A stretch of DNA of 64,000 nt from Nitrosarchaeum sp. (GTDB taxonomy: Archaea; Thermoproteota; Nitrososphaeria; Nitrososphaerales; Nitrosopumilaceae): the NCBI RefSeq assembly GCF_035968265.1, contig NZ_JAVYIM010000002.1, forward strand, positions 186,001 to 250,000, read 5' to 3'. A program made the position numbers and the translations under genes. Under the pieces are notes generated by a model. The model did no database searches, was not told the DNA's origin, and worked only from the letters and a program-made list of their open reading frames with translations. Positions within the stretch are counted from its first letter, which is position 1; each line of letters starts with the position of its first letter. Below are positions 1 to 64,000 of this stretch, in pieces.

Positions 1-300
1 GTCCACATTTTGTATGTCATCACAAATTAATTTACCTTGTATCTTATTTTTATCTAGACTATCTTTTGCTAGTTTAATTTTATCTGGATTGTTATCAACA
101 CCTACAGCTTTTCTCACCTGATATTCTTTCAATGCTATGGAGATTCCAGTTCCATCTCCACATCCAAGATGATAAAAAATATCATTTTTTTCTAATTTTA
201 AAAAATTAAAAATGTCTCTAAATGTTTTCTCTGGTAATTGAACTTCTTCTCCACTAACTATGCTTTCTGGTAATGATTTGAGATATTCTTCTATTTTCAA
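1..300 (-). CDS. SAM-dependent methyltransferase, 3' end cut by window
   Basis: The first 100 codons of a minus-strand gene lie here; the rest is beyond base 1. The translation carries a class I methyltransferase signature: a hydrophobic strand ending in HLGCGDGTG (SAM-binding motif I, about residues 45-53), then an acidic strand end VGVDNN about 20 residues later. No ATG is present in frame near the 5' end, so TTG at 300 is the best start. The spacing and the N-terminal helix before motif I resemble DOT1-like or small-molecule methyltransferases. The substrate cannot be told from this fragment. Confidence 0.7.
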   Translation of the reverse strand, partial: MKIEEYLKSLPESIVSGEEVQLPEKTFRDIFNFLKLEKNDIFYHLGCGDGTGISIALKEYQVRKAVGVDNNPDKIKLAKDSLDKNKIQGKLICDDIQNVD

Positions 301-325
301 TATTATGATTAAAACTATACTTTAA

Positions 326-595
326 TTATTCTCTTATGCTCTCAAGTTTTGAAACTGCTTGCCATAACTGTGTTCTTACATATGAGGGCATGTTTGGATC
401 TTGTGTAACATCATCAAGTAAACTTATTGTATTGTTTGCTCTTACTGACAATGAATATTCTTCATTATTTAACTCCACTATCAAATCTGTAATTGATTTT
501 TTTATTGTCTTTGGCGTTGAATGACTTGTAGCAATTTGATTTAATGTTTCAATTGCTTCTTTCATTGATTCTTTGTTTTGTTTTTCATCAGCCAT
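326..595 (-). CDS. UPF0147 family protein
   Basis: This 89-residue, all-helical, acidic protein has the conserved layout of archaeal UPF0147: a central PKTIKKSITDLI segment and a C-terminal VRTQLWQAVSKLESIRE. Members are small conserved archaeal proteins of unknown biochemical role. There is no signal peptide or membrane segment, so it should be cytosolic. It lies just upstream of the methyltransferase on the same strand with a gap of about 25 nt, so the two are probably co-transcribed. Start ATG at 595. Confidence 0.85.
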   Translation of the reverse strand: MADEKQNKESMKEAIETLNQIATSHSTPKTIKKSITDLIVELNNEEYSLSVRANNTISLLDDVTQDPNMPSYVRTQLWQAVSKLESIRE

Positions 596-631
596 TTTTT
601 ACACCATTTAATGTTAATTTGAGGTATATAG

Positions 632-940
632 TCACATCTCTAGAAATATGTTATCTGACTCTACTGATACGTTATATGATGCTACATCTCTAATTTTAGC
701 TGGGAATTTCACTAATTTACCAGTTTTGCAATCAAATTGGGCTCCATGCCACCCACAAATTACATTACATCCATCTAATTTTCCCTCTGAGAGACTTGAA
801 CCTGAATGAGTACATGAATCATCCATGGCACAATAAGTACCATCAACATTTGCAACCATTATCTCTTTACCGTCAATTGAAACTTTAATCATTTTTCCAG
901 GAGGAACATCAGCTGTTTTTCCGGCTATAATTTTACCCAT
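632..940 (-). CDS. Rieske [2Fe-2S] ferredoxin-type protein
   Basis: This is a 102-residue single-domain Rieske protein. The two cluster-binding motifs are visible: C-T-H near residue 43 and C-G-W-H near residue 62, so the cluster is held by two Cys and two His. It lacks a membrane anchor or signal peptide, so it is a soluble electron carrier, like the small subunit of nitrite reductases or dioxygenase ferredoxins rather than a bc1 Rieske subunit. It is divergent from the GNAT gene with only about 40 nt between starts. Its redox partner is unknown. Confidence 0.88.
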   Translation of the reverse strand: MGKIIAGKTADVPPGKMIKVSIDGKEIMVANVDGTYCAMDDSCTHSGSSLSEGKLDGCNVICGWHGAQFDCKTGKLVKFPAKIRDVASYNVSVESDNIFLEM

Positions 941-979
941 TATCGTTTTTAATCAATCATTCTTAATATTTTTTCGTAT

Positions 980-1762
980 ATGTGTACGATAAGAAATGCA
1001 GTTGATTCAGATAAATCTGTAATACTGAACTTTTGTCATAATACTTTTTCATGGGGTGATTATATTCAAGATGTCTGGAATTCTTGGTTGTCTGAAGGTA
1101 ATTTATTCATTGTAGATAAAGAACATCCAATTGGTATAACTCATGCATTTTTCTCTAAAAATCAAGTATGGATTGAAGGTATTAGAATTAATCCAGATTT
1201 TCGTAGACAAGGTTTAGCTAAAAAATTAGTTCAACATATAGAATTAATTGCCAAAGAAAAACAAATTCCATTCTCTTTTATGTTGATCGATATTGAAAAT
1301 TATGCATCTCTTTCAATGGCAAAAAATCTTGGTTATGGTATATTTCAAACCTGGAATTTTTATTCACTTATTCCTCAGATTAATAATAGTCATGAAATTC
1401 AATTTGGCAATAATTTTGATCAATCAAAAATTCCTCATTATATAAAATCTTGGAGATGGTTACCTTTAGATAAAAAAATCATACTGTATTTTTACAAACA
1501 AAATAAAATAATTTTTTCAGATAAATCTGGTCCAATTTCTATTGCAGTTCTAACTGATTCTGAGCATTTTGATAAAATTTTGATTGTAACTTTAATTTCT
1601 GGATCACTATCAAATACATTAGACCTAATTTCATACATACAAAACTATGGAGCAGAAAACAAATATCAAAAAATACAAATTTTAACTAGAGCTAAATTAT
1701 CTAAAATAAATACATTAGAACACAAAATTACATTTAATCTAATGAAAAAATCTGTGGGCTAA
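980..1762 (+). CDS. GNAT family N-acetyltransferase
   Basis: The N-terminal half (residues about 1-130) is a GNAT fold. The acetyl-CoA pyrophosphate loop reads RRQGLAKKL, after the strand VWIEGIRINPDF, and the later LGY motif is typical of the family. The C-terminal half (about 130-260) is not recognised; it may be a degenerate second GNAT domain. The substrate is unknown. Start ATG at 980 sits about 40 nt from the divergent Rieske gene. The 3' end overlaps the convergent FAH gene by 4 nt. Confidence 0.8.
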   Translation: MCTIRNAVDSDKSVILNFCHNTFSWGDYIQDVWNSWLSEGNLFIVDKEHPIGITHAFFSKNQVWIEGIRINPDFRRQGLAKKLVQHIELIAKEKQIPFSFMLIDIENYASLSMAKNLGYGIFQTWNFYSLIPQINNSHEIQFGNNFDQSKIPHYIKSWRWLPLDKKIILYFYKQNKIIFSDKSGPISIAVLTDSEHFDKILIVTLISGSLSNTLDLISYIQNYGAENKYQKIQILTRAKLSKINTLEHKITFNLMKKSVG

Positions 1763-2628
1763 CTCTCATTTACAAATCTGATTGTATTTTTTAAAATACC
1801 CAAATTCTCAATTTCCATCTCTACTTTATCTCCATTTTTAAGAAATACTGCATTTGGTTTGTTAAGCATTACCCCTGCTGGAGTTCCAGTTGAAATAATG
1901 TCTCCTTTTTCTAGAGTCATTACCTTACTTAATCTAGAAACTATTTCTGGTATTTTTATGAACATATTATTTGTAGATGAATTCTGTCGTAATTCTCCAT
2001 TAATTTTGGTTGTCAATTTTAAGTTCTGTGGATCTTTGATTTCATCTGCTGTTGTTATCCATGGTCCAGATGGTGCAAATGTATCAAAACTTTTTCCTCT
2101 AGTGAATTGCTTGTCTTTAAACTGAATATCGCGTGCAGATACATCGTTTAGTATCATATATCCAAATATTGCATCTACAGCTTGCTTTTCATTTATATTT
2201 TTACAATTTTTACCTATAATCAAAGCTAATTCAACTTCGTAATCCAACTGTGTAACAAAGTCTGGGCAAACTATGTCAGAACCTGTACCGTTTAAAGCAG
2301 TTCTAGGTTTTAGAACTATTGCAGGTTCATCTGGTGGTGATAAATTCTGTTCTTTTGCATGATCTATATAATTAAAAGCCAAACATATGATTTTGTTTGG
2401 ATTTGGAATTGGACTTAATAATTTAAAATTTGATAGGCTTTCTTCGTATGATAAAGTATCAATTTTATTTTTAATCTCATCAAACCATCCATCAAAAAGA
2501 AAATCTTTGATACTTTGAGGAATTGGAACTCCTGTTTGATAAGTAATTTCATCCTTTGTTGCAACTTTATCTCCTTTTACAAAACCATATGTCTCATTAT
2601 TTTCATGAACTAATCTTGCTATTTTCAT
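1759..2628 (-). CDS. Fumarylacetoacetate hydrolase family protein
   Basis: This 289-residue protein has a short N-terminal domain and a C-terminal FAH catalytic domain. The metal ligands are seen as E-x-E in LDYEVELALIIG and Asp in NDVSARDIQ. The stretch FDTFAPSGPWI and the closing STGTPAGV are family hallmarks. Members cleave or decarboxylate beta-diketo acids (fumarylpyruvate, acylpyruvate, oxaloacetate). The actual substrate is not clear here. It sits about 10 nt downstream of the gltX stop on the same strand and may be co-transcribed with it. Start ATG at 2628. Confidence 0.88.
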   Translation of the reverse strand: MKIARLVHENNETYGFVKGDKVATKDEITYQTGVPIPQSIKDFLFDGWFDEIKNKIDTLSYEESLSNFKLLSPIPNPNKIICLAFNYIDHAKEQNLSPPDEPAIVLKPRTALNGTGSDIVCPDFVTQLDYEVELALIIGKNCKNINEKQAVDAIFGYMILNDVSARDIQFKDKQFTRGKSFDTFAPSGPWITTADEIKDPQNLKLTTKINGELRQNSSTNNMFIKIPEIVSRLSKVMTLEKGDIISTGTPAGVMLNKPNAVFLKNGDKVEMEIENLGILKNTIRFVNES

Positions 2629-2639
2629 AATCTTATCAC

Positions 2640-4346
2640 TTACTTGTGTGTAAAAATCGCCTGATTTTGTGAATCTTTTCTACAATATCCAAATCTAACA
2701 AATTGTATTTCTTCACCATCTTTTAATTCTAAATAATGGGGTTCTGTATAAACCTCTAATTCTTCTAAACTATCTTCATTAAATTTTTCATCAATAAACA
2801 ATTGTTTTGGAATAAGAATTTTGATCATATGGGCATTTTTCTGTGGAATCCATTGTATTTTTTGTATCTCTGAATTAGATTCACCTTCTGTAAATTCTCC
2901 TACTAACTCTCCATTGTTTTTTGATATCTTGATGTTGCCTAATCCTAATAATCTGATTTGAGTGCCTTTCATATTTTCAGCATCTTCTCCCGAAATGTAG
3001 AAATTCTCATCAATGTTGATTTTTCTTTTACCCATATCTTTTATTGGATGATTTGAAATTTCTACAAAAGAAAATGGGATTTTTTTAATTGTAAGTTTTT
3101 TTGGTCTGCTTACCATGAATAATCTAATACTGTCGGCGTCAACAAATTTTCTGTTAAATGATTCAAGAGCATCAAACGGTGCTAATGTATTTGCTTTAGT
3201 TAATCCTAATGATAAGATGAATTTTTTTATTGCTTCTGGTTTAATTCCCCTTCTTCTAAGTGATTCTAAAGTAGGTAATCTTGGATCATCATACCATGAT
3301 ACTTTACCTTCTTCAATCAATGGTTTGAGAATTCTTTTTGATATTGGCATTCCTTTGAATTCAAGCCTAGAAAAGAAGTCCTGATATGGTTTTCGCATAT
3401 TTAGTGCATCTAAAATAGCATCTATTAGCTCTTTTCTTAATTCAAATTCCTTTGAACGAAATGCATGAGTTACACCATCAATACTATCCTCTATTGCAAC
3501 AGCAAAATCATAACTTGGCCAAACTCGATATTTGTTTCCAAGTGTGTAATGCTTTTCTTCTATTATTCTAAACAATACAGGATCTCTCATTACTGCATTA
3601 TCTGCTTTCATATCTCCTCGAAATCTTACAATTGCATCTCCAGGCTTAAATTTGCCAAACATTTTCTCCCATCCTTTATTGCTTTGTTTAATGTCTCCTC
3701 TACTACATTTACAAGCTATACGTTCCCGTCTATTTTCACTAATATCCTCTCTTTTACAAGTGCAAACGTAAGCTTTTCCAGAATTAATTAATTCTATACC
3801 TTTTTCATAAAATATCTCCATATCATCTGAAGTATTTTTTATCACATCAAATTTTATTCCTAACCAGTCTAATCCAACTTTAATTGCAGCATGATATTCC
3901 ATTCTTTCAGCTTCTGGATTAGTATCATCCATTCTTAAAATGAATTTTCCGCCATACATTTTTGCATATTCTGCATTAATGATAGCTGCTTTAGCATGTC
4001 CTATGTGTGGATATCCATTAGGTTCTGGTGGAAATCGAGTAACTACTTTTCCATGTTCCGCATTTTTTAGTAGAGGAAGTCCTTCTCTTTCTTCAGTTTT
4101 CTCCTTTGGGATTAAAATATCTGGGAAACTTTCTTCAATTATTTTTTTTTGCTCTTCAAATGATAATTGATTAATTTCAGAAACAATTGTCTTAATCTCT
4201 TCAGATATTTCTTTTACTCTTGTTCTAAACTCTGGTTTTGTTCCTAGGATCTTTGCTAATACAATTTTATCCTGAGTTTTTCCTTCATGTTCAAATGCAT
4301 TTTGTAAAGATATTTTTCGAATCTCTTTTCTTGTCTCTTCGTCCAA
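2640..4346 (-). CDS. gltX: Glutamyl-tRNA synthetase (archaeal type)
   Basis: This 568-residue class I aminoacyl-tRNA synthetase charges tRNA with glutamate. The ATP-binding HIGH motif is PHIGHAKA (about residue 112), preceded by RFPPEPNGY. The second signature is reduced to PISKR, as in archaeal GluRS. A Cys cluster (CTCKRED ... CKC) gives a zinc-binding insertion. The C-terminal beta-barrel anticodon-binding domain is of the archaeal/eukaryotic GlnRS-like type. Archaeal enzymes of this type usually also charge tRNA-Gln for the amidotransferase route; that is inference here. The start is TTG at 4346. Confidence 0.95.
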   Translation of the reverse strand: MDEETRKEIRKISLQNAFEHEGKTQDKIVLAKILGTKPEFRTRVKEISEEIKTIVSEINQLSFEEQKKIIEESFPDILIPKEKTEEREGLPLLKNAEHGKVVTRFPPEPNGYPHIGHAKAAIINAEYAKMYGGKFILRMDDTNPEAERMEYHAAIKVGLDWLGIKFDVIKNTSDDMEIFYEKGIELINSGKAYVCTCKREDISENRRERIACKCSRGDIKQSNKGWEKMFGKFKPGDAIVRFRGDMKADNAVMRDPVLFRIIEEKHYTLGNKYRVWPSYDFAVAIEDSIDGVTHAFRSKEFELRKELIDAILDALNMRKPYQDFFSRLEFKGMPISKRILKPLIEEGKVSWYDDPRLPTLESLRRRGIKPEAIKKFILSLGLTKANTLAPFDALESFNRKFVDADSIRLFMVSRPKKLTIKKIPFSFVEISNHPIKDMGKRKINIDENFYISGEDAENMKGTQIRLLGLGNIKISKNNGELVGEFTEGESNSEIQKIQWIPQKNAHMIKILIPKQLFIDEKFNEDSLEELEVYTEPHYLELKDGEEIQFVRFGYCRKDSQNQAIFTHK

Positions 4347-4463
4347 AGTATCTACCTATGTCTTGCTGTTTACATCGCCTTTTTTATACTCTATCTGATT
4401 TTAGGTATTTTTCAATATTTTTCACGTACAGAAAAAAATCTTGGTTTATTCTAAAATTCAATA

Positions 4464-4655
4464 TTATTTCATTTTCTGTATAGGAATTTCTACTAATTTA
4501 CACTTAGAGTCAATTAACATACATTGTGAATGAATTTGCTCAACAGTGATAAATCCGCATTTATGACAAAAAAATTCATTTTCTTTCTTACAAACACTGC
4601 ATTTTTTATTTACTTCTAGTGTTTCACCACACTTTCTACACGAATCCATTCTCAT
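4464..4655 (-). CDS. Small zinc-ribbon protein
   Basis: This 63-residue protein has four metal-binding pairs or singles: CRKC near the start, then CSVC, CHKC, and later a lone Cys plus His. Two treble-clef or ribbon knuckles could each bind one zinc. There is no other recognisable domain and the function is unknown. Such proteins are common in thaumarchaea and may act as nucleic-acid or protein-interaction modules. It lies upstream of gltX with a gap of about 117 nt and is divergent from the 49-residue membrane protein. Confidence 0.65.
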   Translation of the reverse strand: MRMDSCRKCGETLEVNKKCSVCKKENEFFCHKCGFITVEQIHSQCMLIDSKCKLVEIPIQKMK

Positions 4656-4690
4656 TAATTTTCTAACATCTTTGAACTACATTATACTTG

Positions 4691-4708
4691 GTAAGCTAAC
4701 AAGCTTAC
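4691..4708. promoter_or_regulatory. Inverted repeat between divergent small genes
   Basis: A perfect 6-bp inverted repeat, GTAAGC-taacaa-GCTTAC, lies between the divergent zinc-ribbon gene and the small membrane protein gene. A TATA-like ctataattta follows at about 4719-4728, some 35-45 nt before the ATG at 4764. An operator just upstream of the TATA/BRE element is a reasonable reading, but a chance palindrome is not excluded. Confidence 0.35.
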
Positions 4709-4763
4709 TTGTATGATCTATAATTTACCCTGTTCTATAATCTGCTAATTGTATATCATAATC

Positions 4764-4913
4764 ATGACAACAAAACTTGTTCAGGAAACCAATACCTGGA
4801 ACAAAATGGTTCATGCCCCATTCAAAAAAGTCGTAAAATTCGATCTAATTTGTATGGGCCTTGGAATCATGATGGGTATTGGAATAGGTGCTTACTTGGT
4901 TGCAGGAGTATAA
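4764..4913 (+). CDS. 49-residue single-TM membrane protein
   Basis: ATG at 4764 opens a 49-codon frame ending in TAA. The first 25 residues are polar with a KK pair (FKKVVKFDL). The rest is one Gly-rich hydrophobic helix (CMGLGIMMGIGIGAYLVAGV), so the predicted topology is a cytosolic N-terminus and one membrane span. Codon use is like the neighbouring genes and a TATA-like box lies upstream, so it looks real. A T-rich stretch soon after the stop may end transcription. It resembles accessory subunits of membrane complexes; which one is not known. Confidence 0.65.
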   Translation: MTTKLVQETNTWNKMVHAPFKKVVKFDLICMGLGIMMGIGIGAYLVAGV

Positions 4914-5084
4914 CCTCCTCACCAAATTTTTTATGTAATGCAACATATGATGATTATTGAATTTTGATCAAAAATTTGATATCTGAATAAGAATGATCTG
5001 TATAAAATAGAAAAACCTGAAATTACTAAAATAATCGCAAAATATCTGCAATTATTTTTAACTAGCCATAAAGATGATTAATTG

Positions 5085-5885
5085 ATGGCTGATCTCATTG
5101 ATAAAACTGCAAACTATGTTTTAGATCTTGCTAGCCCTCAAAGGCTTAATATTTTATTTAAATTATTAAGTAAAGATTCTACTCCTACTGAAATTGCAAA
5201 GGAATTAGAATCAACCAAGCAAGAAGTTCATAGAAATTTTATTAGATTAGAGGAAAGTGGTCTTATTGAGAAAAAAAATAACGGAAAATATAGTACTACT
5301 ACATTTGGAGAAACAGTTTGCACACAAGTTCCAACAATAGTATTCTTTTCCCAAAATAGAAAATATTTTGAAGAACATACATTTATTGACATTCCTTACA
5401 AATTTAAAATTCGATGTGGACAGCTTGCAGTAAGTCAACATGTTAAAGGTATATCAAAAGTTTTGGAACAATGGAAGACAATTTATAAAAATTCTAGGGA
5501 GTACATATATGAAATATTATCTGAAGCTCCTTTGGATCTTATTGAGCCTCTAGTTAAACAAATTAAAAAAGGAATTAAATTTCAGTATATCTTCTCTGAA
5601 TCCACAGTAGTTCCTAAAGGAAGAAAGGATTTATTGAAAAAATTAGGATTTAGCAATCTTATTGAAAAAGGATTGATAGAAAGAAAAATGGCAAAAAATG
5701 TTCAGACTGTAATAGTTCTAAATGAAAAAGAGGCATGTGTTTTATTTCCTAAAAATGACGGTGAATCAGATCTTACTGAAATGTTTTATAGTGATGATCC
5801 TATGTTTCATGAATGGTGTCTTGATTATTTCCGATTTTGTTGGTATGGTTCAGATGAATTCATTGAGAGTAAGTTAAAAGAATGA
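5085..5885 (+). CDS. Winged-helix transcriptional regulator, FilR1-like
   Basis: The N-terminal 75 residues form an ArsR-like winged helix: PQRLNILFKLL, TPTEIAKELESTKQEVHRNF (recognition helix) and a wing at KKNNGKYSTT. The remaining 190 residues match the middle/C-terminal domain seen in the archaeal FilR1 (DUF1724) regulators, ending in an aromatic-rich EWCLDYFRFCWYG. It probably binds DNA as a dimer and senses an unknown signal through the C-terminal part. TTG at 5082 is adjacent and in frame, but ATG at 5085 is the better start. Targets are not evident. Confidence 0.82.
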   Translation: MADLIDKTANYVLDLASPQRLNILFKLLSKDSTPTEIAKELESTKQEVHRNFIRLEESGLIEKKNNGKYSTTTFGETVCTQVPTIVFFSQNRKYFEEHTFIDIPYKFKIRCGQLAVSQHVKGISKVLEQWKTIYKNSREYIYEILSEAPLDLIEPLVKQIKKGIKFQYIFSESTVVPKGRKDLLKKLGFSNLIEKGLIERKMAKNVQTVIVLNEKEACVLFPKNDGESDLTEMFYSDDPMFHEWCLDYFRFCWYGSDEFIESKLKE

Positions 5886-5951
5886 TTTTGTACTCATTTT
5901 CACATAATTTACATCATATCATTTTTTTGTAGGGATGAATTATCCTGTATA

Positions 5952-6125
5952 ATGTCTAATGATATTATGAAATCATTAATTATAATGATTCAAAATAACT
6001 ATGGAGATGCTGACATTTTATTAAGGATTTTAAATAGTCTTAAAAATGAGAAGTCATTATTTCCACCAGACAAGGAATATCTGGATATTATTTTGCAAAA
6101 ATATTTTCCCAATGAAAAATTTTGA
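5952..6125 (+). CDS. 57-residue helical protein
   Basis: ATG at 5952 gives a 57-residue frame: an N-terminal helix (KSLIIMIQNNYGDADILLRILNSL) followed by a KEYLDIILQKYF helix. There are no Cys residues and no membrane segment. The pattern looks like the short helical tail domain found at the ends of other thaumarchaeal proteins, here standing alone. The gene lies about 66 nt after the FilR1-like regulator on the same strand and could be its partner or a chance neighbour. Function is unknown. The rest of 5886-6171 holds only T-rich spacer. Confidence 0.5.
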   Translation: MSNDIMKSLIIMIQNNYGDADILLRILNSLKNEKSLFPPDKEYLDIILQKYFPNEKF

Positions 6126-6171
6126 ATTTTAAATGAGTAAATTATCTTGCTAAGATAGATTTTTTTTAAAT

Positions 6172-7152
6172 CTACACGCTTCTTTTTACTACAAAATCTA
6201 AAAGATCTATTAATTCTGTTTTAGCAGTACCTGAATAATTTGAAAGCGATTTTTTTGCCATTTCTGCATAATGTAAAGCCTGCCTTCTTACCTCTTTCTC
6301 TATTCCAAGTGATCGAATAACATCTACAGCTTTTTCTAGCTCATTTTTACTTGCTTTTGGATTTCCAAATGCTTTTAGAATCATTTTTCTATCTTCGCCT
6401 TTTGCTAGTTTTATTGCCATGAGGATTGGAAGTGATTTTTTACCTTCTCTAAGATCATTACCGACCGGTTTTTTTGTAATCTTTGAATCTCCCATTACAC
6501 CAATAAGATCATCTGTAATTTGAAAAGCAATTCCTAAATTCTTACCAAAATTTGATAAATTTGAAATATCTTTTTGATTACCTGTTGCACAAATTGCACC
6601 CATCGAACAAGACACATCAAATAATGCAGCAGTTTTTTTACCAATCATTGCGATATACTCGTTTTGTGTAGGGATCCTTTTTTCTTCAGCCATTTTTACA
6701 TCTAATAACTGCCCTTCGCATACATCTACACATGCCTTTGCCAATCTGGAAACTAATTGAACTATTGCATCGTTGGATAATTTTGCATCTGAAATAATTT
6801 GATATGCTTTTGAAAATAATACATCTCCAGCTAGTATTGCAATTGGCATTCCAAATTTTTTATGCACTGTAGGCACTCCGTGACGCATTTCATCATTATC
6901 CATAATGTCATCATGAACTAAAGTAAAGTTATGTATCATTTCTACTGCACTAGCAGCAGGTATTGCAATTGTTGTACTGCCTCCTAATATTTGACAACTC
7001 TTCATTACCATGTGAGGTCTGAGTCTTTTTCCTCCGTGGATGATGAGATGTGATGCTGCATCATATAGCATTTTAGGATCTCCTTTTATCTTAGAATTTA
7101 GATATCTATTGACAATTTTTGCATTTTTTTCAATCGAGTTTGTTTTTTTCAT
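6172..7152 (-). CDS. idsA: Polyprenyl synthase (geranylgeranyl diphosphate synthase)
   Basis: This trans-prenyltransferase condenses IPP with allylic diphosphates to make the C20 chain of archaeal lipids. The first Asp-rich motif is HDDIMD, the second is DDLIGVMGD, and the GGKRLRP substrate loop is present. Phe at the fifth position before the first motif (NFTLVHDD) is the chain-length stop known from archaeal type I enzymes and fits a C20 product. ATG at 7152 overlaps the upstream isomerase stop as ATGA, a better start than ATG at 7167. It is the last gene of the isoprenoid operon. Confidence 0.93.
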   Translation of the reverse strand: MKKTNSIEKNAKIVNRYLNSKIKGDPKMLYDAASHLIIHGGKRLRPHMVMKSCQILGGSTTIAIPAASAVEMIHNFTLVHDDIMDNDEMRHGVPTVHKKFGMPIAILAGDVLFSKAYQIISDAKLSNDAIVQLVSRLAKACVDVCEGQLLDVKMAEEKRIPTQNEYIAMIGKKTAALFDVSCSMGAICATGNQKDISNLSNFGKNLGIAFQITDDLIGVMGDSKITKKPVGNDLREGKKSLPILMAIKLAKGEDRKMILKAFGNPKASKNELEKAVDVIRSLGIEKEVRRQALHYAEMAKKSLSNYSGTAKTELIDLLDFVVKRSV

Positions 7153-7790
7153 ATTATCAATCTCCATTTATCATCTGGAAGATGATTTTGTATTGCTTTT
7201 TTCAATTCTGTTTGCAAATCTGAATTAATCCAAGATGATAAAATATCTTTATATTTTTCTAACATTTTATTTTCAGACCTGTCTAGAAATATCAATGCAA
7301 TTAACATCCATGGACAATAAATTTTTGGATTGTTTTTAATTTCAGAAAGAAGTTCAGATGCTGAAATCCATTTTATTTCATCTATTTCTCCTTCTATCAT
7401 TTTAAATTTAGTTGATTCATCAACAATCCCAATTAGAGTCCCACAAATTTCGTTCTCAGAACCAATATTTTTGTAAGGTACATGATATTCAAACTTCATT
7501 AAATAATCCATTTTACAAGAAATGCCAACTTCTTCCGGCATTCTTCGCTCAGCTGACGATATGTATGTCTCACCTTCTCTTGGATGACTAGCTACTGTTC
7601 CATCCCAATCTTCTGGCCATAGCATTTTTTCTTTTGCTCTTCTTGTTAGAACTAATCTTCCATTTTTATCAAATAGCAAGGCTGTAAATGCTCTATGAAG
7701 TTTTCCATTTGGTAAATGGCATTTTACCTTTTCTTCAGAACCTATAGGATTATCGTTTTCATCAACCAAAATTACATATTCATCAGACAT
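7149..7790 (-). CDS. idi: Nudix-type isopentenyl-diphosphate isomerase (IDI-1-like), catalytic Cys replaced
   Basis: This 213-residue Nudix protein lies between isopentenyl phosphate kinase and the prenyl synthase, exactly where an IPP/DMAPP isomerase is expected. The metal ligands of type I isomerase are kept: His25, His32, His69 and the ENE pair near residues 112-114. The WP..W signature and the EE pair of the Nudix box are present. However, the conserved catalytic Cys of the N-x-x-C-x-H-P motif (Cys67 of E. coli) is Ala67 in GTVASHP. With start ATG 7790 the numbering matches E. coli, which supports that start over 7820. Activity as an isomerase is therefore uncertain. Confidence 0.8.
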   Translation of the reverse strand: MSDEYVILVDENDNPIGSEEKVKCHLPNGKLHRAFTALLFDKNGRLVLTRRAKEKMLWPEDWDGTVASHPREGETYISSAERRMPEEVGISCKMDYLMKFEYHVPYKNIGSENEICGTLIGIVDESTKFKMIEGEIDEIKWISASELLSEIKNNPKIYCPWMLIALIFLDRSENKMLEKYKDILSSWINSDLQTELKKAIQNHLPDDKWRLII

Positions 7791-8535
7791 TTTTTTTACC
7801 TCTGAACAATGTTCCTTCATACTTGTTGTTTTTAACCGCTTTCACTATTCTTTCTGGTTTGTTACCGTTTACAAAAAAAACATTCATTCCCATTTTTGCA
7901 ATGTTAGATGCTTCATCTACCTTTCTAGTCATTCCCCCTGTCACATCCATTTTGTTTTCAGAAATTTTAGGATTTTCTCCTTTTAACTCATAAATTAATT
8001 TTTTAGTTTTTAGATCTGAGTATAACCCATCTTCATTTAAAGCAAAAATTACTAATCTTGGTTTTAAAATTTTTGCTAAGTGAGTCATTATTTTATCTCC
8101 TGATAAAATGTATGTTTTCTTATTTCCATGCCAAAGTGCATCTCCATACGTGATTGGTATTAATCCCGATTTTGCAATTTCAGTTATTTCTTTTACTTTT
8201 TTTATCACTGGGATGTTCTTTGACATGAAATCTGTTGGAGGAAGAGAGTATGGATTCATCTTATTTTTTACAAATGCATTTAATATGATTTTGTTAAGAT
8301 CAATCATTGAATTTTTAACTACAGCAACTCCATGCATATCATATTTTTTTGGTTTAGTATGCATGTCATATTTTACAGACCAATAATGCCCAAATGATCC
8401 TCCTCCATGAACAATAATTATTGGTTCATTAATTTTCTTCAAATTTTTAGCAATGTTTTCAACAACTTTTTTTCTGGGACTGAGTGGTTTTTCTTTATTT
8501 GTGATAATAGAACCTCCTAATTTTATGAGAATCAT
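7783..8535 (-). CDS. ipk: Isopentenyl phosphate kinase
   Basis: This 250-residue amino-acid-kinase-fold enzyme phosphorylates isopentenyl phosphate to IPP, the last step of the archaeal mevalonate pathway. The N-terminal LIKLGGSIIT (ATP-phosphate loop), the VHGGGSFGHYW segment with the catalytic His, and the VTGGMTRKVDEA segment near the C-terminus are all typical. It overlaps the downstream isomerase by 8 nt and follows mevalonate kinase by about 23 nt, so it is part of one operon. Confidence 0.93.
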   Translation of the reverse strand: MILIKLGGSIITNKEKPLSPRKKVVENIAKNLKKINEPIIIVHGGGSFGHYWSVKYDMHTKPKKYDMHGVAVVKNSMIDLNKIILNAFVKNKMNPYSLPPTDFMSKNIPVIKKVKEITEIAKSGLIPITYGDALWHGNKKTYILSGDKIMTHLAKILKPRLVIFALNEDGLYSDLKTKKLIYELKGENPKISENKMDVTGGMTRKVDEASNIAKMGMNVFFVNGNKPERIVKAVKNNKYEGTLFRGKKNV

Positions 8536-8558
8536 GCAGTCACCAAATATCTAGTCCA

Positions 8559-9506
8559 TTAAAAAGTATCCAATCCTTTAAAATCAATTTTTACAGAAAA
8601 GCATTCATAGTCTTTCATCTTTAATTCTGAAATAATTTTTTCTAAATTTGATTCATCAGATAAAGCAATAATACATCCACCTCCACCTGCACCCGTAATT
8701 TTTGCCCCAAATGACGAATTTTCTGCTATTTTTATCATTTTTCGTAATTTTTCATTAGAGATGCCTATCATTTCTAAAAATTCTTGATTGTCCTTCATAC
8801 ATTTACCCAATCCCTGTAAATCATTGTTTTTTAACATGATGCTAACACGATTTACTAACTCTAATTCTTTTTGGCACATAATGGAAAATTTTTCTTCATT
8901 TTTTTCTTTGAATTGTTTAACATTTGACACAACCACCTCTGTTGAATGCTCAATGTTAGAATTTGCAATAACGAGGTGAAAGTTTGGTTCAGATTTAATT
9001 TGAGAGAATCCTTTTTCCTTATCGTACTCCATCAGTCCACCAAACGTACAAACTGTGCAATCTGCTCCTGATGTATTTTGAAAAATTGTTCTTTCTGCTT
9101 CTATGGCTAACTCTAAAATTTTATCTTTATTGGTTTTCTCAAATAATTTGGATATTGCAGCTGCACCTGCTACGCAACATGCAGATGATGATCCTAATCC
9201 TACTCCCGTCGGAATTTCTGATTTTACATAAATCTTAATTCCCTCTGATTGATTGTGTTTTTTAATCATTTTATTTGCTAAATATACAAATGGTTTTAAT
9301 GGCGAACTTATTTCATTCATTGATTTATTGGGTGAAACTTCTAATTCTCCGATGTTTGATTTAATTATAATTTTGTTTTCAGGAATTCTTTCAGCAGTGA
9401 CTATAACTCTTTTATCAATAGCACAAAGAATTGCTTTTATTCCATACACAACAAAATGTTCTCCAAAAAGAATGACCTTTCCAGGTGCAGAAGCTTTAGA
9501 AATCAA
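8559..9506 (-). CDS. mvk: Mevalonate kinase
   Basis: This 315-residue GHMP kinase phosphorylates mevalonate. It shows the N-terminal SAPGKVILFGEHFVVYG motif, the ATP-binding PTGVGLGSSSA loop (about residue 95) and the C-terminal KITGAGGGGCI motif. The protein is soluble and of normal length for archaeal MVK. It overlaps the upstream MEMO gene by 4 nt (ATGA type) and feeds the next enzymes of the operon; the phosphomevalonate-handling steps must be encoded elsewhere. Confidence 0.95.
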   Translation of the reverse strand: MISKASAPGKVILFGEHFVVYGIKAILCAIDKRVIVTAERIPENKIIIKSNIGELEVSPNKSMNEISSPLKPFVYLANKMIKKHNQSEGIKIYVKSEIPTGVGLGSSSACCVAGAAAISKLFEKTNKDKILELAIEAERTIFQNTSGADCTVCTFGGLMEYDKEKGFSQIKSEPNFHLVIANSNIEHSTEVVVSNVKQFKEKNEEKFSIMCQKELELVNRVSIMLKNNDLQGLGKCMKDNQEFLEMIGISNEKLRKMIKIAENSSFGAKITGAGGGGCIIALSDESNLEKIISELKMKDYECFSVKIDFKGLDTF

Positions 9507-10336
9507 GTGAAAATGATCGACCCATATCCAACAACAGAACTCTTATCTCCTGAAATATCTCCACTTGTGGCATATTTTAATAGCTCTCCTTTTGTTGCAC
9601 CGATCTCTTTACATGCAATCATTGTTGATGCGATGGCACCATATCCACATGCACTAATGTCTCTTTTATGTAAAACATCATAAAATCTATCTACATCTAA
9701 CTCTAAAATAGGCTCAATTAATGCTGAATCTTGTTCATGTGCAAACTCGTTAGACTCGTAATGTGTAAAATCTGAAGAACCTATGATCATGACTTTGTTT
9801 TTCTGAGCTATTTTTGCCACGGCAGTACCCACTTTAATTGCAATTTCTTTACTCTGATTTATTAAAGCAATGGGAACTATTTTGAAATTTGCTGCAATCT
9901 CTTGTAACATTGGAATTTGTACTTCAAGACTGTGTTCTCTTGAATGAGAAAAATTATCTATTTCAATTACATCTGTTAATTTTGAAATCTCTTCTGTAAT
10001 TTCAGAATCCACTTCGACTTCTCCTAGAGGTGTTTCCCATTTAGTATCTATCATTGTTGCTACACTACTTCCTATTCCCCAATGATTTGGTCCTATGATG
10101 ATGAATAGATCTGGTAGGTCTGAAGATATTTCATAAAATGAGTTACATGCTATTGGACCTGAATATACATATCCTGCATGTGGGCAAATCACTCCAAAAA
10201 TTTTTTTTTTGATATTTGATGGTGGGATTTTACCTGGACCGAAATTATGCAGAAAACATTCTTTGATTACTTTTTTTAATTCTTTTTTTTCATTTGGATA
10301 GAACATTCCGGCTACTGCCGGCGTTCTAATTTGCAT
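9503..10336 (-). CDS. MEMO1/AmmeMemoRadiSam-type protein
   Basis: This 277-residue protein is of the MEMO family, related in fold to extradiol dioxygenases. Family motifs are RTPAVAGMFYP at the N-terminus, CPHAGYVYSGP (metal-binding His), REHSLEVQIPML (HSLEVQ hallmark) and SSDFTHY. The chemistry of archaeal members is not settled. Its place between rpsB and mevalonate kinase is widely conserved in archaea, and it overlaps rpsB by one base and mvk by four, so it is firmly in the operon. Confidence 0.92.
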   Translation of the reverse strand: MQIRTPAVAGMFYPNEKKELKKVIKECFLHNFGPGKIPPSNIKKKIFGVICPHAGYVYSGPIACNSFYEISSDLPDLFIIIGPNHWGIGSSVATMIDTKWETPLGEVEVDSEITEEISKLTDVIEIDNFSHSREHSLEVQIPMLQEIAANFKIVPIALINQSKEIAIKVGTAVAKIAQKNKVMIIGSSDFTHYESNEFAHEQDSALIEPILELDVDRFYDVLHKRDISACGYGAIASTMIACKEIGATKGELLKYATSGDISGDKSSVVGYGSIIFT

Positions 10337-10959
10337 TACTCTATTTCCTCTTCCGTTATCTTTGTCTCAAAATCATCGATTTCGTATTTCATTGGTTCAT
10401 CTTCTTTTAATTCTCCTCTTTCGATTAGAATTTGACGAACCAATAACCAATATACCGTGGCAAGAGCTTTTCTTCCTCTGTTGTTTGCAGGAATAATTAC
10501 ATCAAGTTTTGATGTAATGTTATCTGTATTTGAAATTCCGATTACTGGGATGCCTGCATTTGTAGCTTCTGTAATTGCTTGTACATCCACTTGAGGATCG
10601 GAAATTAAAACTAATTTTGGTTCAATATAATATGGTAAAGATGGATTTGTAAGAGTTCCAGGCATAAATCTACCAAGTAATTTTTTAGAACCTAGCATTT
10701 CGCAAAATTTCTCAATTGGAGTATTGGCATACTGTCTAGCTGAGCATACAATTAGCTTATCTGTTCCTAAACGATTGATAAATTTAGCTGCTATTTTGAT
10801 TTTTTCTAATGTTATATCAATATCTAACATGTAAAGTCCTTCAGGACTGGCTTTTGTGATAAACGGAGTCATGAATTTCGTCTTTACTGGAGTTCCTACT
10901 CTGATTCCAGTAGATAGGATCTTCTTTTTGATATCTGTGGATTCTGCTTGTTCACTCAT
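10336..10959 (-). CDS. rpsB: 30S ribosomal protein S2
   Basis: This 207-residue protein is the archaeal S2p/SA-type ribosomal protein. Recognisable parts are the GTPVKTKFM N-terminus, RFMPGTLTNPSLPYYIEPKLVLISDP and IPVIGISNTDN, all conserved S2 segments. It has an acidic tail of about 25 residues. S2 assembles late on the small-subunit head/body junction. It follows enolase by 7 nt, and the next gene overlaps its stop, so translation is probably coupled. Confidence 0.97.
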   Translation of the reverse strand: MSEQAESTDIKKKILSTGIRVGTPVKTKFMTPFITKASPEGLYMLDIDITLEKIKIAAKFINRLGTDKLIVCSARQYANTPIEKFCEMLGSKKLLGRFMPGTLTNPSLPYYIEPKLVLISDPQVDVQAITEATNAGIPVIGISNTDNITSKLDVIIPANNRGRKALATVYWLLVRQILIERGELKEDEPMKYEIDDFETKITEEEIE

Positions 10960-10966
10960 AGCGATT

Positions 10967-12205
10967 TTAAATCTCTGCCATACCGCGTATTAAATCATGC
11001 TCTGATAGGCGTATAAGCTCGTTTAGCTTTGCGACTCTTTCTCCACCTACTATGCCAACTTTGAGCATTTTTGACTTTGTTGCTAATCCTATGTGGGCAA
11101 TATGCGAATCTGTAGATTCTCCAGATCTATGTGATGTGATTAATTTTATATTATTTTGGTTAGCTACTTTGGCAAATTCAAATGCATCATAAAGACTACC
11201 TGCCTGATTGACTTTTAGGATTGCAGCATTACATGATTTCATGTTGATTGCCTTTGTTAGAATGTCTTTATTTGTAACCGTTAGATCATCTCCTGTTACT
11301 AATGTTTTTGGAAATTTAGTAGTTAATTCTGCCATGTCTTCAAAAGCTTCTTCATGAACTGCATCTTCTGCATAAATTAATTTGTATTTTTTAATAATAT
11401 TTGCTGCAAATTCAATTTGTTCTTCTGAAGAATTCACAAATCCTGCTCTTTCATAAACATATTTCTCTTTTTCTTCACTCCATTGAGTAGATGATGCAAA
11501 ATCTACTCCTAATGCCACTTCTTTACCTAATGTAAATCCCAAATTCTCACAAGCTTTTGCTGAAAGTTCTAATGCTTTTTCATTTTTTAATTTTGGAGCC
11601 CATCCCCCTTCATCCCCTCGTCCATTAGTAAAACTTGGATCTTCTTTTTCCAAAATACGACGTAATTCCTTATGAACTGCCAAATTAGTTTCAATTGCAT
11701 CTCTAATTGTTTTTGTTCCTATGGCACAAATCAAAATTTCTTGTATATCTGGAGTTCCTGGTCCTGCATGAGCCCCTCCTCCTAAAATATTTCCTAAAGG
11801 AAACGGAAATTTGAAAGATGACTCTGATGATAATGTTTGAAACAAAGAAGTGTCATTTGCTTTTGATGCTGATTCCATTGAAGCAATACTTACTGCAAAT
11901 GCAAGGGCACCTCCAATTTTTGCATAATTTGAAGATTGATCTATACTTCTTAGTGTATCGTGTATGGTCTTCAAATCTGACGATTCTAAACCAATAAATT
12001 TTTGAGCATTCTCATTTAATATTCTAAGGCTTTCTTCAGGTTTTTCATTTGGGAAACTTACTGCTTCATACTTTCCAACACTTGCTCCAGAAGGTGCACA
12101 AACTCTACCTAGAAATTTATTTTCTGATATGATATCAACTTCGATAGTTTTACTTCCACGACTATTGTAAATAATACGTCCATTAATGGATGTTATTTTT
12201 GACAA
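10967..12205 (-). CDS. eno: Enolase
   Basis: This 412-residue enzyme interconverts 2-phosphoglycerate and phosphoenolpyruvate. The N-terminal RGSKTIEVDI and SGASVGKYEA loops, the metal ligands in VDFASS, YAEDAVHEE and VTGDDLTVTN, and the C-terminal SHRSGESTD active-site segment are all visible. The length is normal. Its position between rpoN and rpsB is the usual archaeal arrangement. In an autotroph it would serve gluconeogenesis from the 3-hydroxypropionate/4-hydroxybutyrate cycle, which is inference. Confidence 0.97.
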   Translation of the reverse strand: MSKITSINGRIIYNSRGSKTIEVDIISENKFLGRVCAPSGASVGKYEAVSFPNEKPEESLRILNENAQKFIGLESSDLKTIHDTLRSIDQSSNYAKIGGALAFAVSIASMESASKANDTSLFQTLSSESSFKFPFPLGNILGGGAHAGPGTPDIQEILICAIGTKTIRDAIETNLAVHKELRRILEKEDPSFTNGRGDEGGWAPKLKNEKALELSAKACENLGFTLGKEVALGVDFASSTQWSEEKEKYVYERAGFVNSSEEQIEFAANIIKKYKLIYAEDAVHEEAFEDMAELTTKFPKTLVTGDDLTVTNKDILTKAINMKSCNAAILKVNQAGSLYDAFEFAKVANQNNIKLITSHRSGESTDSHIAHIGLATKSKMLKVGIVGGERVAKLNELIRLSEHDLIRGMAEI

Positions 12206-12206
12206 A

Positions 12207-12443
12207 CTATTCTAATTCTGATTGGACTTCTTGGTGTCTTCTTTGGATTGCTTCATAAAATGGAATAACCTGTTGAATAGTTTCCACTGTAGTCAAAAGC
12301 ATTCTTCTACAACAATATCTGTTAATTCCCAAAGAATCTAGTCCTTTAGCTGGATCTTCTCCAGATCTTACTTTATTTTGATAATCTTCATACTTATCAG
12401 CAATTAAATTTCCACAGGTAAAACATCGAACAGGAATTAACAT
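12207..12443 (-). CDS. rpoN: DNA-directed RNA polymerase subunit N (Rpb10-like)
   Basis: This 78-residue protein starts MLIPVRCFTCGN, the near-invariant opening of RpoN/Rpb10. The zinc site is CFTCG plus the CC pair in NRYCCRRM. It binds the Rpo3-Rpo11 platform of archaeal RNA polymerase. The open frame extends upstream to 12479, but the family N-terminus fixes the start at ATG 12443. It heads the rpoN-eno-rpsB operon, and its stop is 1 nt from the eno start. Confidence 0.97.
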   Translation of the reverse strand: MLIPVRCFTCGNLIADKYEDYQNKVRSGEDPAKGLDSLGINRYCCRRMLLTTVETIQQVIPFYEAIQRRHQEVQSELE

Positions 12444-12465
12444 ACGTACAAAAAAGTAATCAAGG

Positions 12466-12477
12466 ATTATAAAAACC
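12466..12477 (+). promoter_or_regulatory. TATA box for tRNA-Leu
   Basis: The AT-rich box attataaaaacc is centred about 26 nt before the first base of the tRNA-Leu gene, which is the archaeal TATA-to-start distance. It also lies in the 5' region of the divergent rpoN gene, so promoters for both strands are packed within about 50 nt. Confidence 0.6.
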
Positions 12478-12495
12478 ATACAAGGATTTTTTATT

Positions 12496-12580
12496 GCGGG
12501 TGTCGCCCAGCCTGGCCAAAGGCGCTAGCTTGAGGGGTTAGTCTCTTAGGAGTTCGTGGGTTCAAATCCCATCACCCGCA
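12496..12580 (+). tRNA. tRNA-Leu (anticodon GAG)
   Basis: This is a class II tRNA. The acceptor stem GCGGGTG pairs with CACCCGC and is followed by discriminator A. The anticodon stem CTAGC/GTTAG encloses the loop TTGAGGG, giving anticodon GAG, which reads CUC/CUU. A long variable arm and the T-arm GTGGG-TTCAAAT-CCCAT follow. Discriminator A and the long arm fit leucine. No intron is present and CCA is not encoded. Confidence 0.93.
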
Positions 12581-12603
12581 TATTATTTGGTTTAATGTTT
12601 ATT

Positions 12604-13218
12604 CTATTTTTGAAGTTTGTTTAATGCTGTAATCAGATCTGAACGTCTTTTCTCTTCAGTAATCGCACCTCTTACATCATCAATTAAAATACGATCTACG
12701 TCTATTTTTCTTCTAGCTTCTTTTACCACTTTATCATACATTGAAAATGGATACAAATTCAAATACAGATTTTCCATCACTTCAAAAATTCTTGTTGCCT
12801 CATCAATATCCCCAATCCTGATTTTATCGAAAATCATTCTTTTTAATTCTCCTATGCAATCCATTAATCCTAAAACATATGATTCTGGCATTACTCCTAA
12901 TTCTTTTTCTGAAGGAATTTCTTTTTTTTCAATTATGGCTATTAATGATGCAGCCTCGACAAATTCTTGTTCAGGCGTAATCATGTATTTTCGAAGATCA
13001 GGTGTAGTTTTTTTCTTATATTTTTTTAACAAAACATCTGCCTGTTTAAGATCATTTTTTGCTGTTTTAATATCTCCCTTGTGGGATGATATGATTGATC
13101 TGCTAGAAATAATTATTATTTCTCTTGTATTTTTTAATAAAAATTCTCTGGCATCCTGAATTTCTGTTAAAGATTTTGCAATTTTATTTAAAGATGGTTT
13201 TACTTTCTTTAATGTCAT
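12604..13218 (-). CDS. Translin family RNA-binding protein
   Basis: This all-helical protein (204 residues from the chosen start) has the translin/TRAX layout. An N-terminal EIQDAREFLLKNTREIII helix is followed by long helices, then the C-terminal GDIDEATRIFEVMENLYLNLYPF segment that is conserved in archaeal translins. Archaeal and eukaryotic members form ring-like oligomers that bind or cut small RNAs, including tRNA fragments. ATG at 13218 (MTLKKVKPSL) fits the family; the frame is open to 13251. It is convergent with the tRNA-Leu gene, which ends 24 nt away, and divergent from the epimerase gene. Confidence 0.82.
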   Translation of the reverse strand: MTLKKVKPSLNKIAKSLTEIQDAREFLLKNTREIIIISSRSIISSHKGDIKTAKNDLKQADVLLKKYKKKTTPDLRKYMITPEQEFVEAASLIAIIEKKEIPSEKELGVMPESYVLGLMDCIGELKRMIFDKIRIGDIDEATRIFEVMENLYLNLYPFSMYDKVVKEARRKIDVDRILIDDVRGAITEEKRRSDLITALNKLQK

Positions 13219-13291
13219 GTTGGTGTATGGCAAAAGCCTAGAATAAATCATTTGCCAAAGCTCTTATTTTGGAATATTTCTTTTCTATATT

Positions 13292-13939
13292 ATGGAGATA
13301 ACTGTAGATCAAATGTATCAAATAGAAAATAATGGTCATGCTATGGGTTTTTTAAAAAAATTTATGATGGAAAATGCAGGAGCTGCAGCTGTACGACGAT
13401 TAGTTGAAAAATTTGGAGATGTCACTTCAAAAAATATTTTGATTTTTGTGGGTATGGGTAATAATGGCGGTGATGGTCTAGTTATGGCAAGACATCTATC
13501 TGGATATGGATCTATAGTGACAGTACAACTTTTAGGATCTCCTGATAAAATAAAAACTGAAGAAAGTTCTTGGAATTGGTCCATTTTAAAGAAAATGCCT
13601 TCTGTAAAATTACTTAGCGGTGATAATTTACGCTTTGATTTTATTCCAGATGTAATTATTGATGCAATACTAGGTACTGGAATATCTGGTGAAATTAGAG
13701 AACCATATGTATCTGCAATTAATTACATTAACAATTCTACTTGCTTCAAGTTTGCAGTCGATGTTCCATCTGGGTTGGATCCACAAACCGGAGAAACCGC
13801 AAATATTTTTGTAAAATCTGACATGACAGTAACATTTCATAAAATGAAACAGGGTATACCAAAAAGAAAAGATTTGACTGGTGAATTATATGCAGAAAAG
13901 ATAGGAATTCCTCCAGAGGCTGAAGAGGGAGTATTATGA
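13292..13939 (+). CDS. nnrE: NAD(P)H-hydrate epimerase (YjeF N-terminal domain type)
   Basis: This 215-residue Rossmann-like protein interconverts the R and S forms of hydrated NAD(P)H. It shows the N-terminal helix with QMYQIE, then the phosphate-binding GMGNNGGDGLVMARHL loop (about residue 53), an Asp in IIDAILGTGI, and VDVPSGLDPQTG. Only the epimerase domain is present; the dehydratase domain often fused in other organisms is absent and must be separate or missing. The stop overlaps the next gene by 4 nt (ATGA), starting a three-gene operon. Confidence 0.92.
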   Translation: MEITVDQMYQIENNGHAMGFLKKFMMENAGAAAVRRLVEKFGDVTSKNILIFVGMGNNGGDGLVMARHLSGYGSIVTVQLLGSPDKIKTEESSWNWSILKKMPSVKLLSGDNLRFDFIPDVIIDAILGTGISGEIREPYVSAINYINNSTCFKFAVDVPSGLDPQTGETANIFVKSDMTVTFHKMKQGIPKRKDLTGELYAEKIGIPPEAEEGVL

Positions 13940-14547
13940 AAGTACATCAAATTCAAGTTGGGAACATGCAGAATTTTACTTATGTCGTAGAGGATGAAGA
14001 GACGGATCAAGCTATAGTGATTGACCCTTCTTGGGATCTTGAACAAATTGAACAAATCATTCAACGAAATAATTTAAAAATAAAATATATCGTAAACACT
14101 CATCATCATTTTGATCATACGCTAGGAAATGAGGGTATAGTGAAATTAACAAATGCAAAAATAATTCAGCATGAAAAATCAGAATTAAAACATGATATTG
14201 CTGTAAAAGATGGCGATGTAATTGAATTTGGGAATTCAAAGTTGACTGTTTTACACACTCCCGGTCATTCAAAGGATAGTATGTGTTTAATTGGAGATGG
14301 AAATTTTTTTTCTGGCGATACTCTATTCGTAGGAAATTGTGGACGAATAGACCTACCTGGCGGTAGTGCCAAAGAATTGTATCATAGCCTTTTTGATGTT
14401 CTTTATTCGTTAAATGACGATCTAATCCTTTACTGTGGACATAATTATGGAAATTCTTTGACATCTACTATTGGAAAAGAAAAGTTGACTAATTTTGTCA
14501 TGCAAAAACGAACTGAACAAGAGTTTCTTGACATGATGGGACAATGA
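13936..14547 (+). CDS. Metallo-beta-lactamase fold hydrolase (glyoxalase II-like)
   Basis: This 203-residue metallohydrolase has the dinuclear zinc motif THHHFDHTLG (HxHxDH), a second His in HTPGHSKDSM, Asp in SGDTLFVGNCGR, and a final YCGHNYGN His. The GRIDLPGG segment is typical of glyoxalase II-like and persulfide-dioxygenase-like members. Likely substrates are thioesters such as those of a small thiol; which one is unknown. It overlaps both neighbours by 4 nt in an ATGA arrangement, so it is translationally coupled in the operon. Confidence 0.9.
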   Translation: MKVHQIQVGNMQNFTYVVEDEETDQAIVIDPSWDLEQIEQIIQRNNLKIKYIVNTHHHFDHTLGNEGIVKLTNAKIIQHEKSELKHDIAVKDGDVIEFGNSKLTVLHTPGHSKDSMCLIGDGNFFSGDTLFVGNCGRIDLPGGSAKELYHSLFDVLYSLNDDLILYCGHNYGNSLTSTIGKEKLTNFVMQKRTEQEFLDMMGQ

Positions 14548-15617
14548 GCTATTTAGATGATTTTGAATTTTTTGGTAATGTCCACAAAGCCCAAAATTTT
14601 GTTGATGATGTTAAATCTGGAAATTTTTTGTTCTCACTTGCAATATCTTATACTGAGACTTGTGAAATCCCCGGCATAACATTTGCTGGTGCTGATAAAG
14701 ATTCAATAAAATTTACTCCTCCGGCAGACGCAGAATATCTTTACTATGGTTATTGTAAAACTATTGATAAAATTCCAATGACGCCTGATGGTAAACCTAC
14801 TCCTGGTTTACTTACTAAAACAGCATTGGAATCATGTAGCATTCCACATATAGTAATTAATGCTGGAAGTAAGATTTCTCCTCAGCTACCTTTCATACAA
14901 ACCGGTTTGTTACATGGACAAAATATTTCAGTTGAATCTGCAATGAGCGATTCTCAAGTATCTCAAGCAGTAGATTATGGCAGAATGGTGGGAAGAACTC
15001 TTGCTTCAATGACTGATTGTTTGATTATAGGCGAAAGTATTCCGGGTGGTACAACCACTGCACTTGCTGTATTACGTGGATTAGGATTCAAAGCGAATGT
15101 GAGTTCTAGTATCCCAAATAATCCTGTAGAACTAAAAAATCAAATTGTAAATACTGCATTAGAAAGAATAACTTCAAACAATCCCTATAATGTAATCTCT
15201 GAAGTTGGTGATCCTATGATTGCTTTTGTAACTGGTATGTTAAGCTCAGCATCTGAAGTGACAAAAGTAATGTTGGCGGGTGGTACACAAATGACTGCTG
15301 TATTGGCATTTGCCTCAAAAATTGGTTTCAATGAACAAAACACTGCTATTGGAACTACTTCCTATATCACTGATGATGAAAGTGCAAATTTTAAATCACT
15401 TGTTTCAGAGATTGCTGATATTCCAGCAATCTCTGTAAATCCTGGACTTGCACATTCAAAGTTTTCTGGACTAAAAGCATTCTCACAGGGATTTGCAAAG
15501 GAAGGAGTTGGTGCAGGCGGTAGTATGATTGCATCAATGATCAAAACTGGAAACAACGCAGCTAATTTTTTACCATTAGCCGAAAAAGAGTACCATAGAC
15601 TTTTTACTTCACTGTAA
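14544..15617 (+). CDS. CobT-like / UPF0284 family phosphoribosyltransferase
   Basis: This 357-residue protein matches the archaeal family related to nicotinate-nucleotide-dimethylbenzimidazole phosphoribosyltransferase (CobT), which activates the lower base in cobalamin synthesis. Characteristic segments are GESIPGGTTTALAVLRGLG, GDPMIAFVTGM and MLAGGTQMTAVLAFA, with a Gly-rich C-terminal AKEGVGAGGSMIAS. Thaumarchaea make B12, so a cobamide role is reasonable, but the family's exact reaction is not shown here. Its last 14 nt overlap the convergent glmS gene. Confidence 0.85.
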   Translation: MSYLDDFEFFGNVHKAQNFVDDVKSGNFLFSLAISYTETCEIPGITFAGADKDSIKFTPPADAEYLYYGYCKTIDKIPMTPDGKPTPGLLTKTALESCSIPHIVINAGSKISPQLPFIQTGLLHGQNISVESAMSDSQVSQAVDYGRMVGRTLASMTDCLIIGESIPGGTTTALAVLRGLGFKANVSSSIPNNPVELKNQIVNTALERITSNNPYNVISEVGDPMIAFVTGMLSSASEVTKVMLAGGTQMTAVLAFASKIGFNEQNTAIGTTSYITDDESANFKSLVSEIADIPAISVNPGLAHSKFSGLKAFSQGFAKEGVGAGGSMIASMIKTGNNAANFLPLAEKEYHRLFTSL

Positions 15618-17364
15618 CTGATTTAGCCAAATTTCTTGGATAATCTGGGTCCGTATCTTTTTCAATTGCAGCATAATATGATAACAATTGTATTGGAATT
15701 GTTTCCGAAATTGGATAAGCCAATTCACTAGTTTTTGGAATTTCTATCCAATAATCATACACATCACTTTTTTCATCTGATATACCGATAATCTTTGCAC
15801 CTCGTGCTTTAATTTCTCTAGCACTAGTTAATGTATCAGAATATGTGGAATCCTTTGGATTGATTATTATCACAAAAACATTGGAATCCATAAGTGCCAG
15901 AGGTCCGTGTTTTAATTCCCCTCCGGCAATTCCTTCTGCATGAATGTATGTAAGTTCTTTTAACTTCAAAGCTGATTCTATGGCTATTGGATAATGAACT
16001 CCTCTACCTAGAACGTAAATATCTGATATTTCTTTAATTTCCTTAGCAATGTTTCTTACTTGAGCATGATTTTCAAGAATCTTTGAAATTGCATTTGAGA
16101 TTTCTTTATAGTCGATAACAAAACTTCCATTACAAATCACTTCTACTAATTTGTATATTACAATAATTTGTGATGTGAAGCTTTTTGTTGCAGCAACTCC
16201 TATCTCTGGACCACAATTCATACCAATAATAAAATCTGATTCTCTTGCCAAAGATGATGTAAGCGAATTTACTATAGATATAATCTTGCATTTCTCTTTT
16301 TTAGCAATATTTACAGCTTCTAACACATCTGCACTTTCACCACTTTGAGAAATTGCAATTAATGTTGACTCTGGTTCAATTATATGAGATGAAAATTGTA
16401 ATTCACTTGAAATTATGGTGTCTACCTTAATTTTTGCATATTTTGCTAAAATTTGTTTTGCTATTAGCGCTGCATTATAACTAGTTCCACTTCCTGTTAT
16501 GTAGATATTATTTGAATTTTTAATATGATTTCCTGCATTTTTTATAGCATTTTTAGTATTCTCTCCTGATTTGAATATGATGTCTGGTTGTTCTGAAATT
16601 TCTTTTAATGTAAAATGTGCATAATCTCCTTTGTATGCATCAGCAAATTCTTTTGATACTTTAGTAATCTGTTGTTTTACAATATTTCCATTAAAATCAA
16701 AAATTTCCAATTTATCTTTTTCAATTAAAACAAAATTTCCATTTTCAATGTATATTGCATTATCTGTTTGTTCAATGAATCCTAAAACATCACTTGATAG
16801 AAAATAGCTGTTTTTTCCGATTCCTACAATTAACGGTTCATGAAACCTCGCAGCAGCCATTTGACCATTCTCAAACATTGCAACAAATGCATAATTCCCC
16901 TTCAACTCTGATACTGTTTTGATTATTGCATCTTTGACATTCTTGATCTTCTCATAATTTTTTTGAAGAAGATTCGCTATTACTTCGCTATCTGTTTCGC
17001 TTTTGAAAATATATCCCTCTTTTTCTAATTGTTTTTTTAATTCTTCAAAATTTTCTATAATTCCATTGTGTACTATTGCTAATTTTCCAGAATTGCTAGG
17101 ATGTGGGTGTGCATTGACATCTGTAACTTTTCCATGAGTTGCCCATCTAGTATGGCCTATTCCAATTTTTCCAGGTAATGAATCAAGTTGAATCTTGGAA
17201 TTTACCTCCTCTACTTTTCCAGTTCCTTTTTTTAATTCAATTTGACTATTTGATTCAGTTGCAACTCCTACACTATCATATCCCCTATATTCCATCCTCC
17301 TTAATCCTTTGACTATTATGGGCGCAGCTATTTCATTTCCATAATACCCAATAATTGAACACAT
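15604..17364 (-). CDS. glmS: Glutamine-fructose-6-phosphate transaminase (isomerizing)
   Basis: This 586-residue enzyme makes glucosamine-6-phosphate for glycan synthesis. The N-terminal glutaminase domain opens MCSIIGYYG, with Cys2 as the nucleophile, and continues RRMEYRGYDSVG and GHTRWATHG. Two SIS sugar-isomerase domains follow (YITGSGTSYNA, SQSGESADVLEA; then VLGRGVHYPIA and LKELTYIHAEGIAGGELKHG), and it ends in the conserved PRNLAKSVTVK. All parts are intact. In this organism it would supply amino sugars for surface glycoproteins. Confidence 0.97.
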   Translation of the reverse strand: MCSIIGYYGNEIAAPIIVKGLRRMEYRGYDSVGVATESNSQIELKKGTGKVEEVNSKIQLDSLPGKIGIGHTRWATHGKVTDVNAHPHPSNSGKLAIVHNGIIENFEELKKQLEKEGYIFKSETDSEVIANLLQKNYEKIKNVKDAIIKTVSELKGNYAFVAMFENGQMAAARFHEPLIVGIGKNSYFLSSDVLGFIEQTDNAIYIENGNFVLIEKDKLEIFDFNGNIVKQQITKVSKEFADAYKGDYAHFTLKEISEQPDIIFKSGENTKNAIKNAGNHIKNSNNIYITGSGTSYNAALIAKQILAKYAKIKVDTIISSELQFSSHIIEPESTLIAISQSGESADVLEAVNIAKKEKCKIISIVNSLTSSLARESDFIIGMNCGPEIGVAATKSFTSQIIVIYKLVEVICNGSFVIDYKEISNAISKILENHAQVRNIAKEIKEISDIYVLGRGVHYPIAIESALKLKELTYIHAEGIAGGELKHGPLALMDSNVFVIIINPKDSTYSDTLTSAREIKARGAKIIGISDEKSDVYDYWIEIPKTSELAYPISETIPIQLLSYYAAIEKDTDPDYPRNLAKSVTVK

Positions 17365-17420
17365 GGCTAATCTATTTTATAATGTGAGGGGTTATTTACT
17401 GTTAGACCTGTTTTTTATTA

Positions 17421-18011
17421 TTATTTGGTTGAAGAATTTTCTACGGCATCTTCAGATTCTTTGATTGCATCTATGTCCGAATTAACTTCTTGGGTTGTTT
17501 CTGGTTTTTTAGTACTTTCTAGCATACTTGGAATGTTAGATTCAGGTGAAAAGTGAATATTCTTTTCCTCTTCAAGTGTTACAATATATGATGGGATGTC
17601 TACCTTTCTATCTCCGATCATTATGTGTCCATGAATTACTGCTTGTCTTGCTTGATAAGGTGTTTTAAATCCAAATTTTCTTGTTACAATTGTTTGTAGT
17701 CTACGCGAAAGTAAATCGTTAACTTGGAGATTCAACACATCATCTAATGTTGATTCATTACTAACTAATCCAATTCTTGATAATGATTTCATCAAAATTG
17801 GTTCTTTTTCTAATCTAATTTCTTGTCTTAATGCAAGTAGTGATCTTGCTTGATGTCTAACTCGGGATAACTCTGTATGAGCTTTCCATAATTCTCTTTT
17901 TGATCTTAAACCAAAAGTTCCAAGAGTTTTTAATTCATCCATTTTTAATTCGTAATTTAGTGGTCTTTTTGGTTTTCGCCACATACGTCTTGGATATTTA
18001 GGATCTCCCAT
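17421..18011 (-). CDS. rpsD: 30S ribosomal protein S4
   Basis: This 196-residue S4p/S9e-type protein begins MGDPKYPRRMW and contains the S4 RNA-binding domain (RRLQTIVTRKFG, ARQAVIHGHIMIGDRKVDIPSYIV). The last 35-40 residues are an acidic, Ser/Thr-rich tail that looks disordered. It lies 9 nt after rpsM. The usual next gene, S11, is absent; glmS follows instead, so the classic S13-S4-S11 operon is cut short here. Confidence 0.96.
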   Translation of the reverse strand: MGDPKYPRRMWRKPKRPLNYELKMDELKTLGTFGLRSKRELWKAHTELSRVRHQARSLLALRQEIRLEKEPILMKSLSRIGLVSNESTLDDVLNLQVNDLLSRRLQTIVTRKFGFKTPYQARQAVIHGHIMIGDRKVDIPSYIVTLEEEKNIHFSPESNIPSMLESTKKPETTQEVNSDIDAIKESEDAVENSSTK

Positions 18012-18020
18012 TCAATTCAC

Positions 18021-18605
18021 CTATTTCTTTTTCTCCGCAGGTGCCGCTTTCTTTTCTTCAGCTGGTTTAGCTGCTGCAGGTTTTGCTGTTGCTGTTGCAC
18101 CAGCTGCAGGTGCTGCTGCTGCAGGTGCTGCTGCGGCTGCTGCTGCAGGTGCTGCTTTACCAGCTTTTGCAACTCCAACAGCTCCTCCTTTTCTACCTGT
18201 AGTTCTCGTACATTGTCCTCTAACTTTTAATCCATACATGTGACGATAACCTCTCCAACTGTTTGTGATCCTTTCTCTTTCAATATCATTTCTTAATGTA
18301 AAAGGAATATCTGATGTTAACAGATGCATATTTGCTCCAGTTTCGATATCTTTTCTTCTGTTAAGAAACCATGCTGGAAAATTTCCTGCTATGGGATTAG
18401 TAATTAATTTTTCAATTGATTCAACATTGGCTTCAGATAGAAAACCGATGTTTGTATTAGTGTTAATTTTTAAAGTATCTAAAATTGCAGTAGCAAAATT
18501 ATATCCAATTCCTTTAATCTGGGTTAATCCGACAATAGCCTTTTTAGCTCCTGGAATGTCATTCCCTACAATCCTAACAATGTGTCTATATTCTTGAGTA
18601 CTCAA
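18021..18605 (-). CDS. rpsM: 30S ribosomal protein S13 with Ala/Lys-rich tail
   Basis: The first 145 residues are a normal archaeal S13p/S18e ([50 protein letters not shown]). After that comes an extension of about 45 residues made almost only of Ala, Pro and Lys, ending [12 protein letters not shown]. This tail is low-complexity and probably disordered; it may touch rRNA through its lysines. The matching DNA (about 18025-18160) is a run of imperfect GCT/GCA repeats that could slip in length. Confidence 0.95.
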
Positions 18606-18753
18606 GTATTCAAAAATTCTTAGTTACCCCGATAAAAACCATGCTAGGCGTCAATTCAAAGCATTTCAATTTGGAATTGATAATGACTATTCCTAATTTG
18701 TATCTCTTAAGGTCTATTTTAGCCATGATCTAATATACACAGAACACTCAAAT

Positions 18754-18906
18754 TTATCTAAAGTCTGAATCTTCTGTCCAGTCTTTACCGTGTACATTCC
18801 ATTGATTACATTTACAGCACTTTTTCACTCCTCTTTGGGCATCAATTTCAATGCAGAAACAATGTTCTCCTTTTCCAGAAGGGTCTTTGAGACATAACTT
18901 TTGCAT
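18754..18906 (-). CDS. 50-residue Cys-rich protein
   Basis: ATG at 18906 opens a 50-codon frame with Cys at the ends of CLKD, CFCIE and CCKCNQW, enough for one zinc or iron site. It ends in an acidic DWTEDSDFR. No membrane segment is present. It sits alone between rpsM and a small winged-helix gene, in the otherwise empty stretch 18606-19007. The Cys spacing does not match a family I can name. The remainder of the interval holds the rpsM promoter region, with a TATA-like gtatatta on the minus strand near 18735. Confidence 0.6.
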   Translation of the reverse strand: MQKLCLKDPSGKGEHCFCIEIDAQRGVKKCCKCNQWNVHGKDWTEDSDFR

Positions 18907-19007
18907 TATTTGCAATTATTTTTTTTATTAATTATCTTATTGGTATTCTAATGACTATAATTTTGAATTAGATAAATTATAAATTCACATAAACATTTAG
19001 AAATAAA

Positions 19008-19319
19008 ATGGATGATGCATTTGATCGCGAAAAAGTAGTTGACTGCATGTTTGATCCTATAACCTCATCTATTTTAGCTGAACTAGAAGATGGTGAAAAG
19101 GATTGTTCTTTCTTAGCCGAAAAATCATCTATTTCTGAAGGTGATGTTTTGGAAAGACTTTCTTACTTAATTGAAAAAGGGTTTATTTTTAAAAATTTAA
19201 TTAATGGAAAATCTGTCTTTTCTGCAAATACTGAAAAATTAACTCAAATCGTAGAAAACAGTGATACCTTTAATGCAACAATTGAAGGCTTAGAAAAAAT
19301 GGATAGCTATCTTAACTGA
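19008..19319 (+). CDS. Small winged-helix protein
   Basis: This 103-residue acidic protein looks like a single winged-helix domain: DPITSSILAELEDG, then a turn and a putative recognition helix SISEGDVLERLSYLIEKG, then a wing FKNLINGKSVFS. It ends in a short helix. Such proteins are either transcription regulators or protein-interaction modules. It overlaps the next, convergent gene by 8 nt. No target can be proposed. Confidence 0.6.
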   Translation: MDDAFDREKVVDCMFDPITSSILAELEDGEKDCSFLAEKSSISEGDVLERLSYLIEKGFIFKNLINGKSVFSANTEKLTQIVENSDTFNATIEGLEKMDSYLN

Positions 19320-19812
19320 AAGATTTCTTACGATTTTTTATTGCATAAATTGGAACAATAATCATTCCAATTAATCCAATTATGAGAACATATAGAGAAA
19401 TAAATCCTAATGATTTCTTACCTGCATCTGGTTCTGGTCCTATAACTCCAAAGATCTTAATTTCTTTATAATTTGTATTTTCAATAACTAATTTGTATGT
19501 GCCAGATGTGGTAATTTTGAACTGCCCTTCAAAATCTTCTTCGTTGATTGTTTGTGATTCTATTTCTACATCAAATGGATCTAATATTTTTGCTTTACCT
19601 CCTTTAGAATCTATTATTTGAATTGCATAAATTCCATTTTGTGTCTCCTTATTGTCTAACTCAGCTGGAATTGTCAAACTTTCTCCGACCTTAATTTGTC
19701 CTTCTCCCTTGATCAAATCCTCAAAAATTACTTGATTTCCATAAAATGACAAAATTATTCCTGTACATACTATGCCTCCCACAATCACAAAAAGAATACC
19801 GGTTCTTTGCAT
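19312..19812 (-). CDS. Two-TM envelope protein with extracellular beta domain
   Basis: This 166-residue protein has an N-terminal hydrophobic segment (about residues 5-24, GILFVIVGGIVCTGIILSF). An outside-facing domain of about 105 residues rich in beta-forming residues follows, then a second hydrophobic helix (FISLYVLIIGLIGMIIVPIY) and a short basic tail RKKSFS. The layout suggests an outward domain tethered at both ends. No family is recognised. It is transcribed away from the multicopper oxidase gene, with about 140 nt of shared upstream DNA that holds the nested palindrome. Confidence 0.7.
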   Translation of the reverse strand: MQRTGILFVIVGGIVCTGIILSFYGNQVIFEDLIKGEGQIKVGESLTIPAELDNKETQNGIYAIQIIDSKGGKAKILDPFDVEIESQTINEEDFEGQFKITTSGTYKLVIENTNYKEIKIFGVIGPEPDAGKKSLGFISLYVLIIGLIGMIIVPIYAIKNRKKSFS

Positions 19813-19877
19813 ATCCTGCTTGTGATATTCTTTAGTTTAAACCTAATTTTTTAATAACTTGTATTCATTCTATAATC

Positions 19878-19920
19878 AAAAGTTAGATTAGGCTAAAAAA
19901 ATTAGCCCAGGCTAACTTTT
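19878..19920. promoter_or_regulatory. Nested palindrome, DtxR-like operator overlapping promoter
   Basis: The outer arms AAAAGTTAG and CTAACTTTT enclose an inner inverted repeat GGCTAA-aaaaa-TTAGCC. A further inverted repeat TTAGCC-ca-GGCTAA lies at 19902-19915. The TTAG..CTAA core resembles sites bound by DtxR/MntR-family metal repressors. It abuts the AT-rich box ttttaaataaa, about 30 nt before the multicopper oxidase start, and lies in the divergent interval with the two-TM gene. The family of the binding protein is inference. Confidence 0.55.
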
Positions 19921-19950
19921 AAATAAACAAATCATGCATGATGACTGTAC

Positions 19951-21006
19951 TTGAAATTTAATCGTTCGAACACTATGTTCCTGGTAATTTTTGTAATTTT
20001 TGTAATTTCAATAATAATGATTTTTCCAGCAATATCTGAGGCTCAGTCCGAGCAAAAAACATTTGTTACTCATTCTGGTGCAGTTGTAAAGACATCTGGT
20101 GAAGTACTTGATCCACTTTACACTGTATCCTCTGTAGAGTTTGATCCAGATGAATATTTAAGAAATTTTGAGTATGGAAGATTATCTGTATCTGAAACTG
20201 GACAAACAATCCGTGATTATACAATAATCGCAGAGGATGATAAGATTCAAGAAATTTCTCCTGGAATATTTTACAATGTTTGGACTTTTAATGGAACTGT
20301 TCCTGGTCCTACAATAAGAGCTACTGAAGGTGACCTTGTTAGAGTTCATTTCATAAATAATGGTTCAAAAGAACATACTATTCATTTTCATGGAATTCAT
20401 CCAGCTGGAATGGACGGTGTTTTTGAACCTGTAGGTGGTAATGGCGGCCAATTTATTTATGAATTTGAAGCTGGTCCTGTTGGTGTCCATCCTTATCATT
20501 GTCATGTAATGCCGCTTGAAGAACACATAGTTCATGGTCTTTATGGTGTCTTCATTGTTGATCCTAAGGAAAAACGTTCACCTGCTGACGAAATGGTGAT
20601 GGTCTTAAATGGATTAGATACTGATTTTGACACTGAAAATAATTTTTATGCCGTAAATACCATTCCATTTTACTATCAACATCATCCAATCCAGATTAAC
20701 ACCAACGAGTTGATTCGAGTTTATGTTGTTAATATGGTGGAATTTGATCCAATAAACAATTTACATCTTCATGGTAATTTGTATAAGTATTATCCAACAG
20801 GAACTGATCTTGTTCCATCATTTTACACTGACATGATAACATTATCACAAACTGAACGTGGCATTATGGAATTTGAATATGAATATCCTGGAAAATATCT
20901 ATTTCATGCTCATAAGGTAGAGTTCTCTGAAAAAGGATGGGTTGGAATATTTCTTGTAAATGATAATCCTGACAAGAATTCTCAGAAGGTAGAATATGGA
21001 ACTTAG
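19951..21006 (+). CDS. Two-domain multicopper oxidase
   Basis: This is a secreted copper enzyme of about 351 residues with an N-terminal signal/anchor segment (MFLVIFVIFVISIIMIF). Copper ligands are clear: HFHG in domain 1; the HPYHCHVMPLEEH block with Cys flanked by His, giving a type 1 site next to trinuclear ligands; HLHG in domain 2; and FHAHKVEF near the end. The type 1 site is in domain 1 only. The HCH motif points to a true multicopper oxidase rather than a NirK. Start TTG 19951 gives a basic N-terminus; ATG 19975 is possible. It is followed by a ZIP transporter whose start it overlaps. Confidence 0.9.
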   Translation: MKFNRSNTMFLVIFVIFVISIIMIFPAISEAQSEQKTFVTHSGAVVKTSGEVLDPLYTVSSVEFDPDEYLRNFEYGRLSVSETGQTIRDYTIIAEDDKIQEISPGIFYNVWTFNGTVPGPTIRATEGDLVRVHFINNGSKEHTIHFHGIHPAGMDGVFEPVGGNGGQFIYEFEAGPVGVHPYHCHVMPLEEHIVHGLYGVFIVDPKEKRSPADEMVMVLNGLDTDFDTENNFYAVNTIPFYYQHHPIQINTNELIRVYVVNMVEFDPINNLHLHGNLYKYYPTGTDLVPSFYTDMITLSQTERGIMEFEYEYPGKYLFHAHKVEFSEKGWVGIFLVNDNPDKNSQKVEYGT

Positions 21007-22174
21007 TGATAATTCATCTAAAGTCAAGATTATTGCTAGTGGCTTAATTCCATTTGTATTTGTAATCCTTATGATGGCCTATATTTTCGGACCTGGTGCT
21101 GATTTGTTAGATTTAGGAGTACCATTACCTGAAATAACTATTGAAAAAGTAGATTTTCATGATTCTGAAATTCGAGCAACCGTAAGAAACACTGGACCAA
21201 TTCCAGTTGAGATCGCAATGGCAGATGTTAATGATAGAATTCAACCTGCTGCAGTAGAACCAGATAGGTTTCTTGAACGATTCGAGTCAGCTTTGGTTAG
21301 AATTCCATTTGAATGGAATGAGGCTGAACCATACATCATTGGAATTACTATAGGTGATGGAACACGATTTGAAAAAGAGATAGACGCAGCCGCTCTTGCC
21401 CTAGAACCAACTATAGATCTTGCAATATTTTTTGCAATAATTGGAACTTATGTTGGAATAATTCCTATTATGATAGGACTACTCTGGCTTCCTTTTATTA
21501 AGAAAATTAGCAAACAAAAATTTCATTTCTTTTTGGCATTAACTGCAGGATTGTTATTTTTCTTGGCAATTGATTCAATTGAAGAAGCTGTAGAAGTATC
21601 AAATGAAAGTCTAGCTGGAAGCTTCAATGGAATTTTGCTCATTGCAACAGTAATTGTATTATCTTTTCTAGGATTATTTTATTCAGGAAACAAACTTGTT
21701 TCAAGAGCTAACTCTTCCAAGCTTGCAAAACCTGTTGCAATTGCACTAATGATATCAATTGGAATTGGACTGCACAATTTTGGAGAAGGACTAGCAATTG
21801 GTGCATCTGTCGGTTTAGGTTCCGTTGCATTTAGTACATTTTTGATTGTTGGTTTTGCTTTGCACAATACTACTGAAGGAATTGCAATTGCAGCGCCAAT
21901 GTCTAGAGGAAAATTAATGATTGGAAAACTAGCCACCATGGGAATGATTGCAGGTACTCCAGCTATTTTTGGTGCATGGCTTGGTGGCTTTGTATATTCT
22001 CCATTTACATCCATAATCTTTCTTTCAATAGGTGCAGGTGCAATATTTCAAGTAATTATTGTGATTTTGAAATGGATTAGAGATGAGGGGGATAGTACTC
22101 TTTCTAGTGCTTCTGTAGCCTTTGGATTTGCCATGGGTATGCTAGTTATGTACCTGACAAGCATCTTAATCTAA
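20996..22174 (+). CDS. ZIP family metal transporter with extra N-terminal domain
   Basis: This 392-residue protein opens with a membrane segment and a beta-rich outside domain of about 100 residues. It then has eight or so membrane helices of the ZIP family. The two metal-site motifs are HNFGEGLAIG and HNTTEGIAIAAP. ZIP proteins import divalent metals such as Zn, Fe or Mn. Its start overlaps the multicopper oxidase end by 11 nt, so the two are co-translated and may exchange copper or iron. The N-terminal domain is unusual for ZIPs and may receive metal outside the cell. Confidence 0.9.
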   Translation: MELSDNSSKVKIIASGLIPFVFVILMMAYIFGPGADLLDLGVPLPEITIEKVDFHDSEIRATVRNTGPIPVEIAMADVNDRIQPAAVEPDRFLERFESALVRIPFEWNEAEPYIIGITIGDGTRFEKEIDAAALALEPTIDLAIFFAIIGTYVGIIPIMIGLLWLPFIKKISKQKFHFFLALTAGLLFFLAIDSIEEAVEVSNESLAGSFNGILLIATVIVLSFLGLFYSGNKLVSRANSSKLAKPVAIALMISIGIGLHNFGEGLAIGASVGLGSVAFSTFLIVGFALHNTTEGIAIAAPMSRGKLMIGKLATMGMIAGTPAIFGAWLGGFVYSPFTSIIFLSIGAGAIFQVIIVILKWIRDEGDSTLSSASVAFGFAMGMLVMYLTSILI

Positions 22175-23523
22175 TCAGGTTCTGGATGTATTGTAATTAC
22201 AGCATTTTTAATCCGAGTTCTTATAACATGTTCTATTTCAGATGTCATATCATGAACTTTTTCAATAGATAATTCTTTGTCAAATGAACAATCAATATCA
22301 ATTTTAAGAATATTTTCAAAATTTAAAGAAACTATTCGTCCTATTTTTTTAATTACAGTGTATTGCTCTAAAATTTCTCTTATCTTTTCTTCTGTAATCT
22401 TATCTTCTACATTCAAATTTTTTGGAACTGTTAGAAAAGGTTCAAGATGAATAGTTACATGTTCAATTTCAGGAATATTTTCTTGAATTTTTTGTTCTAT
22501 TTCCTCTGATATCTTATGAGCCGAATCAAGGCTGATTTCATTATCTACCATGACATGTAAATTTGAATATGTCTTTCCTTTTGTCTTATGTGATATAATA
22601 TTATGAACTTCCTTGACTCCCTCTACGCTTTTTGCTATGTCGTTAATTTTTGCATTTAGAGGCACATTTTTCCAATTTGGCTCAAAATGAATAGTTATTG
22701 CTGCGTTAGGTAATTTCTTTTTAATGTTATTTTCAACTGTACTGCTAATTTCATGTGCTCTATCAAAGCTTGTATCGCCTCTTAGAGATATTGTTACATC
22801 TGTAAATATTAAATCTCCTGATTTTCTCATTAAAATTGCTCCAGATTCAATTACTCCTTCAGTATTCAATACAATTTCTTTTACTTTTTTTACAAGTTCT
22901 GGTGATATGATATCTGTTAAATCTAATGCAGTTCTATGAATCAATTTCAAACTGAGTATCACTAAAACAACTCCCAGAATTAATGCGGCAATAAAATCTC
23001 CATTATAGAATCCATATACTACTAACACAATTCCTACTATTGCAATTACTGTTGAGCCAAGATCCATAAATGCATGATAGAAATCAGCTTTGAGAGTAAC
23101 TCCTCCAATTTTTTTAATTGATCTTCGAAGAAGAACTATTCTGAAAATATCAATTCCAATTGTGTACAATCCTCCAATAATTGCAAATATGCCAGGTAAT
23201 GCATCATGTACTGGATTCTGCAATCTGTGGATTGATTCATAAATGAAAAATATCGCTATAAGAAAAATAGCAATTCCACCAACAAATCCTCCAAGTGATT
23301 CAATTTTTCCATGACCATAGGTATGTTCTTCATCAGGAGGTTTTATTGCAAATCTGGCCGCTAAAAGTAGTATTACAGTAACAACACTATCTAGTAGGGC
23401 ATGTATGCTATCTGTAATCAAACCAAGACTATTGGAAATTAAACCAAAAACTAATTCCACCACAAATGCTGAAAAAATGGCTACTAGTGAAATCTGTAAA
23501 ACCTTCGTTTTTTGTTCCAACAT
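22171..23523 (-). CDS. CDF family cation efflux transporter with three C-terminal domains
   Basis: The first 200 residues are a six-helix cation diffusion facilitator. Metal-site residues are seen in LITDSIHALLDS (helix 2) and FYHAFMDLG (helix 5). The remaining 250 residues contain three successive ZT-dimer-like alpha/beta domains, each ending in a THFEP, IHLEP or IHPEP type strand. A usual CDF has one such domain and about 300 residues. The gene converges on the ZIP gene with a 4-nt overlap, so import and export genes are paired. Confidence 0.92.
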   Translation of the reverse strand: MLEQKTKVLQISLVAIFSAFVVELVFGLISNSLGLITDSIHALLDSVVTVILLLAARFAIKPPDEEHTYGHGKIESLGGFVGGIAIFLIAIFFIYESIHRLQNPVHDALPGIFAIIGGLYTIGIDIFRIVLLRRSIKKIGGVTLKADFYHAFMDLGSTVIAIVGIVLVVYGFYNGDFIAALILGVVLVILSLKLIHRTALDLTDIISPELVKKVKEIVLNTEGVIESGAILMRKSGDLIFTDVTISLRGDTSFDRAHEISSTVENNIKKKLPNAAITIHFEPNWKNVPLNAKINDIAKSVEGVKEVHNIISHKTKGKTYSNLHVMVDNEISLDSAHKISEEIEQKIQENIPEIEHVTIHLEPFLTVPKNLNVEDKITEEKIREILEQYTVIKKIGRIVSLNFENILKIDIDCSFDKELSIEKVHDMTSEIEHVIRTRIKNAVITIHPEPD

Positions 23524-23614
23524 TTCTATCTCTTGGTAATCCTCTCACATATTACAAGTATTCTAAATGCAATTCATACGACAAGATTATTTGTGATAAA
23601 CGTTGTTTTTCTTT

Positions 23615-26600
23615 ATGATGAGTCACAAATATGTAATTTTACTTGGTATTTTTTCATCCATACTGTTAACCCCAATTATTAGTGTAGAAGCAGCCAGCAA
23701 TCCTAATCTGTTTGTTTCAGCAGAGAACTCTCAATTTAACAACCGATTTTCTGGCTCTATGGTGGTTGAAGTTGTAATCCGCGACACAAATCTTCATGAT
23801 ACAGACCAAGGAAAAGGCGAACCTGATGTCACACTTAATGGTAAATCCTTACGAATGATTCAAGCAACTGATGGCAATTGGTATGCATATTTTGCAAATG
23901 TTGATAAAGCAAAAATAGCTGATTCTACCCAATCTACAACTTCTGGTAAAGGCTTAGACTTTGGTGTTTTTTGTAGTAGGGATACTGCATCATCTGTTTT
24001 TGGAATTTCTCTTTCTGAAACTGATGGTTTTGCAGTTCCAGGAAACAACGGTCTATCTGGTTTTACAAATGGCATTTCATCATTTAATCAGTGTACTGGA
24101 ACACTAACAAGCTCTACTAATCTTAATAATGTTGTAAGAAATCCACAGTCAATTAACACCAACTCCAATATTCCAACTGGTCAAATTGGATTGAATTCTG
24201 ATGCATGGCCTTTAATTCAACTCTTCTCTTTTAGTGATGTCCAAATTCAATACAATGCTGGTGGAAATCCACAAAGTGTTTCTCTTGAATACGACGAAAG
24301 TTCAAACATCTCTCTAACACTTGATAGATCAGTATATCCTCAGAATTCACAAGTTTTTCTAACTGTAAATGATTTTCAATTAAATCAAGATCCAACAGAT
24401 GAAGATTCATGGACATTTAATGTTAATTCCCCACTTGCTGCTTTTTATCAAGCATTTGATAATTCCGGTTCAAATTCTGCAAATGGCACTGCAGGATTAG
24501 TGAATTTGAATACTCATCTATCTAATTTGGGTTTTAAAGATAATGGACAACTTTCAATTAATTTAGGAAATATAATGCAATTAACATCAAATGATAAACA
24601 ACCTAGTACTTTTGTTGATGATAATGTATCCGGAAACCAATTTTCCAAAATTGTTACTTTGGTAGAAAATGGCCCAAATTCTGGAATCTTTGATAGTGTT
24701 GATAATAGTGATGAATCTGTTGTTAGAGTTCTCGCTAATGCCCCAAGAGATCAAACTGGGCAAATAGATTATAATCAAAAATCTACTTCTGTCCTCACCG
24801 GTTCTTCCACATCTTCAATTTCAATAAAATCTACCTTGACTGTTGGAGAAGGTACTAAATCACTCACACCAGGCAAAAAATTTCCCATAACGTTGATTGA
24901 TTCTGATCAAAATATCAACTCTGGAAGTAGAGATCATTTAGATATCTTTAGAGATTCATCTTTAGTTCCTACCTTAAAGATTGGAAATCCAATAACTCTT
25001 GGCAATGCAAATGATGTGCAGTTTCATTCTTCTGCCACCGCATTAAATACCGGTGATACATCTAACTCGTCAATTCCTGACAAAAACTCTGCAAGATTAT
25101 TTATTGATACGTCAAATGTGGCAATTCCAACTTTTAAACAACTTTCATTGAATCTTGGTGTTTCTGCATCAACCTTACGGTCGCTTTTCATAGATTCATC
25201 TATTTCAAATAACAATGGTACTAACTGGATAAATTATGATCTTAGATCATTTGAGAATGATTTTGGGATAAGTGATTTTTCTGATACAACAATCACTCTA
25301 TCTTTTGGAACTTTGGGTTCTTTACCAATAACTGTAGTTGATTCGGGTGATTTGTCTTCATCTCATGGGCTTGTTCAATTAGATGATGCTGATATTCAAC
25401 AACTTTCTACTAGGAGTGGAACTGTATATCTTGTAATAAATTTCGATTCAAGTAATAACACTCCTACAGTTGGAAGTATTTCTGCAGAAAAAAATAAACA
25501 ACCGATAGTTTTTGATTTCTTTTCATTTGGATTATCAAATAACAATGATATCAATAATGCCATTTACAGATTTGAATTAGAAGAGACAAGTGATAACTCT
25601 TCAAAATTTGTTGGTACTCTTGAATATGCTGTAGCTAATCAACTCAATATTTTAGATCCTAATTTTATTAAAACACTAAGAACAATAGATGATGAAATAA
25701 AATTTATTGTAACTAATAGATTAATTGATGAACAAGGAATTGCCATATCTTATTCTGATTTAGATAAAGTTGGAGTAATTACAACGACTTCTACTAAATC
25801 TGATATTTCTACTAATTCTGGTATTGTATCGTCTGGTTCACCCACGTATAGATTTGGTCAACCTGTAACAATTACTCTCAAAGACTCTGATCTTAATTTG
25901 AAAAGTGATGTTGTTGATATTTATCTAGTAAATAATGATCCAAATTCTCAAAATGTGGATACAGTTGGTAATTCAGGAAATATTTTGTTAGAAATTTTAC
26001 TAAAAGATATTCGCTACAAACGATGTGTTGTTAACGGAGTTGAGTATGGAGGACTCGCTTCTACTGGTTTTACGTTAGTTGAGACTGGACCTAGTACTGG
26101 TGTATTTGAAGGAACATTCAAGATGCCATCCCAAATTTGTGATAAGTCTGGCACAAAACTGATTTCAACAGCAGGAGGAAGTCTTGATGCAAAATACTAT
26201 GACTCTAGAGATGGTTCTGGTAATTCAAACATATTTCGTTTGTTAAATGCAAAATCAACAACACAATTTTCAGCCTCACCACAATTAAGTACTGATAAAA
26301 TTACAATTCCGTCTTCTGGTTCTTCTGAAGAAATAATTTTATCTGGTAGTGTTAATAATCATAAAAGAGGAATTCCATTAAATATCTCATTAATCCGTCC
26401 AGATGGTATAATCCAAAACTTTGCTGCAGTAATATCTGATAGTGGAAGCTATCGTGCTGCATTTTCAATCAATCAAAATTCTTTATCCGGCGTTTATAAA
26501 ATTCAATTATCCTATAATGATATTAACGTTGGATTAGTTTCGTTTACCGCTTCACACGATATGCCTACTTGGATTAAAGACAATGTGAAACAATGGTCTT

Positions 26601-26803
26601 CTAATTCTGAAATTATTGATGGATTAAAACAAATGGTTAAAGAAAAAATAATCAATTCTCCAAAAGAATATCAAAATTCTGAAAGAGTGGTTCCTGATTG
26701 GATTAAAAATAATGCCGAATGGTGGTATAATGGACAAATCTCTGATGACGACTTTATAAAATCACTCCAATACTTAGTCAATAAAGGTATAATTCGAGTA
26801 TAA
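23615..26803 (+). CDS. Large secreted surface protein (S-layer-like)
   Basis: This protein of about 1060 residues has a signal peptide (hydrophobic YVILLGIFSSILLTPIISV, likely cleaved after VEA) and a long Ser/Asn/Asp-rich body. Recurrent motifs of the type LTLxDSDxN and ENGPNSGIFD suggest repeated beta-sandwich domains. The C-terminal 80 residues hold two copies of a P-x-W-I-K-x-N-x-x-x-W motif followed by a short helical unit. The frame is open from TTG 23603, but ATG 23615 or 23618 is the likelier start. It resembles thaumarchaeal envelope proteins; whether it is the main S-layer subunit is unknown. Confidence 0.8.
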   Translation: MMSHKYVILLGIFSSILLTPIISVEAASNPNLFVSAENSQFNNRFSGSMVVEVVIRDTNLHDTDQGKGEPDVTLNGKSLRMIQATDGNWYAYFANVDKAKIADSTQSTTSGKGLDFGVFCSRDTASSVFGISLSETDGFAVPGNNGLSGFTNGISSFNQCTGTLTSSTNLNNVVRNPQSINTNSNIPTGQIGLNSDAWPLIQLFSFSDVQIQYNAGGNPQSVSLEYDESSNISLTLDRSVYPQNSQVFLTVNDFQLNQDPTDEDSWTFNVNSPLAAFYQAFDNSGSNSANGTAGLVNLNTHLSNLGFKDNGQLSINLGNIMQLTSNDKQPSTFVDDNVSGNQFSKIVTLVENGPNSGIFDSVDNSDESVVRVLANAPRDQTGQIDYNQKSTSVLTGSSTSSISIKSTLTVGEGTKSLTPGKKFPITLIDSDQNINSGSRDHLDIFRDSSLVPTLKIGNPITLGNANDVQFHSSATALNTGDTSNSSIPDKNSARLFIDTSNVAIPTFKQLSLNLGVSASTLRSLFIDSSISNNNGTNWINYDLRSFENDFGISDFSDTTITLSFGTLGSLPITVVDSGDLSSSHGLVQLDDADIQQLSTRSGTVYLVINFDSSNNTPTVGSISAEKNKQPIVFDFFSFGLSNNNDINNAIYRFELEETSDNSSKFVGTLEYAVANQLNILDPNFIKTLRTIDDEIKFIVTNRLIDEQGIAISYSDLDKVGVITTTSTKSDISTNSGIVSSGSPTYRFGQPVTITLKDSDLNLKSDVVDIYLVNNDPNSQNVDTVGNSGNILLEILLKDIRYKRCVVNGVEYGGLASTGFTLVETGPSTGVFEGTFKMPSQICDKSGTKLISTAGGSLDAKYYDSRDGSGNSNIFRLLNAKSTTQFSASPQLSTDKITIPSSGSSEEIILSGSVNNHKRGIPLNISLIRPDGIIQNFAAVISDSGSYRAAFSINQNSLSGVYKIQLSYNDINVGLVSFTASHDMPTWIKDNVKQWSSNSEIIDGLKQMVKEKIINSPKEYQNSERVVPDWIKNNAEWWYNGQISDDDFIKSLQYLVNKGIIRV

Positions 26804-26827
26804 TCAGGTCAATTTTTGTTTCATTGA

Positions 26828-26838
26828 ATACATAAATA
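26828..26838 (+). promoter_or_regulatory. TATA box of leaderless surface-protein gene
   Basis: The box atacataaata lies about 24 nt before ATG 26858, the distance from an archaeal TATA centre to the transcription start. The mRNA is therefore probably leaderless. Confidence 0.5.
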
Positions 26839-26857
26839 CCCTCATGCCTGATTCAAA

Positions 26858-28033
26858 ATGAAAATGAATCTCGTGGGTTTCCTAGTGTTGTTGTCAATTT
26901 CTCTATTATCCTACGGATTTATTGGAAATGCATATGCTCAAAGTGTAGAATGTGGGGATAATCAAATAGAACAAAATGGTGTTTGTCAGGATATTAATTG
27001 TGGCCCTAATCAAATATGGCAGAATAATGAATGCCAAGATGTTGTAGTAGGTCCAAAAAATAATCTTAACTTAAAGACTGATCTTAACATTTACGGACAA
27101 GGTGGAATCGTAGTAATTAGCGGTCAAATTCAAAACATTGAAAATCTTGGCTCTGGTGATGTCTCCATTATTGTTAGAGCACCAGATAACAATATCGTTA
27201 CAATTGCTCAAGTTCATCCTAATGCCGATGGCTCTTTTCAAACAACTGTAAGAGCTGATGGCCCTCAATTCAAAACACCAGGTGACTACAAAGTTTTTGC
27301 AAATTTTTCTGGATTAAAATCTGAAATTAAATTCGAATTTACTGGAGGAGACGGTGGTATTATCTCAGGTGGTGATAATAACCCAATTACCTGTCCAACA
27401 GGCCAGACATTAGTTAATGGAAAATGTGTTGTTAAAGAAATTACGTGTCCAACAGGCCAGACATTAGTTAATGGAAAATGTGTTGATGACGTACCAGAAC
27501 CAATACAATGTCCTCCTGGTGAAGAATTAATGAATGGAAAATGTATTGTTCCAGAACCAGTAGAAGAAGAACCACCAGTATGTGGTAAAGGAACTGAATT
27601 AGTAAACGGTGTTTGTCAAGTAATTAAAGTCGATGATGGCAAAAAACCAGGTGGCGCATGTTTGATTGCAACTGCAGCATATGGAACTGAATTAGCTCCA
27701 CAAGTACAATTCCTAAGAGAAATTAGAGATAATACTGTAATGAGCACTTCCTCTGGAATGGCCTTTATGAGTGGATTTAACCAAATCTATTATTCATTCT
27801 CACCTACAATTGCTGATCTAGAAAGAGAGCATCCATTGTTCCAAGAAGCAGTACGAGCATTTATCACACCAATGATATCCACTCTCTCAATTATGACACT
27901 AGCTGAAGATGGTTCTGATGCGCAAGTGTTAGGATTGGGAATCTCTGTCATTGCTTTGAACTTAGGAATGTATATTGCAGCACCAACAGTAATTGGGTTC
28001 AAAGTTCGCAAACATTTGAAATCTAGAAAATAG
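26858..28033 (+). CDS. Secreted protein with CxxG repeats and CFI-box-like C-terminus
   Basis: A signal peptide (LVGFLVLLSISLLSYGF, ending NAYAQS) is followed by short Cys motifs of the type C-G-x-N-Q. An Ig-like domain comes next (about residues 65-160), shared with the PEFG proteins of this window. Then come four CPxGxxLxNGKCV repeats, two of them identical in DNA. The C-terminal 120 residues open with ACLIATAAYGTELAPQVQ, close to the bacterial CFI-box-CTERM motif CFIATAAYG, and end in a hydrophobic helix and a basic tail, probably a membrane anchor. The role is unknown. Confidence 0.78.
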   Translation: MKMNLVGFLVLLSISLLSYGFIGNAYAQSVECGDNQIEQNGVCQDINCGPNQIWQNNECQDVVVGPKNNLNLKTDLNIYGQGGIVVISGQIQNIENLGSGDVSIIVRAPDNNIVTIAQVHPNADGSFQTTVRADGPQFKTPGDYKVFANFSGLKSEIKFEFTGGDGGIISGGDNNPITCPTGQTLVNGKCVVKEITCPTGQTLVNGKCVDDVPEPIQCPPGEELMNGKCIVPEPVEEEPPVCGKGTELVNGVCQVIKVDDGKKPGGACLIATAAYGTELAPQVQFLREIRDNTVMSTSSGMAFMSGFNQIYYSFSPTIADLEREHPLFQEAVRAFITPMISTLSIMTLAEDGSDAQVLGLGISVIALNLGMYIAAPTVIGFKVRKHLKSRK

Positions 28034-28139
28034 TCTGAAATTTTTTCATAACTTTTATCTTTAATTCAAAGAAACGATAAAACGTTCTCAATGTTTTTTA
28101 TATGGGAAATCTGACCCATGCTGAGATAGGAGAAGAAGA

Positions 28140-29117
28140 TTGAACAATTATACAATTTTATTCGGTTTTATACTGCTTATCATTTTATCCCCCAATAGCA
28201 TCTTTGCACAATCCTCAGACACTGACGGTGATGGTATTCCAGATTCTTCAGACTCTTGTCCTGCTGATCCTGAAACGGTAAACGGATTTGAAGATTCAGA
28301 TGGTTGCCCAGATGTAGTTCCTCCAACTGACACTGACGGTGATGGTATTCCAGATTCTTCAGACTCTTGTCCTACACAAGCTGAAACTGTTAATGGCTTT
28401 CAAGATTCAGATGGTTGCCCAGATGTAATTCCTCCAAAAGATACTGATAATGATGGAATTGATGATAAGATAGATCAGTGTCCTACACAAGCTGAAACAT
28501 TTAATGGGATTGAAGATACAGATGGTTGCCCAGATGTAACAGCACCAAAAGATACTGATAATGATGGAATTGATGATAAGATAGATCAGTGTCCTACACA
28601 AGCTGAAACATTTAATGGGATTGAAGATACAGATGGTTGCCCAGATGTAGTTACACTTCAAGACTCTGATAAAGATGGAATTATAAATTCTGCAGATCTT
28701 TGTCCGCGTTCTCCTGAAACATTTAACGGATTTGAAGATACAGATGGTTGTCCAGATAATTCACCTGTAATTGATATTGACGGCGATTTGCTCATTGATA
28801 CACTTGATCAATGTCCAACCCAAGCTGAAACTGTTAATGGCTTTCAAGATTTAGATGGTTGCCCCGATGTAGCCCAACCAACTGACACTGACGGTGATGG
28901 TATTCCAGATTCTATTGATTCTTGTCCAACCCAAGCTGAAACTGTTAATGGCTTTCAAGATACAGATGGTTGTCCTGATATCATTCCAACAACTGATTCC
29001 GCACCAATACCTGAATCTAAAGATGATACTTCATTATTACAATGGACTGCTGTAATTGCTTCTGTTATTACTGCTGTAGGTGCAATTGGAGCTGCAAAAT
29101 TAAGAAAATCATCTTAA
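28140..29117 (+). CDS. Thrombospondin type 3 repeat surface protein
   Basis: This is a 325-residue secreted protein. The signal peptide (TILFGFILLIILSPNSIF, cleaved after FAQ) is followed by seven D-x-D-x-D-G-I-x-D calcium-binding repeats, each about 37 residues and closed by a C-P ... DGCPD pair of cysteines. A C-terminal hydrophobic helix (TAVIASVITAVGAIGAA) ends in a basic tail, which anchors it in the membrane. The start is TTG at 28140, preceded by a good Shine-Dalgarno (ggag) and a TATA-like ttttttatatg near 28095. It is likely a Ca-binding stalk or adhesion protein. Confidence 0.85.
   Translation: MNNYTILFGFILLIILSPNSIFAQSSDTDGDGIPDSSDSCPADPETVNGFEDSDGCPDVVPPTDTDGDGIPDSSDSCPTQAETVNGFQDSDGCPDVIPPKDTDNDGIDDKIDQCPTQAETFNGIEDTDGCPDVTAPKDTDNDGIDDKIDQCPTQAETFNGIEDTDGCPDVVTLQDSDKDGIINSADLCPRSPETFNGFEDTDGCPDNSPVIDIDGDLLIDTLDQCPTQAETVNGFQDLDGCPDVAQPTDTDGDGIPDSIDSCPTQAETVNGFQDTDGCPDIIPTTDSAPIPESKDDTSLLQWTAVIASVITAVGAIGAAKLRKSS
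28434..28538 (+). repeat. In-gene direct repeat, copy 1
   Basis: About 105 bp starting ccaaaagatactgataatg are identical to the copy that begins at 28545, exactly 111 nt (37 codons) later. They encode two successive thrombospondin type 3 units. Confidence 0.85.
28545..28649 (+). repeat. In-gene direct repeat, copy 2
   Basis: Second identical copy of the 105-bp coding repeat, in frame with the first. Identity at silent positions shows a recent duplication or gene conversion, whereas the other repeats of the gene have diverged. Confidence 0.85.
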
Positions 29118-29215
29118 TTCCAAATTTGTAATTAAACCAAACATTTAATGCCAAAAATTATTTTTATGATAATAATTGGTTTGCACGCCAACAATCCAGA
29201 AGGAATCATTCAAAA

Positions 29216-29392
29216 ATGGTTCTTTCTGGAATTTTAATGAGGTTTGAATTTTTGTTATCTGAAGAATTACCTAATTTGTCTTTATACACTATTGAAATTG
29301 GACAAATAGCATTTGTTACTGCTGTAATAGTACTATCTATAGCTGTATGTGTTAAAATTATTAAAAATAAAAAAACAAGAAAAAAATCATAA
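29216..29392 (+). CDS. 58-residue single-TM protein
   Basis: ATG at 29216 opens a 58-residue frame with a polar N-terminal half, one membrane helix (GQIAFVTAVIVLSIAVCVKII) and a strongly basic tail KNKKTRKKS. The positive-inside rule puts the tail in the cytosol. Codon use is like the neighbours. No family is recognised. It fills most of the interval 29118-29470; the remaining DNA is AT-rich spacer. Confidence 0.5.
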   Translation: MVLSGILMRFEFLLSEELPNLSLYTIEIGQIAFVTAVIVLSIAVCVKIIKNKKTRKKS

Positions 29393-29470
29393 TAAATTCT
29401 AAAAACCAAAACATTTTTCTATAATTTTCTTAACTATTACTCTAAGTTATTATATTCAAACAAACTCTAG

Positions 29471-29800
29471 ATGTTTATGCATATCGAGTATGAAGAATTT
29501 GATTCCATTGAGGATATTTTCTTGTATATGGCAGCTGCAGCCCCACCAATGAAAAATACCATGCCTATTAATTCGTATAAAGGATTCATCATGGCATTTA
29601 TTCCACTTAGTCCTTCAAGCGGTGATTCATATCTTATGATTTATGCTAAAGGTACTCTTGAATCAGGCATTTATGAATTTGATATCCATTCAAAATCTTT
29701 CAAAAAAGTAAGTGCAATTGAAAGAGCTGATAAAAATTACTTTATTTCTTTAACCCCAAAAAGAAATACTATCGCAGATGAAGCAATTAAAAATCTATAA
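29471..29800 (+). CDS. 109-residue protein of unknown function
   Basis: A soluble protein with an alpha/beta pattern: IEYEEFDSIEDIFLYMAAAAPP, then the strands GFIMAFIPL, SYLMIYAKG and GIYEFDI. There are no Cys residues, signal peptide or membrane segment. I do not recognise the family; it looks like a small ligand-binding or PAS-like unit, which is only a guess. ATG at 29471 is about 80 nt after the small membrane protein, and its stop overlaps the convergent radical SAM gene by 6 nt. Confidence 0.6.
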   Translation: MFMHIEYEEFDSIEDIFLYMAAAAPPMKNTMPINSYKGFIMAFIPLSPSSGDSYLMIYAKGTLESGIYEFDIHSKSFKKVSAIERADKNYFISLTPKRNTIADEAIKNL

Positions 29801-31381
29801 TTTTTTCGTTTGAATCTTTGGAGCCGTAACTGATCTACTTCTGGCATACTTGTCAATAATTTCATCTGGAGTTCTTCCATTGAATAGATCTTTACATAAT
29901 CCTCTTAGATATCTCATTATTGCCCATGTACCTGCTTTTAGAATTCCATACATGAATACTTTCATTGGTGGACCATATGTCTTATTTCTAAGAATGATTG
30001 GAATAATATCGTTAATTACACGAAGATTATTCTCCCAACATTTCCAAAATAATGTAAACTGAGCCTCATTCAAATTTCCAAAATGCATCGAGTTCTTTTC
30101 ACTAAAGTCTTGATAAAGCAATGGAGCAACTAATCCTCTGAAATTCATTTCTCTAAAGTCACTCATCATGTCAATAGTGTATTGTACATCATCTGGTGTT
30201 TCATCTGGCCATCCTATGATAATTGTAGCAGCTGGGAACCAATGATTGTCATTCAAAATTTTTGCTCCTTCTCTTACCACGCTACCCCATTCTTCAGGAG
30301 CAAATGGTCTTGTTTTCACGCCTAGATGTTTTTTTACCATGTTTGGTGCGACTGTCTCAATTCCCAAATTTGTTGCAAGCCATCTACCGGTTTCATCTTG
30401 TTTGTTAATCCTTGAAATTTGTCGCATTAGCTCTGGATCAGCAGCAACTGCTGAGAAGGTCATATGTGTAGTTCCTATAAAATTGGCTCCTAATCCTTTT
30501 AGCCCTTTCCAAAGTTCTGTTATGGCATCTCTATTTGGAATAAAATCTCTATTATCGCATCCGTAAAGTAACATCTCATCAGAATGTAGCCATACTGAAT
30601 CAAATCCGTAATCTAAATTGATCTTTGCTTCATACTGTAATCTTTCTAATGGTAAATCTTTCTTTGATCTTTTATTTACATCGCAAAAATCACATCCTCT
30701 ACCACATCCTCTCATTGCTTCAATGAGTGAGTTTATTGTCGGTCCTTCGATAACTGGAATGTTTTGTATATTTTTTACAAAACAATGCATTAATTCTGGA
30801 GCATCACCTTTTTCTAAATCATGAAATAAATCCAAAGCTAATTCGTCAGCTTCCCCTACAACTACAGTATCTATTCCATGGATTTGCATTCTATCTGATT
30901 TTGCAAGTTCCCATGCACCATTTCCACCAACCACCACATGAAAATCATATTTCTTTTTTAATTGAATAATGTTGGCACACATTTTTTTGAATTTCATAGC
31001 AACATAAGATAATTTTTCTGGTGACATTGTTGTTGTAACTGGTGCCATCCCTAAAGGATCCATTACATTGATTCCTACCACCTTAGTATCTGGCCCAATT
31101 GATTTTTCTAACATCTCTGGATTTGCAATAAAAACTTCATCGCGTTTGTATCCCTGAAGTAATGCACTTTCTACTCGTCTTAATCCAACTTGGGCAACCT
31201 TTGATTCTCCTGTAATTGGATCTGTTTCTACTGGAGGACAGAAAACTTTGTCAAACACCCATTCTGGAAGAACCTCATATGGTCCACAGGCAATAAATCC
31301 ATAAAGAAAATTTCCTCTATAATTTGTCATTAAACTACGATCAGCAGTTAGAACAATTCGTTTTCCAGCCAATATTAACAA
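29795..31381 (-). CDS. B12-binding radical SAM enzyme
   Basis: This 528-residue enzyme has an N-terminal cobalamin-binding-like domain (residues about 20-200, with VVGINVMDPLG and FHVVVGGNGAWEL). The radical SAM core follows: EAMRGCGRGCDFCDVNKR supplies the three Cys ligands of the [4Fe-4S] cluster. The C-terminal third is helical and Trp/Tyr-rich. Such enzymes methylate or join unreactive carbons. Thaumarchaeal homologues of the GDGT ring synthases belong to this broad group, so a lipid role is a possibility, not a finding. The start is TTG at 31381. Confidence 0.85.
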   Translation of the reverse strand: MLILAGKRIVLTADRSLMTNYRGNFLYGFIACGPYEVLPEWVFDKVFCPPVETDPITGESKVAQVGLRRVESALLQGYKRDEVFIANPEMLEKSIGPDTKVVGINVMDPLGMAPVTTTMSPEKLSYVAMKFKKMCANIIQLKKKYDFHVVVGGNGAWELAKSDRMQIHGIDTVVVGEADELALDLFHDLEKGDAPELMHCFVKNIQNIPVIEGPTINSLIEAMRGCGRGCDFCDVNKRSKKDLPLERLQYEAKINLDYGFDSVWLHSDEMLLYGCDNRDFIPNRDAITELWKGLKGLGANFIGTTHMTFSAVAADPELMRQISRINKQDETGRWLATNLGIETVAPNMVKKHLGVKTRPFAPEEWGSVVREGAKILNDNHWFPAATIIIGWPDETPDDVQYTIDMMSDFREMNFRGLVAPLLYQDFSEKNSMHFGNLNEAQFTLFWKCWENNLRVINDIIPIILRNKTYGPPMKVFMYGILKAGTWAIMRYLRGLCKDLFNGRTPDEIIDKYARSRSVTAPKIQTKKL

Positions 31382-31449
31382 GATTCGTTCTAGTATGGTA
31401 TATATGATTTACGAGGTAAATTTGCCAATAACTTTCTATAATTTCTCAA

Positions 31450-32238
31450 TTAATGTTGCTTTATACTGTTTTTTTGTATTGCCTTATTTGCTATATTTGC
31501 AGATATTGCACCAGCAGCAATACCGTTATCTATATTGACTACTGATAATCCTAACGAACAGCTTTGTAACATTGAAGCCAGTGCAGCAATACCTTTTCCA
31601 CCATATCCATATCCTACGGAAGTTGGTATCCCAATTACTGGAATATCTACCATTGATGAAACTAAAGTGGCTAGTGCTCCTTCCATTCCTGCAACTACAA
31701 TTATACAATCTACTTCTTCATTTACCATTTCTTTTAAAATTGGAAATATTCTTTGAATTCCGGCAACCCCGACATCATAGCTTGTAATGCATTTACAATT
31801 CATTGCTTCACACATTAATCTGGCTTCTTCAGCAACTCCTATATCTGATGTTCCCGCTGCCAATATGCCTATTTTTCCACCTTTGAATTCAATTGGTTTT
31901 TTAAAAAGTACTATCGTTGATGAGTTTTTTCCAGTTTTAATTTTTATTTTTATTTTTTTTGCAAATGCTAAAATTTTTGAATAATCTTCTTTATTTATTC
32001 TTGACACTACAACCGAATTAGTTTTCTCTAGTGTTTTTTGAATTATTTTTTTAATCTCGTCTATTTTTTTGCTTTCTGCAAATATTACTTCAGGTATTCC
32101 CTTACGCTTTCTTCTGTTAATGTCTATTTTGGCAATCCCTTCTATTTCCTCAATTGAATATAATGATAATAGTTTTTTTGCTTTATCTAGTGAAATTTTT
32201 CCTTTTTCCAATGATGTTAAAATTTCATGAATTTCCAA
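31450..32238 (-). CDS. larB: Nickel-pincer cofactor biosynthesis protein LarB
   Basis: This 262-residue protein has a helical N-terminal region (KISLDKAKKLLSLYSIEEI) and a C-terminal PurE-like domain with GILAAGTSDIGVAEEAR, YDVGVAGIQRI, VVAGMEGALATLVSS and PVIGIPTSVGYG. In known LarB enzymes this domain carboxylates nicotinic acid adenine dinucleotide and splits the product to start the nickel-pincer nucleotide. It follows malate dehydrogenase by about 33 nt on the same strand, so the two are likely co-transcribed. Confidence 0.92.
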   Translation of the reverse strand: MEIHEILTSLEKGKISLDKAKKLLSLYSIEEIEGIAKIDINRRKRKGIPEVIFAESKKIDEIKKIIQKTLEKTNSVVVSRINKEDYSKILAFAKKIKIKIKTGKNSSTIVLFKKPIEFKGGKIGILAAGTSDIGVAEEARLMCEAMNCKCITSYDVGVAGIQRIFPILKEMVNEEVDCIIVVAGMEGALATLVSSMVDIPVIGIPTSVGYGYGGKGIAALASMLQSCSLGLSVVNIDNGIAAGAISANIANKAIQKNSIKQH

Positions 32239-32271
32239 TAATGTTTCATCTATGTTTGAATAAAAAAATGC

Positions 32272-33186
32272 TTAGATCTGTATGCCTGAAATTGCACTTT
32301 TTACACTTTGTATACCTGCATCAAATGATTGTTTTTCTTCAGCATTTAGGTCAAGTTCAATTATTTTTTCAACACCTTTCTTCCCAATTACTGCAGGAAT
32401 ACCTATTGTAACATCTGAATGACCATATTCTCCATCTAGATATGTTGCAACCGGTATCACTTGCTTTCTATCTCTAACAACAGCTTCAATCATTGCAGAA
32501 ATTGCATTTCCAGGTGCATGTACTGTTGCACCTTTTAACTCAATTACCTTAGCTGCAACCTGTTTTGTGTTTTGTACAATCTCATCTAGTTTCTGTTTTG
32601 GTAGAAATGAAGAAAGTGGAATTCCAGAGACCGATGAGAATCTTGGTAATGGCAACATGTTTTCACCATGCTCTCCAATTACAAGTGCTCTAATGGAATC
32701 ACGTGAATGTCCTGTGGCTTCATGAATAAATTGTCTGAATCTTGATAAATCTAACATTCCACCCATTCCAAAAACTCTGCTTCTATCAAATCCAGATACC
32801 TTGTAAGTAATGTATGCCATTGGATCAAGTGGATTTGTCACAGGAATTATCATGGAGTCATTTGCATGTTTTTTGATATTTTCTACGACGCTTTTTACAA
32901 TGGTTGCATTAATTTTTAAAAGATCCATTCTCGTCATTCCTGGTTTTCTTCCAGATCCTGCCACAACTACTACTATCTTAGAGCCTTTCATATCTTCAAA
33001 ATTGTTTGAACCCTTTACTTCTACATCTATTCCTTGTTCTGATAACATGTGATTGATATCCATTGCCTCGCCTTGTGGTAGCCCCTCTGCAACATCAAGT
33101 AAGAGTATTTGATCATCTAATCGCTTTAATGCTGAAAATAGTGCTGCATCTCCACCAACTTTTCCTGAACCTATTATTGTAATCAT
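32272..33186 (-). CDS. mdh: Malate dehydrogenase
   Basis: This 304-residue LDH/MDH-family enzyme has the Rossmann motif [10 protein letters not shown], an Asp at the end of strand 2 (LLLDVAEG), which favours NAD, and the substrate loop [11 protein letters not shown]. Arg in that loop rather than Gln points to malate/oxaloacetate and not lactate. Other landmarks are [11 protein letters not shown] and the catalytic His in [12 protein letters not shown]. It heads a two-gene operon with larB and is divergent from larC across 92 nt. In this organism it would serve the TCA-type and carbon-fixation reactions. Confidence 0.93.
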
Positions 33187-33248
33187 AAAAGAAGCTGAAA
33201 ATTTTCAATAATTAAATCTAATGAAATTTTTTATCTATTTAGACAGAA

Positions 33249-33256
33249 TTTATATG
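33249..33256 (+). promoter_or_regulatory. TATA box of larC
   Basis: The box tttatatg lies about 26 nt before ATG 33279, which suggests a leaderless larC mRNA. It sits within the 92-bp interval shared with the divergent mdh-larB operon. Confidence 0.5.
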
Positions 33257-33278
33257 CATTTTTGATAATTTTTAATCT

Positions 33279-34511
33279 ATGGTTATTGTTATTGATCCTC
33301 AAATAGCAGGCATATCTGGAGATATGATTCTCTGTTCTTTAGTGGATTTAGGTGCAAATAAATCCAAAATTATCAATGGTCTTAGACAATCTGAAAAATT
33401 TCTTTCAAATTCAACTATCAAACAAATTGATTTTAAAAAAATAGATAAACATGGAATAGAATCTACCGCATTATTTTTAGAAATTGATGAACACGTTCAT
33501 GAAAGAAAAGGTATTGAAATTAAAAAAGCAATTATGGATTCTGCAAATGAGATTGGTCTTTCTGACAAAGCAAAATTTTTTGCAGAATCATGTATTGATA
33601 CATTGATTTTATCTGAATCTAAAATTCATGGACTGCCTGTGGACTCTGTTCATTTTCACGAAGCATCCAGTATTGACACCTTGATAGATATTATTGGAAC
33701 TGCAATAGCTCTGGATGATTTATCTTTGTTTGATGAAGACATTATTTGTATGCCTGTTGCTGTAGGTGGAGGAACTGTGACTTTTTCTCATGGAACTATG
33801 TCAAATCCTGCAAGTGCAATTCTTCAAATCTTGAAAAATTCTAAATTATCAATTCATGGTGGCCAAGTAAAAGATGAATTGACTACTCCTACAGGTGCTA
33901 GTATTCTTGTACATTTGGCAAAAACATCCATGGATTTCTATCCTTCAATGGAAATAATCTCTGTTGGATATGGTGCGGGAAAAAAGGAATTTGATGAATT
34001 TTCTAATGTTTTAAAGATTGTAAAAGGTATTCAAAAAAATAACTTTCAATTGGACTCTGTTAAAATTCTAGAAACTAATGTTGATGATGTCTCTGGAGAA
34101 ATTATGGGAAATTTAATTGAAAAAATTATGAATAAAGGTGCTAGAGATGTCTCCATTTACAATGGTATTACTAAAAAAGGACGACCAACAAATCTCATAT
34201 CTGTCATATGTGATGATTCATCACTTCATGAAATTATGGAACTTTTAGTAATTGAAACTGGAACTCTGGGAATTCGTGTAAGTACTTCAGATCGTTTTAT
34301 TGTTCCAAGGAAAATCCATAATATCAAACTAATTTTTGATAATAATGAATTTTTAGTAAAATACAAAGTTTCATCTTTTAAAGGAAAAAATGATTTTAAA
34401 ATTGAATTTGATGATTTAAAATTGATCTCAAATACCTTAAACAAGTCAATTAAGGAAACAGAATTATTGATTAGAAAAGAGATTATGAAATTAGATGTTA
34501 ATTATGACTAA
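33279..34511 (+). CDS. larC: Nickel-pincer cofactor biosynthesis protein LarC
   Basis: This 410-residue protein inserts nickel into the pincer cofactor. It opens with VIVIDPQIAGISGDMILCSLVDLG, followed by SVHFHEASSIDTLIDIIGTA (a His-rich segment that fits metal handling) and a Gly-rich GGGTVTFSHGTMSNP. The C-terminal half carries LETNVDDVSGEIMGNL and KKGRPTNLISVIC, both LarC hallmarks. The whole protein is one frame, unlike the larC of lactobacilli, which needs a frameshift. It overlaps larE by 8 nt. Confidence 0.92.
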   Translation: MVIVIDPQIAGISGDMILCSLVDLGANKSKIINGLRQSEKFLSNSTIKQIDFKKIDKHGIESTALFLEIDEHVHERKGIEIKKAIMDSANEIGLSDKAKFFAESCIDTLILSESKIHGLPVDSVHFHEASSIDTLIDIIGTAIALDDLSLFDEDIICMPVAVGGGTVTFSHGTMSNPASAILQILKNSKLSIHGGQVKDELTTPTGASILVHLAKTSMDFYPSMEIISVGYGAGKKEFDEFSNVLKIVKGIQKNNFQLDSVKILETNVDDVSGEIMGNLIEKIMNKGARDVSIYNGITKKGRPTNLISVICDDSSLHEIMELLVIETGTLGIRVSTSDRFIVPRKIHNIKLIFDNNEFLVKYKVSSFKGKNDFKIEFDDLKLISNTLNKSIKETELLIRKEIMKLDVNYD

Positions 34512-35301
34512 ACTTGATAATCTTATTGATTGGTTTGGAACAAAGAAAAAGGTAATGATAGCTCTTTCTGGCGGTGTAGACAGTGCACTTGTAGCTTATG
34601 CTGCATTTCAAAAATTAGGTACATCTGCAGTTGCAGTTACTGCAGACTACAAAACCTTGTCAAAAGAAGAACTAGAAACCGCCAAACAAATTTGTTCAGA
34701 GATAGGAATTCGACAAATTCTTTTAGATTATGATGAACTCCAAAATGAAGAATTTGTGAAGAATTCTTCTGATCGTTGTTTTCATTGTAGATTGGAATTA
34801 GGTGATCATTTGGTTAATCTTGCAAAACAACATGGTGTTGAATCAATTGTTGATGGAACTAACTTAGATGATTTAGGTGAATACCGTCCAGGAATTGAAG
34901 CCCTAAAAAGCAATGGCATTAGAAGTCCTTTAGTAGAAACCAATTTTACCAAAAATGAAATTAGGATAACTGCAAAACTTGTAGGATTGTCCGTATATGA
35001 TAAACCATCAAATTCTTGTCTAGCCTCACGAATTCCTTGGGGTCAGAGAGTAACCAATGAAAAATTAACTAGAATTGAATTAGGTGAAACATTTGTTAAA
35101 CAAATTACAAATGTAAGACAAGTTAGGGTGCGAGATCTAAATGGTATTGCAAAAATTGAAGTCGAGAAAGATGAAATATCTCTTCTTCAAGGTGATGCTT
35201 TGGAAGAAATTACTAAAAAATTAATATTGATAGGATTTCAATCCGTTAAAGTAGATCCTGATGGATATAGGCCTGGAAAAATTAATGTGATTGCAGATTG
35301 A
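34504..35301 (+). CDS. larE: ATP-dependent sulfur transferase LarE
   Basis: This 265-residue PP-loop enzyme thiolates the nickel-pincer precursor. ATP-binding motifs are ALSGGVDSALVA (about residue 20) and VDGTNLDDLGEYRPG. The sulfur-site Cys is in NSCLASRIPWG (Cys176 region of the Lactobacillus enzyme). A CFHC pair is also present, so three Cys are available. LarE types with three Cys can hold a [4Fe-4S] cluster and act catalytically instead of losing their own Cys sulfur; that reading is inference. ATG at 34504 is chosen over 34495 because of the short overlap with larC. Confidence 0.92.
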   Translation: MTKLDNLIDWFGTKKKVMIALSGGVDSALVAYAAFQKLGTSAVAVTADYKTLSKEELETAKQICSEIGIRQILLDYDELQNEEFVKNSSDRCFHCRLELGDHLVNLAKQHGVESIVDGTNLDDLGEYRPGIEALKSNGIRSPLVETNFTKNEIRITAKLVGLSVYDKPSNSCLASRIPWGQRVTNEKLTRIELGETFVKQITNVRQVRVRDLNGIAKIEVEKDEISLLQGDALEEITKKLILIGFQSVKVDPDGYRPGKINVIAD

Positions 35302-36455
35302 TATATCTCGACAATGCAGCATCCACACAAATTCATGACGATGTTTTAGATGCAATGCTACCATATCTTAAAGAACAATATGGTAATCCTTCATCAATAC
35401 ATCGCTATGGTAGATTATCCCATAAAGCTATAGAAAAAGCTAGAAAACAAATTGCATCCTTAATTAATGCAGATCCATCAGAAATTTTCCTTACATCTGG
35501 TGGGACAGAATCTAATAATATGGCACTTTGGGGAATTGCATCAAAAAAACCTTCTTCTAAAATAATTACTTCTTCAATTGAACACGATGCAATCTTAGAA
35601 CCATGTAAAAAATTAGCAAAAAATGGATTTGATGTTCTCTATTTGCCTGTTGATAATCGTGGTGTTGTAAATCTAAATTCTCTAACAAATTCTCTTTCTG
35701 ATGACGTATGTCTTGTTTCCATAATGTTTGCTAATAATGAAATGGGAACAATTGAGCCAATTGCTGAAATTGCTCAACTGTGTAATAAACAAAAAATTCC
35801 ATTTCATACTGATGCTGTTCAAGCTGTGGGAAAAACCTCAATTGATGTAAAACAATTAGGCATCGATTTACTTTCTATCTCATCTCATAAAATTAATGGT
35901 CCTAAAGGTGTAGGTGCATTATACATCCGACATGGAATTGATATAGATCCCCTGATTTTAGGTGGAGGTCAAGAGCACGGTTTACGATCAGGAACAGAAA
36001 ACGTGGCAAATATTGTAGGATTTGGAAGGGCATGTGAACTTGCTAAACTCCATCTTGCTGAGAATATTTCCCACATGAAAAAACTGCGTGATATCCTTAT
36101 TGCGAAAATCACCAAAGAGATTCCATATGTTACTCTTAATGGTGACATTGAAAATCGCTTATCAAATAATGCACATTTTACTTTTCTTGGTGTTGCAGGT
36201 GAAGACTTAATTATAAAACTAGATGAGTATGGTATAGCTGCATCTACTGGTTCTGCATGTTCAGTCCATACCCAAAAGGCATCTCATGTTTTACAAGCCA
36301 TGGGATTTTCACATGAACAAATTACTGGTTCCTTGAGACTTTCTTTGGGTGTGTTTAACAACGAACAACAAATAGATGAAACAGTAAGTATCTTGAAAAA
36401 AATAACTACTGAGTTACGTTCTGTTTCACCATTTAAAGAAAAGTATTCATTTTAA
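35298..36455 (+). CDS. Cysteine desulfurase (NifS/IscS family)
   Basis: This 385-residue PLP enzyme takes sulfur from cysteine. It opens with IYLDNAASTQIH and carries TSGGTESNNMALWG, HTDAVQAVGK, the PLP lysine in SISSHKINGPKG, and the catalytic Cys loop STGSACSVHTQKASHVL. The start is TTG at 35298, overlapping the larE stop by 4 nt, so the two are translationally coupled. This suggests that it supplies sulfur to LarE or its cluster. A general Fe-S role is also possible. Confidence 0.93.
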   Translation: MIYLDNAASTQIHDDVLDAMLPYLKEQYGNPSSIHRYGRLSHKAIEKARKQIASLINADPSEIFLTSGGTESNNMALWGIASKKPSSKIITSSIEHDAILEPCKKLAKNGFDVLYLPVDNRGVVNLNSLTNSLSDDVCLVSIMFANNEMGTIEPIAEIAQLCNKQKIPFHTDAVQAVGKTSIDVKQLGIDLLSISSHKINGPKGVGALYIRHGIDIDPLILGGGQEHGLRSGTENVANIVGFGRACELAKLHLAENISHMKKLRDILIAKITKEIPYVTLNGDIENRLSNNAHFTFLGVAGEDLIIKLDEYGIAASTGSACSVHTQKASHVLQAMGFSHEQITGSLRLSLGVFNNEQQIDETVSILKKITTELRSVSPFKEKYSF

Positions 36456-37262
36456 TTAATTCCTAATGGGAATTTGAAATCTATTTTTTGTAACCATTAT
36501 TGTTGTTATGATTCCTATTGCTAGAATCATAACTGCAATTGTGCCGAATTCTGGAATTATTGTAGTGCCGATTATCTCTATATCTGAATCACCTTCTTCA
36601 AAATTAATTGTAATTATTCTTGAGTTTGTATTAGTCACAGTCTCTTGATATGGCACTTCTATACCGTCTATTATTATTATGAATGTGTCATCTGTTTGAT
36701 CTTGTTTTTTTGCATCAAATGCATCTCTTGGCATTTCTAAGGTGATAGATCCATCATTTTCAGTTTCTATTATTACTATTAATGCAAAAATATCTTTGTC
36801 TATGAGCATATTTTTCACAGTACCACCATTTATGGAATAATTTACATCAAATGTACCATGACTACCAGCATCTACTTCAAATATTTCAGTTGCCGTTACG
36901 TCTGATTTTGGCGAAAAATTGAATTGAGTTTCTGCAATGCTTCCTATGCTATATGCTACTTTTACCGTATATTCTCCCGCTTTAGACCATAGAGTACCTT
37001 CTGTTCTCACCGTATGTGAATAACTACCATCTTCTGCTATAGTGATCTGTGCAATCTCTACGACATTATTTTCTTTATTAATAATCTGTAATAATACTGG
37101 AGTATCTTTTATGATGGGCTCTGCCATTCCTGAAATCACTATAGTATCGCCTTCTTTATATGAATTAGAATTTGTTTTTACTGTGATTAAGGACTGAGCA
37201 AAAACTGGCAGTGTGATAATCATTCCTAAAATTAAAAATACAAAAATAATTTTAGTTTTCAC
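36456..37262 (-). CDS. PEFG-CTERM surface protein, paralogue 1
   Basis: A 268-residue secreted protein: signal peptide (IIFVFLILGMIITLPVFAQS), an Ig-like domain (YKEGDTIVISGMAEP ... LWSKAGEYTVKVAY), a second beta domain (about residues 130-230), then IIPEFGTIAVMIL, a membrane helix and basic residues. The P-E-F-G plus helix plus basic tail is the PEFG-CTERM sorting signal of thaumarchaea, read by an archaeosortase encoded elsewhere. The start is GTG at 37262. Its C-terminal DNA differs from that of the other three paralogues. Confidence 0.85.
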   Translation of the reverse strand: MKTKIIFVFLILGMIITLPVFAQSLITVKTNSNSYKEGDTIVISGMAEPIIKDTPVLLQIINKENNVVEIAQITIAEDGSYSHTVRTEGTLWSKAGEYTVKVAYSIGSIAETQFNFSPKSDVTATEIFEVDAGSHGTFDVNYSINGGTVKNMLIDKDIFALIVIIETENDGSITLEMPRDAFDAKKQDQTDDTFIIIIDGIEVPYQETVTNTNSRIITINFEEGDSDIEIIGTTIIPEFGTIAVMILAIGIITTIMVTKNRFQIPIRN

Positions 37263-37310
37263 AAAAATTATTGTTGTATGATTGTATATTTCCTTTACTA
37301 TCTAAACTGA

Positions 37311-37434
37311 AAAAATGAAAAAAGTTGTGAATTTAGTATCTTGGCATAATGCTTAGTTTTGACTTTGCAGATACTGCAATTATTGATATAATTGCTACTG
37401 CTAGTATCATCACTGCGATTGTACCAAATTCTGG
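37311..37434 (-). repeat. Dispersed repeat, copy A (3' end of PEFG paralogue 2)
   Basis: This stretch, from just after the stop codon into the coding end, is identical to 38790-38913 over 124 bp and to 39753-39859 over about 107 bp. It encodes the PEFG motif, the membrane helix and the tail SAKSKLSIMPRY, and it includes 3' flanking bases. Confidence 0.85.
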
Positions 37435-38184
37435 AATTACAAAGGTACCTATTACTTCAATTTTTTGAGCACCTGCTAAGAAGTTCACTGTGACATTATT
37501 GCCATCATATTCTACATCATCCCATTCTTCCCCATCTACAAGTACCATGAAGATACCATCAAGAATTGATTTGTCTGGGTTTAATGTGAGTGTCCCATCT
37601 TCACTTGCGTTAATTCTTACGATAATTGAATTATCATTAGAATTGATGCTTGCACCTGTTACCATTCCACCTGTGATGGTGTATGGCACACAATAATTGC
37701 CTTTTAGATAAATCTCTGAAGAGGCACAATTGTTTGAGCTACCTGAAGTTGCACCACTTAATTCAACAAGTACTTTGTTGCTTTTTGAAGCACTTCCATA
37801 GTTGACTTTAATGGTGTATGTACCATCGTGTTTCCATAATTCACCGTCTGTATTGAGAATTGTTTCAAAACTACCGTCATTTTCTACACTCATCTGAGCA
37901 ATCGTAACGACAGAATTTAATGAATTCACAACAGTAAGTGTTACTGGATTTCCAGAAACATTTGCTACTTTACCGTATACCATAATTTTATCACCATGTT
38001 CATAGGCTGTCTTATCTGTCCACACAGATACTGGCATATCCATAAGCAACAATTGATCTGCTGCTTTTCTTCCAGCGTCTGGTTCGTAACAACCTACACA
38101 TGCTTGAGCATATGCTGATGATATGGTTAAAGTACCGACTGCAGTCAAAACGGCTAATAGCGCGAACGACGTACGGCTGTTCAT
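37333..38184 (-). CDS. PEFG-CTERM surface protein, paralogue 2
   Basis: A 283-residue secreted protein: signal peptide (TSFALLAVLTAVGTLTI, ending AYAQ), then ACVGCYEPDAGRKAADQ with a Cys pair. An Ig-like domain (YEHGDKIMVYGKVAN ... LWKHDGTYTIKVNYG) is followed by a second beta domain with a Cys pair. The C-terminal signal VIPEFGTIAVMILAVAI plus tail KSKLSIMPRY is the same in paralogues 3 and 4. The promoter carries the GTGTAA-type palindrome seen also before paralogue 3. Confidence 0.87.
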   Translation of the reverse strand: MNSRTSFALLAVLTAVGTLTISSAYAQACVGCYEPDAGRKAADQLLLMDMPVSVWTDKTAYEHGDKIMVYGKVANVSGNPVTLTVVNSLNSVVTIAQMSVENDGSFETILNTDGELWKHDGTYTIKVNYGSASKSNKVLVELSGATSGSSNNCASSEIYLKGNYCVPYTITGGMVTGASINSNDNSIIVRINASEDGTLTLNPDKSILDGIFMVLVDGEEWDDVEYDGNNVTVNFLAGAQKIEVIGTFVIPEFGTIAVMILAVAIISIIAVSAKSKLSIMPRY

Positions 38185-38236
38185 CTTATTTGCGAAATGA
38201 ATTTGTCTCTATTTATGTATATTTAAAAAAGATTCT

Positions 38237-38258
38237 GTGTAATTCAGTGGTGTTACGC
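38237..38258 (-). promoter_or_regulatory. Palindromic element upstream of PEFG paralogue 2
   Basis: On the plus strand it reads GTGTAA-10 nt-TTACGC, an inverted repeat with one mismatch. It sits just upstream of the minus-strand box TTTTTTAAATA, and a block of about 50 bp around it matches the promoter of paralogue 3. Confidence 0.5.
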
Positions 38259-38341
38259 AAATTTTCTCCAAGTGGAGACTTCAGGGGCTATTCTCAGATC
38301 AGATATTTGTGATGTTGGAGATATTGATTCTTTTTGTATGA

Positions 38342-38482
38342 TTTTGTTTTGGTAGATTAAGTATTAAATCAACTCAAGCAGATATTTTGAATAAATTCAC
38401 TACAAAATCAACTCCACCAATTATCGAAGTAATTAGAGATCCATATACCACGATACAAAAATCAGTCCTACGATTACAATGA
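38342..38482 (+). pseudogene. Open-frame remnant without a start codon
   Basis: A 46-codon open frame ending at TGA 38480 has protein-like composition (for example KFTTKSTPPIIEVIRDPYTT) but no ATG, GTG or TTG near its 5' end and no obvious promoter. It is best read as the tail of a lost gene in the 550-bp gap between PEFG paralogues 2 and 3. The family is not recognised. Confidence 0.35.
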
Positions 38483-38578
38483 ATTCACCAACTATTAATC
38501 ATAAACATACAAAATCCCAAAAATGAGATATTTCCACTCCACTTATCTATGATACTTTTTTTTTTAAAAAAATAGATA

Positions 38579-38744
38579 TTGAAAAATTGTATATACTGTG
38601 GAAAATTCTTTGAGGGTGATACTAAATTTTGCTCTCATAATTGCAGACTCATACATAATTGAAATCACAAACAGAGTCAAAGAAGCAACGGAAAATGATA
38701 CAAGTCATACTAAAAAATTAAGTGAAGATGATCCTCAAGAGTAA
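38579..38744 (+). pseudogene. Zinc-finger gene broken by a frameshift
   Basis: TTG at 38579 opens a frame with CIYCGKFF and FCSHNCRLIHN, a clean four-Cys zinc motif, but TGA stops it after 27 codons. The +1 frame continues (EITNRVKEAT ... SEDDPQE) to TAA at 38742. Together the two parts look like one protein of about 54 residues with a shift near 38645-38660. It could be real decay, a sequencing slip, or a 27-residue protein. Confidence 0.45.
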
Positions 38745-38789
38745 ACAGAAAGATTTTGTGATTGCTCTTATTGTTTATGCAGAATCTTA

Positions 38790-38913
38790 AAAAATGAAAA
38801 AAGTTGTGAATTTAGTATCTTGGCATAATGCTTAGTTTTGACTTTGCAGATACTGCAATTATTGATATAATTGCTACTGCTAGTATCATCACTGCGATTG
38901 TACCAAATTCTGG
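38790..38913 (-). repeat. Dispersed repeat, copy B (3' end of PEFG paralogue 3)
   Basis: Identical over 124 bp to 37311-37434. Includes about 20 bp beyond the stop codon as well as the coding end, so the identity is not explained by protein constraint alone. Confidence 0.85.
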
Positions 38914-39654
38914 GATTACTAGACCGTTTTCTATTCCTACTTCAATTGAAGACTTGTCATTGCCTTGTTGGGCTACAATAGTATAATTGCCATCTTGTTT
39001 CCATAATGCGCCTCCAGTTATGATTTCTTTAGTAAATTGGCCATTTGCATTTAGATTTGGTGCGAATTGATCAACAACAATCACATTTCCATTTGGTGCT
39101 ATTACTTTCAATGTAATTGAATTAGCGCTGTCTGTAATGCCACTAATTTTGATTGTGTTAGATCCTGCCATTGAATTTGCTTCTTTAATCACCAGTGTTT
39201 TTCTTACTGTTGTGGTTGGTTCAACAAATCCTTCTTCTAAAGTAGATTGACTAACATTTGTTTCTGAGGTCATACCGTTTATGACTTCTACACGAAGTGA
39301 CATTTTATACAATGAACTTCCGTATGGGCTTTGTTCAGCTTTTATTGTATAGAATCCATTTTCCTTCCACATTGGAACTTTAAATGTTGTAGCAAAATCA
39401 CCATTTTTGTCAGGTGTTAATTGATCAATGCTGACTACATTTAGGCTAGGAGAAATTACTGTAAATGTAATATCTGTAACAGATGATTTTGTATGTCCGT
39501 TAATTGATATTGTGTCAGAACCTTCTGATGCTATGGCTGAAATTGACATTCCTGTGGTTTGAGCAAATACATCTTGTTGAATTGAAGTTATTGAAATTAT
39601 TGACAAAACCATTACGATTAATGTCATTGATGTTGCTGAACTTTTAAAATTCAT
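38812..39654 (-). CDS. PEFG-CTERM surface protein, paralogue 3
   Basis: A 280-residue secreted protein with a signal peptide (MTLIVMVLSIISITSI, ending VFAQ) and two Ig-like domains in tandem. Each domain carries the motif V-x-S-I-D-Q / V-x-V-V-D-Q and ends in W-K-x-x-G-x-Y-T-I. It ends in LVIPEFGTIAVMILAVAI and the tail KSKLSIMPRY. Unlike the others, both globular domains are of the same type. The upstream DNA has a perfect GTGTAA/TTACAC palindrome. Confidence 0.87.
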   Translation of the reverse strand: MNFKSSATSMTLIVMVLSIISITSIQQDVFAQTTGMSISAIASEGSDTISINGHTKSSVTDITFTVISPSLNVVSIDQLTPDKNGDFATTFKVPMWKENGFYTIKAEQSPYGSSLYKMSLRVEVINGMTSETNVSQSTLEEGFVEPTTTVRKTLVIKEANSMAGSNTIKISGITDSANSITLKVIAPNGNVIVVDQFAPNLNANGQFTKEIITGGALWKQDGNYTIVAQQGNDKSSIEVGIENGLVIPEFGTIAVMILAVAIISIIAVSAKSKLSIMPRY

Positions 39655-39707
39655 TCTAAATTGAAAACGGTTACTTGGTATTTATATACATTTTTAAAAA
39701 TGATTCT

Positions 39708-39729
39708 GTGTAAACTGAGGGAGTTACAC
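39708..39729 (-). promoter_or_regulatory. Palindromic element upstream of PEFG paralogue 3
   Basis: GTGTAA-10 nt-TTACAC is a perfect inverted repeat lying just upstream of the minus-strand TATA-like TTTTTAAAAATG. The same element, spacing and flanking TACACAGAATC occur before paralogue 2, but not before paralogues 1 and 4. Confidence 0.55.
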
Positions 39730-39752
39730 GATCTTAAAAAGAGAAAAAAAGA

Positions 39753-39859
39753 TGAATTTAGTATCTTGGCATAATGCTTAGTTTTGACTTTGCAGATACT
39801 GCAATTATTGATATAATTGCTACTGCTAGTATCATCACTGCGATTGTACCAAATTCTGG
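39753..39859 (-). repeat. Dispersed repeat, copy C (3' end of PEFG paralogue 4)
   Basis: About 107 bp identical to copies A and B. Identity with copy B extends one base further than with copy A (a G in place of A). Confidence 0.85.
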
Positions 39860-40576
39860 GACTACGGTAGTACCGATTATCTCGATCTCCTCAGCACCTG
39901 CTGGGAATAGAATTGTTAATGTTCTATCTGTAGAAGTTGTTGTTTCCTCAAAGTCTACTTCTTCTCCATCTACTAAGACAAAGAATGTATCATCTTGATC
40001 ACCCATCTTTGCATCAATCAAAGCTCTAGGCAATGTAATGACAAGTGAACCATCTTGACTTGCAGTGATTGCAATTATCAAGGAGTTTGCTTCTACATCT
40101 GGAGTTATGCTGATTAATTTACCACCAGTTATCTTGTAACTGACCATAAATTCAGTACCTTCGACTGCCATTTTGGTATCTCTTGGTCCTTGATCTGTTG
40201 AACCTCCAAATTCAAATGTGGTTTCAGCTGTACGAGTTTGGCTTCCGTAAGTTACTTCAATTGTGTAAGTTCCCCCTGATCTCATAAGTGGTCCACCGAC
40301 AGTAAATTCAGTACTGAATTTTTTGTCTAAACCAACATCCAATTGATCAAGTATTACTCGATTTCCGTTTGGTGCTGTTACTATGAGACTAATAGGAGTT
40401 CCTGAAAGAAGATCTTTTACTTCTCCAGTTACTAAGACTATATCACCATCTTCGTATGATGTTTTGTCTGTAGTAACAACGATTGAATCTACTACTTGTC
40501 CAAATGCTGGTGCTAATCCAATACTTGCAATCATAATTGCAGATAAGGCTAACACCGATAGATGAGTATTCATCAA
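39758..40576 (-). CDS. PEFG-CTERM surface protein, paralogue 4
   Basis: A 272-residue secreted protein with a signal peptide (VLALSAIMIASIGLAPAFGQ). One Ig-like domain follows (YEDGDIVLVTGEVKDL ... MRSGGTYTIEVTYG), then a second beta domain similar in pattern to that of paralogue 1 (SLVITLPRALIDAKMGDQDDTFFVLVDG). It ends with the PEFG sorting signal and the tail KSKLSIMPRY. Its minus-strand promoter has a box CCTTAAATAGG but no GTGTAA palindrome. It is divergent from the RNA polymerase operon. Confidence 0.87.
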   Translation of the reverse strand: MMNTHLSVLALSAIMIASIGLAPAFGQVVDSIVVTTDKTSYEDGDIVLVTGEVKDLLSGTPISLIVTAPNGNRVILDQLDVGLDKKFSTEFTVGGPLMRSGGTYTIEVTYGSQTRTAETTFEFGGSTDQGPRDTKMAVEGTEFMVSYKITGGKLISITPDVEANSLIIAITASQDGSLVITLPRALIDAKMGDQDDTFFVLVDGEEVDFEETTTSTDRTLTILFPAGAEEIEIIGTTVVPEFGTIAVMILAVAIISIIAVSAKSKLSIMPRY

Positions 40577-40663
40577 TTTTACGCTCGAATTTATCCTATT
40601 TAAGGTTGTGAAAAATATTATTGACTAAAAAGAAAAAAGACTGTTTTTTGCCGAATTTCAGAT

Positions 40664-40676
40664 TAGATATATATTA
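40664..40676 (+). promoter_or_regulatory. TATA box of the rpoH-rpoB-rpoA operon
   Basis: The box tagatatatatta lies about 80 nt before the rpoH start, so the mRNA should have a leader of about 50 nt, unlike the leaderless surface-protein genes. Confidence 0.55.
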
Positions 40677-40739
40677 ACCTGAGCGTGACTTTTTTTCAGT
40701 TTGTGTGTATTGTTTGCTGTTACATTTAATGTTCGTCAT

Positions 40740-40745
40740 GGAGGT
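40740..40745 (+). promoter_or_regulatory. Shine-Dalgarno of rpoH
   Basis: GGAGGT stands 7 nt before ATG 40753, a strong archaeal ribosome-binding site that fits the leadered transcript proposed for this operon. Confidence 0.6.
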
Positions 40746-40752
40746 TTTGTAG

Positions 40753-41004
40753 ATGGCAACTAAGAAAAATCAGGTTTTGGTGCCTGACCATATTTATGTG
40801 CCAAAACATGAAATTATTTCAAAACAAGAAGCTGAAGATGTCCTAAAAAAATATAATTGTAAACCTACAGAATTACCATTAATTTTTGTAAATGATCCTG
40901 CAATATTGGGACTTGGTGTAAAACCAGGCGATATGATAAAAATCACAAGAAAGAGTCCTACTGCTGGTGAGAGTCTTTACTATAGATACGTGGTGGAAGT
41001 TTAA
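40753..41004 (+). CDS. rpoH: DNA-directed RNA polymerase subunit H (Rpb5-like)
   Basis: This 83-residue protein is the archaeal Rpo5, matching the C-terminal domain of eukaryotic Rpb5. Typical segments are VPDHIYVPKHEIIS, ELPLIFVNDPAI and GVKPGDMIKITRKSPTAGES. It sits in the polymerase jaw and contacts downstream DNA. It heads the polymerase operon, and rpoB starts at the base after its stop. Confidence 0.97.
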   Translation: MATKKNQVLVPDHIYVPKHEIISKQEAEDVLKKYNCKPTELPLIFVNDPAILGLGVKPGDMIKITRKSPTAGESLYYRYVVEV

Positions 41005-44000
41005 ATGGCAGATCCTTCAGTTAAGCGTTGGCCAATAATTCAAGATATCTTGAAACGTGAAGGTATTGCACGTCAACATCTTAATTCTTTTGATGAATTT
41101 TTAGAAAGAGGTCTTCAAAGTATTATCAACGAAGTAGGACAAATTGAAATTGAAAACGCAGAATATCCATACAAAATACAGTTAGGTAAAGTCAAACTAC
41201 AACAACCAAGAATGATGGAACTTGATGGTTCTATCACTCATATTACTCCAGCAGAAGCTAGACTAAGAAATGTTTCGTACTCTGCACCTGTAATGATGGA
41301 AGCAAGCGTTGTTGAAGATGGAAAAATCTTAGAATCTAGATTTGTCCATATTGGCGATGTACCTGTAATGGCAAAATCGAACGCTTGCATTTTACATAAT
41401 TTTTCAACACAAAAATTAGTTGAACATGGTGAGGATCCAAATGATCCTGGTGGTTATTTTATTATCAATGGTTCTGAAAGAGTTATTGTAGGATTAGAAG
41501 ATCTTTCATACAACAAAATAATTGTTGACAGAGAAAGTGTCGGTGGAAATACAGTTTTCAAAGCTAAAGTTTATTCTTCAATTGTTGGTTATCGTGCAAA
41601 ACTAGAATTGGTAATGAAAAACGATGGTTTGATTGTAGCTAGAATTCCAGGTTCTCCTGTTGACATTCCTGTTGTTACACTAACTAGAGCACTTGGATTA
41701 GAATCTGATAGAGAGATTGCAGCTGCTGTTTCACTTGTTGATGAAATTCAAAATGAATTGGAAGGTTCATTTGAAAAAGCAGGTGATGTTCCAACAGCAA
41801 AAGATGCAATTGTTTACATCAGTAAAAGAATCGCTCCTGGAATGTTAGAAGAATTCCAAATCAAACGAGCAGAGACTCTTTTAGATTGGGGATTATTGCC
41901 ACACTTAGGTAAACATCCTGAGAATAGAAAAGAAAAAGCACAATTTCTTGGTGAAGCTGCATGTAAATTATTAGAACTTAAACTCGGCTGGATCTCACCA
42001 GACGACAAAGATCACTATGGAAATAAAGTAATCAAATTTGCAGGACAAATGTTAGCTGATCTATTTAGAACTGCATTTAGAAATTTGGTTCGAGACATGA
42101 AATACCAATTAGAAAGATCTGGTCAAAAAAGAGGTATCAATGCAGTGGCTGCAGCAATTCGTCCAGGTATTATTACTGATAAATTAAACAATGCAATTGC
42201 AACTGGAAACTGGGGCCGAGGACGTGTTGGTGTAACTCAATTACTAGATAGAACAAATTACCTTTCAACTATTAGTCATCTTAGAAGAATTCAATCCCCA
42301 CTTAGTAGAACTCAACCAAACTTTGAGGCAAGAGATTTACACGCTACACACTTTGGAAGAATCTGTCCTAGTGAAACTCCTGAAGGTTCTAACTGTGGTC
42401 TGGTAAAGAACTTGGCACTTTCTGGAATTATTTCTGTAAATGTTCCTTCTGAAGAAATTGTTGAGAAATTATATGATCTTGGAACAATTCATTTCTTTGA
42501 TGCAAAAGAAGATGTGAAAAAAGATGGAGCTAGAATATTTGTTGATGGTAGATTAATTGGTTATTACAAAGATGGTGCTGAACTAGCAGAATCACTAAGA
42601 GAATTAAGAAGAAATTCAAAAATTCATCCTCATGTTGGAATATCATTCCATCAATCTACCATTGAAGGTTCTACAAAACGACTTTACGTTAATTGTAATG
42701 CCGGACGTGTTTTACGTCCATTGATAATTATCAAGGATAACAAACCATTGCTCACACAAGATCTATTGGACAAAATCTCAAAGAAACTACTTTCATGGAC
42801 AGACTTGTTGCGAATGGGAGTCTTAGAAATGATTGATGCCAATGAAGAAGAAAATTGCTATATTACATTAGATGAAAAAGATTCAAAGAAACATACTCAT
42901 CTTGAAGTATTTCCACCAGCAATTCTTGGTGCAGGTGCTTCTATAATTCCATATCCAGAGCATAACCAATCTCCAAGAAATACATATGAATCTGCAATGG
43001 CAAAACAAAGTTTAGGATTTTCAACTCCGATGATGAATACCAGTACTTATGTTAGACAACATTTGATGTTGTATCCGCAAACACCGATTGTTAATACTAA
43101 AGCAATGAAATTATTGGGATTAGAAGATAGACCAGCTGGACAAAATTGTGTTGTAGCAGTATTACCATTTGACGGTTATAATATTGAAGACGCAATTGTA
43201 CTAAGTAGATCATCAGTTGACAGAGGTCTAGGAAGAACATTTTTCTTTAGAATTTATGATGCAGAAGCAAAACAATATCCTGGTGGAATGCGTGATGCTT
43301 TTGAAATTCCAAACGCTGAAGACAACATTCGTGGTTACAAAGGTGAAAAAGCTTATCGATTATTAGAAGAAGATGGAGTAGTTGCATCTGAATCTCCAGT
43401 TCATGGTGGAGATATTTTGATTGGAAAAACAAGTCCACCAAGATTCATGGAAGAATATAGAGAATTTGAGTCGTCTGGCCCTTACAGAAGAGATACATCA
43501 ATTGGTGTCAGACCATCTGAAACCGGTGTAGTTGATACTGTTGTAATGACACAATCAAACGAAGGTGGAAAGATGTACAAGATTAGAGTTAGAGATATGA
43601 GAATTCCTGAAATTGGTGACAAATTTGCATCAAGACATGGGCAAAAAGGTGTCTTGGGAATTTTAGCAAAGGCTGAAGATTTACCCTATACTGCTGATGG
43701 AATTTCACCAGATGTTTTGATTAACCCACATGCATTCCCATCAAGAATGACTGTAGGAATGTTCATGGAATCTATTTGTGGTAAGGCTGCAGCATTAAGA
43801 GGAAGTCAGTTTGATGGCTCTGCATTTGTAGGAGAAAAAATGGATGAGGTTAAACCTGTAATGGATGCTGCTGGATTCAAGTATTCTGGTAAAGAAACAA
43901 TGTATGATGGAAGAACTGGCAAATCATTTCCAGTCGATGTTTTCATTGGAGTAGTGTATTATCAAAAACTACACCACATGGTTGCTGATAAGATTCATGC

Positions 44001-44352
44001 AAGAGCACGTGGACAAGTTCAGATGTTAACTAAACAACCAACTGAAGGTAGAGCAAGAGGTGGTGGTTTGAGATTTGGTGAGATGGAAAGAGATTGTTTG
44101 ATTGCATATGGGGCATCAATGATTCTTAAAGATAGATTGCTAGATGAATCTGATAAATCTGATATCTTTGTCTGTGAGAGATGTGGACTGGTTGCATATC
44201 ATGATGTTAAACAAAGAAAATATATCTGCAGAGTTTGCGGTGATAAAGCTAAAGTTTCATCAGTATCTGTTGCGTATGCATTCAAACTTTTGTTACAAGA
44301 AATGCAAAGTTTGAATGTGGCCCCAAGATTACTCATTAAGGAGAAGGTATAA
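41005..44352 (+). CDS. rpoB: DNA-directed RNA polymerase subunit B
   Basis: This 1115-residue second-largest subunit is a single uninterrupted protein, not split into B' and B''. Landmarks are [69 protein letters not shown] and the C-terminal zinc site CERCG ... CRVCG. It forms half of the active-site cleft. Its stop overlaps the rpoA start by one base. Confidence 0.98.
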   Translation: [1115 protein letters not shown]

Positions 44353-47300
44353 TGTCGATTCAAGCAATTAAAACAATTGATGCAATTAGATTTTCAGTTT
44401 GGTCTCCAACTGAAATTAGAAAATATTCTGTAGCAGAAATTACAGCTCCTGAAACATATGATGAAGATGGAATGCCTGTACAAGGAGGTCTCATGGATGG
44501 TAGACTTGGTACACTTGAACCTGGACAAAAATGCCTAACCTGTGGAAATACTGCCGCTAGATGTCCTGGTCACTTTGGTCATATTGAACTTGCAGAACCT
44601 GTTTTACATATTGCATTTATTGATAATATTTACAAGCTCTTACAATCAACTTGCCGTTCTTGTGCAAGACTCAAAGTCCCACAAGAAGATCTAGAAGAAT
44701 TTAGAAAAATCAAAGAAAAACATGCTGCCTATACTGTAATTTCTGAAAAACGTATTCCAGAGCAAATTATTGAAAAAGCAAAAAAAGCAAAAGAATGTCC
44801 TCATTGTGGTAAAACACAGTATGAACTAATCTTTACAAAACCTACTATCTTTGTTGAAAAAACAGAGATTGGTGAACACCGATTATTGCCAATTACCATT
44901 AGAGAAAGATTCACTCAAATTATTGATGATGATCTTAACTTATTATCATATGATCCTGTGACTGCAAGACCCGAGTGGTTTATTTTACAAGCACTACCTG
45001 TTCCACCAGTAACTGTAAGACCATCAATTATTCTTGAAACTGGAATTCGTTCTGAAGATGATCTAACACACAAGATGGTAGATATTATCAGAGTTAATCA
45101 AAGACTAAAAGAAAGTAAAGAAGCAGGAACACCTCCGTTAATTGTTCAAGATTTAGTAGACTTGTTACAATATCATACAACCACATATTTTGATAATGAA
45201 GTATCTGGTATTCCACAAGCTCATCACCGTTCAGGACGTCCACTAAAAACATTAACTCAAAGATTAAAAGGAAAAGAAGGAAGATTCAGAGGTTCACTTT
45301 CTGGAAAGAGAGTAGATTTCTCTAGTAGAACTGTAATTTCACCTGATCCTAACTTGGACTTGTCTGAAGTAGGAGTTCCTGAACAAGTTGCAATGAAACT
45401 AACAATTCCTGAAATTGTTACTGAATGGAATATTGAAAGAATGAGAACACTTGTAATTAATGGACCAAACAAATTCCCCGGTGTTAATTATATCGTAAGA
45501 CCCGATGGTGTTAAAATTAGATTAGATTTTGTTGAAGATCGTTCTACAATAGCTGAAACACTAGAAATTGGATATCTTGTAGAAAGACATCTTGCTAATG
45601 GTGATATTGTCTTGTTTAACAGACAGCCCTCTCTTCACCAAATGTCAATTATGGCTCACTATGTGAGAGTATTGCCTGGAAAAACTTTCAGATTACATCC
45701 ATCTGTTTGTCCTCCATACAACGCAGATTTTGATGGTGACGAGATGAATCTTCATGTTCCTCAAAGTGAAGAGGCAAGAGCAGAAGCAATTCTCTTGATG
45801 AGAGTTCAAGATCAATTAATTTCACCAAGATATGGTGGTCCAATTATTGGAGCTCTAAGAGACTTTGTCACTGGCGCTTATCTTTTAACTAAAGATGATA
45901 CTATTTTGACTCCACAAGAATTTTACAATTATGCAATGCTTGGTGGATATACCGATAAACTTCCAAAACCTACAACAAAAACTAAAGACGGTTTGATGTA
46001 TACTGGCAAACAATTGTTTTCATTATTCTTACCAAAAGATTTCAATTACGTCATTACATCAAAGTGGTCAAAAGGAACCAAAGGCGCACAAAAGGATGTT
46101 GTAATTAAAAACGGTGAATTACTTAGTGGTGTAATTGATAAATCTTCAATCGGTGCAGAAGAACCAGAAAGTGTGTTACATAGAATTGCAAAAGACTATG
46201 GTAACACAAAGGCAAAGAACTTTTTGAACTCTATTTTAATTATGGTAAAACAATACATCACTCATTATGGATTTAGTTATGGTTATGCTGATCTTGAAGT
46301 ACCTGAAAAAGAGAAACAACAGATTCTTGATGACATTCAGGAAACATATGGTATCATATCTGATCTTACTTCTCAATATGAAAAAGGAACTCTAAAACTT
46401 ACTAGAGGAATGAGACCTGAGGAAGCACTAGAAGCATACATTGTCAATGAACTAGGAAAAGCAAGAGACAAAGCTGGTATGACTGCAGATCAATCCCTTG
46501 ATCAAAGTAATGCTGGAAGAATTATGGCTACAACTGGTGCAAGAGGTTCAGCACTTAACATTGGTCAGATGGCAGGTGCATTAGGACAACAATCAAGAAG
46601 AGGAAGTAGATTACATGCTGGTTACAATAATCGTGCATTACCACACTATCAAGAACATGATAAAAATCCAGATGCACATGGATTTGTTAAATCAAATTAC
46701 AGAGAAGGACTTTCAGCACTTGAATTTTTCTTCCATGCAATGGGAGGTAGAGAAGGTCTTGTAGATACTGCAGTTAGAACACAACAAAGTGGATACATGC
46801 AGCGTAGACTTATCAACGCATTAGAACATATTAGATTAGAATATGATGGAACTGTACGAGATCCACACGGTCACATCATTCAATTCCTTTATGGTGAAGA
46901 TGGAATAGATGTTGCAAAAAGTGACCATGGTGAAGCGTTCAATGTTAATAGATTAATCGAATCCCAAATCATTGTTGATTCTGGAAAGAAGGCAACTAAG
47001 GAAGAAATTACAGAATTAACAAAGAAATACACAAAGACATTCAATCCAAGATTAAAAGAACTTGTATCTGAAGGATTACTCGATTCAAAATTAAGTAAGG
47101 AGGGTGCAGAAATTGTTTGTAAGAAAGGTCTATCATTATACAACAAAGCCAAAGTTGAACCAGGACAAGCAGTAGGAATTATCACTGCACAGTCAATTGG
47201 TGAACCCGGTACTCAGATGACTCTAAGAACATTCCACTTTGCAGGAATTGCAGAAAGAAACGTTACTTTAGGTCTTCCAAGATTAATTGAACTTGTTGAT

Positions 47301-48143
47301 GCAAGAAAGAAACCTGTTACACCAACTATGGATATTTATCTTGATAATGAATCCAAAAAATCAAGAGAAAAAGCAATCGATATTGCACGAAATGTTTTGC
47401 AAACTAAAGTAAGTGCATTAATCTCTGATAGTGAAACTGATTACACTTCTCAAATCAAATTAATTCTTAGTGCAAACAGACTCAAAGAAAGAGGATGCAC
47501 TGTTAGTGAAGTAGAAGCAGCATTACAGTCAAACAAAAAATTCAAAATAGAAACAACTGGAGATCTAATCACTCTAAAACTAGTCGAAGAATCTGATGCT
47601 CCAACTGTTATTGCAATTAGAAACAAAGTACTCAATACTACTGTAAAGGGAGTCCCAGATATTGAACGTGTAACTCTAGTTCAAAAAGACGATGAATGGG
47701 TAATTCAAACAACTGGTTCAAACATTGCCAAAGTACTTGAAGTCCAAGGAATTGATAAGAAAAACGTTAGAACAAATAATGTATTTGAAATTGCAGGTAC
47801 GTTAGGAATTGAGGCCTCTAGAAACGCTTTGATAAATGAGCTGAAAAACACTCTAGAAGATCAAGGTCTGGAAGTTGATAATCGGTATATTATGTTAGTA
47901 TCTGATTTAATGTGCTCAAGAGGATACATGCAACAAATCGGCAGACACGGAATTGCCGGTACTAAAGATAGTGTTCTTGCAAGAGCTGCATTTGAAATTA
48001 CAGTTCCAACAATTGCACATGCTGCATTAGCTGGTGAAGTTGAACAGCTCAAAGGTATTACTGAAAACGTAATTGTTGGTAGCATGATTCCAATTGGAAG
48101 TGGAACAGTAGACCTTTACATGCAAGTAAGTAAGAAGAAATGA
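44352..48143 (+). CDS. rpoA: DNA-directed RNA polymerase subunit A, unsplit
   Basis: This 1263-residue largest subunit joins in one protein what most archaea split into A' and A''. The N-terminal zinc sites are CLTCGNTAARCPGHFGH and CRSC plus CPHCGKTQ. The catalytic Mg motif is YNADFDGDEMNLH. The A'' part begins near residue 870 and carries the trigger-loop and bridge segments GIITAQSIGEPGTQMTLRTFHFAG. A single rpoA gene is a known thaumarchaeal trait. Confidence 0.98.
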   Translation: MSIQAIKTIDAIRFSVWSPTEIRKYSVAEITAPETYDEDGMPVQGGLMDGRLGTLEPGQKCLTCGNTAARCPGHFGHIELAEPVLHIAFIDNIYKLLQSTCRSCARLKVPQEDLEEFRKIKEKHAAYTVISEKRIPEQIIEKAKKAKECPHCGKTQYELIFTKPTIFVEKTEIGEHRLLPITIRERFTQIIDDDLNLLSYDPVTARPEWFILQALPVPPVTVRPSIILETGIRSEDDLTHKMVDIIRVNQRLKESKEAGTPPLIVQDLVDLLQYHTTTYFDNEVSGIPQAHHRSGRPLKTLTQRLKGKEGRFRGSLSGKRVDFSSRTVISPDPNLDLSEVGVPEQVAMKLTIPEIVTEWNIERMRTLVINGPNKFPGVNYIVRPDGVKIRLDFVEDRSTIAETLEIGYLVERHLANGDIVLFNRQPSLHQMSIMAHYVRVLPGKTFRLHPSVCPPYNADFDGDEMNLHVPQSEEARAEAILLMRVQDQLISPRYGGPIIGALRDFVTGAYLLTKDDTILTPQEFYNYAMLGGYTDKLPKPTTKTKDGLMYTGKQLFSLFLPKDFNYVITSKWSKGTKGAQKDVVIKNGELLSGVIDKSSIGAEEPESVLHRIAKDYGNTKAKNFLNSILIMVKQYITHYGFSYGYADLEVPEKEKQQILDDIQETYGIISDLTSQYEKGTLKLTRGMRPEEALEAYIVNELGKARDKAGMTADQSLDQSNAGRIMATTGARGSALNIGQMAGALGQQSRRGSRLHAGYNNRALPHYQEHDKNPDAHGFVKSNYREGLSALEFFFHAMGGREGLVDTAVRTQQSGYMQRRLINALEHIRLEYDGTVRDPHGHIIQFLYGEDGIDVAKSDHGEAFNVNRLIESQIIVDSGKKATKEEITELTKKYTKTFNPRLKELVSEGLLDSKLSKEGAEIVCKKGLSLYNKAKVEPGQAVGIITAQSIGEPGTQMTLRTFHFAGIAERNVTLGLPRLIELVDARKKPVTPTMDIYLDNESKKSREKAIDIARNVLQTKVSALISDSETDYTSQIKLILSANRLKERGCTVSEVEAALQSNKKFKIETTGDLITLKLVEESDAPTVIAIRNKVLNTTVKGVPDIERVTLVQKDDEWVIQTTGSNIAKVLEVQGIDKKNVRTNNVFEIAGTLGIEASRNALINELKNTLEDQGLEVDNRYIMLVSDLMCSRGYMQQIGRHGIAGTKDSVLARAAFEITVPTIAHAALAGEVEQLKGITENVIVGSMIPIGSGTVDLYMQVSKKK

Positions 48144-48167
48144 GGACAATAAAAAATAGTGATTAAG

Positions 48168-48398
48168 ATGGGCGATGAAATTTCTAATTTAATGAGCAAT
48201 AACAAAGATAAAGTAATTTTATTGCGATTAAGGAACAACAAATCTGTTAGAGGAAATTTACAAGATTTTGATGTTCATATGAATTTGACATTAGAGGATG
48301 CTGAAGATATCTCCGATGGAAAAACCATAAAACTTGGAAAGATTCTTTTACGTGGCGATAACATTTTGGCAGTATCCCTACCCGATGAAGAATCTTAG
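48168..48398 (+). CDS. LSm/Sm-like RNA-binding protein
   Basis: This is an Sm-fold protein of 76 residues. The Sm1 motif is VILLRLRNNKSVRGNLQDFDVHMNL and the Sm2 motif is KILLRGDNILAVS. Archaeal LSm proteins form heptameric rings that bind U-rich RNA. The start could be GTG 48159 or ATG 48168; the ATG is preferred. It follows rpoA by about 25 nt and is probably in the same operon. Confidence 0.9.
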   Translation: MGDEISNLMSNNKDKVILLRLRNNKSVRGNLQDFDVHMNLTLEDAEDISDGKTIKLGKILLRGDNILAVSLPDEES

Positions 48399-48448
48399 CT
48401 GAAAAATATTATTCATTCTTAAATATTAAATTAAAACTATATTCTATT

Positions 48449-49621
48449 ATGCTTCTGTTGTTTTTTATAGTTTTTTTATTTTTTCTACTACCTGTATATG
48501 CTGAACAAATACCTGACTATGACAATCCATATGCTCCAATCTTTACTGACAAAACAGTATACACTTGGACTGATAAAGTCCAAATGACCATTCATGCACC
48601 AAGCTGGAACACCGATAGACACTTGATTGATTCAATAGGTGATGAAGATCATCCAATCAAAATTTCTACAAGGGGCCATTCATTATCTCCATACAAGTTC
48701 ACTGAGACTGATGTAAATTCTGGAAAGTTTACCGCTGAAATAATTCTTACAGGATTTTTCCATGATGCTGACGGTGATGGTGATTTTGATACATCTCCTA
48801 GAACTATGGGAAATGGACCGACAAGTGGATTTTTAGAATCTGATAGCGATTCTGCTTTAACTATAACGTTTGAATTTGCAGATGGGGTTGTACTAACCAA
48901 ATCTGTTCCAATACAGTGGAACATTGGTTCAATTCAATTCTCTGAAGAAAATTATTCATCTGATCAAACTGCGATAGTACATGTAATTGATCCTGACCTT
49001 AATCTAAATCCAGAATCCCTAGATCATATTCCGATAAAAATCTCTTCAAATTCTGACGTGTCAGGCATAGAAGTAAGTGCAGTAGAAACATCCAAAAGCT
49101 CAGGCATATTTTCTTCAACAATATCATTTACCCAAAATCTATCCTCAAGTGGAAATAGACTATATGCCATACCTGGAGATACAATTTTTGCAAAGTATGA
49201 TGACTATACCATTCCAAAACCTTATTCTATATCTGATAATCTTGCAGTAAAAACATCTGCAATAATTGGCACTTCTTCTTCGGCATTGCAAAGTATGCCA
49301 ATTATATTTTCAGATAGTATGGGTAATCAAATCCAGACAGTCTCATATAACGAACAAATACAGATCGTTGGAAAAATAATAAATCCGCAAAATTATAAAC
49401 AAAAATTTGTTTATCTCTTTCAGGTAAAAGATGAGAATAATTTTGTTGTATCCCTATCGTGGATACAAGGAGAAATATCTGCAAATCAAAATTTAGATAT
49501 TTCACAATCATGGATTCCACAACAAACTGGAAACTATTCTATTGAGACATATACATGGAACTCTTTGACTAACGCAGCTCCACTATCTACCTCATTATCA
49601 ACATCAGTTTTTGTTAATTAA
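48449..49621 (+). CDS. Secreted beta-rich surface protein
   Basis: A 390-residue protein with an N-terminal signal peptide (MLLLFFIVFLFFLLPVYA) and a body of beta-sandwich type. Segments such as KVQMTIHAPSW, SGKFTAEIILTGFFHDADGDGDFD and AIVHVIDPDLNLNP recall the large surface protein at 23.6 kb (DxDxN and SGxFxxxxxF motifs). There is no PEFG signal or C-terminal membrane helix, so it is either released or held by partners. A TATA-like cttaaatatta about 25 nt before ATG suggests a leaderless mRNA, separate from the polymerase operon. Confidence 0.75.
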   Translation: MLLLFFIVFLFFLLPVYAEQIPDYDNPYAPIFTDKTVYTWTDKVQMTIHAPSWNTDRHLIDSIGDEDHPIKISTRGHSLSPYKFTETDVNSGKFTAEIILTGFFHDADGDGDFDTSPRTMGNGPTSGFLESDSDSALTITFEFADGVVLTKSVPIQWNIGSIQFSEENYSSDQTAIVHVIDPDLNLNPESLDHIPIKISSNSDVSGIEVSAVETSKSSGIFSSTISFTQNLSSSGNRLYAIPGDTIFAKYDDYTIPKPYSISDNLAVKTSAIIGTSSSALQSMPIIFSDSMGNQIQTVSYNEQIQIVGKIINPQNYKQKFVYLFQVKDENNFVVSLSWIQGEISANQNLDISQSWIPQQTGNYSIETYTWNSLTNAAPLSTSLSTSVFVN

Positions 49622-49675
49622 GTAATAGTATGATTTCTACTTAATCAATAAATACAAAATTACGATTTTAGCCGT

Positions 49676-51097
49676 GTGTTTGGATATAAAATTGGATTAT
49701 TGTTAGTGTTAATTGTATTATTTCCCATTACAATACCCTCAATATTTGCAGATTCAATTTTACTAGACTTTGATAAATCTGAATACCGTACTGGTGATAC
49801 TATGATGATAACAGGGCATATCTCAAATTATAAGATGCCTCTTATAGCAATGAGTCTTTTTGATCCAGAAGGCAATATTTTATCTGCAAATAATCTAATC
49901 CTTGACTCTAATGGGACTTTCTCCAAAGTATTTTCATTAGATTCTCCATTTTATGATAAATCAGGACAATATACTGTAAAACTAAATTATGGTAAGATAA
50001 TTCAAAATGAATTTTTTACAATTGTAGGTAATACTTCTGAGCCTGAAATAATAATTCCAGAATCTATAACACCTGAAATTATTTCCATAACCACTGACAA
50101 GAATCAATACTATGATCAAAACTTTATCACAATAACAGGTTCTGTTAATACAATTGATTCTCCAACTGTACTAATTGGAGTTCATGATCCATATGGTACA
50201 CCAATTGGATTTTATTTTGGAGAAATTAATTCTGATTTGCAATTTTCTACAAAATTTCTTGTAAAGTCTGGTGTTAATTTTAAAGTCGATGGAACCTATC
50301 AAGTAAAAGCGCACTATGGTGAAAGTGAAAAAACAATAAACTTTGAATTTTCTAAAAAACTAGATACTGTAATAGAGCCAGAAATAAAAACACCAGAAAT
50401 AAAAACTTCTGAAAAAAATATCAATTCAATAGATTCTCAACCTCAGATAAAAAAATATGATAATCTATCTGTTGAAGATATAGAACTAGGAAAACTACTA
50501 AATCAAATTAATTTGGATTGTGATCATAGTAGACTTGTTGATACCATTTCATATAATGATGGAATGGGACCAGCATTGTATCGACTTTGTAAATTTGATC
50601 AATCCTTGAGTTTCTTTAATGACTCTTTATCAAAAGATCCAAACAATGTTGAAATTATGACTAGTAAAGGTTCTGTCCTTGGAAAAATGGGTCGTACTTT
50701 AGAATCCATTTCATATTATGATGAAGCCCTCAAAATTGATCCTGATTTTATTCCTGCAATTAACAATAAAGCAAACGCCCTTGCAAATATGAAAAAATAT
50801 GACGAATCTATCTCTCTTTACAATCAGGTACTTGAAAAAAACCCTAGTTATGATACTGCAAGAAAAAATCTTCAATTGGTTTTACAAGAATCGTCTTTGG
50901 AACATATAGTATTTACTGAATATGCTTCTTCCAGTACTGATATTCCATCTAATATTGTATCTTCAAAAGATACCGCAACTGAAAAACTATCAATGAAAAA
51001 TAATTTAAAAATCCAATCAAAAAATCCAACTAATATTTTTGAAGAACTATCTTTGGCATTCTCATCATTAGGCTCTCTCTTTGGATTTCACAATTAA
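49676..51097 (+). CDS. Secreted protein with Ig-like domains and TPR repeats
   Basis: A 473-residue protein: signal peptide (LLLVLIVLFPITIPSIF, cleaved after FADS), then two Ig-like domains of the type seen in the PEFG proteins (YRTGDTMMITGHI ... SGQYTVKLNYG; YDQNFITITGSV ... DGTYQVKAHYG). A linker and two or three TPR units follow (VLGKMGRTLESISYYDEALKIDP; ANMKKYDESISLYNQVLEKNP). The C-terminal 80 residues are Ser-rich. The start is GTG at 49676. TPR repeats outside the cell suggest an adaptor for protein contacts. No membrane anchor is seen at the end. Confidence 0.78.
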   Translation: MFGYKIGLLLVLIVLFPITIPSIFADSILLDFDKSEYRTGDTMMITGHISNYKMPLIAMSLFDPEGNILSANNLILDSNGTFSKVFSLDSPFYDKSGQYTVKLNYGKIIQNEFFTIVGNTSEPEIIIPESITPEIISITTDKNQYYDQNFITITGSVNTIDSPTVLIGVHDPYGTPIGFYFGEINSDLQFSTKFLVKSGVNFKVDGTYQVKAHYGESEKTINFEFSKKLDTVIEPEIKTPEIKTSEKNINSIDSQPQIKKYDNLSVEDIELGKLLNQINLDCDHSRLVDTISYNDGMGPALYRLCKFDQSLSFFNDSLSKDPNNVEIMTSKGSVLGKMGRTLESISYYDEALKIDPDFIPAINNKANALANMKKYDESISLYNQVLEKNPSYDTARKNLQLVLQESSLEHIVFTEYASSSTDIPSNIVSSKDTATEKLSMKNNLKIQSKNPTNIFEELSLAFSSLGSLFGFHN

Positions 51098-51179
51098 GAG
51101 TATTTTCTAGTTTTTTTATATGTGAAATTTCAATAAACCTATAAAGCCCAGTAAAGACGATTGTGAATAAGGATAACAC

Positions 51180-51503
51180 ATGAGTAAGATACTAGAAAAG
51201 ACACTAAAAGATGCACATAAAGAAAATACCCTAACAATTGGCACTAAACAAGTATTGAACTCTATGAAAGATTCCAAATTAATTGTCCTGTCTCAATCTG
51301 TAAAAAAAGAGATGTTTGCAAAAATTGAATCAGATGCGAAAAAAGAAAAAGTACCATTAGTTAACTTTCAGGGAACTTCTGTTGCATTAGGAAGACTATG
51401 CGGCTTACAATTCCGAATCTCCACAATATCATTTACATCAATAACTGATGCAAACATTAAATCAATTCTTAAAGATACAGAAACTGAGGAAAAAAATGAA
51501 TAA
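51180..51503 (+). CDS. rpl30e: 50S ribosomal protein L30e
   Basis: This 107-residue protein has the L7Ae/L30e fold: NTLTIGTKQVLNSMKDSKLIVLSQSV, then VPLVNFQGTSVALGRLCGLQFRISTI. L30e usually follows rpoA in archaeal operons; here it is separated from it by LSm and two surface-protein genes. It starts ATG 51180 and precedes nusA by about 65 nt. Confidence 0.93.
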   Translation: MSKILEKTLKDAHKENTLTIGTKQVLNSMKDSKLIVLSQSVKKEMFAKIESDAKKEKVPLVNFQGTSVALGRLCGLQFRISTISFTSITDANIKSILKDTETEEKNE

Positions 51504-51567
51504 ACATTTCATCTCTAATCTAAGTTTAAATGAGACAAATTTTGTTCGGAGTTAAACAGGAATTCTA

Positions 51568-52032
51568 ATGACACAATCAATTAAACTTACAACAGATCAA
51601 ATGCGAATGATGTCGCTCTTTCAAAATGTTACAGGTGCAACTGCTCGTGATTGTGTCGAAGATGAAAAACAAGATCGTGTAATTTTTGTAGTAAATACTG
51701 GTAAAATGGGATTGGCAATCGGAAAAGGTGGAATTCATATCAAATCATTGCAAAACATTGTTAAGAAAAATGTTGAACTTGTTGAATTTGACGAAGATCC
51801 TGCTAAATTCTTAACAAACCTACTTAATTCTAAACTTGTTTCTGAAGTAAAAATAAATACACGTGCAGATGGTTCAAAACAGGCAATAGTTATGGTAGAC
51901 CCAAGAAAGAAAGGCATTGTTGTAGGAAGAGAAGGCAGAAATGCTGAGAAAGCAAGACTTTTAGCTAAACGATATTTTGATATTACGAGTGTATTGATTA
52001 ACAGTCCTGAAAAAGCAACATTGGAGATGTAA
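51568..52032 (+). CDS. nusA: NusA-like transcription elongation/termination factor
   Basis: This 154-residue protein is made of two KH domains: MGLAIGKGGIHIKSL (GxxG loop) and KGIVVGREGRNAEKARLLAKRYF. It lacks the N-terminal and S1 domains of bacterial NusA, as usual for archaea. It probably binds nascent RNA. It lies between L30e and S12, with 3 nt before the S12 start. Confidence 0.93.
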   Translation: MTQSIKLTTDQMRMMSLFQNVTGATARDCVEDEKQDRVIFVVNTGKMGLAIGKGGIHIKSLQNIVKKNVELVEFDEDPAKFLTNLLNSKLVSEVKINTRADGSKQAIVMVDPRKKGIVVGREGRNAEKARLLAKRYFDITSVLINSPEKATLEM

Positions 52033-52035
52033 AAT

Positions 52036-52473
52036 ATGACAAAATCACCACTAGGTTTATTCGCAGGTAGAGTTCTAATCGCAAAAAGAAAGAGACAGCG
52101 ATGGGCAATCTCTACTTACAAAAGAAGAAAACTTGGTATTGATAAAAAAGCAGATCCTCTTGGTGGTGCTCCACAAGGAAGAGGAATAGTTTTAGAAAAA
52201 GTAGGTATTGCAGCAAAACAACCAAACTCTGCTGTAAGAAAATGTGTTAGAGTTCAATTAATTAAAAATGGTAAAACTGTAACGGCATTCTTGCCACGAG
52301 ACGGTGCAATGAATTTCATCGATGAACACGATGAGGTACATATCCAAGGAATGGGTGCAACACAAGGTGGTGCAATGGGAGATATTCCAGGTGTACGATT
52401 CAAAGTATTCAAAGTAAATGGAACATCACTTAACGAGTTAGTAACTGGCAAGAAAGAAAAACCAAGGAGATAA
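52036..52473 (+). CDS. rpsL: 30S ribosomal protein S12
   Basis: A 145-residue archaeal S12p/S23e. Conserved decoding-centre loops are visible: [27 protein letters not shown] and [10 protein letters not shown]. The protein ends in a basic KKEKPRR. S12 monitors codon-anticodon pairing. An AGGAGA sequence inside its last codons acts as ribosome-binding site for the next gene. Confidence 0.97.
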
Positions 52474-52475
52474 AA

Positions 52476-53075
52476 TTGGCCGAAACAAAAAATTTCTTAT
52501 TATTTAGAAAATGGGACATGTCTGATATTGAAATTCAAGATCCTGGATTAAAGACAGCAATTTCATTAAGACGACAAATCCTACCATATACTTTTGGTCG
52601 TTCAGCACTAAAGAGATTCAACAAAGCTGAAGTAAACATTGTAGAAAGACTTTGCAACAAAGTCATGCACTTTGGAAAGAAATATGCTAAAAACACTGGA
52701 CGAATGACTGGCAAGAAAACCAAAGTACTCAATACTGTTAAAGTTGCATTTGATATTATTGCATTAAAGACTGGCAAAAATCCAGTTGAGGTATTAGTTA
52801 GAGCAATTGAAAACTCTGCACCAAATGAAGACACTACACGAATTGTATACGGTGGTACAGTTTACCATGTATCCGTGGATGTTGCTCCAATTAGAAGAGT
52901 AGACATGGCACTAAAGTTCATTGCAGACTCTATACGAGATGCAACATATTCTAATCCAAAACCAATTGAGGAACATATGGCTGAACAACTAATCTTGGCT
53001 GCAGCCAATGACCCAAATGCTCCTTCTGTGAAGAAGAAACACGAATTAGAAAGAATAGCACAAGCTTCTAGATAG
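52476..53075 (+). CDS. rpsG: 30S ribosomal protein S7
   Basis: A 199-residue archaeal S7p/S5e: LRRQILPYTFGRSALKRFNKAEVNIVERLCNKVM, then GGTVYHVSVDVAPIRRVDMALKFI and a C-terminal KKKHELERIAQASR. It binds the 3' domain of 16S rRNA. The start is TTG 52476 with AGGAGA just upstream. The genes for elongation factors 2 and 1-alpha, which often follow S7, are not here; a tRNA gene on the other strand follows. Confidence 0.97.
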   Translation: MAETKNFLLFRKWDMSDIEIQDPGLKTAISLRRQILPYTFGRSALKRFNKAEVNIVERLCNKVMHFGKKYAKNTGRMTGKKTKVLNTVKVAFDIIALKTGKNPVEVLVRAIENSAPNEDTTRIVYGGTVYHVSVDVAPIRRVDMALKFIADSIRDATYSNPKPIEEHMAEQLILAAANDPNAPSVKKKHELERIAQASR

Positions 53076-53122
53076 TAATTTTACCAGTAGCCCGAGGCAG
53101 ATTCGAACTGCCGTCTCCGCCT

Positions 53123-53137
53123 ATCCACTCTTGAGAT
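53123..53137 (-). other. Predicted intron in anticodon loop of tRNA-Gln
   Basis: The anticodon loop is 22 nt instead of 7. Removing 15 nt at position 37/38 (or one base further) restores a normal loop CTCTGGA. The bulge-helix-bulge pairing is weak here (one mismatch or two wobbles), so the exact ends are uncertain by one base. Confidence 0.55.
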
Positions 53138-53153
53138 CCAGAGGGCAGAATCC

Positions 53154-53173
53154 ATGATCTAAAATTTTTTTAT
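53154..53173 (-). other. Predicted intron in D-loop of tRNA-Gln
   Basis: The D-loop carries 20 extra nt. Exon GGTC pairs with intron GATC (four pairs, one wobble), flanked by the 3-nt bulges AA|A and AT|G. The intron interior folds as TAAAA-AAA-TTTTA. This is the bulge-helix-bulge substrate of archaeal splicing endonuclease, at the non-canonical site 21/22. Confidence 0.7.
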
Positions 53174-53239
53174 TTGACCGCTAGACTATCGGGCTACCAA
53201 AACAAATTCTGATGTTTTAGCATATAATCATTTACTAAT

Positions 53240-53569
53240 TTACTTGAACTTTACTTCATGAATAGCTGTTGCATAATCGCACTCTGCTTTTAATCTCATG
53301 TATGGAATTAATCTATAATGAATAGAGTACAAATAATCCTCTTTTCTAATAATTCCTTTTTGCATTAGTGATACTAGACCACGGGATGTAATTCCAATCT
53401 TTGTATTTGTTTTTTCACATACCTCATCACGTTTTTTTTGATATTGTTCTAATGAAAATGCTACATCATTAATTTCTAAAATCAAAGGCCACACAATTTC
53501 AGCCCATACAAATCTTCTGTTTTCAGTAGCTGATGCATACTTGCCTTTTTCACTCAACATTAATAACAT
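53240..53569 (-). CDS. 109-residue protein, possible winged helix
   Basis: A soluble protein with an N-terminal helix LLMLSEKGKYASATENRRFVW and a C-terminal half (TNTKIGITSRGLVSLMQKGIIRKEDYLYSIHYRLIPYMRL) that could form a helix-turn-helix plus wing. Two Cys and no membrane segment. I do not recognise a named family. ATG 53569 is preferred over TTG 53575. It is divergent from the YkgJ-type gene, with only about 25 nt between starts, so promoters overlap. Confidence 0.6.
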   Translation of the reverse strand: MLLMLSEKGKYASATENRRFVWAEIVWPLILEINDVAFSLEQYQKKRDEVCEKTNTKIGITSRGLVSLMQKGIIRKEDYLYSIHYRLIPYMRLKAECDYATAIHEVKFK

Positions 53570-53595
53570 CTGCAAAAGAAGTTATAACTTAATAG

Positions 53596-54300
53596 TTGTC
53601 TCAAAAAGAAATTGAAGAATCACTGAATTTATTACAAAAAGATTGGGATGTTGATCCAATTTTGCGCCAATTCATGCTAGGAAAAATAACAGATGTTAGC
53701 GATTATTCCATTAAAGTAAAAGATGTTATTTTTCATATTCCCTATCTGGCATCCGAAAAAAAATATATTTTGTGGAAATGTTTTTGGCCAGACTGTCATA
53801 ACTGCTGTGACCGACAAGGTAGACTGCCATTAACATCTGATGATCTAATTACTATTGGAAAGGGTCTAAAATACAAAAAGACATCTGATTTTATAAAAAA
53901 TGAAACAATAACTACAACTTGGCAAGACTCTTCTCCTTCTGGCCAAATCACTACAATGACTACAATTAATCTAAAAAGAAAAAAAGATGAGACTGTACAG
54001 GAAGACGGAACTCACATCTCTTGTAGGTTCTTAGATGAAAAAGGTGGATGTAGCATGCATCCAGACAGACCTGGTGTATGTTACCTGTACCCTTTCTCTA
54101 CATGGCTTGAAAATGAAAAAGGTATGGCACGCGTTCATGCCACATACCAGTTTACTGGTGATTGTCCTGGGTTTTACCTGGCAGAAGACATGCAGAAAAT
54201 GAAACAAGAGCTCAAAGACTATTCAAAGATAATTTATGATTATACATTATCGTCAAGCAGAACAATGAGAGAAAACTTTGGCTCTGTTAGTTTTGGTTAG
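53596..54300 (+). CDS. YkgJ-type cysteine cluster protein
   Basis: A 234-residue protein with Cys motifs CFWPDCHNCC (about residues 60-70) and CRFLDEKGGCSMHPDRPGVCYLYPF (about 135-160), the signature of the CxxCxxCC / UPF0153 family. These Cys probably bind zinc or an Fe-S cluster. The reaction is unknown. The start is TTG at 53596. Its stop overlaps the convergent reductase gene by 4 nt. Confidence 0.82.
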   Translation: MSQKEIEESLNLLQKDWDVDPILRQFMLGKITDVSDYSIKVKDVIFHIPYLASEKKYILWKCFWPDCHNCCDRQGRLPLTSDDLITIGKGLKYKKTSDFIKNETITTTWQDSSPSGQITTMTTINLKRKKDETVQEDGTHISCRFLDEKGGCSMHPDRPGVCYLYPFSTWLENEKGMARVHATYQFTGDCPGFYLAEDMQKMKQELKDYSKIIYDYTLSSSRTMRENFGSVSFG

Positions 54301-55310
54301 GCTTTTGCCACTTTCATCAGATCAGAAATCTTTACATCCATTCCAAATCTAGCTTCGTTTTTCTTCATGTATCTAAAAATTGAGATAAAGTCTGGAAGTG
54401 ACTTGAAGAAATTAAAGTCCTTGCGAATCTTTGCTCTAACAAACTTGAAAACTTTGTCGTATATCTTGTAATGTTCATCAACTGCTTTTTCATAAGCTGC
54501 AAAGTCATGCATGTTCTCAATAAAGATATCAACACATTGCATACTTGGAATGATTCCTTCACCTAGTAATGCATAGACTGTACCAATTGATTCACCAATT
54601 CCTACCACTTTGCCTTTGTAAAATGGCTTACACTTGCCAGGAGTTGCAAGTCTGATTGGCCTTCCTTTAGTTTTTTGAACTTTGCCACCATATTTTTTTA
54701 GAAAATCGTCAGTTGCCTTGATGTGATTCTTTCTGTAATCTCCTGCACCAATATGTGCCCACTTTTCACCTAGCGGGAAATACCAAAAGTATCCAGACAT
54801 TCCTGGAAATGGTTCAATGTAAAAATCGTCAAATGGCACTTTGTCTTCATATTCTACTTTGTATTCGTATGTTGGCAAGAAAAAATCCTCTTCTAGTTTT
54901 GGAAGATAAGTTCTCGCAAATCCAGTACAATCAACTATCATGTCGTACTCTTTTTCTAATTCTTCTAACTTTGGTGCTACGCCGTAAATAATTTTGGAAT
55001 CTTTAATGAAATCTTTGATTAATGCAAGTTTGTCATACGTGCACAAGCCATGCAGACCGATATCAAAATTTACGTTATTGTTCATCTTTACATGCATGGT
55101 CTTTCCGTCATGGATTAGAAAGTCCTCAAAACTTCGCCCTACTTTGCTGCAAAACTTGTCTAGTTCTGATTTTATTGTACCCCACGCGCAAATAGAGTCA
55201 TGTCTCTCTTGTGTGCTTCGCTCATAACCTACAACCTCGTGTTCTGAATTTTTGAGTCTGGCCATAAGATAACTTCCTGCAACACCCATCCCCATAACTG
55301 CAATCTTCAT
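54297..55310 (-). CDS. Geranylgeranyl reductase family FAD-dependent protein
   Basis: A 337-residue flavoprotein. The FAD-binding dinucleotide motif is GMGVAGSYLMARL at the N-terminus with an acidic strand end VVGYER. DMIVDCTGFARTYLP is the second FAD contact, and VVGIGESIGTVYALLGEGI holds the conserved GDA-like segment. Family members saturate the prenyl chains of archaeal lipids or reduce other polyprenyl groups. It probably acts at the membrane surface. Thaumarchaea usually have several paralogues, so the substrate is uncertain. Confidence 0.82.
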   Translation of the reverse strand: MKIAVMGMGVAGSYLMARLKNSEHEVVGYERSTQERHDSICAWGTIKSELDKFCSKVGRSFEDFLIHDGKTMHVKMNNNVNFDIGLHGLCTYDKLALIKDFIKDSKIIYGVAPKLEELEKEYDMIVDCTGFARTYLPKLEEDFFLPTYEYKVEYEDKVPFDDFYIEPFPGMSGYFWYFPLGEKWAHIGAGDYRKNHIKATDDFLKKYGGKVQKTKGRPIRLATPGKCKPFYKGKVVGIGESIGTVYALLGEGIIPSMQCVDIFIENMHDFAAYEKAVDEHYKIYDKVFKFVRAKIRKDFNFFKSLPDFISIFRYMKKNEARFGMDVKISDLMKVAKA

Positions 55311-55507
55311 TTAGCCTAAATCTGATCAGACCTAATAAAAACACTATCTGGTGATTTTACTAGTGATAAATTTTTGAATCTCTTAACTAATCATATGAAT
55401 ACTATGAACATATACAAATTTAGGTGAAATGGGTTATTGATGTAATTACGATGCTAAAAGAGCAATAGACACTCTCAAGTTAAATTTGGAGATATTTTAA
55501 AAAAATT

Positions 55508-56107
55508 ATGGATACATTTGATGCGATAAAATCAAGAAGATCAATTAAGAGTTTTCAAAATTATTCTATGAGCAAAGAAGAGATTAATCAATTATTGGAA
55601 GCTGCCATTTTGTCCCCAACATCATACAACATTCAGAATTGGCGATTTGTCATTGTGACAAAACAGGAAATCAAAGACAAGCTTTGCGCTTTATCATATG
55701 GTCAAAGACAAGTTGCAGAGGCATCTTTGGTAATTATTTTATGTGCTGACTTGAAGGCGTGGGATAAAAATCCAGAAAGATACTGGATAAACATTCCAGA
55801 AGGTCCACGTCAATCCATTGCAAAAGCAATCAGGCAATCATACACTGGAAATCCAACACTTGAAAAAGATGAGGCAATGCGCTCTTGTGGATTTGCAGCT
55901 CAAACCATTATGCTTGCAGCAAAAGCAATGGGTTATGATACTTGTCCTATGGAGGGATTTGATTTTGGAAAAGTTGGCAATCTGATTAACTTGCCGTCTG
56001 ATCACATCATATCTATGATGGTAGTTGTTGGCAAAAAAGCAAAAGACGCTTCTCCACGAGGTGGGCAGTTACCATTATCTGAAGTAGTTTTTGAAGATCA
56101 TTTTTAG
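55508..56107 (+). CDS. Nitroreductase family protein
   Basis: A 199-residue FMN enzyme: AIKSRRSIKSF (FMN phosphate contacts), AAILSPTSYNIQNWRFVIV, and the C-terminal AAKAMGYDTCPMEGF and MMVVVGKKAKDASPRGG. It would reduce quinones, nitro compounds or similar acceptors with NAD(P)H as a dimer. It stands alone, with about 200 nt of upstream DNA (55311-55507) in which I see no gene. Its stop overlaps the convergent zinc-ribbon gene by 4 nt. Confidence 0.92.
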   Translation: MDTFDAIKSRRSIKSFQNYSMSKEEINQLLEAAILSPTSYNIQNWRFVIVTKQEIKDKLCALSYGQRQVAEASLVIILCADLKAWDKNPERYWINIPEGPRQSIAKAIRQSYTGNPTLEKDEAMRSCGFAAQTIMLAAKAMGYDTCPMEGFDFGKVGNLINLPSDHIISMMVVVGKKAKDASPRGGQLPLSEVVFEDHF

Positions 56108-56307
56108 TGATTTGAGAAAGGATACTTTTCATCACACTTGCTACATCTATCATGCATTCCCTTAGCAGGTTTTGTCAATCCACAAAACTCGCAATATCTC
56201 ATAATTCCAAGATCGATTAATTTTTTAGAGCAAAATGACCACTGTTCTTCAGAATGCTTTGATTGTGCATTGCTGCAAATAAGACAAATTTCATCTGATT
56301 CATTCAA
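56104..56307 (-). CDS. 67-residue double zinc-ribbon protein
   Basis: CLIC, then a lone Cys in SFCSKK, then CEFC and CSKC, about seven Cys in all, give two likely zinc knuckles. The open frame runs up to 56484, but its 5' part is Phe/Lys/Asn-rich, has no start codon that avoids overlapping the divergent gene at 56470, and does not look like protein. TTG at 56307 is the chosen start. Function unknown. Confidence 0.5.
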   Translation of the reverse strand: MNESDEICLICSNAQSKHSEEQWSFCSKKLIDLGIMRYCEFCGLTKPAKGMHDRCSKCDEKYPFSNH

Positions 56308-56469
56308 TGACTGTTCGAATTTAATGGCATTTTTATTATTTGCTAATGATTTTTTCAGAAAACAATCCTGAAAATAATTTTTTAACAAATAATTTTTAGA
56401 AAAAATATGGATCAAAGATATGAATGAATTCTTAGTGAGCGTTATTACTAAAATTGTTCTAGATACTTT

Positions 56470-56883
56470 ATGACAAAAGAACAATCACAAGTCCACAAAT
56501 GGACTGCTGATGAGACAGTTGCAAAAATACAACATGCCTCAAAAAACATCAAAGAATATTCATATTTGATGAAAAATACCGTCAAGACAATTCGAGAAAG
56601 TGGTGCCATACCAGAACTAGCTGATGCAATACGTGAAGCTTCGTTTGCATTGCGCGATACTGTAAATGAAATCAATCAGACAACAAAAGAGATTCACAAA
56701 AAAGGAGTAGTAGCAGAAACAGCTAACGCGATAGATAGTACGATCATCTCTGTTGAAGATTCTGTAAATACAGTAAAAGAGATTGCAGTTGATGCCGGAA
56801 AAGTACTACCTCATTCAAAAAAGGCTGTACGTGATGGAATTCAAAAAGCAAGACATCTCAAGCTAAAAGTAGGTGTAGTATGA
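56470..56883 (+). CDS. Amphipathic helical protein of a three-gene operon
   Basis: A 137-residue protein made almost wholly of helices, with no Cys and regular heptad-like spacing (VAKIQHASKNIKEYSYLMKN, IREASFALRDTVNEINQTTK, IDSTIISVEDSVNTVKEIAV) and a basic end ARHLKLKVG. It resembles phasin-like or DUF948-like helical proteins only in general style. The stop overlaps the next gene by 4 nt (ATGA). Function unknown. Confidence 0.75.
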   Translation: MTKEQSQVHKWTADETVAKIQHASKNIKEYSYLMKNTVKTIRESGAIPELADAIREASFALRDTVNEINQTTKEIHKKGVVAETANAIDSTIISVEDSVNTVKEIAVDAGKVLPHSKKAVRDGIQKARHLKLKVGVV

Positions 56884-57152
56884 GAACAGAACAGAAATTG
56901 GTTTTACTGCCACCAATTTCTAATTCTGTAAAGTTTAGTTTGTTTTTACACACATTGGATTTAGTAATTAAAATTGGCAGATATTTTTCTATAACCTCTA
57001 TTGTTTTAACTGGATTGAATTTGGTTTTTGCAGTAAGCGAATTTTATGGAAATAACATTGTGTTTGGAATGATACACTCTCTTTTTGTAATAAGCGGTAT
57101 TATCTTTGCTATACAGTCACGCGTAACTGGATATATCCACAAATCTGGGTGA
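56880..57152 (+). CDS. Small two-TM protein of a three-gene operon
   Basis: A 90-residue membrane protein with two helices (about residues 36-56, YFSITSIVLTGLNLVFAVS, and 62-82, IVFGMIHSLFVISGIIFAIQ) joined by a short turn with YGNN. It has a polar N-terminus and a short basic tail. Both ends should face the same side. It lies between two genes for helical soluble proteins, with 4-nt overlap on one side and 1 nt on the other, so it is a plausible membrane dock for them. No family recognised. Confidence 0.72.
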   Translation: MRTEQKLVLLPPISNSVKFSLFLHTLDLVIKIGRYFSITSIVLTGLNLVFAVSEFYGNNIVFGMIHSLFVISGIIFAIQSRVTGYIHKSG

Positions 57153-57153
57153 T

Positions 57154-57657
57154 ATGATGGAAGAAAAAAAGAGTAAACTAAGTGAGATTCGAGCCACTGC
57201 TTTTGATGCAGTAGAGATGATGCGTCTCATAGGCAATCCTGGAGTGATCGAGTCGCTAAGTAAGGTACGAGATACTGCTTTTCAGATAAATGAGATTATT
57301 CATGGGCTTCAGACACCTCAAATGGTAAAAAACATTGAAAACTTTAGAATAATTTCTGAGAACTTTAATGAAGTTTCTAGTAAAATGCAAAGTACGGTTA
57401 ATCATCTAAAGGAGACTGGTATTATTGATAAAACTACTCATCTTGTAGATTCTGCAAAACAAAAAATTGATTCATTTGATGGAATCAATGCCGATATTGG
57501 TAGTGTTGTTGCATCTACAAAAGAGATGCTTGATTCTGTTTCTGGTCTTGTAATTGAAATAACACAGACTGTCTCTTCAGTTAAAAAATCACAGACAGCA
57601 GCTAATGTTTCAGATTCTATTACTGATGTAAAAGAATTCTACCATACAGTATCATAA
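57154..57657 (+). CDS. Second amphipathic helical protein of the operon
   Basis: A 167-residue all-helical protein (AFDAVEMMRLIGNPGVIESLSKV, RIISENFNEVSSKMQSTVNHLKE, DIGSVVASTKEMLDSVSGLVIEI) without Cys or membrane segment. The style matches the first protein of the operon; they may be distant paralogues that form a coiled-coil pair. The frame opens ATGATG at 57154, 1 nt after the previous stop. Function unknown. Confidence 0.75.
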   Translation: MMEEKKSKLSEIRATAFDAVEMMRLIGNPGVIESLSKVRDTAFQINEIIHGLQTPQMVKNIENFRIISENFNEVSSKMQSTVNHLKETGIIDKTTHLVDSAKQKIDSFDGINADIGSVVASTKEMLDSVSGLVIEITQTVSSVKKSQTAANVSDSITDVKEFYHTVS

Positions 57658-57703
57658 CTAATTCCATTTCAGACATTGTTCAAATTTATAATTCTGAATA
57701 AAC

Positions 57704-58015
57704 TTAGAGCCAAGATGAATATCTGCCATCAAGTGTAATTGCGTAAAACCATTCTTGTCAACTCGTCAGATGCAATGTTTCCGTGATATCTCGAACTACA
57801 GTAGGTGCAGATCTTGTCTCGCATATCTTCAATTTGTTTTTTTGCATTACAAATAGCCCACCACAAATGTATGTGAACAGAATCTTCAATTATCCCTCTC
57901 TTTAGTTCGTCTATCTCACGAACATCAATTATTACAAAATCGTTTTTTGAGACATTATCTCCTTTGTAATCTTGTCTGCTGTGAGTTGTTTTATGAGTAC
58001 TGCAATTTGTTCCAA
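57704..58015 (-). pseudogene. Rhodanese-like gene with two frameshifts
   Basis: Read on the minus strand, three frames joined give one rhodanese domain. The parts are TTG-started EQIAVLIKQLTADKITKEI, then FVIIDVREIDELKRGIIEDS and the catalytic loop CTYCSSRYHGNIASDEL, then FYAITLDGRYSSWL and a stop at 57704. The first shift is at the T6 run 57943-57948, where one lost base explains it. The second is near 57745-57760. Unless both are sequencing errors, the gene is dead. No intact copy is in the window. Confidence 0.75.
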
Positions 58016-58047
58016 ATGTTTAAGAATATCATGAATTTAGATCATTT

Positions 58048-58149
58048 ATGGCCCAAAGTAAATGTCCTTACTGTAGCTCACTGTTTGAAAACAATGAGGT
58101 ACTATCAAAACACATAGACAAAGTACACAACGCTGCAGAACCAATCTAG
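58048..58149 (+). CDS. 33-residue C2H2 zinc-finger protein
   Basis: ATG at 58048 opens a 33-codon frame with CPYCSSLFENNEVLSKHIDKVH, which has classic C-x2-C-x12-H-x4-H spacing and Phe and Leu core residues. The whole protein is one finger plus a short tail. Single C2H2 fingers of this size occur in archaea and may bind nucleic acid or protein. It is divergent from the broken rhodanese gene with about 30 nt between starts. Confidence 0.6.
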   Translation: MAQSKCPYCSSLFENNEVLSKHIDKVHNAAEPI

Positions 58150-58278
58150 TCTTTTTGGGTAAAACATGCCTGCCAGTAGTCATAACTTCTAGCTAGTGCA
58201 GCCAAATTTTACTTTCATTAAAGTGCTAGATTTGCAAGTTTTTAAAAATTTTAAATCAAATACAGTTACATCTATTTT

Positions 58279-58380
58279 ATGAAACCTCAATCATGTAGAA
58301 ACTGTGGAAAAGAGTTGCATCAAAATCAAAGAGTTTGCCCTAGTTGTGGTAGGGATACTGGTTATGATGATACTGAATGA
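58279..58380 (+). CDS. 33-residue zinc-ribbon protein
   Basis: ATG at 58279 opens a 33-codon frame: CRNCGKELHQNQRVCPSCGRD gives two CxxCG knuckles, a minimal zinc ribbon, with an acidic YDDTE end. It lies about 130 nt after the C2H2 mini-gene in the same direction. The DNA between (58150-58278) shows no gene. Confidence 0.6.
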   Translation: MKPQSCRNCGKELHQNQRVCPSCGRDTGYDDTE

Positions 58381-58495
58381 TTTTTGAATTATTTTAGTAT
58401 CTGATTATCCCTTATGAACTATTTTATTATTGGTTTTTGGATTGCATAAAAAATGAAAACTAGTTTTACGCCTATCTTCATTTATAAAAATAATC

Positions 58496-58507
58496 TTACA
58501 TTTGTAA
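58496..58507. promoter_or_regulatory. Operator-like palindrome, copy 1, upstream of DoxX gene
   Basis: TTACATTTGTAA is a perfect palindrome (TTACA-tt-TGTAA) and part of a 15-bp direct repeat with the copy 44 bp downstream. It lies just before the TATA-like attatatttta at about 58517-58527. Confidence 0.6.
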
Positions 58508-58539
58508 AGTGTTCATATTATATTTTAGTTTAGTACATT

Positions 58540-58551
58540 TTACATTTGTAA
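58540..58551. promoter_or_regulatory. Operator-like palindrome, copy 2, near DoxX transcription start
   Basis: Second identical TTACATTTGTAA, within the identical 15-bp TTACATTTGTAAAGT. It lies about 20-25 nt after the TATA-like box, where transcription should begin, so a bound regulator would block polymerase. Confidence 0.6.
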
Positions 58552-58598
58552 AGTCTGCTATTTTACTATCTCAACTTTTTAGAATATCTGAAGAAAAA

Positions 58599-59018
58599 AT
58601 GAACGTAACACAATTTACAGAAACAAATCAACTCCATGAGATGACTTATTGGGGGATTAGAGCATCCATAGGAGTAATCTTTATTGTATATGGATTGCAA
58701 AAATTCCATCCAATATGGAGAGATTATCTTATAGGTTTTGGATTACCTCCAGAACTGCAAATCCCTATAGCATTGGCAGAAACTATTGGCGGAATATTCC
58801 TAATTGCAGGATTCATGACAAGAATTACAGGAATAATATTCAGTGTGATTCTACTTGATGCAATATTTCACATCAGATGGGAAAAAGGATTTCTCATATC
58901 TCAAGGAGGTTGGGATTATGATCTTGCCTTGTTTGCAATGGTTCTTTTTGTTCTAGTTACAGGTTCAGGTAAAATATCACTTGCATCAAAAGTGAAGATT
59001 CCAAATCTTCTTCACTAG
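58599..59018 (+). CDS. DoxX family membrane protein
   Basis: A protein of about 139 residues with four membrane helices, the DoxX/YphA layout: YWGIRASIGVIFIVYGLQKF, then GFGLPPELQIPIALAETIGGIFLIAGF, then RITGIIFSVILLDAIFHIRW and YDLALFAMVLFVLVTG. The conserved Lys-Phe, Glu (AETIGG) and Trp residues are present. Members are linked to redox and sulfur stress, but the reaction is unknown. ATG 58599 is preferred: the upstream extension to 58509 covers the promoter palindromes. Confidence 0.85.
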   Translation: MNVTQFTETNQLHEMTYWGIRASIGVIFIVYGLQKFHPIWRDYLIGFGLPPELQIPIALAETIGGIFLIAGFMTRITGIIFSVILLDAIFHIRWEKGFLISQGGWDYDLALFAMVLFVLVTGSGKISLASKVKIPNLLH

Positions 59019-59040
59019 TTTTTTTATTTTTCATATCTAT

Positions 59041-59163
59041 CTACATACGTTTTATTCTCTGAAACAGTAGTTGAATCTGTGGGCTCATTTTTGTTCCAAA
59101 ATGGGGATCAGGCTCAAAAAAATAAGATTTTGATATATGTGTTGCCAGTGGAACTTTTTCCAA
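59041..59163 (-). other. Possible ORF remnant downstream of leuS
   Basis: A 40-codon minus-strand frame from TTG 59163 has protein-like content (THISKSYFFEPDPHFGTKMS) but no ATG, no promoter of its own and no recognised family. It could be a short gene co-transcribed with leuS, a gene fragment or chance. The rest of 59019-59201 is spacer. Confidence 0.25.
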
Positions 59164-59201
59164 AACTGGTGTTCTGAATCACTGATGTTGAATCTAAATC
59201 T

Positions 59202-62081
59202 CTATTCGATCAATATGGCTGGTTTGAATGGTCTTGCATGTCTTGCCTTTGCTTTAGGGTCATAGATTCCATCATCTGATTCAGAAAACACATCAATATC
59301 TACTCCAAACTCCTTCTTTCCAATGTCAGTTAATTCGTTTGCCAAGAACTTTTTCTCATCAAATTCTTTTGATTCTAATTTCATCTGTCTGATTTCAGTT
59401 GGTTCTGATAAAATATCCTTGATTGTCTTTTGAACAAAGTCTGGAATTTTTTTAACATCTGAAGTTTCTGGATTTGCAATTAACTCCTTCATTACAATTC
59501 CCATGTTAGTTTGTCCTGACACCACTTTTTCCAAAATTGAATGATATACTTTGGATTTGAAAGAATCGGCAGTATAGATTGTAATTTTTTTTGGAGTGAT
59601 TTTTGTTACTTTGAGAATATTTGAAATATCGTCAATTAGTAATTTTAACAACTCTTCGGATTGAATTGCAGATGCATTGATACCATCTTCAGAATATTTT
59701 GGCCATTGCGATGTTGATGCTAGATCAGAGTGTCCCAGTTTTTCCCACATCTCTTCTGCTATATGTGGTGCAAATGGTGAAAGCATTGCAACACGTACTG
59801 AATTAATCTGATGTAAAATTCCTGCAATGTCTGTTCTATTTTTTGCATTTGTTCTTTTTGCGTACCAGCTAAGATCGGATTCAAATGAAAACAAGATATC
59901 GTGTAATGCTTCTCTCAGTCTCATTTTTTCAATAGATGTGGTTACCTGAGAAACCATACTCTGAGTTTTAGATAAAATCCACTTGTCTTCAGCTTCCAAA
60001 TTATCGATTTTCTCTGCTTTTAGTCTCGAACATTCGTTGTAGAGTGATTCTAGCTTGTTTTGAATGCCTGAGACTGACTCCATGTTAAAATCAGCATCCT
60101 GAAGTAATTCTGCTGATATGATTATGGCTAGTCTGATTGGATCTGCACCGTAATCTTGAATTGCTTTTCTTAATGGAATAATATTTCCCATGCTCTTTGA
60201 CATCTTAGAGCCATTCATCAATACAGAACCATTAACTACAATCTCTTTTGGCCAGTTGCTTTTAGGAAATATTGCAACATGATTAAGAACAAAAAATGTT
60301 AGATGATTTGGAACCAAATCACGTCCTGAATGTCTTGAGTCTACTGGATAAAAGTAATCAAACTCTTTTTTGATTTGATTAATTATATCCACTGTTAAAC
60401 CAGTAATTGAAGAGATGCTATTTGTATCACCTTTGTTTAAGAAAATATAATCAAAAAATTCTGGAGATAACTTTTCTGCCTTTAGTGTTCCGTCATTTAC
60501 AAATTTTGAAATTGTATAATATGCCATGTAAATTACAGAATCAGACAAGCTCTCTACAATCCAGTCTTTATCCCATGGTAATTTAGTTCCAAGTCCATGT
60601 TGTCTTGCACAAGCTCGTTCTCGCAGCCATCCAATTACATAGTTAAACTCTGATCTGATCTCTTGTGGTAAAATATTCATCTCATCAAAACATTTGGTAG
60701 CTAGTTCTTTCCAGTCTTTATCGCCATAATTTAGGAACCATTGATTGTTGAGAACCTTGACTACACATTCAGCTCCACATCTGCATCGAACAGGAGTGTT
60801 TGTTAGTTCTAGTAAAATATCTGCGTGATTATTTTTGATTAACCATTCCTTGATTGTATCTTTTGCATATGCTACTTTGATTCCGGCAAACTGTTCTGTG
60901 TTTTGTTTTAACTTTCCGCCATAGAATTCTTTTCCATAAACTTCCTTTGTTGCCTCTTCAAGTTTTGGATCACTCTGGTTTACAACACCGAATTTCTCAA
61001 CTGCTTCTTTTGCTGGATTTTCCCCAAATCCTTCAGTCTGAATTATTGAGATTGGGGTAATTTTAGCTACTTTTGAGGCTAATTCGGGCTCGATTTTTGA
61101 CTTTTTGAGGTCTTCAAGTGCCTGATAATCAAATGGCGCATGGGCTGGAACTGACATTACCATTCCAGTACCAGTCCCACTTTCAACAAAACTAGCTGGA
61201 AGCATTAGGATTGATTCGTTTCTATGTGGGACTGTGACAGACTTTCCAATTAGTTCAGAACCTTTTATCTCACCATCATATGTGATTTTTTTATCCAAAA
61301 ATTCTAACTTGTATGCACATTCTTTGCTTACAATCCATTTTTCATTATCTACTGTAATTTTCTTGTAAATAATTTCTGGATTAACCCAAAGATTGACAAC
61401 ACCAAAGATTGTTTCAGGTCGAAGCGTTGCAGTTGGAATGATATAATCTTCATACTTGAATTTAATTAAAATATACTCTGTAAAGTCTGGCTCCACATCT
61501 CCTAGTGTATCATGTTGTGATACTGGATTTTGATCTTTTGGACACCAGCCAACAGGATGTGATCCTTGAATGATTAGCTTTTTCTCCCTCAGCGTTTTGA
61601 TTTGCCACTCGATGAATTTACTGTACACTGGATCTATTGTTGTAAACTCTCGTCTCCAGTCAATAGAATATCCCATCTCAATCATTCCTGTCTTGATTTC
61701 TTTGTGGAAATAATCTGCAATCTTTACTGGCTCTACAAATGTCTTGATTGATTCTTCAGGCACTCCGTAAAGATTTTTCAAATTCTCAATAATCTCTTTG
61801 TCGTTTGCCTCTACTCTTTTTGCCATTCCAAGTATTGGAGTCCCAGTATAGTGAAACGCCATTGGAAACAAGACGTTAAACCCTTTCATTCTGTAGAATC
61901 TGGCATGAACATCAGCTAGTGTGTATGTTCTTCCATGTCCAATATGTTGAGGTGAGTTTGGATATGGATATGCAACTGTTATGAATTTTTTTTCCTTTTC
62001 ACTAGGATCTGTCTCAAAGTCTTTAGAGTCATTCCATCTCTTTCTCCACTTTGATTCTACTTCATTCCATCTTATTTCCAT
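59202..62081 (-). CDS. leuS: Leucyl-tRNA synthetase (archaeal type)
   Basis: A 959-residue class I synthetase. The HIGH motif is PNSPQHIGHGRTY (about residue 40) and the KMSKS motif is NGSKMSKSMGNI. The editing domain between them has TLRPETIFGVVNLWV and the threonine-rich pocket, so it can clear mischarged tRNA. Cys pairs (CRCGAEC) may hold zinc. The C-terminal helical anticodon-binding domain and archaeal extension are complete. It lies 4 nt downstream of alaS on the same strand. Confidence 0.97.
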   Translation of the reverse strand: MEIRWNEVESKWRKRWNDSKDFETDPSEKEKKFITVAYPYPNSPQHIGHGRTYTLADVHARFYRMKGFNVLFPMAFHYTGTPILGMAKRVEANDKEIIENLKNLYGVPEESIKTFVEPVKIADYFHKEIKTGMIEMGYSIDWRREFTTIDPVYSKFIEWQIKTLREKKLIIQGSHPVGWCPKDQNPVSQHDTLGDVEPDFTEYILIKFKYEDYIIPTATLRPETIFGVVNLWVNPEIIYKKITVDNEKWIVSKECAYKLEFLDKKITYDGEIKGSELIGKSVTVPHRNESILMLPASFVESGTGTGMVMSVPAHAPFDYQALEDLKKSKIEPELASKVAKITPISIIQTEGFGENPAKEAVEKFGVVNQSDPKLEEATKEVYGKEFYGGKLKQNTEQFAGIKVAYAKDTIKEWLIKNNHADILLELTNTPVRCRCGAECVVKVLNNQWFLNYGDKDWKELATKCFDEMNILPQEIRSEFNYVIGWLRERACARQHGLGTKLPWDKDWIVESLSDSVIYMAYYTISKFVNDGTLKAEKLSPEFFDYIFLNKGDTNSISSITGLTVDIINQIKKEFDYFYPVDSRHSGRDLVPNHLTFFVLNHVAIFPKSNWPKEIVVNGSVLMNGSKMSKSMGNIIPLRKAIQDYGADPIRLAIIISAELLQDADFNMESVSGIQNKLESLYNECSRLKAEKIDNLEAEDKWILSKTQSMVSQVTTSIEKMRLREALHDILFSFESDLSWYAKRTNAKNRTDIAGILHQINSVRVAMLSPFAPHIAEEMWEKLGHSDLASTSQWPKYSEDGINASAIQSEELLKLLIDDISNILKVTKITPKKITIYTADSFKSKVYHSILEKVVSGQTNMGIVMKELIANPETSDVKKIPDFVQKTIKDILSEPTEIRQMKLESKEFDEKKFLANELTDIGKKEFGVDIDVFSESDDGIYDPKAKARHARPFKPAILIE

Positions 62082-62085
62082 AGTA

Positions 62086-64000
62086 TCATCCTAAAATCAT
62101 TGATTTTGCTTTGGCTATTGCATCGTTTATTTTAGATGTGTCTTTTCCTCCACCCTGGGCAAACTTTGCGTCTCCGCCACCTGCTCCACCCAGTATTTCA
62201 GCCACGGATTTGGCAATAATTCCTGCATTCTTGCTCTTTGAGGCATCATCTCCAGAGTATGCTATTACTCTAATTGTTGGGCCTGATTCAAAAATTCCAA
62301 CATACACTGCATTTGGATTATCTTTGACTAGTTTTTTACCAAAGTTCATGTGGAAAAACTCGTCGTAATGTTTTGAATTTGTAAAACATGATTTTATTTT
62401 ATTTACGCTAATTTCAATTTCATCTATGACTCCACTACTTGTTTGGGTTGTGACTTGCTCTAGTAAAACAGGAATCTTTTCTTTTGCTTTTTGCTTTTCT
62501 TCTTCTCGCTGTTTGTCTTTTAGCTCTTTTTGCTTTTCTTCTTGTATTCTTTTTGTATTTTCAATCTCTTGTTGTTTTACATATTCTTTAGCAGTAGGAC
62601 CTGAGACAAATTCTAGTCTAACAACACCATCTTGAATTCGCTTAGTCTTTGTTATTTTGATTAGTTCAATGTCTTTTGTCTTTTTGACATGTGTTCCACC
62701 ACAAGCTTCAACATCAAAGTCTTCAATTGATATGATTCTAACAGATTTTACTGGAACTACACCTCCCTGATAAATCTTAAATCCGTATTTTTGTTCAGCT
62801 GTTCCCCTGTCATAGTTTTGTATGGTTACTACCATATCTTTTGCAACAATATTATTTGCAGCATTTTCAATTTCTTGTACTTGCTTGTCAGTTAATGATG
62901 AATGATGAGTGATGTCTAGTCTTGCATGATCATCTTCTTTGAATGCAGAGTGTTGCCATATCCAAGAACCTAAAACTCCTCTAGCTGATGAGTTTAGAAT
63001 GTGTGTACTGGTATGATTCTTTGTAATGTTTGATCTTCGTAGTGAATCTACTTTGCACTTTACAATTTCTCCTTGTTTTGGAATCACTCCATCTATCTCA
63101 TGAACTATAACTCCACCGTGTTTGTTTACATCCACTACTTTTGAGCCTGCAATGGTACCATAGTCTGGCTCTTGTCCGCCGCCTCTTGCATAAAACGAAG
63201 TTCTGTCAAGCACTACTGATTTATCAAAAACTTTGAGAACCTTTGCATCAAACTCCATTGGATCATCTTTGTAAAAGAGCATCTCAGTTTCTGGGATGTC
63301 GTCTAGCGGAAGTTGCTCGATGTCTTTTTTCTTGTCTGACTGGTGAAGATCAGATAATTTTGCATAAAATGATGAGGGAATTTCAGATATTACATTAATT
63401 TCTCGTAGATACTCTGGTGTAATTCCATCTGATTCGTATAGTGTAATCAATTCATCGACAGTTGGTTCTCTGCCTTTTCCTTTGAGGCGTTCTGCCATCT
63501 TTCCCATTCTGACCTTTGATTCAACATATCTTTCTGACTCTAATTTCAAGATGGTTTTAACATCTTGTCTTTTTTCATCTAATTCAGGATATGTATCTCT
63601 GAGATAATCAATGTGCATGTCTACCAACTCATCGATATCAATCTTGAGATTCATTCTATCCATCGTTCCATTGATTCTTCTTAGCATCATTCTTAGATTG
63701 TATCCGCCACCAACATTGCTTGGCAATGCACCATCAGTAATTGCAAATATCAGAGTTCTAAGATGATCTGCAATTAGATACATTCCTTCAAGTGGTGTGA
63801 TGATTCGATTAACTTGATCCTGTGTTAGTCCAGTTGTCTTTACGGCATTTCTTCTTACTTCTATCAAGTCATCATGAATTTCTAGATTCTTTGCAATTGC
63901 GGTAAAATATTTTCGCAGCATCTCAGAATCAGAGTCAATTCCAATCTTTTCAAACAGGTGATTGGTAATTGGACCAAAGCAGCAGTCATATGCAGTAGGA
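62086..64000 (-). CDS. alaS: Alanyl-tRNA synthetase, 5' end beyond window
   Basis: The gene continues past base 64000; at least 638 codons are here. The first part (from PTAYDCCFGPI) belongs to the class II aminoacylation and tRNA-recognition domains. The editing domain has HxxxH in NHTSTHILN and C-x-x-x-H in CGGTHVKKT, the zinc site that removes serine and glycine. A helical linker rich in Lys/Glu and a DHHA1 C-terminal domain with Gly-rich EILGGAGGGDAKFAQGGG follow. Archaeal AlaRS is about 900 residues, so about a third is missing. Confidence 0.95.
   Translation of the reverse strand, partial: PTAYDCCFGPITNHLFEKIGIDSDSEMLRKYFTAIAKNLEIHDDLIEVRRNAVKTTGLTQDQVNRIITPLEGMYLIADHLRTLIFAITDGALPSNVGGGYNLRMMLRRINGTMDRMNLKIDIDELVDMHIDYLRDTYPELDEKRQDVKTILKLESERYVESKVRMGKMAERLKGKGREPTVDELITLYESDGITPEYLREINVISEIPSSFYAKLSDLHQSDKKKDIEQLPLDDIPETEMLFYKDDPMEFDAKVLKVFDKSVVLDRTSFYARGGGQEPDYGTIAGSKVVDVNKHGGVIVHEIDGVIPKQGEIVKCKVDSLRRSNITKNHTSTHILNSSARGVLGSWIWQHSAFKEDDHARLDITHHSSLTDKQVQEIENAANNIVAKDMVVTIQNYDRGTAEQKYGFKIYQGGVVPVKSVRIISIEDFDVEACGGTHVKKTKDIELIKITKTKRIQDGVVRLEFVSGPTAKEYVKQQEIENTKRIQEEKQKELKDKQREEEKQKAKEKIPVLLEQVTTQTSSGVIDEIEISVNKIKSCFTNSKHYDEFFHMNFGKKLVKDNPNAVYVGIFESGPTIRVIAYSGDDASKSKNAGIIAKSVAEILGGAGGGDAKFAQGGGKDTSKINDAIAKAKSMILG

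Follow-up and report, generated by a model that had tools for sequence, protein, structure and literature searches.

Can a type I isopentenyl diphosphate (IPP) isomerase (IDI1) work without its catalytic cysteine? The question is raised by a gene in the isoprenoid operon of Nitrosarchaeum sp., a member of the Nitrosopumilaceae, within the window analysed here (the whole stretch of 64,000 nucleotides). In the textbook account of IDI1, Cys67 and Glu116 form its acid-base pair, and engineered Cys-to-Ala changes in the yeast and E. coli enzymes have been reported as inactive. The archaeal protein has alanine at this position. The gene, the two codons of interest and the neighbouring genes are as follows.

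6172..7167, minus strand: GGPP synthase-like prenyl diphosphate synthase (GGPPS), a conserved neighbour (NF041003, 311 bits, under the model cut-off of 500)
7149..7790, minus strand: gene of a type I IPP isomerase-like protein lacking Cys67, 213 aa (NF002995, TIGR02150, VIA)
7443..7445, minus strand: codon of Cys116, which is Cys118 in E. coli and a candidate replacement thiol; within ENEIC it lies beside catalytic Glu114 (E. coli Glu116); coordinates counted from E112 at 7457
7590..7592, minus strand: Ala67 codon, replacing catalytic Cys67 (alignment and codon count)
7783..8535, minus strand: isopentenyl phosphate kinase (IPK; NF040647, 201 bits, cut-off 120)
8559..9506, minus strand: mevalonate kinase (MVK; TIGR00549, 224 bits, cut-off 163)
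9503..10336, minus strand: MEMO family protein, operon neighbour (NF001987, 318 bits, cut-off 295)
10336..10959, minus strand: ribosomal protein uS2, operon neighbour (TIGR01012, 224 bits, cut-off 211.5)
10967..12205, minus strand: enolase, operon neighbour (TIGR01060, 343 bits, cut-off 300)

The isomerase gene is located between IPK and the GGPP synthase-like gene, downstream of MVK, MEMO, uS2 and enolase; its start is overlapped by the IPK gene by 8 bp and its 3' end by the GGPP synthase-like gene by 19 bp. The translated product begins with MSDEYVILVDENDNPIG and contains the internal stretch WDGTVASHPREGE. A further in-frame ATG is present upstream at 7820, and the start at 7790 agrees with the N-terminus of relatives. 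In several other Nitrosopumilaceae genera, the MEMO gene was undetected in the enolase-uS2-MVK-IPK cluster (L142, L145, L147-L149, L151, L156, L157).

By profile and fold, the 7149-7790 protein is a type I IPP isomerase. It scores over both curated equivalog cut-offs (NF002995, 136.3 against 127 bits; TIGR02150, 116.1 against 105.8 bits), and its AF2 model (pLDDT 96.9) retrieved IDI1 structures first in Foldseek (E-values 1e-16 to 1e-11), those of E. coli and human being nearest, before YfcD and DR0079. VIA alignment superposed 174 residues on E. coli IDI (1hx3; Z 21.7, rmsd 2.4), with 1nfs also matched; Z was about 21 for both the E. coli and human enzymes. Fold alone cannot separate an isomerase from hydrolase-like proteins, because E. 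coli YfcD (2fkb) scores Z 20.5. These YfcD/DR0079-type Nudix hydrolases share with the Ala67 protein the Nudix fold, His25, His32, His69 and, in most cases, Cys24; the archaeal ones seen have Thr or Ser at position 67, but differ in having Glu83 and mostly in lacking Tyr104 and Trp161. No viral relatives of the Ala67 protein (P0001) were found. Separately, a contig filed as viral (L284, IMGVR_UViG_3300021431_003109) encodes a Cys67 IDI1 (WSNACCSHP), and Cys67 IDI1-family genes on the E. coli plasmids pAA and pHH35 (L219, L279) have as neighbour a gene whose annotation reads "class 1 isoprenoid biosynthesis enzyme".

Beyond the altered motif around position 67, the active site is intact. A phmmer alignment to E. 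coli IDI is free of gaps to about residue 92 and places Ala opposite Cys67 and Gly opposite Asn64, with Asp in place of Thr63; among E. coli chains, the Ala67-bearing 1ow2 and 1hx3 (NSVAGHP) outscore the wild type. The metal ligands His25, His32, His69, Glu114 and Glu116 are all present, the two glutamates (E112 and E114 of the window protein) falling within ENEIC. The initial annotation had described the type I ligands and an isomerase-like protein of the isoprenoid operon in which Ala replaces Cys67; alignment, profile scores and neighbours bear this out. Catalytic Glu116, Tyr104 and Trp161 are likewise retained. The Nudix box has the RRxxxExG form (RRMPEEVG), and the hydrolase box GX5EX7REUXEEXGU is not matched: the protein reads SX5EX7RRMPEEVGI, the first Glu of REUXEE being Arg. 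A survey of the Nudix clan distinguishes IDI boxes with RR (RRxxxExG) from hydrolase boxes with RE (PMC5389931). Two further differences from IDI1 are Cys159, which is invariant in the Ala67 group, and a C-terminal extension that runs to residue 213 and in which Trp187 is invariant and Trp209 nearly so; human IDI1 aligns across this extension.

Ala67 is a lineage-wide trait of the Nitrosopumilaceae, not one odd gene. The motif W-D-G-T-x-A-S-H-P occurs in all of the 111 homologues first tabulated except that of an Aenigmatarchaeon with Cys67 (L112), one row being shifted by one residue. In the larger alignment of Nitrosopumilaceae homologues, Asp63, Ala67, Ser68 and Arg83 are each found in 128/128, the last where Nudix hydrolases have Glu, and Gly64 in 127/128 (Ala in L151); the NxxCxHP cysteine of IDI1 is thus missing throughout, and the cysteine at the aligned position that the initial annotation had envisaged as overturning its claim did not appear. 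Alignment gaps aside, the invariant residues of the group are K21, H25, H32, R51, K55, H69, R83, E87, Y104, E114, E116 and W161, which it has in common with IDI1, as it does the role in the operon. At codon 67, the 131 distinct gene copies use GCA (92), GCT (27), GCG (7) and GCC (5). Ala67 is thus under selection, since the DNA varies silently while the residue stays constant. Agreement of these copies across many independent genomes also disposes of the idea that the missing Cys is a sequencing or assembly artefact, for which nothing was found in favour and which is vanishingly improbable.

Besides another catalytic residue or a different mechanism, the initial annotation had allowed that a type II enzyme (IDI2, fni) exists and that the Nudix protein does something else. 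This proposal was rejected by a search of the whole 99.8%-complete genome with the IDI2 profile TIGR02151, in which the best match reached 24.2 bits against a cut-off of 281.3, leaving no clear fni gene; with TIGR02150, the Ala67 gene was the sole match in the same genome. In a census of 232 genomes of the class (completeness at least 90%; family counts made by hand from the IDI1 and IDI2 listings), IDI2 was found in 0/136 Nitrosopumilaceae (f1) genomes and an IDI1-like match in 133/136, all those in the subset whose residues were read having Ala67. Three genomes are without a match: in two of them (G031, G124) a contig ends in or close to the IPK gene, and in G182 IPK was not found. Families f4-f18 have IDI2 in 75/75 genomes (a fragment in G268) and IDI1 above the cut-off in none. 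The IDI2 of one f11 genome (G271:C1:104660-105672) comes as two frames that overlap, the first of them interrupted by an in-frame TGA, which points to a frameshift or assembly error.

The gene also lies at the genomic position that IDI2 has in relatives. IDI2 loci from 23 genomes (25 loci, two genomes being represented twice) have the order (enolase-uS2-MEMO-)MVK-IPK-IDI2-GGPPS as far as the locus extends, with IPK undetected in one (L237) and GGPPS in another (L235). The Ala67 gene takes the slot of IDI2 next to GGPPS in each of the 20 loci read from Nitrosopumilaceae, and IPK was detected upstream in 18 of them. The Ala67 gene therefore sits where related archaea carry IDI2, between IPK and GGPPS, and its product would catalyse the same reaction; the two enzymes belong to unrelated families. 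In 11 loci of f3, f2, G200 and f59, GGPPS follows IPK directly, the intervals being too short for a gene; f2, f3 and f59 genomes with the empty slot lack IDI2 and encode another IDI1-like protein elsewhere, mostly Cys67-less and once with Cys67 (G216). Both states were observed within one genus, where G201 has IDI2 in the slot (L240, G201:C103) and G200 has an empty slot (L167/L224, G200:C91; L249) and a divergent Ser67 IDI1-like protein. A complementary distribution of this kind is evidence that a role was replaced, not of the chemistry involved.

Cys67-less relatives occur in other lineages. In family f3, a Thr67 (T-type) protein is present in 16/19 genomes; of the other three, G216 encodes a Cys67 protein, G200 encodes the Ser67 protein, and G201 relies on IDI2 and lacks IDI1. 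The two f2 genomes encode a divergent Thr67 protein. The T-type proteins resemble the Ala67 protein in having Cys118, R/K83, Y104 and W161 in genomes without IDI2, and the single one scanned (L126) is over both IDI1 cut-offs; they differ in Thr67, Val70, the absence of the C-terminal extension and a position outside the isoprenoid operon. The f3 Thr67 gene (WDVSFTSHV; L126-L139, L161-L166) adjoins a DHH-type phosphoesterase gene in the loci read for this neighbour (L134 by Pfam match; L124 and L137 by sequence likeness). Outside the class, five further genomes without IDI2 were examined: three (f69) have a Cys67 IDI1, and two (f59) have a protein that also carries Ala67 but belongs to a different type (WEFPASH). 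Where a hydrolase-like protein is the sole relative, 12/13 sampled genomes have IDI2, and the exception (G539) is 87% complete. From this pattern outside the class, the absence of IDI2 is predicted by the IDI scaffold (Tyr104, Trp161, no Glu83) and not by Cys67.

Taken with the intact scaffold, these distributions suggest that the Ala67 protein is very probably a functional IPP:DMAPP isomerase that works without Cys67; we infer both its activity and the group that replaces the cysteine. When the aligned proteins that have both Tyr104 and Trp161 are compared, Cys118 (Cys116 in the window protein) is present in 42/43 without Cys67 and in 6/25 with it; the exception (L278) has Glu83, and its genome, G549, encodes a Cys67 IDI1 as well. 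Cys118 is invariant in the A- (Ala67), T-, f2-, WEF- and G200-type proteins, all Cys67-less stand-ins for IDI2. The ENEIC stretch is one continuous strand in the AF2 model; with side chains alternating along it, Cys118 would share a face with Glu114 and Glu116. The search for a conserved Cys or Ser nearby, as advised in the initial annotation, thus yielded the invariant Ser68, common in Cys67 enzymes, and the more telling Cys118, which may replace Cys67 as the catalytic group, a tentative assignment given somewhat less than even weight. The Cys67/Cys118 pattern could also be one of shared descent, because the Cys67-less proteins form only about five groups, possibly related. Cys24 was rejected as a relocated thiol: it occurs in 124/127 A-types and 15/16 T-types, but also in human IDI1 and hydrolase-like proteins, and is not specific.

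A thiol may not be needed at all. Within the reading of an active isomerase, and not exclusive of it, E116 (with Y104) might serve as the single base for the two proton transfers, or the second might fall to a water bound by D63/T65/S68; stereochemistry or pH dependence would then be unlike those of E. coli IDI. This appears a credible minority possibility. All A-, T- and f2-types have Asp63, and WEF has Glu there, whereas Cys67 enzymes have Thr, Ser or Ala; Ser68 is invariant in A- and T-types. The co-occurrence of Cys118 favours a thiol, however, and Asp63 may be ancestral, because it is also found in the hydrolase-like relatives L174 and L220; Asp63 ranks as a weaker candidate than Cys118. 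A different function altogether would follow if the protein were a Nudix prenyl-diphosphate hydrolase, for example converting IPP to isopentenyl phosphate to balance IPK, with DMAPP arising via an unknown route. The adjoining IPK gene, the Nudix fold, the conserved Glu86-Glu87 of the Nudix box and a plant Nudix hydrolase that binds geranyl diphosphate (PDB 6ypf) are all compatible with this function, but Arg at the first Glu of REUxEE in every homologue, as in IDIs, and the retained Trp161 and Tyr104 argue against it. Furthermore, the IDI1 and IDI2 models find no other isomerase, and a hydrolase in the slot exchanged with IDI2 would leave DMAPP unmade, which renders this function improbable. 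Equally, the loss of a residue reported as essential could mark a catalytically dead IDI1 relic, perhaps with a regulatory or scaffolding role, while an unrecognised third isomerase makes DMAPP. This is most improbable given that the remaining active site is fully conserved, that codon 67 varies only silently, that IDI2 is exactly replaced in the operon, and that T-, f2- and WEF-type Cys67-less proteins are found in other lineages without IDI2.

Under the favoured reading of an active isomerase, the organism would have no IPP:DMAPP isomerase other than the Ala67 protein, a type I enzyme with a Nudix fold and divalent metal. Its gene would have displaced the flavin-dependent IDI2 from the operon slot (MVK-IPK-[isomerase]-GGPPS) before the Nitrosopumilaceae diverged from their common ancestor. 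The diphosphate would be held as in E. coli by the metal site (H25, H32, H69, E114, E116) together with K21, R51, K55 and R83, and one proton transfer would be performed by E116 with Y104. The transfer performed by Cys67 in E. coli would be taken over by another group, with Cys118 as first candidate and a water on the invariant D63/T65/S68 as second. As to whether Cys67 was lost or ancestrally absent, the Ala67 clade groups with IDI1 proper (98/91) in a tree built without the motif columns, but AU tests did not reject a single clade of A- and T-types (p 0.11) or one that unites the Cys67 proteins (p 0.375), so that either history fits. It is conceivable, though less likely than not, that type I chemistry can do without Cys67. 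Nitrosopumilaceae and several other archaeal lineages would then have a catalytic solution of their own within this fold (Cys118/Glu116 or thiol-free), and the Cys67 form might be derived and not ancestral.

IDI1 in Thaumarchaeota has been reported as a probable transfer from bacteria (Lombard et al., 2012; PMC3533463), and archaea have been described in a review as IDI2 users (PMC4244643). A search of the available literature for mention of the missing cysteine in these isomerases found none. The locus provides a clear case of one enzyme displacing an unrelated one in an identical operon slot, and a warning that score-based annotation conceals absent catalytic residues. The ammonia-oxidising archaea concerned form a large clade, which appears to depend on a version of IDI1 with a substitution that inactivates the well-studied enzymes, and an essential membrane-lipid building block in marine members is apparently made by an isomerase lacking a supposedly indispensable cysteine. 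If the protein is active, the assigned catalytic residues of IDI1 would need revision; if it is not, the Nitrosopumilaceae would have an unknown route to DMAPP.
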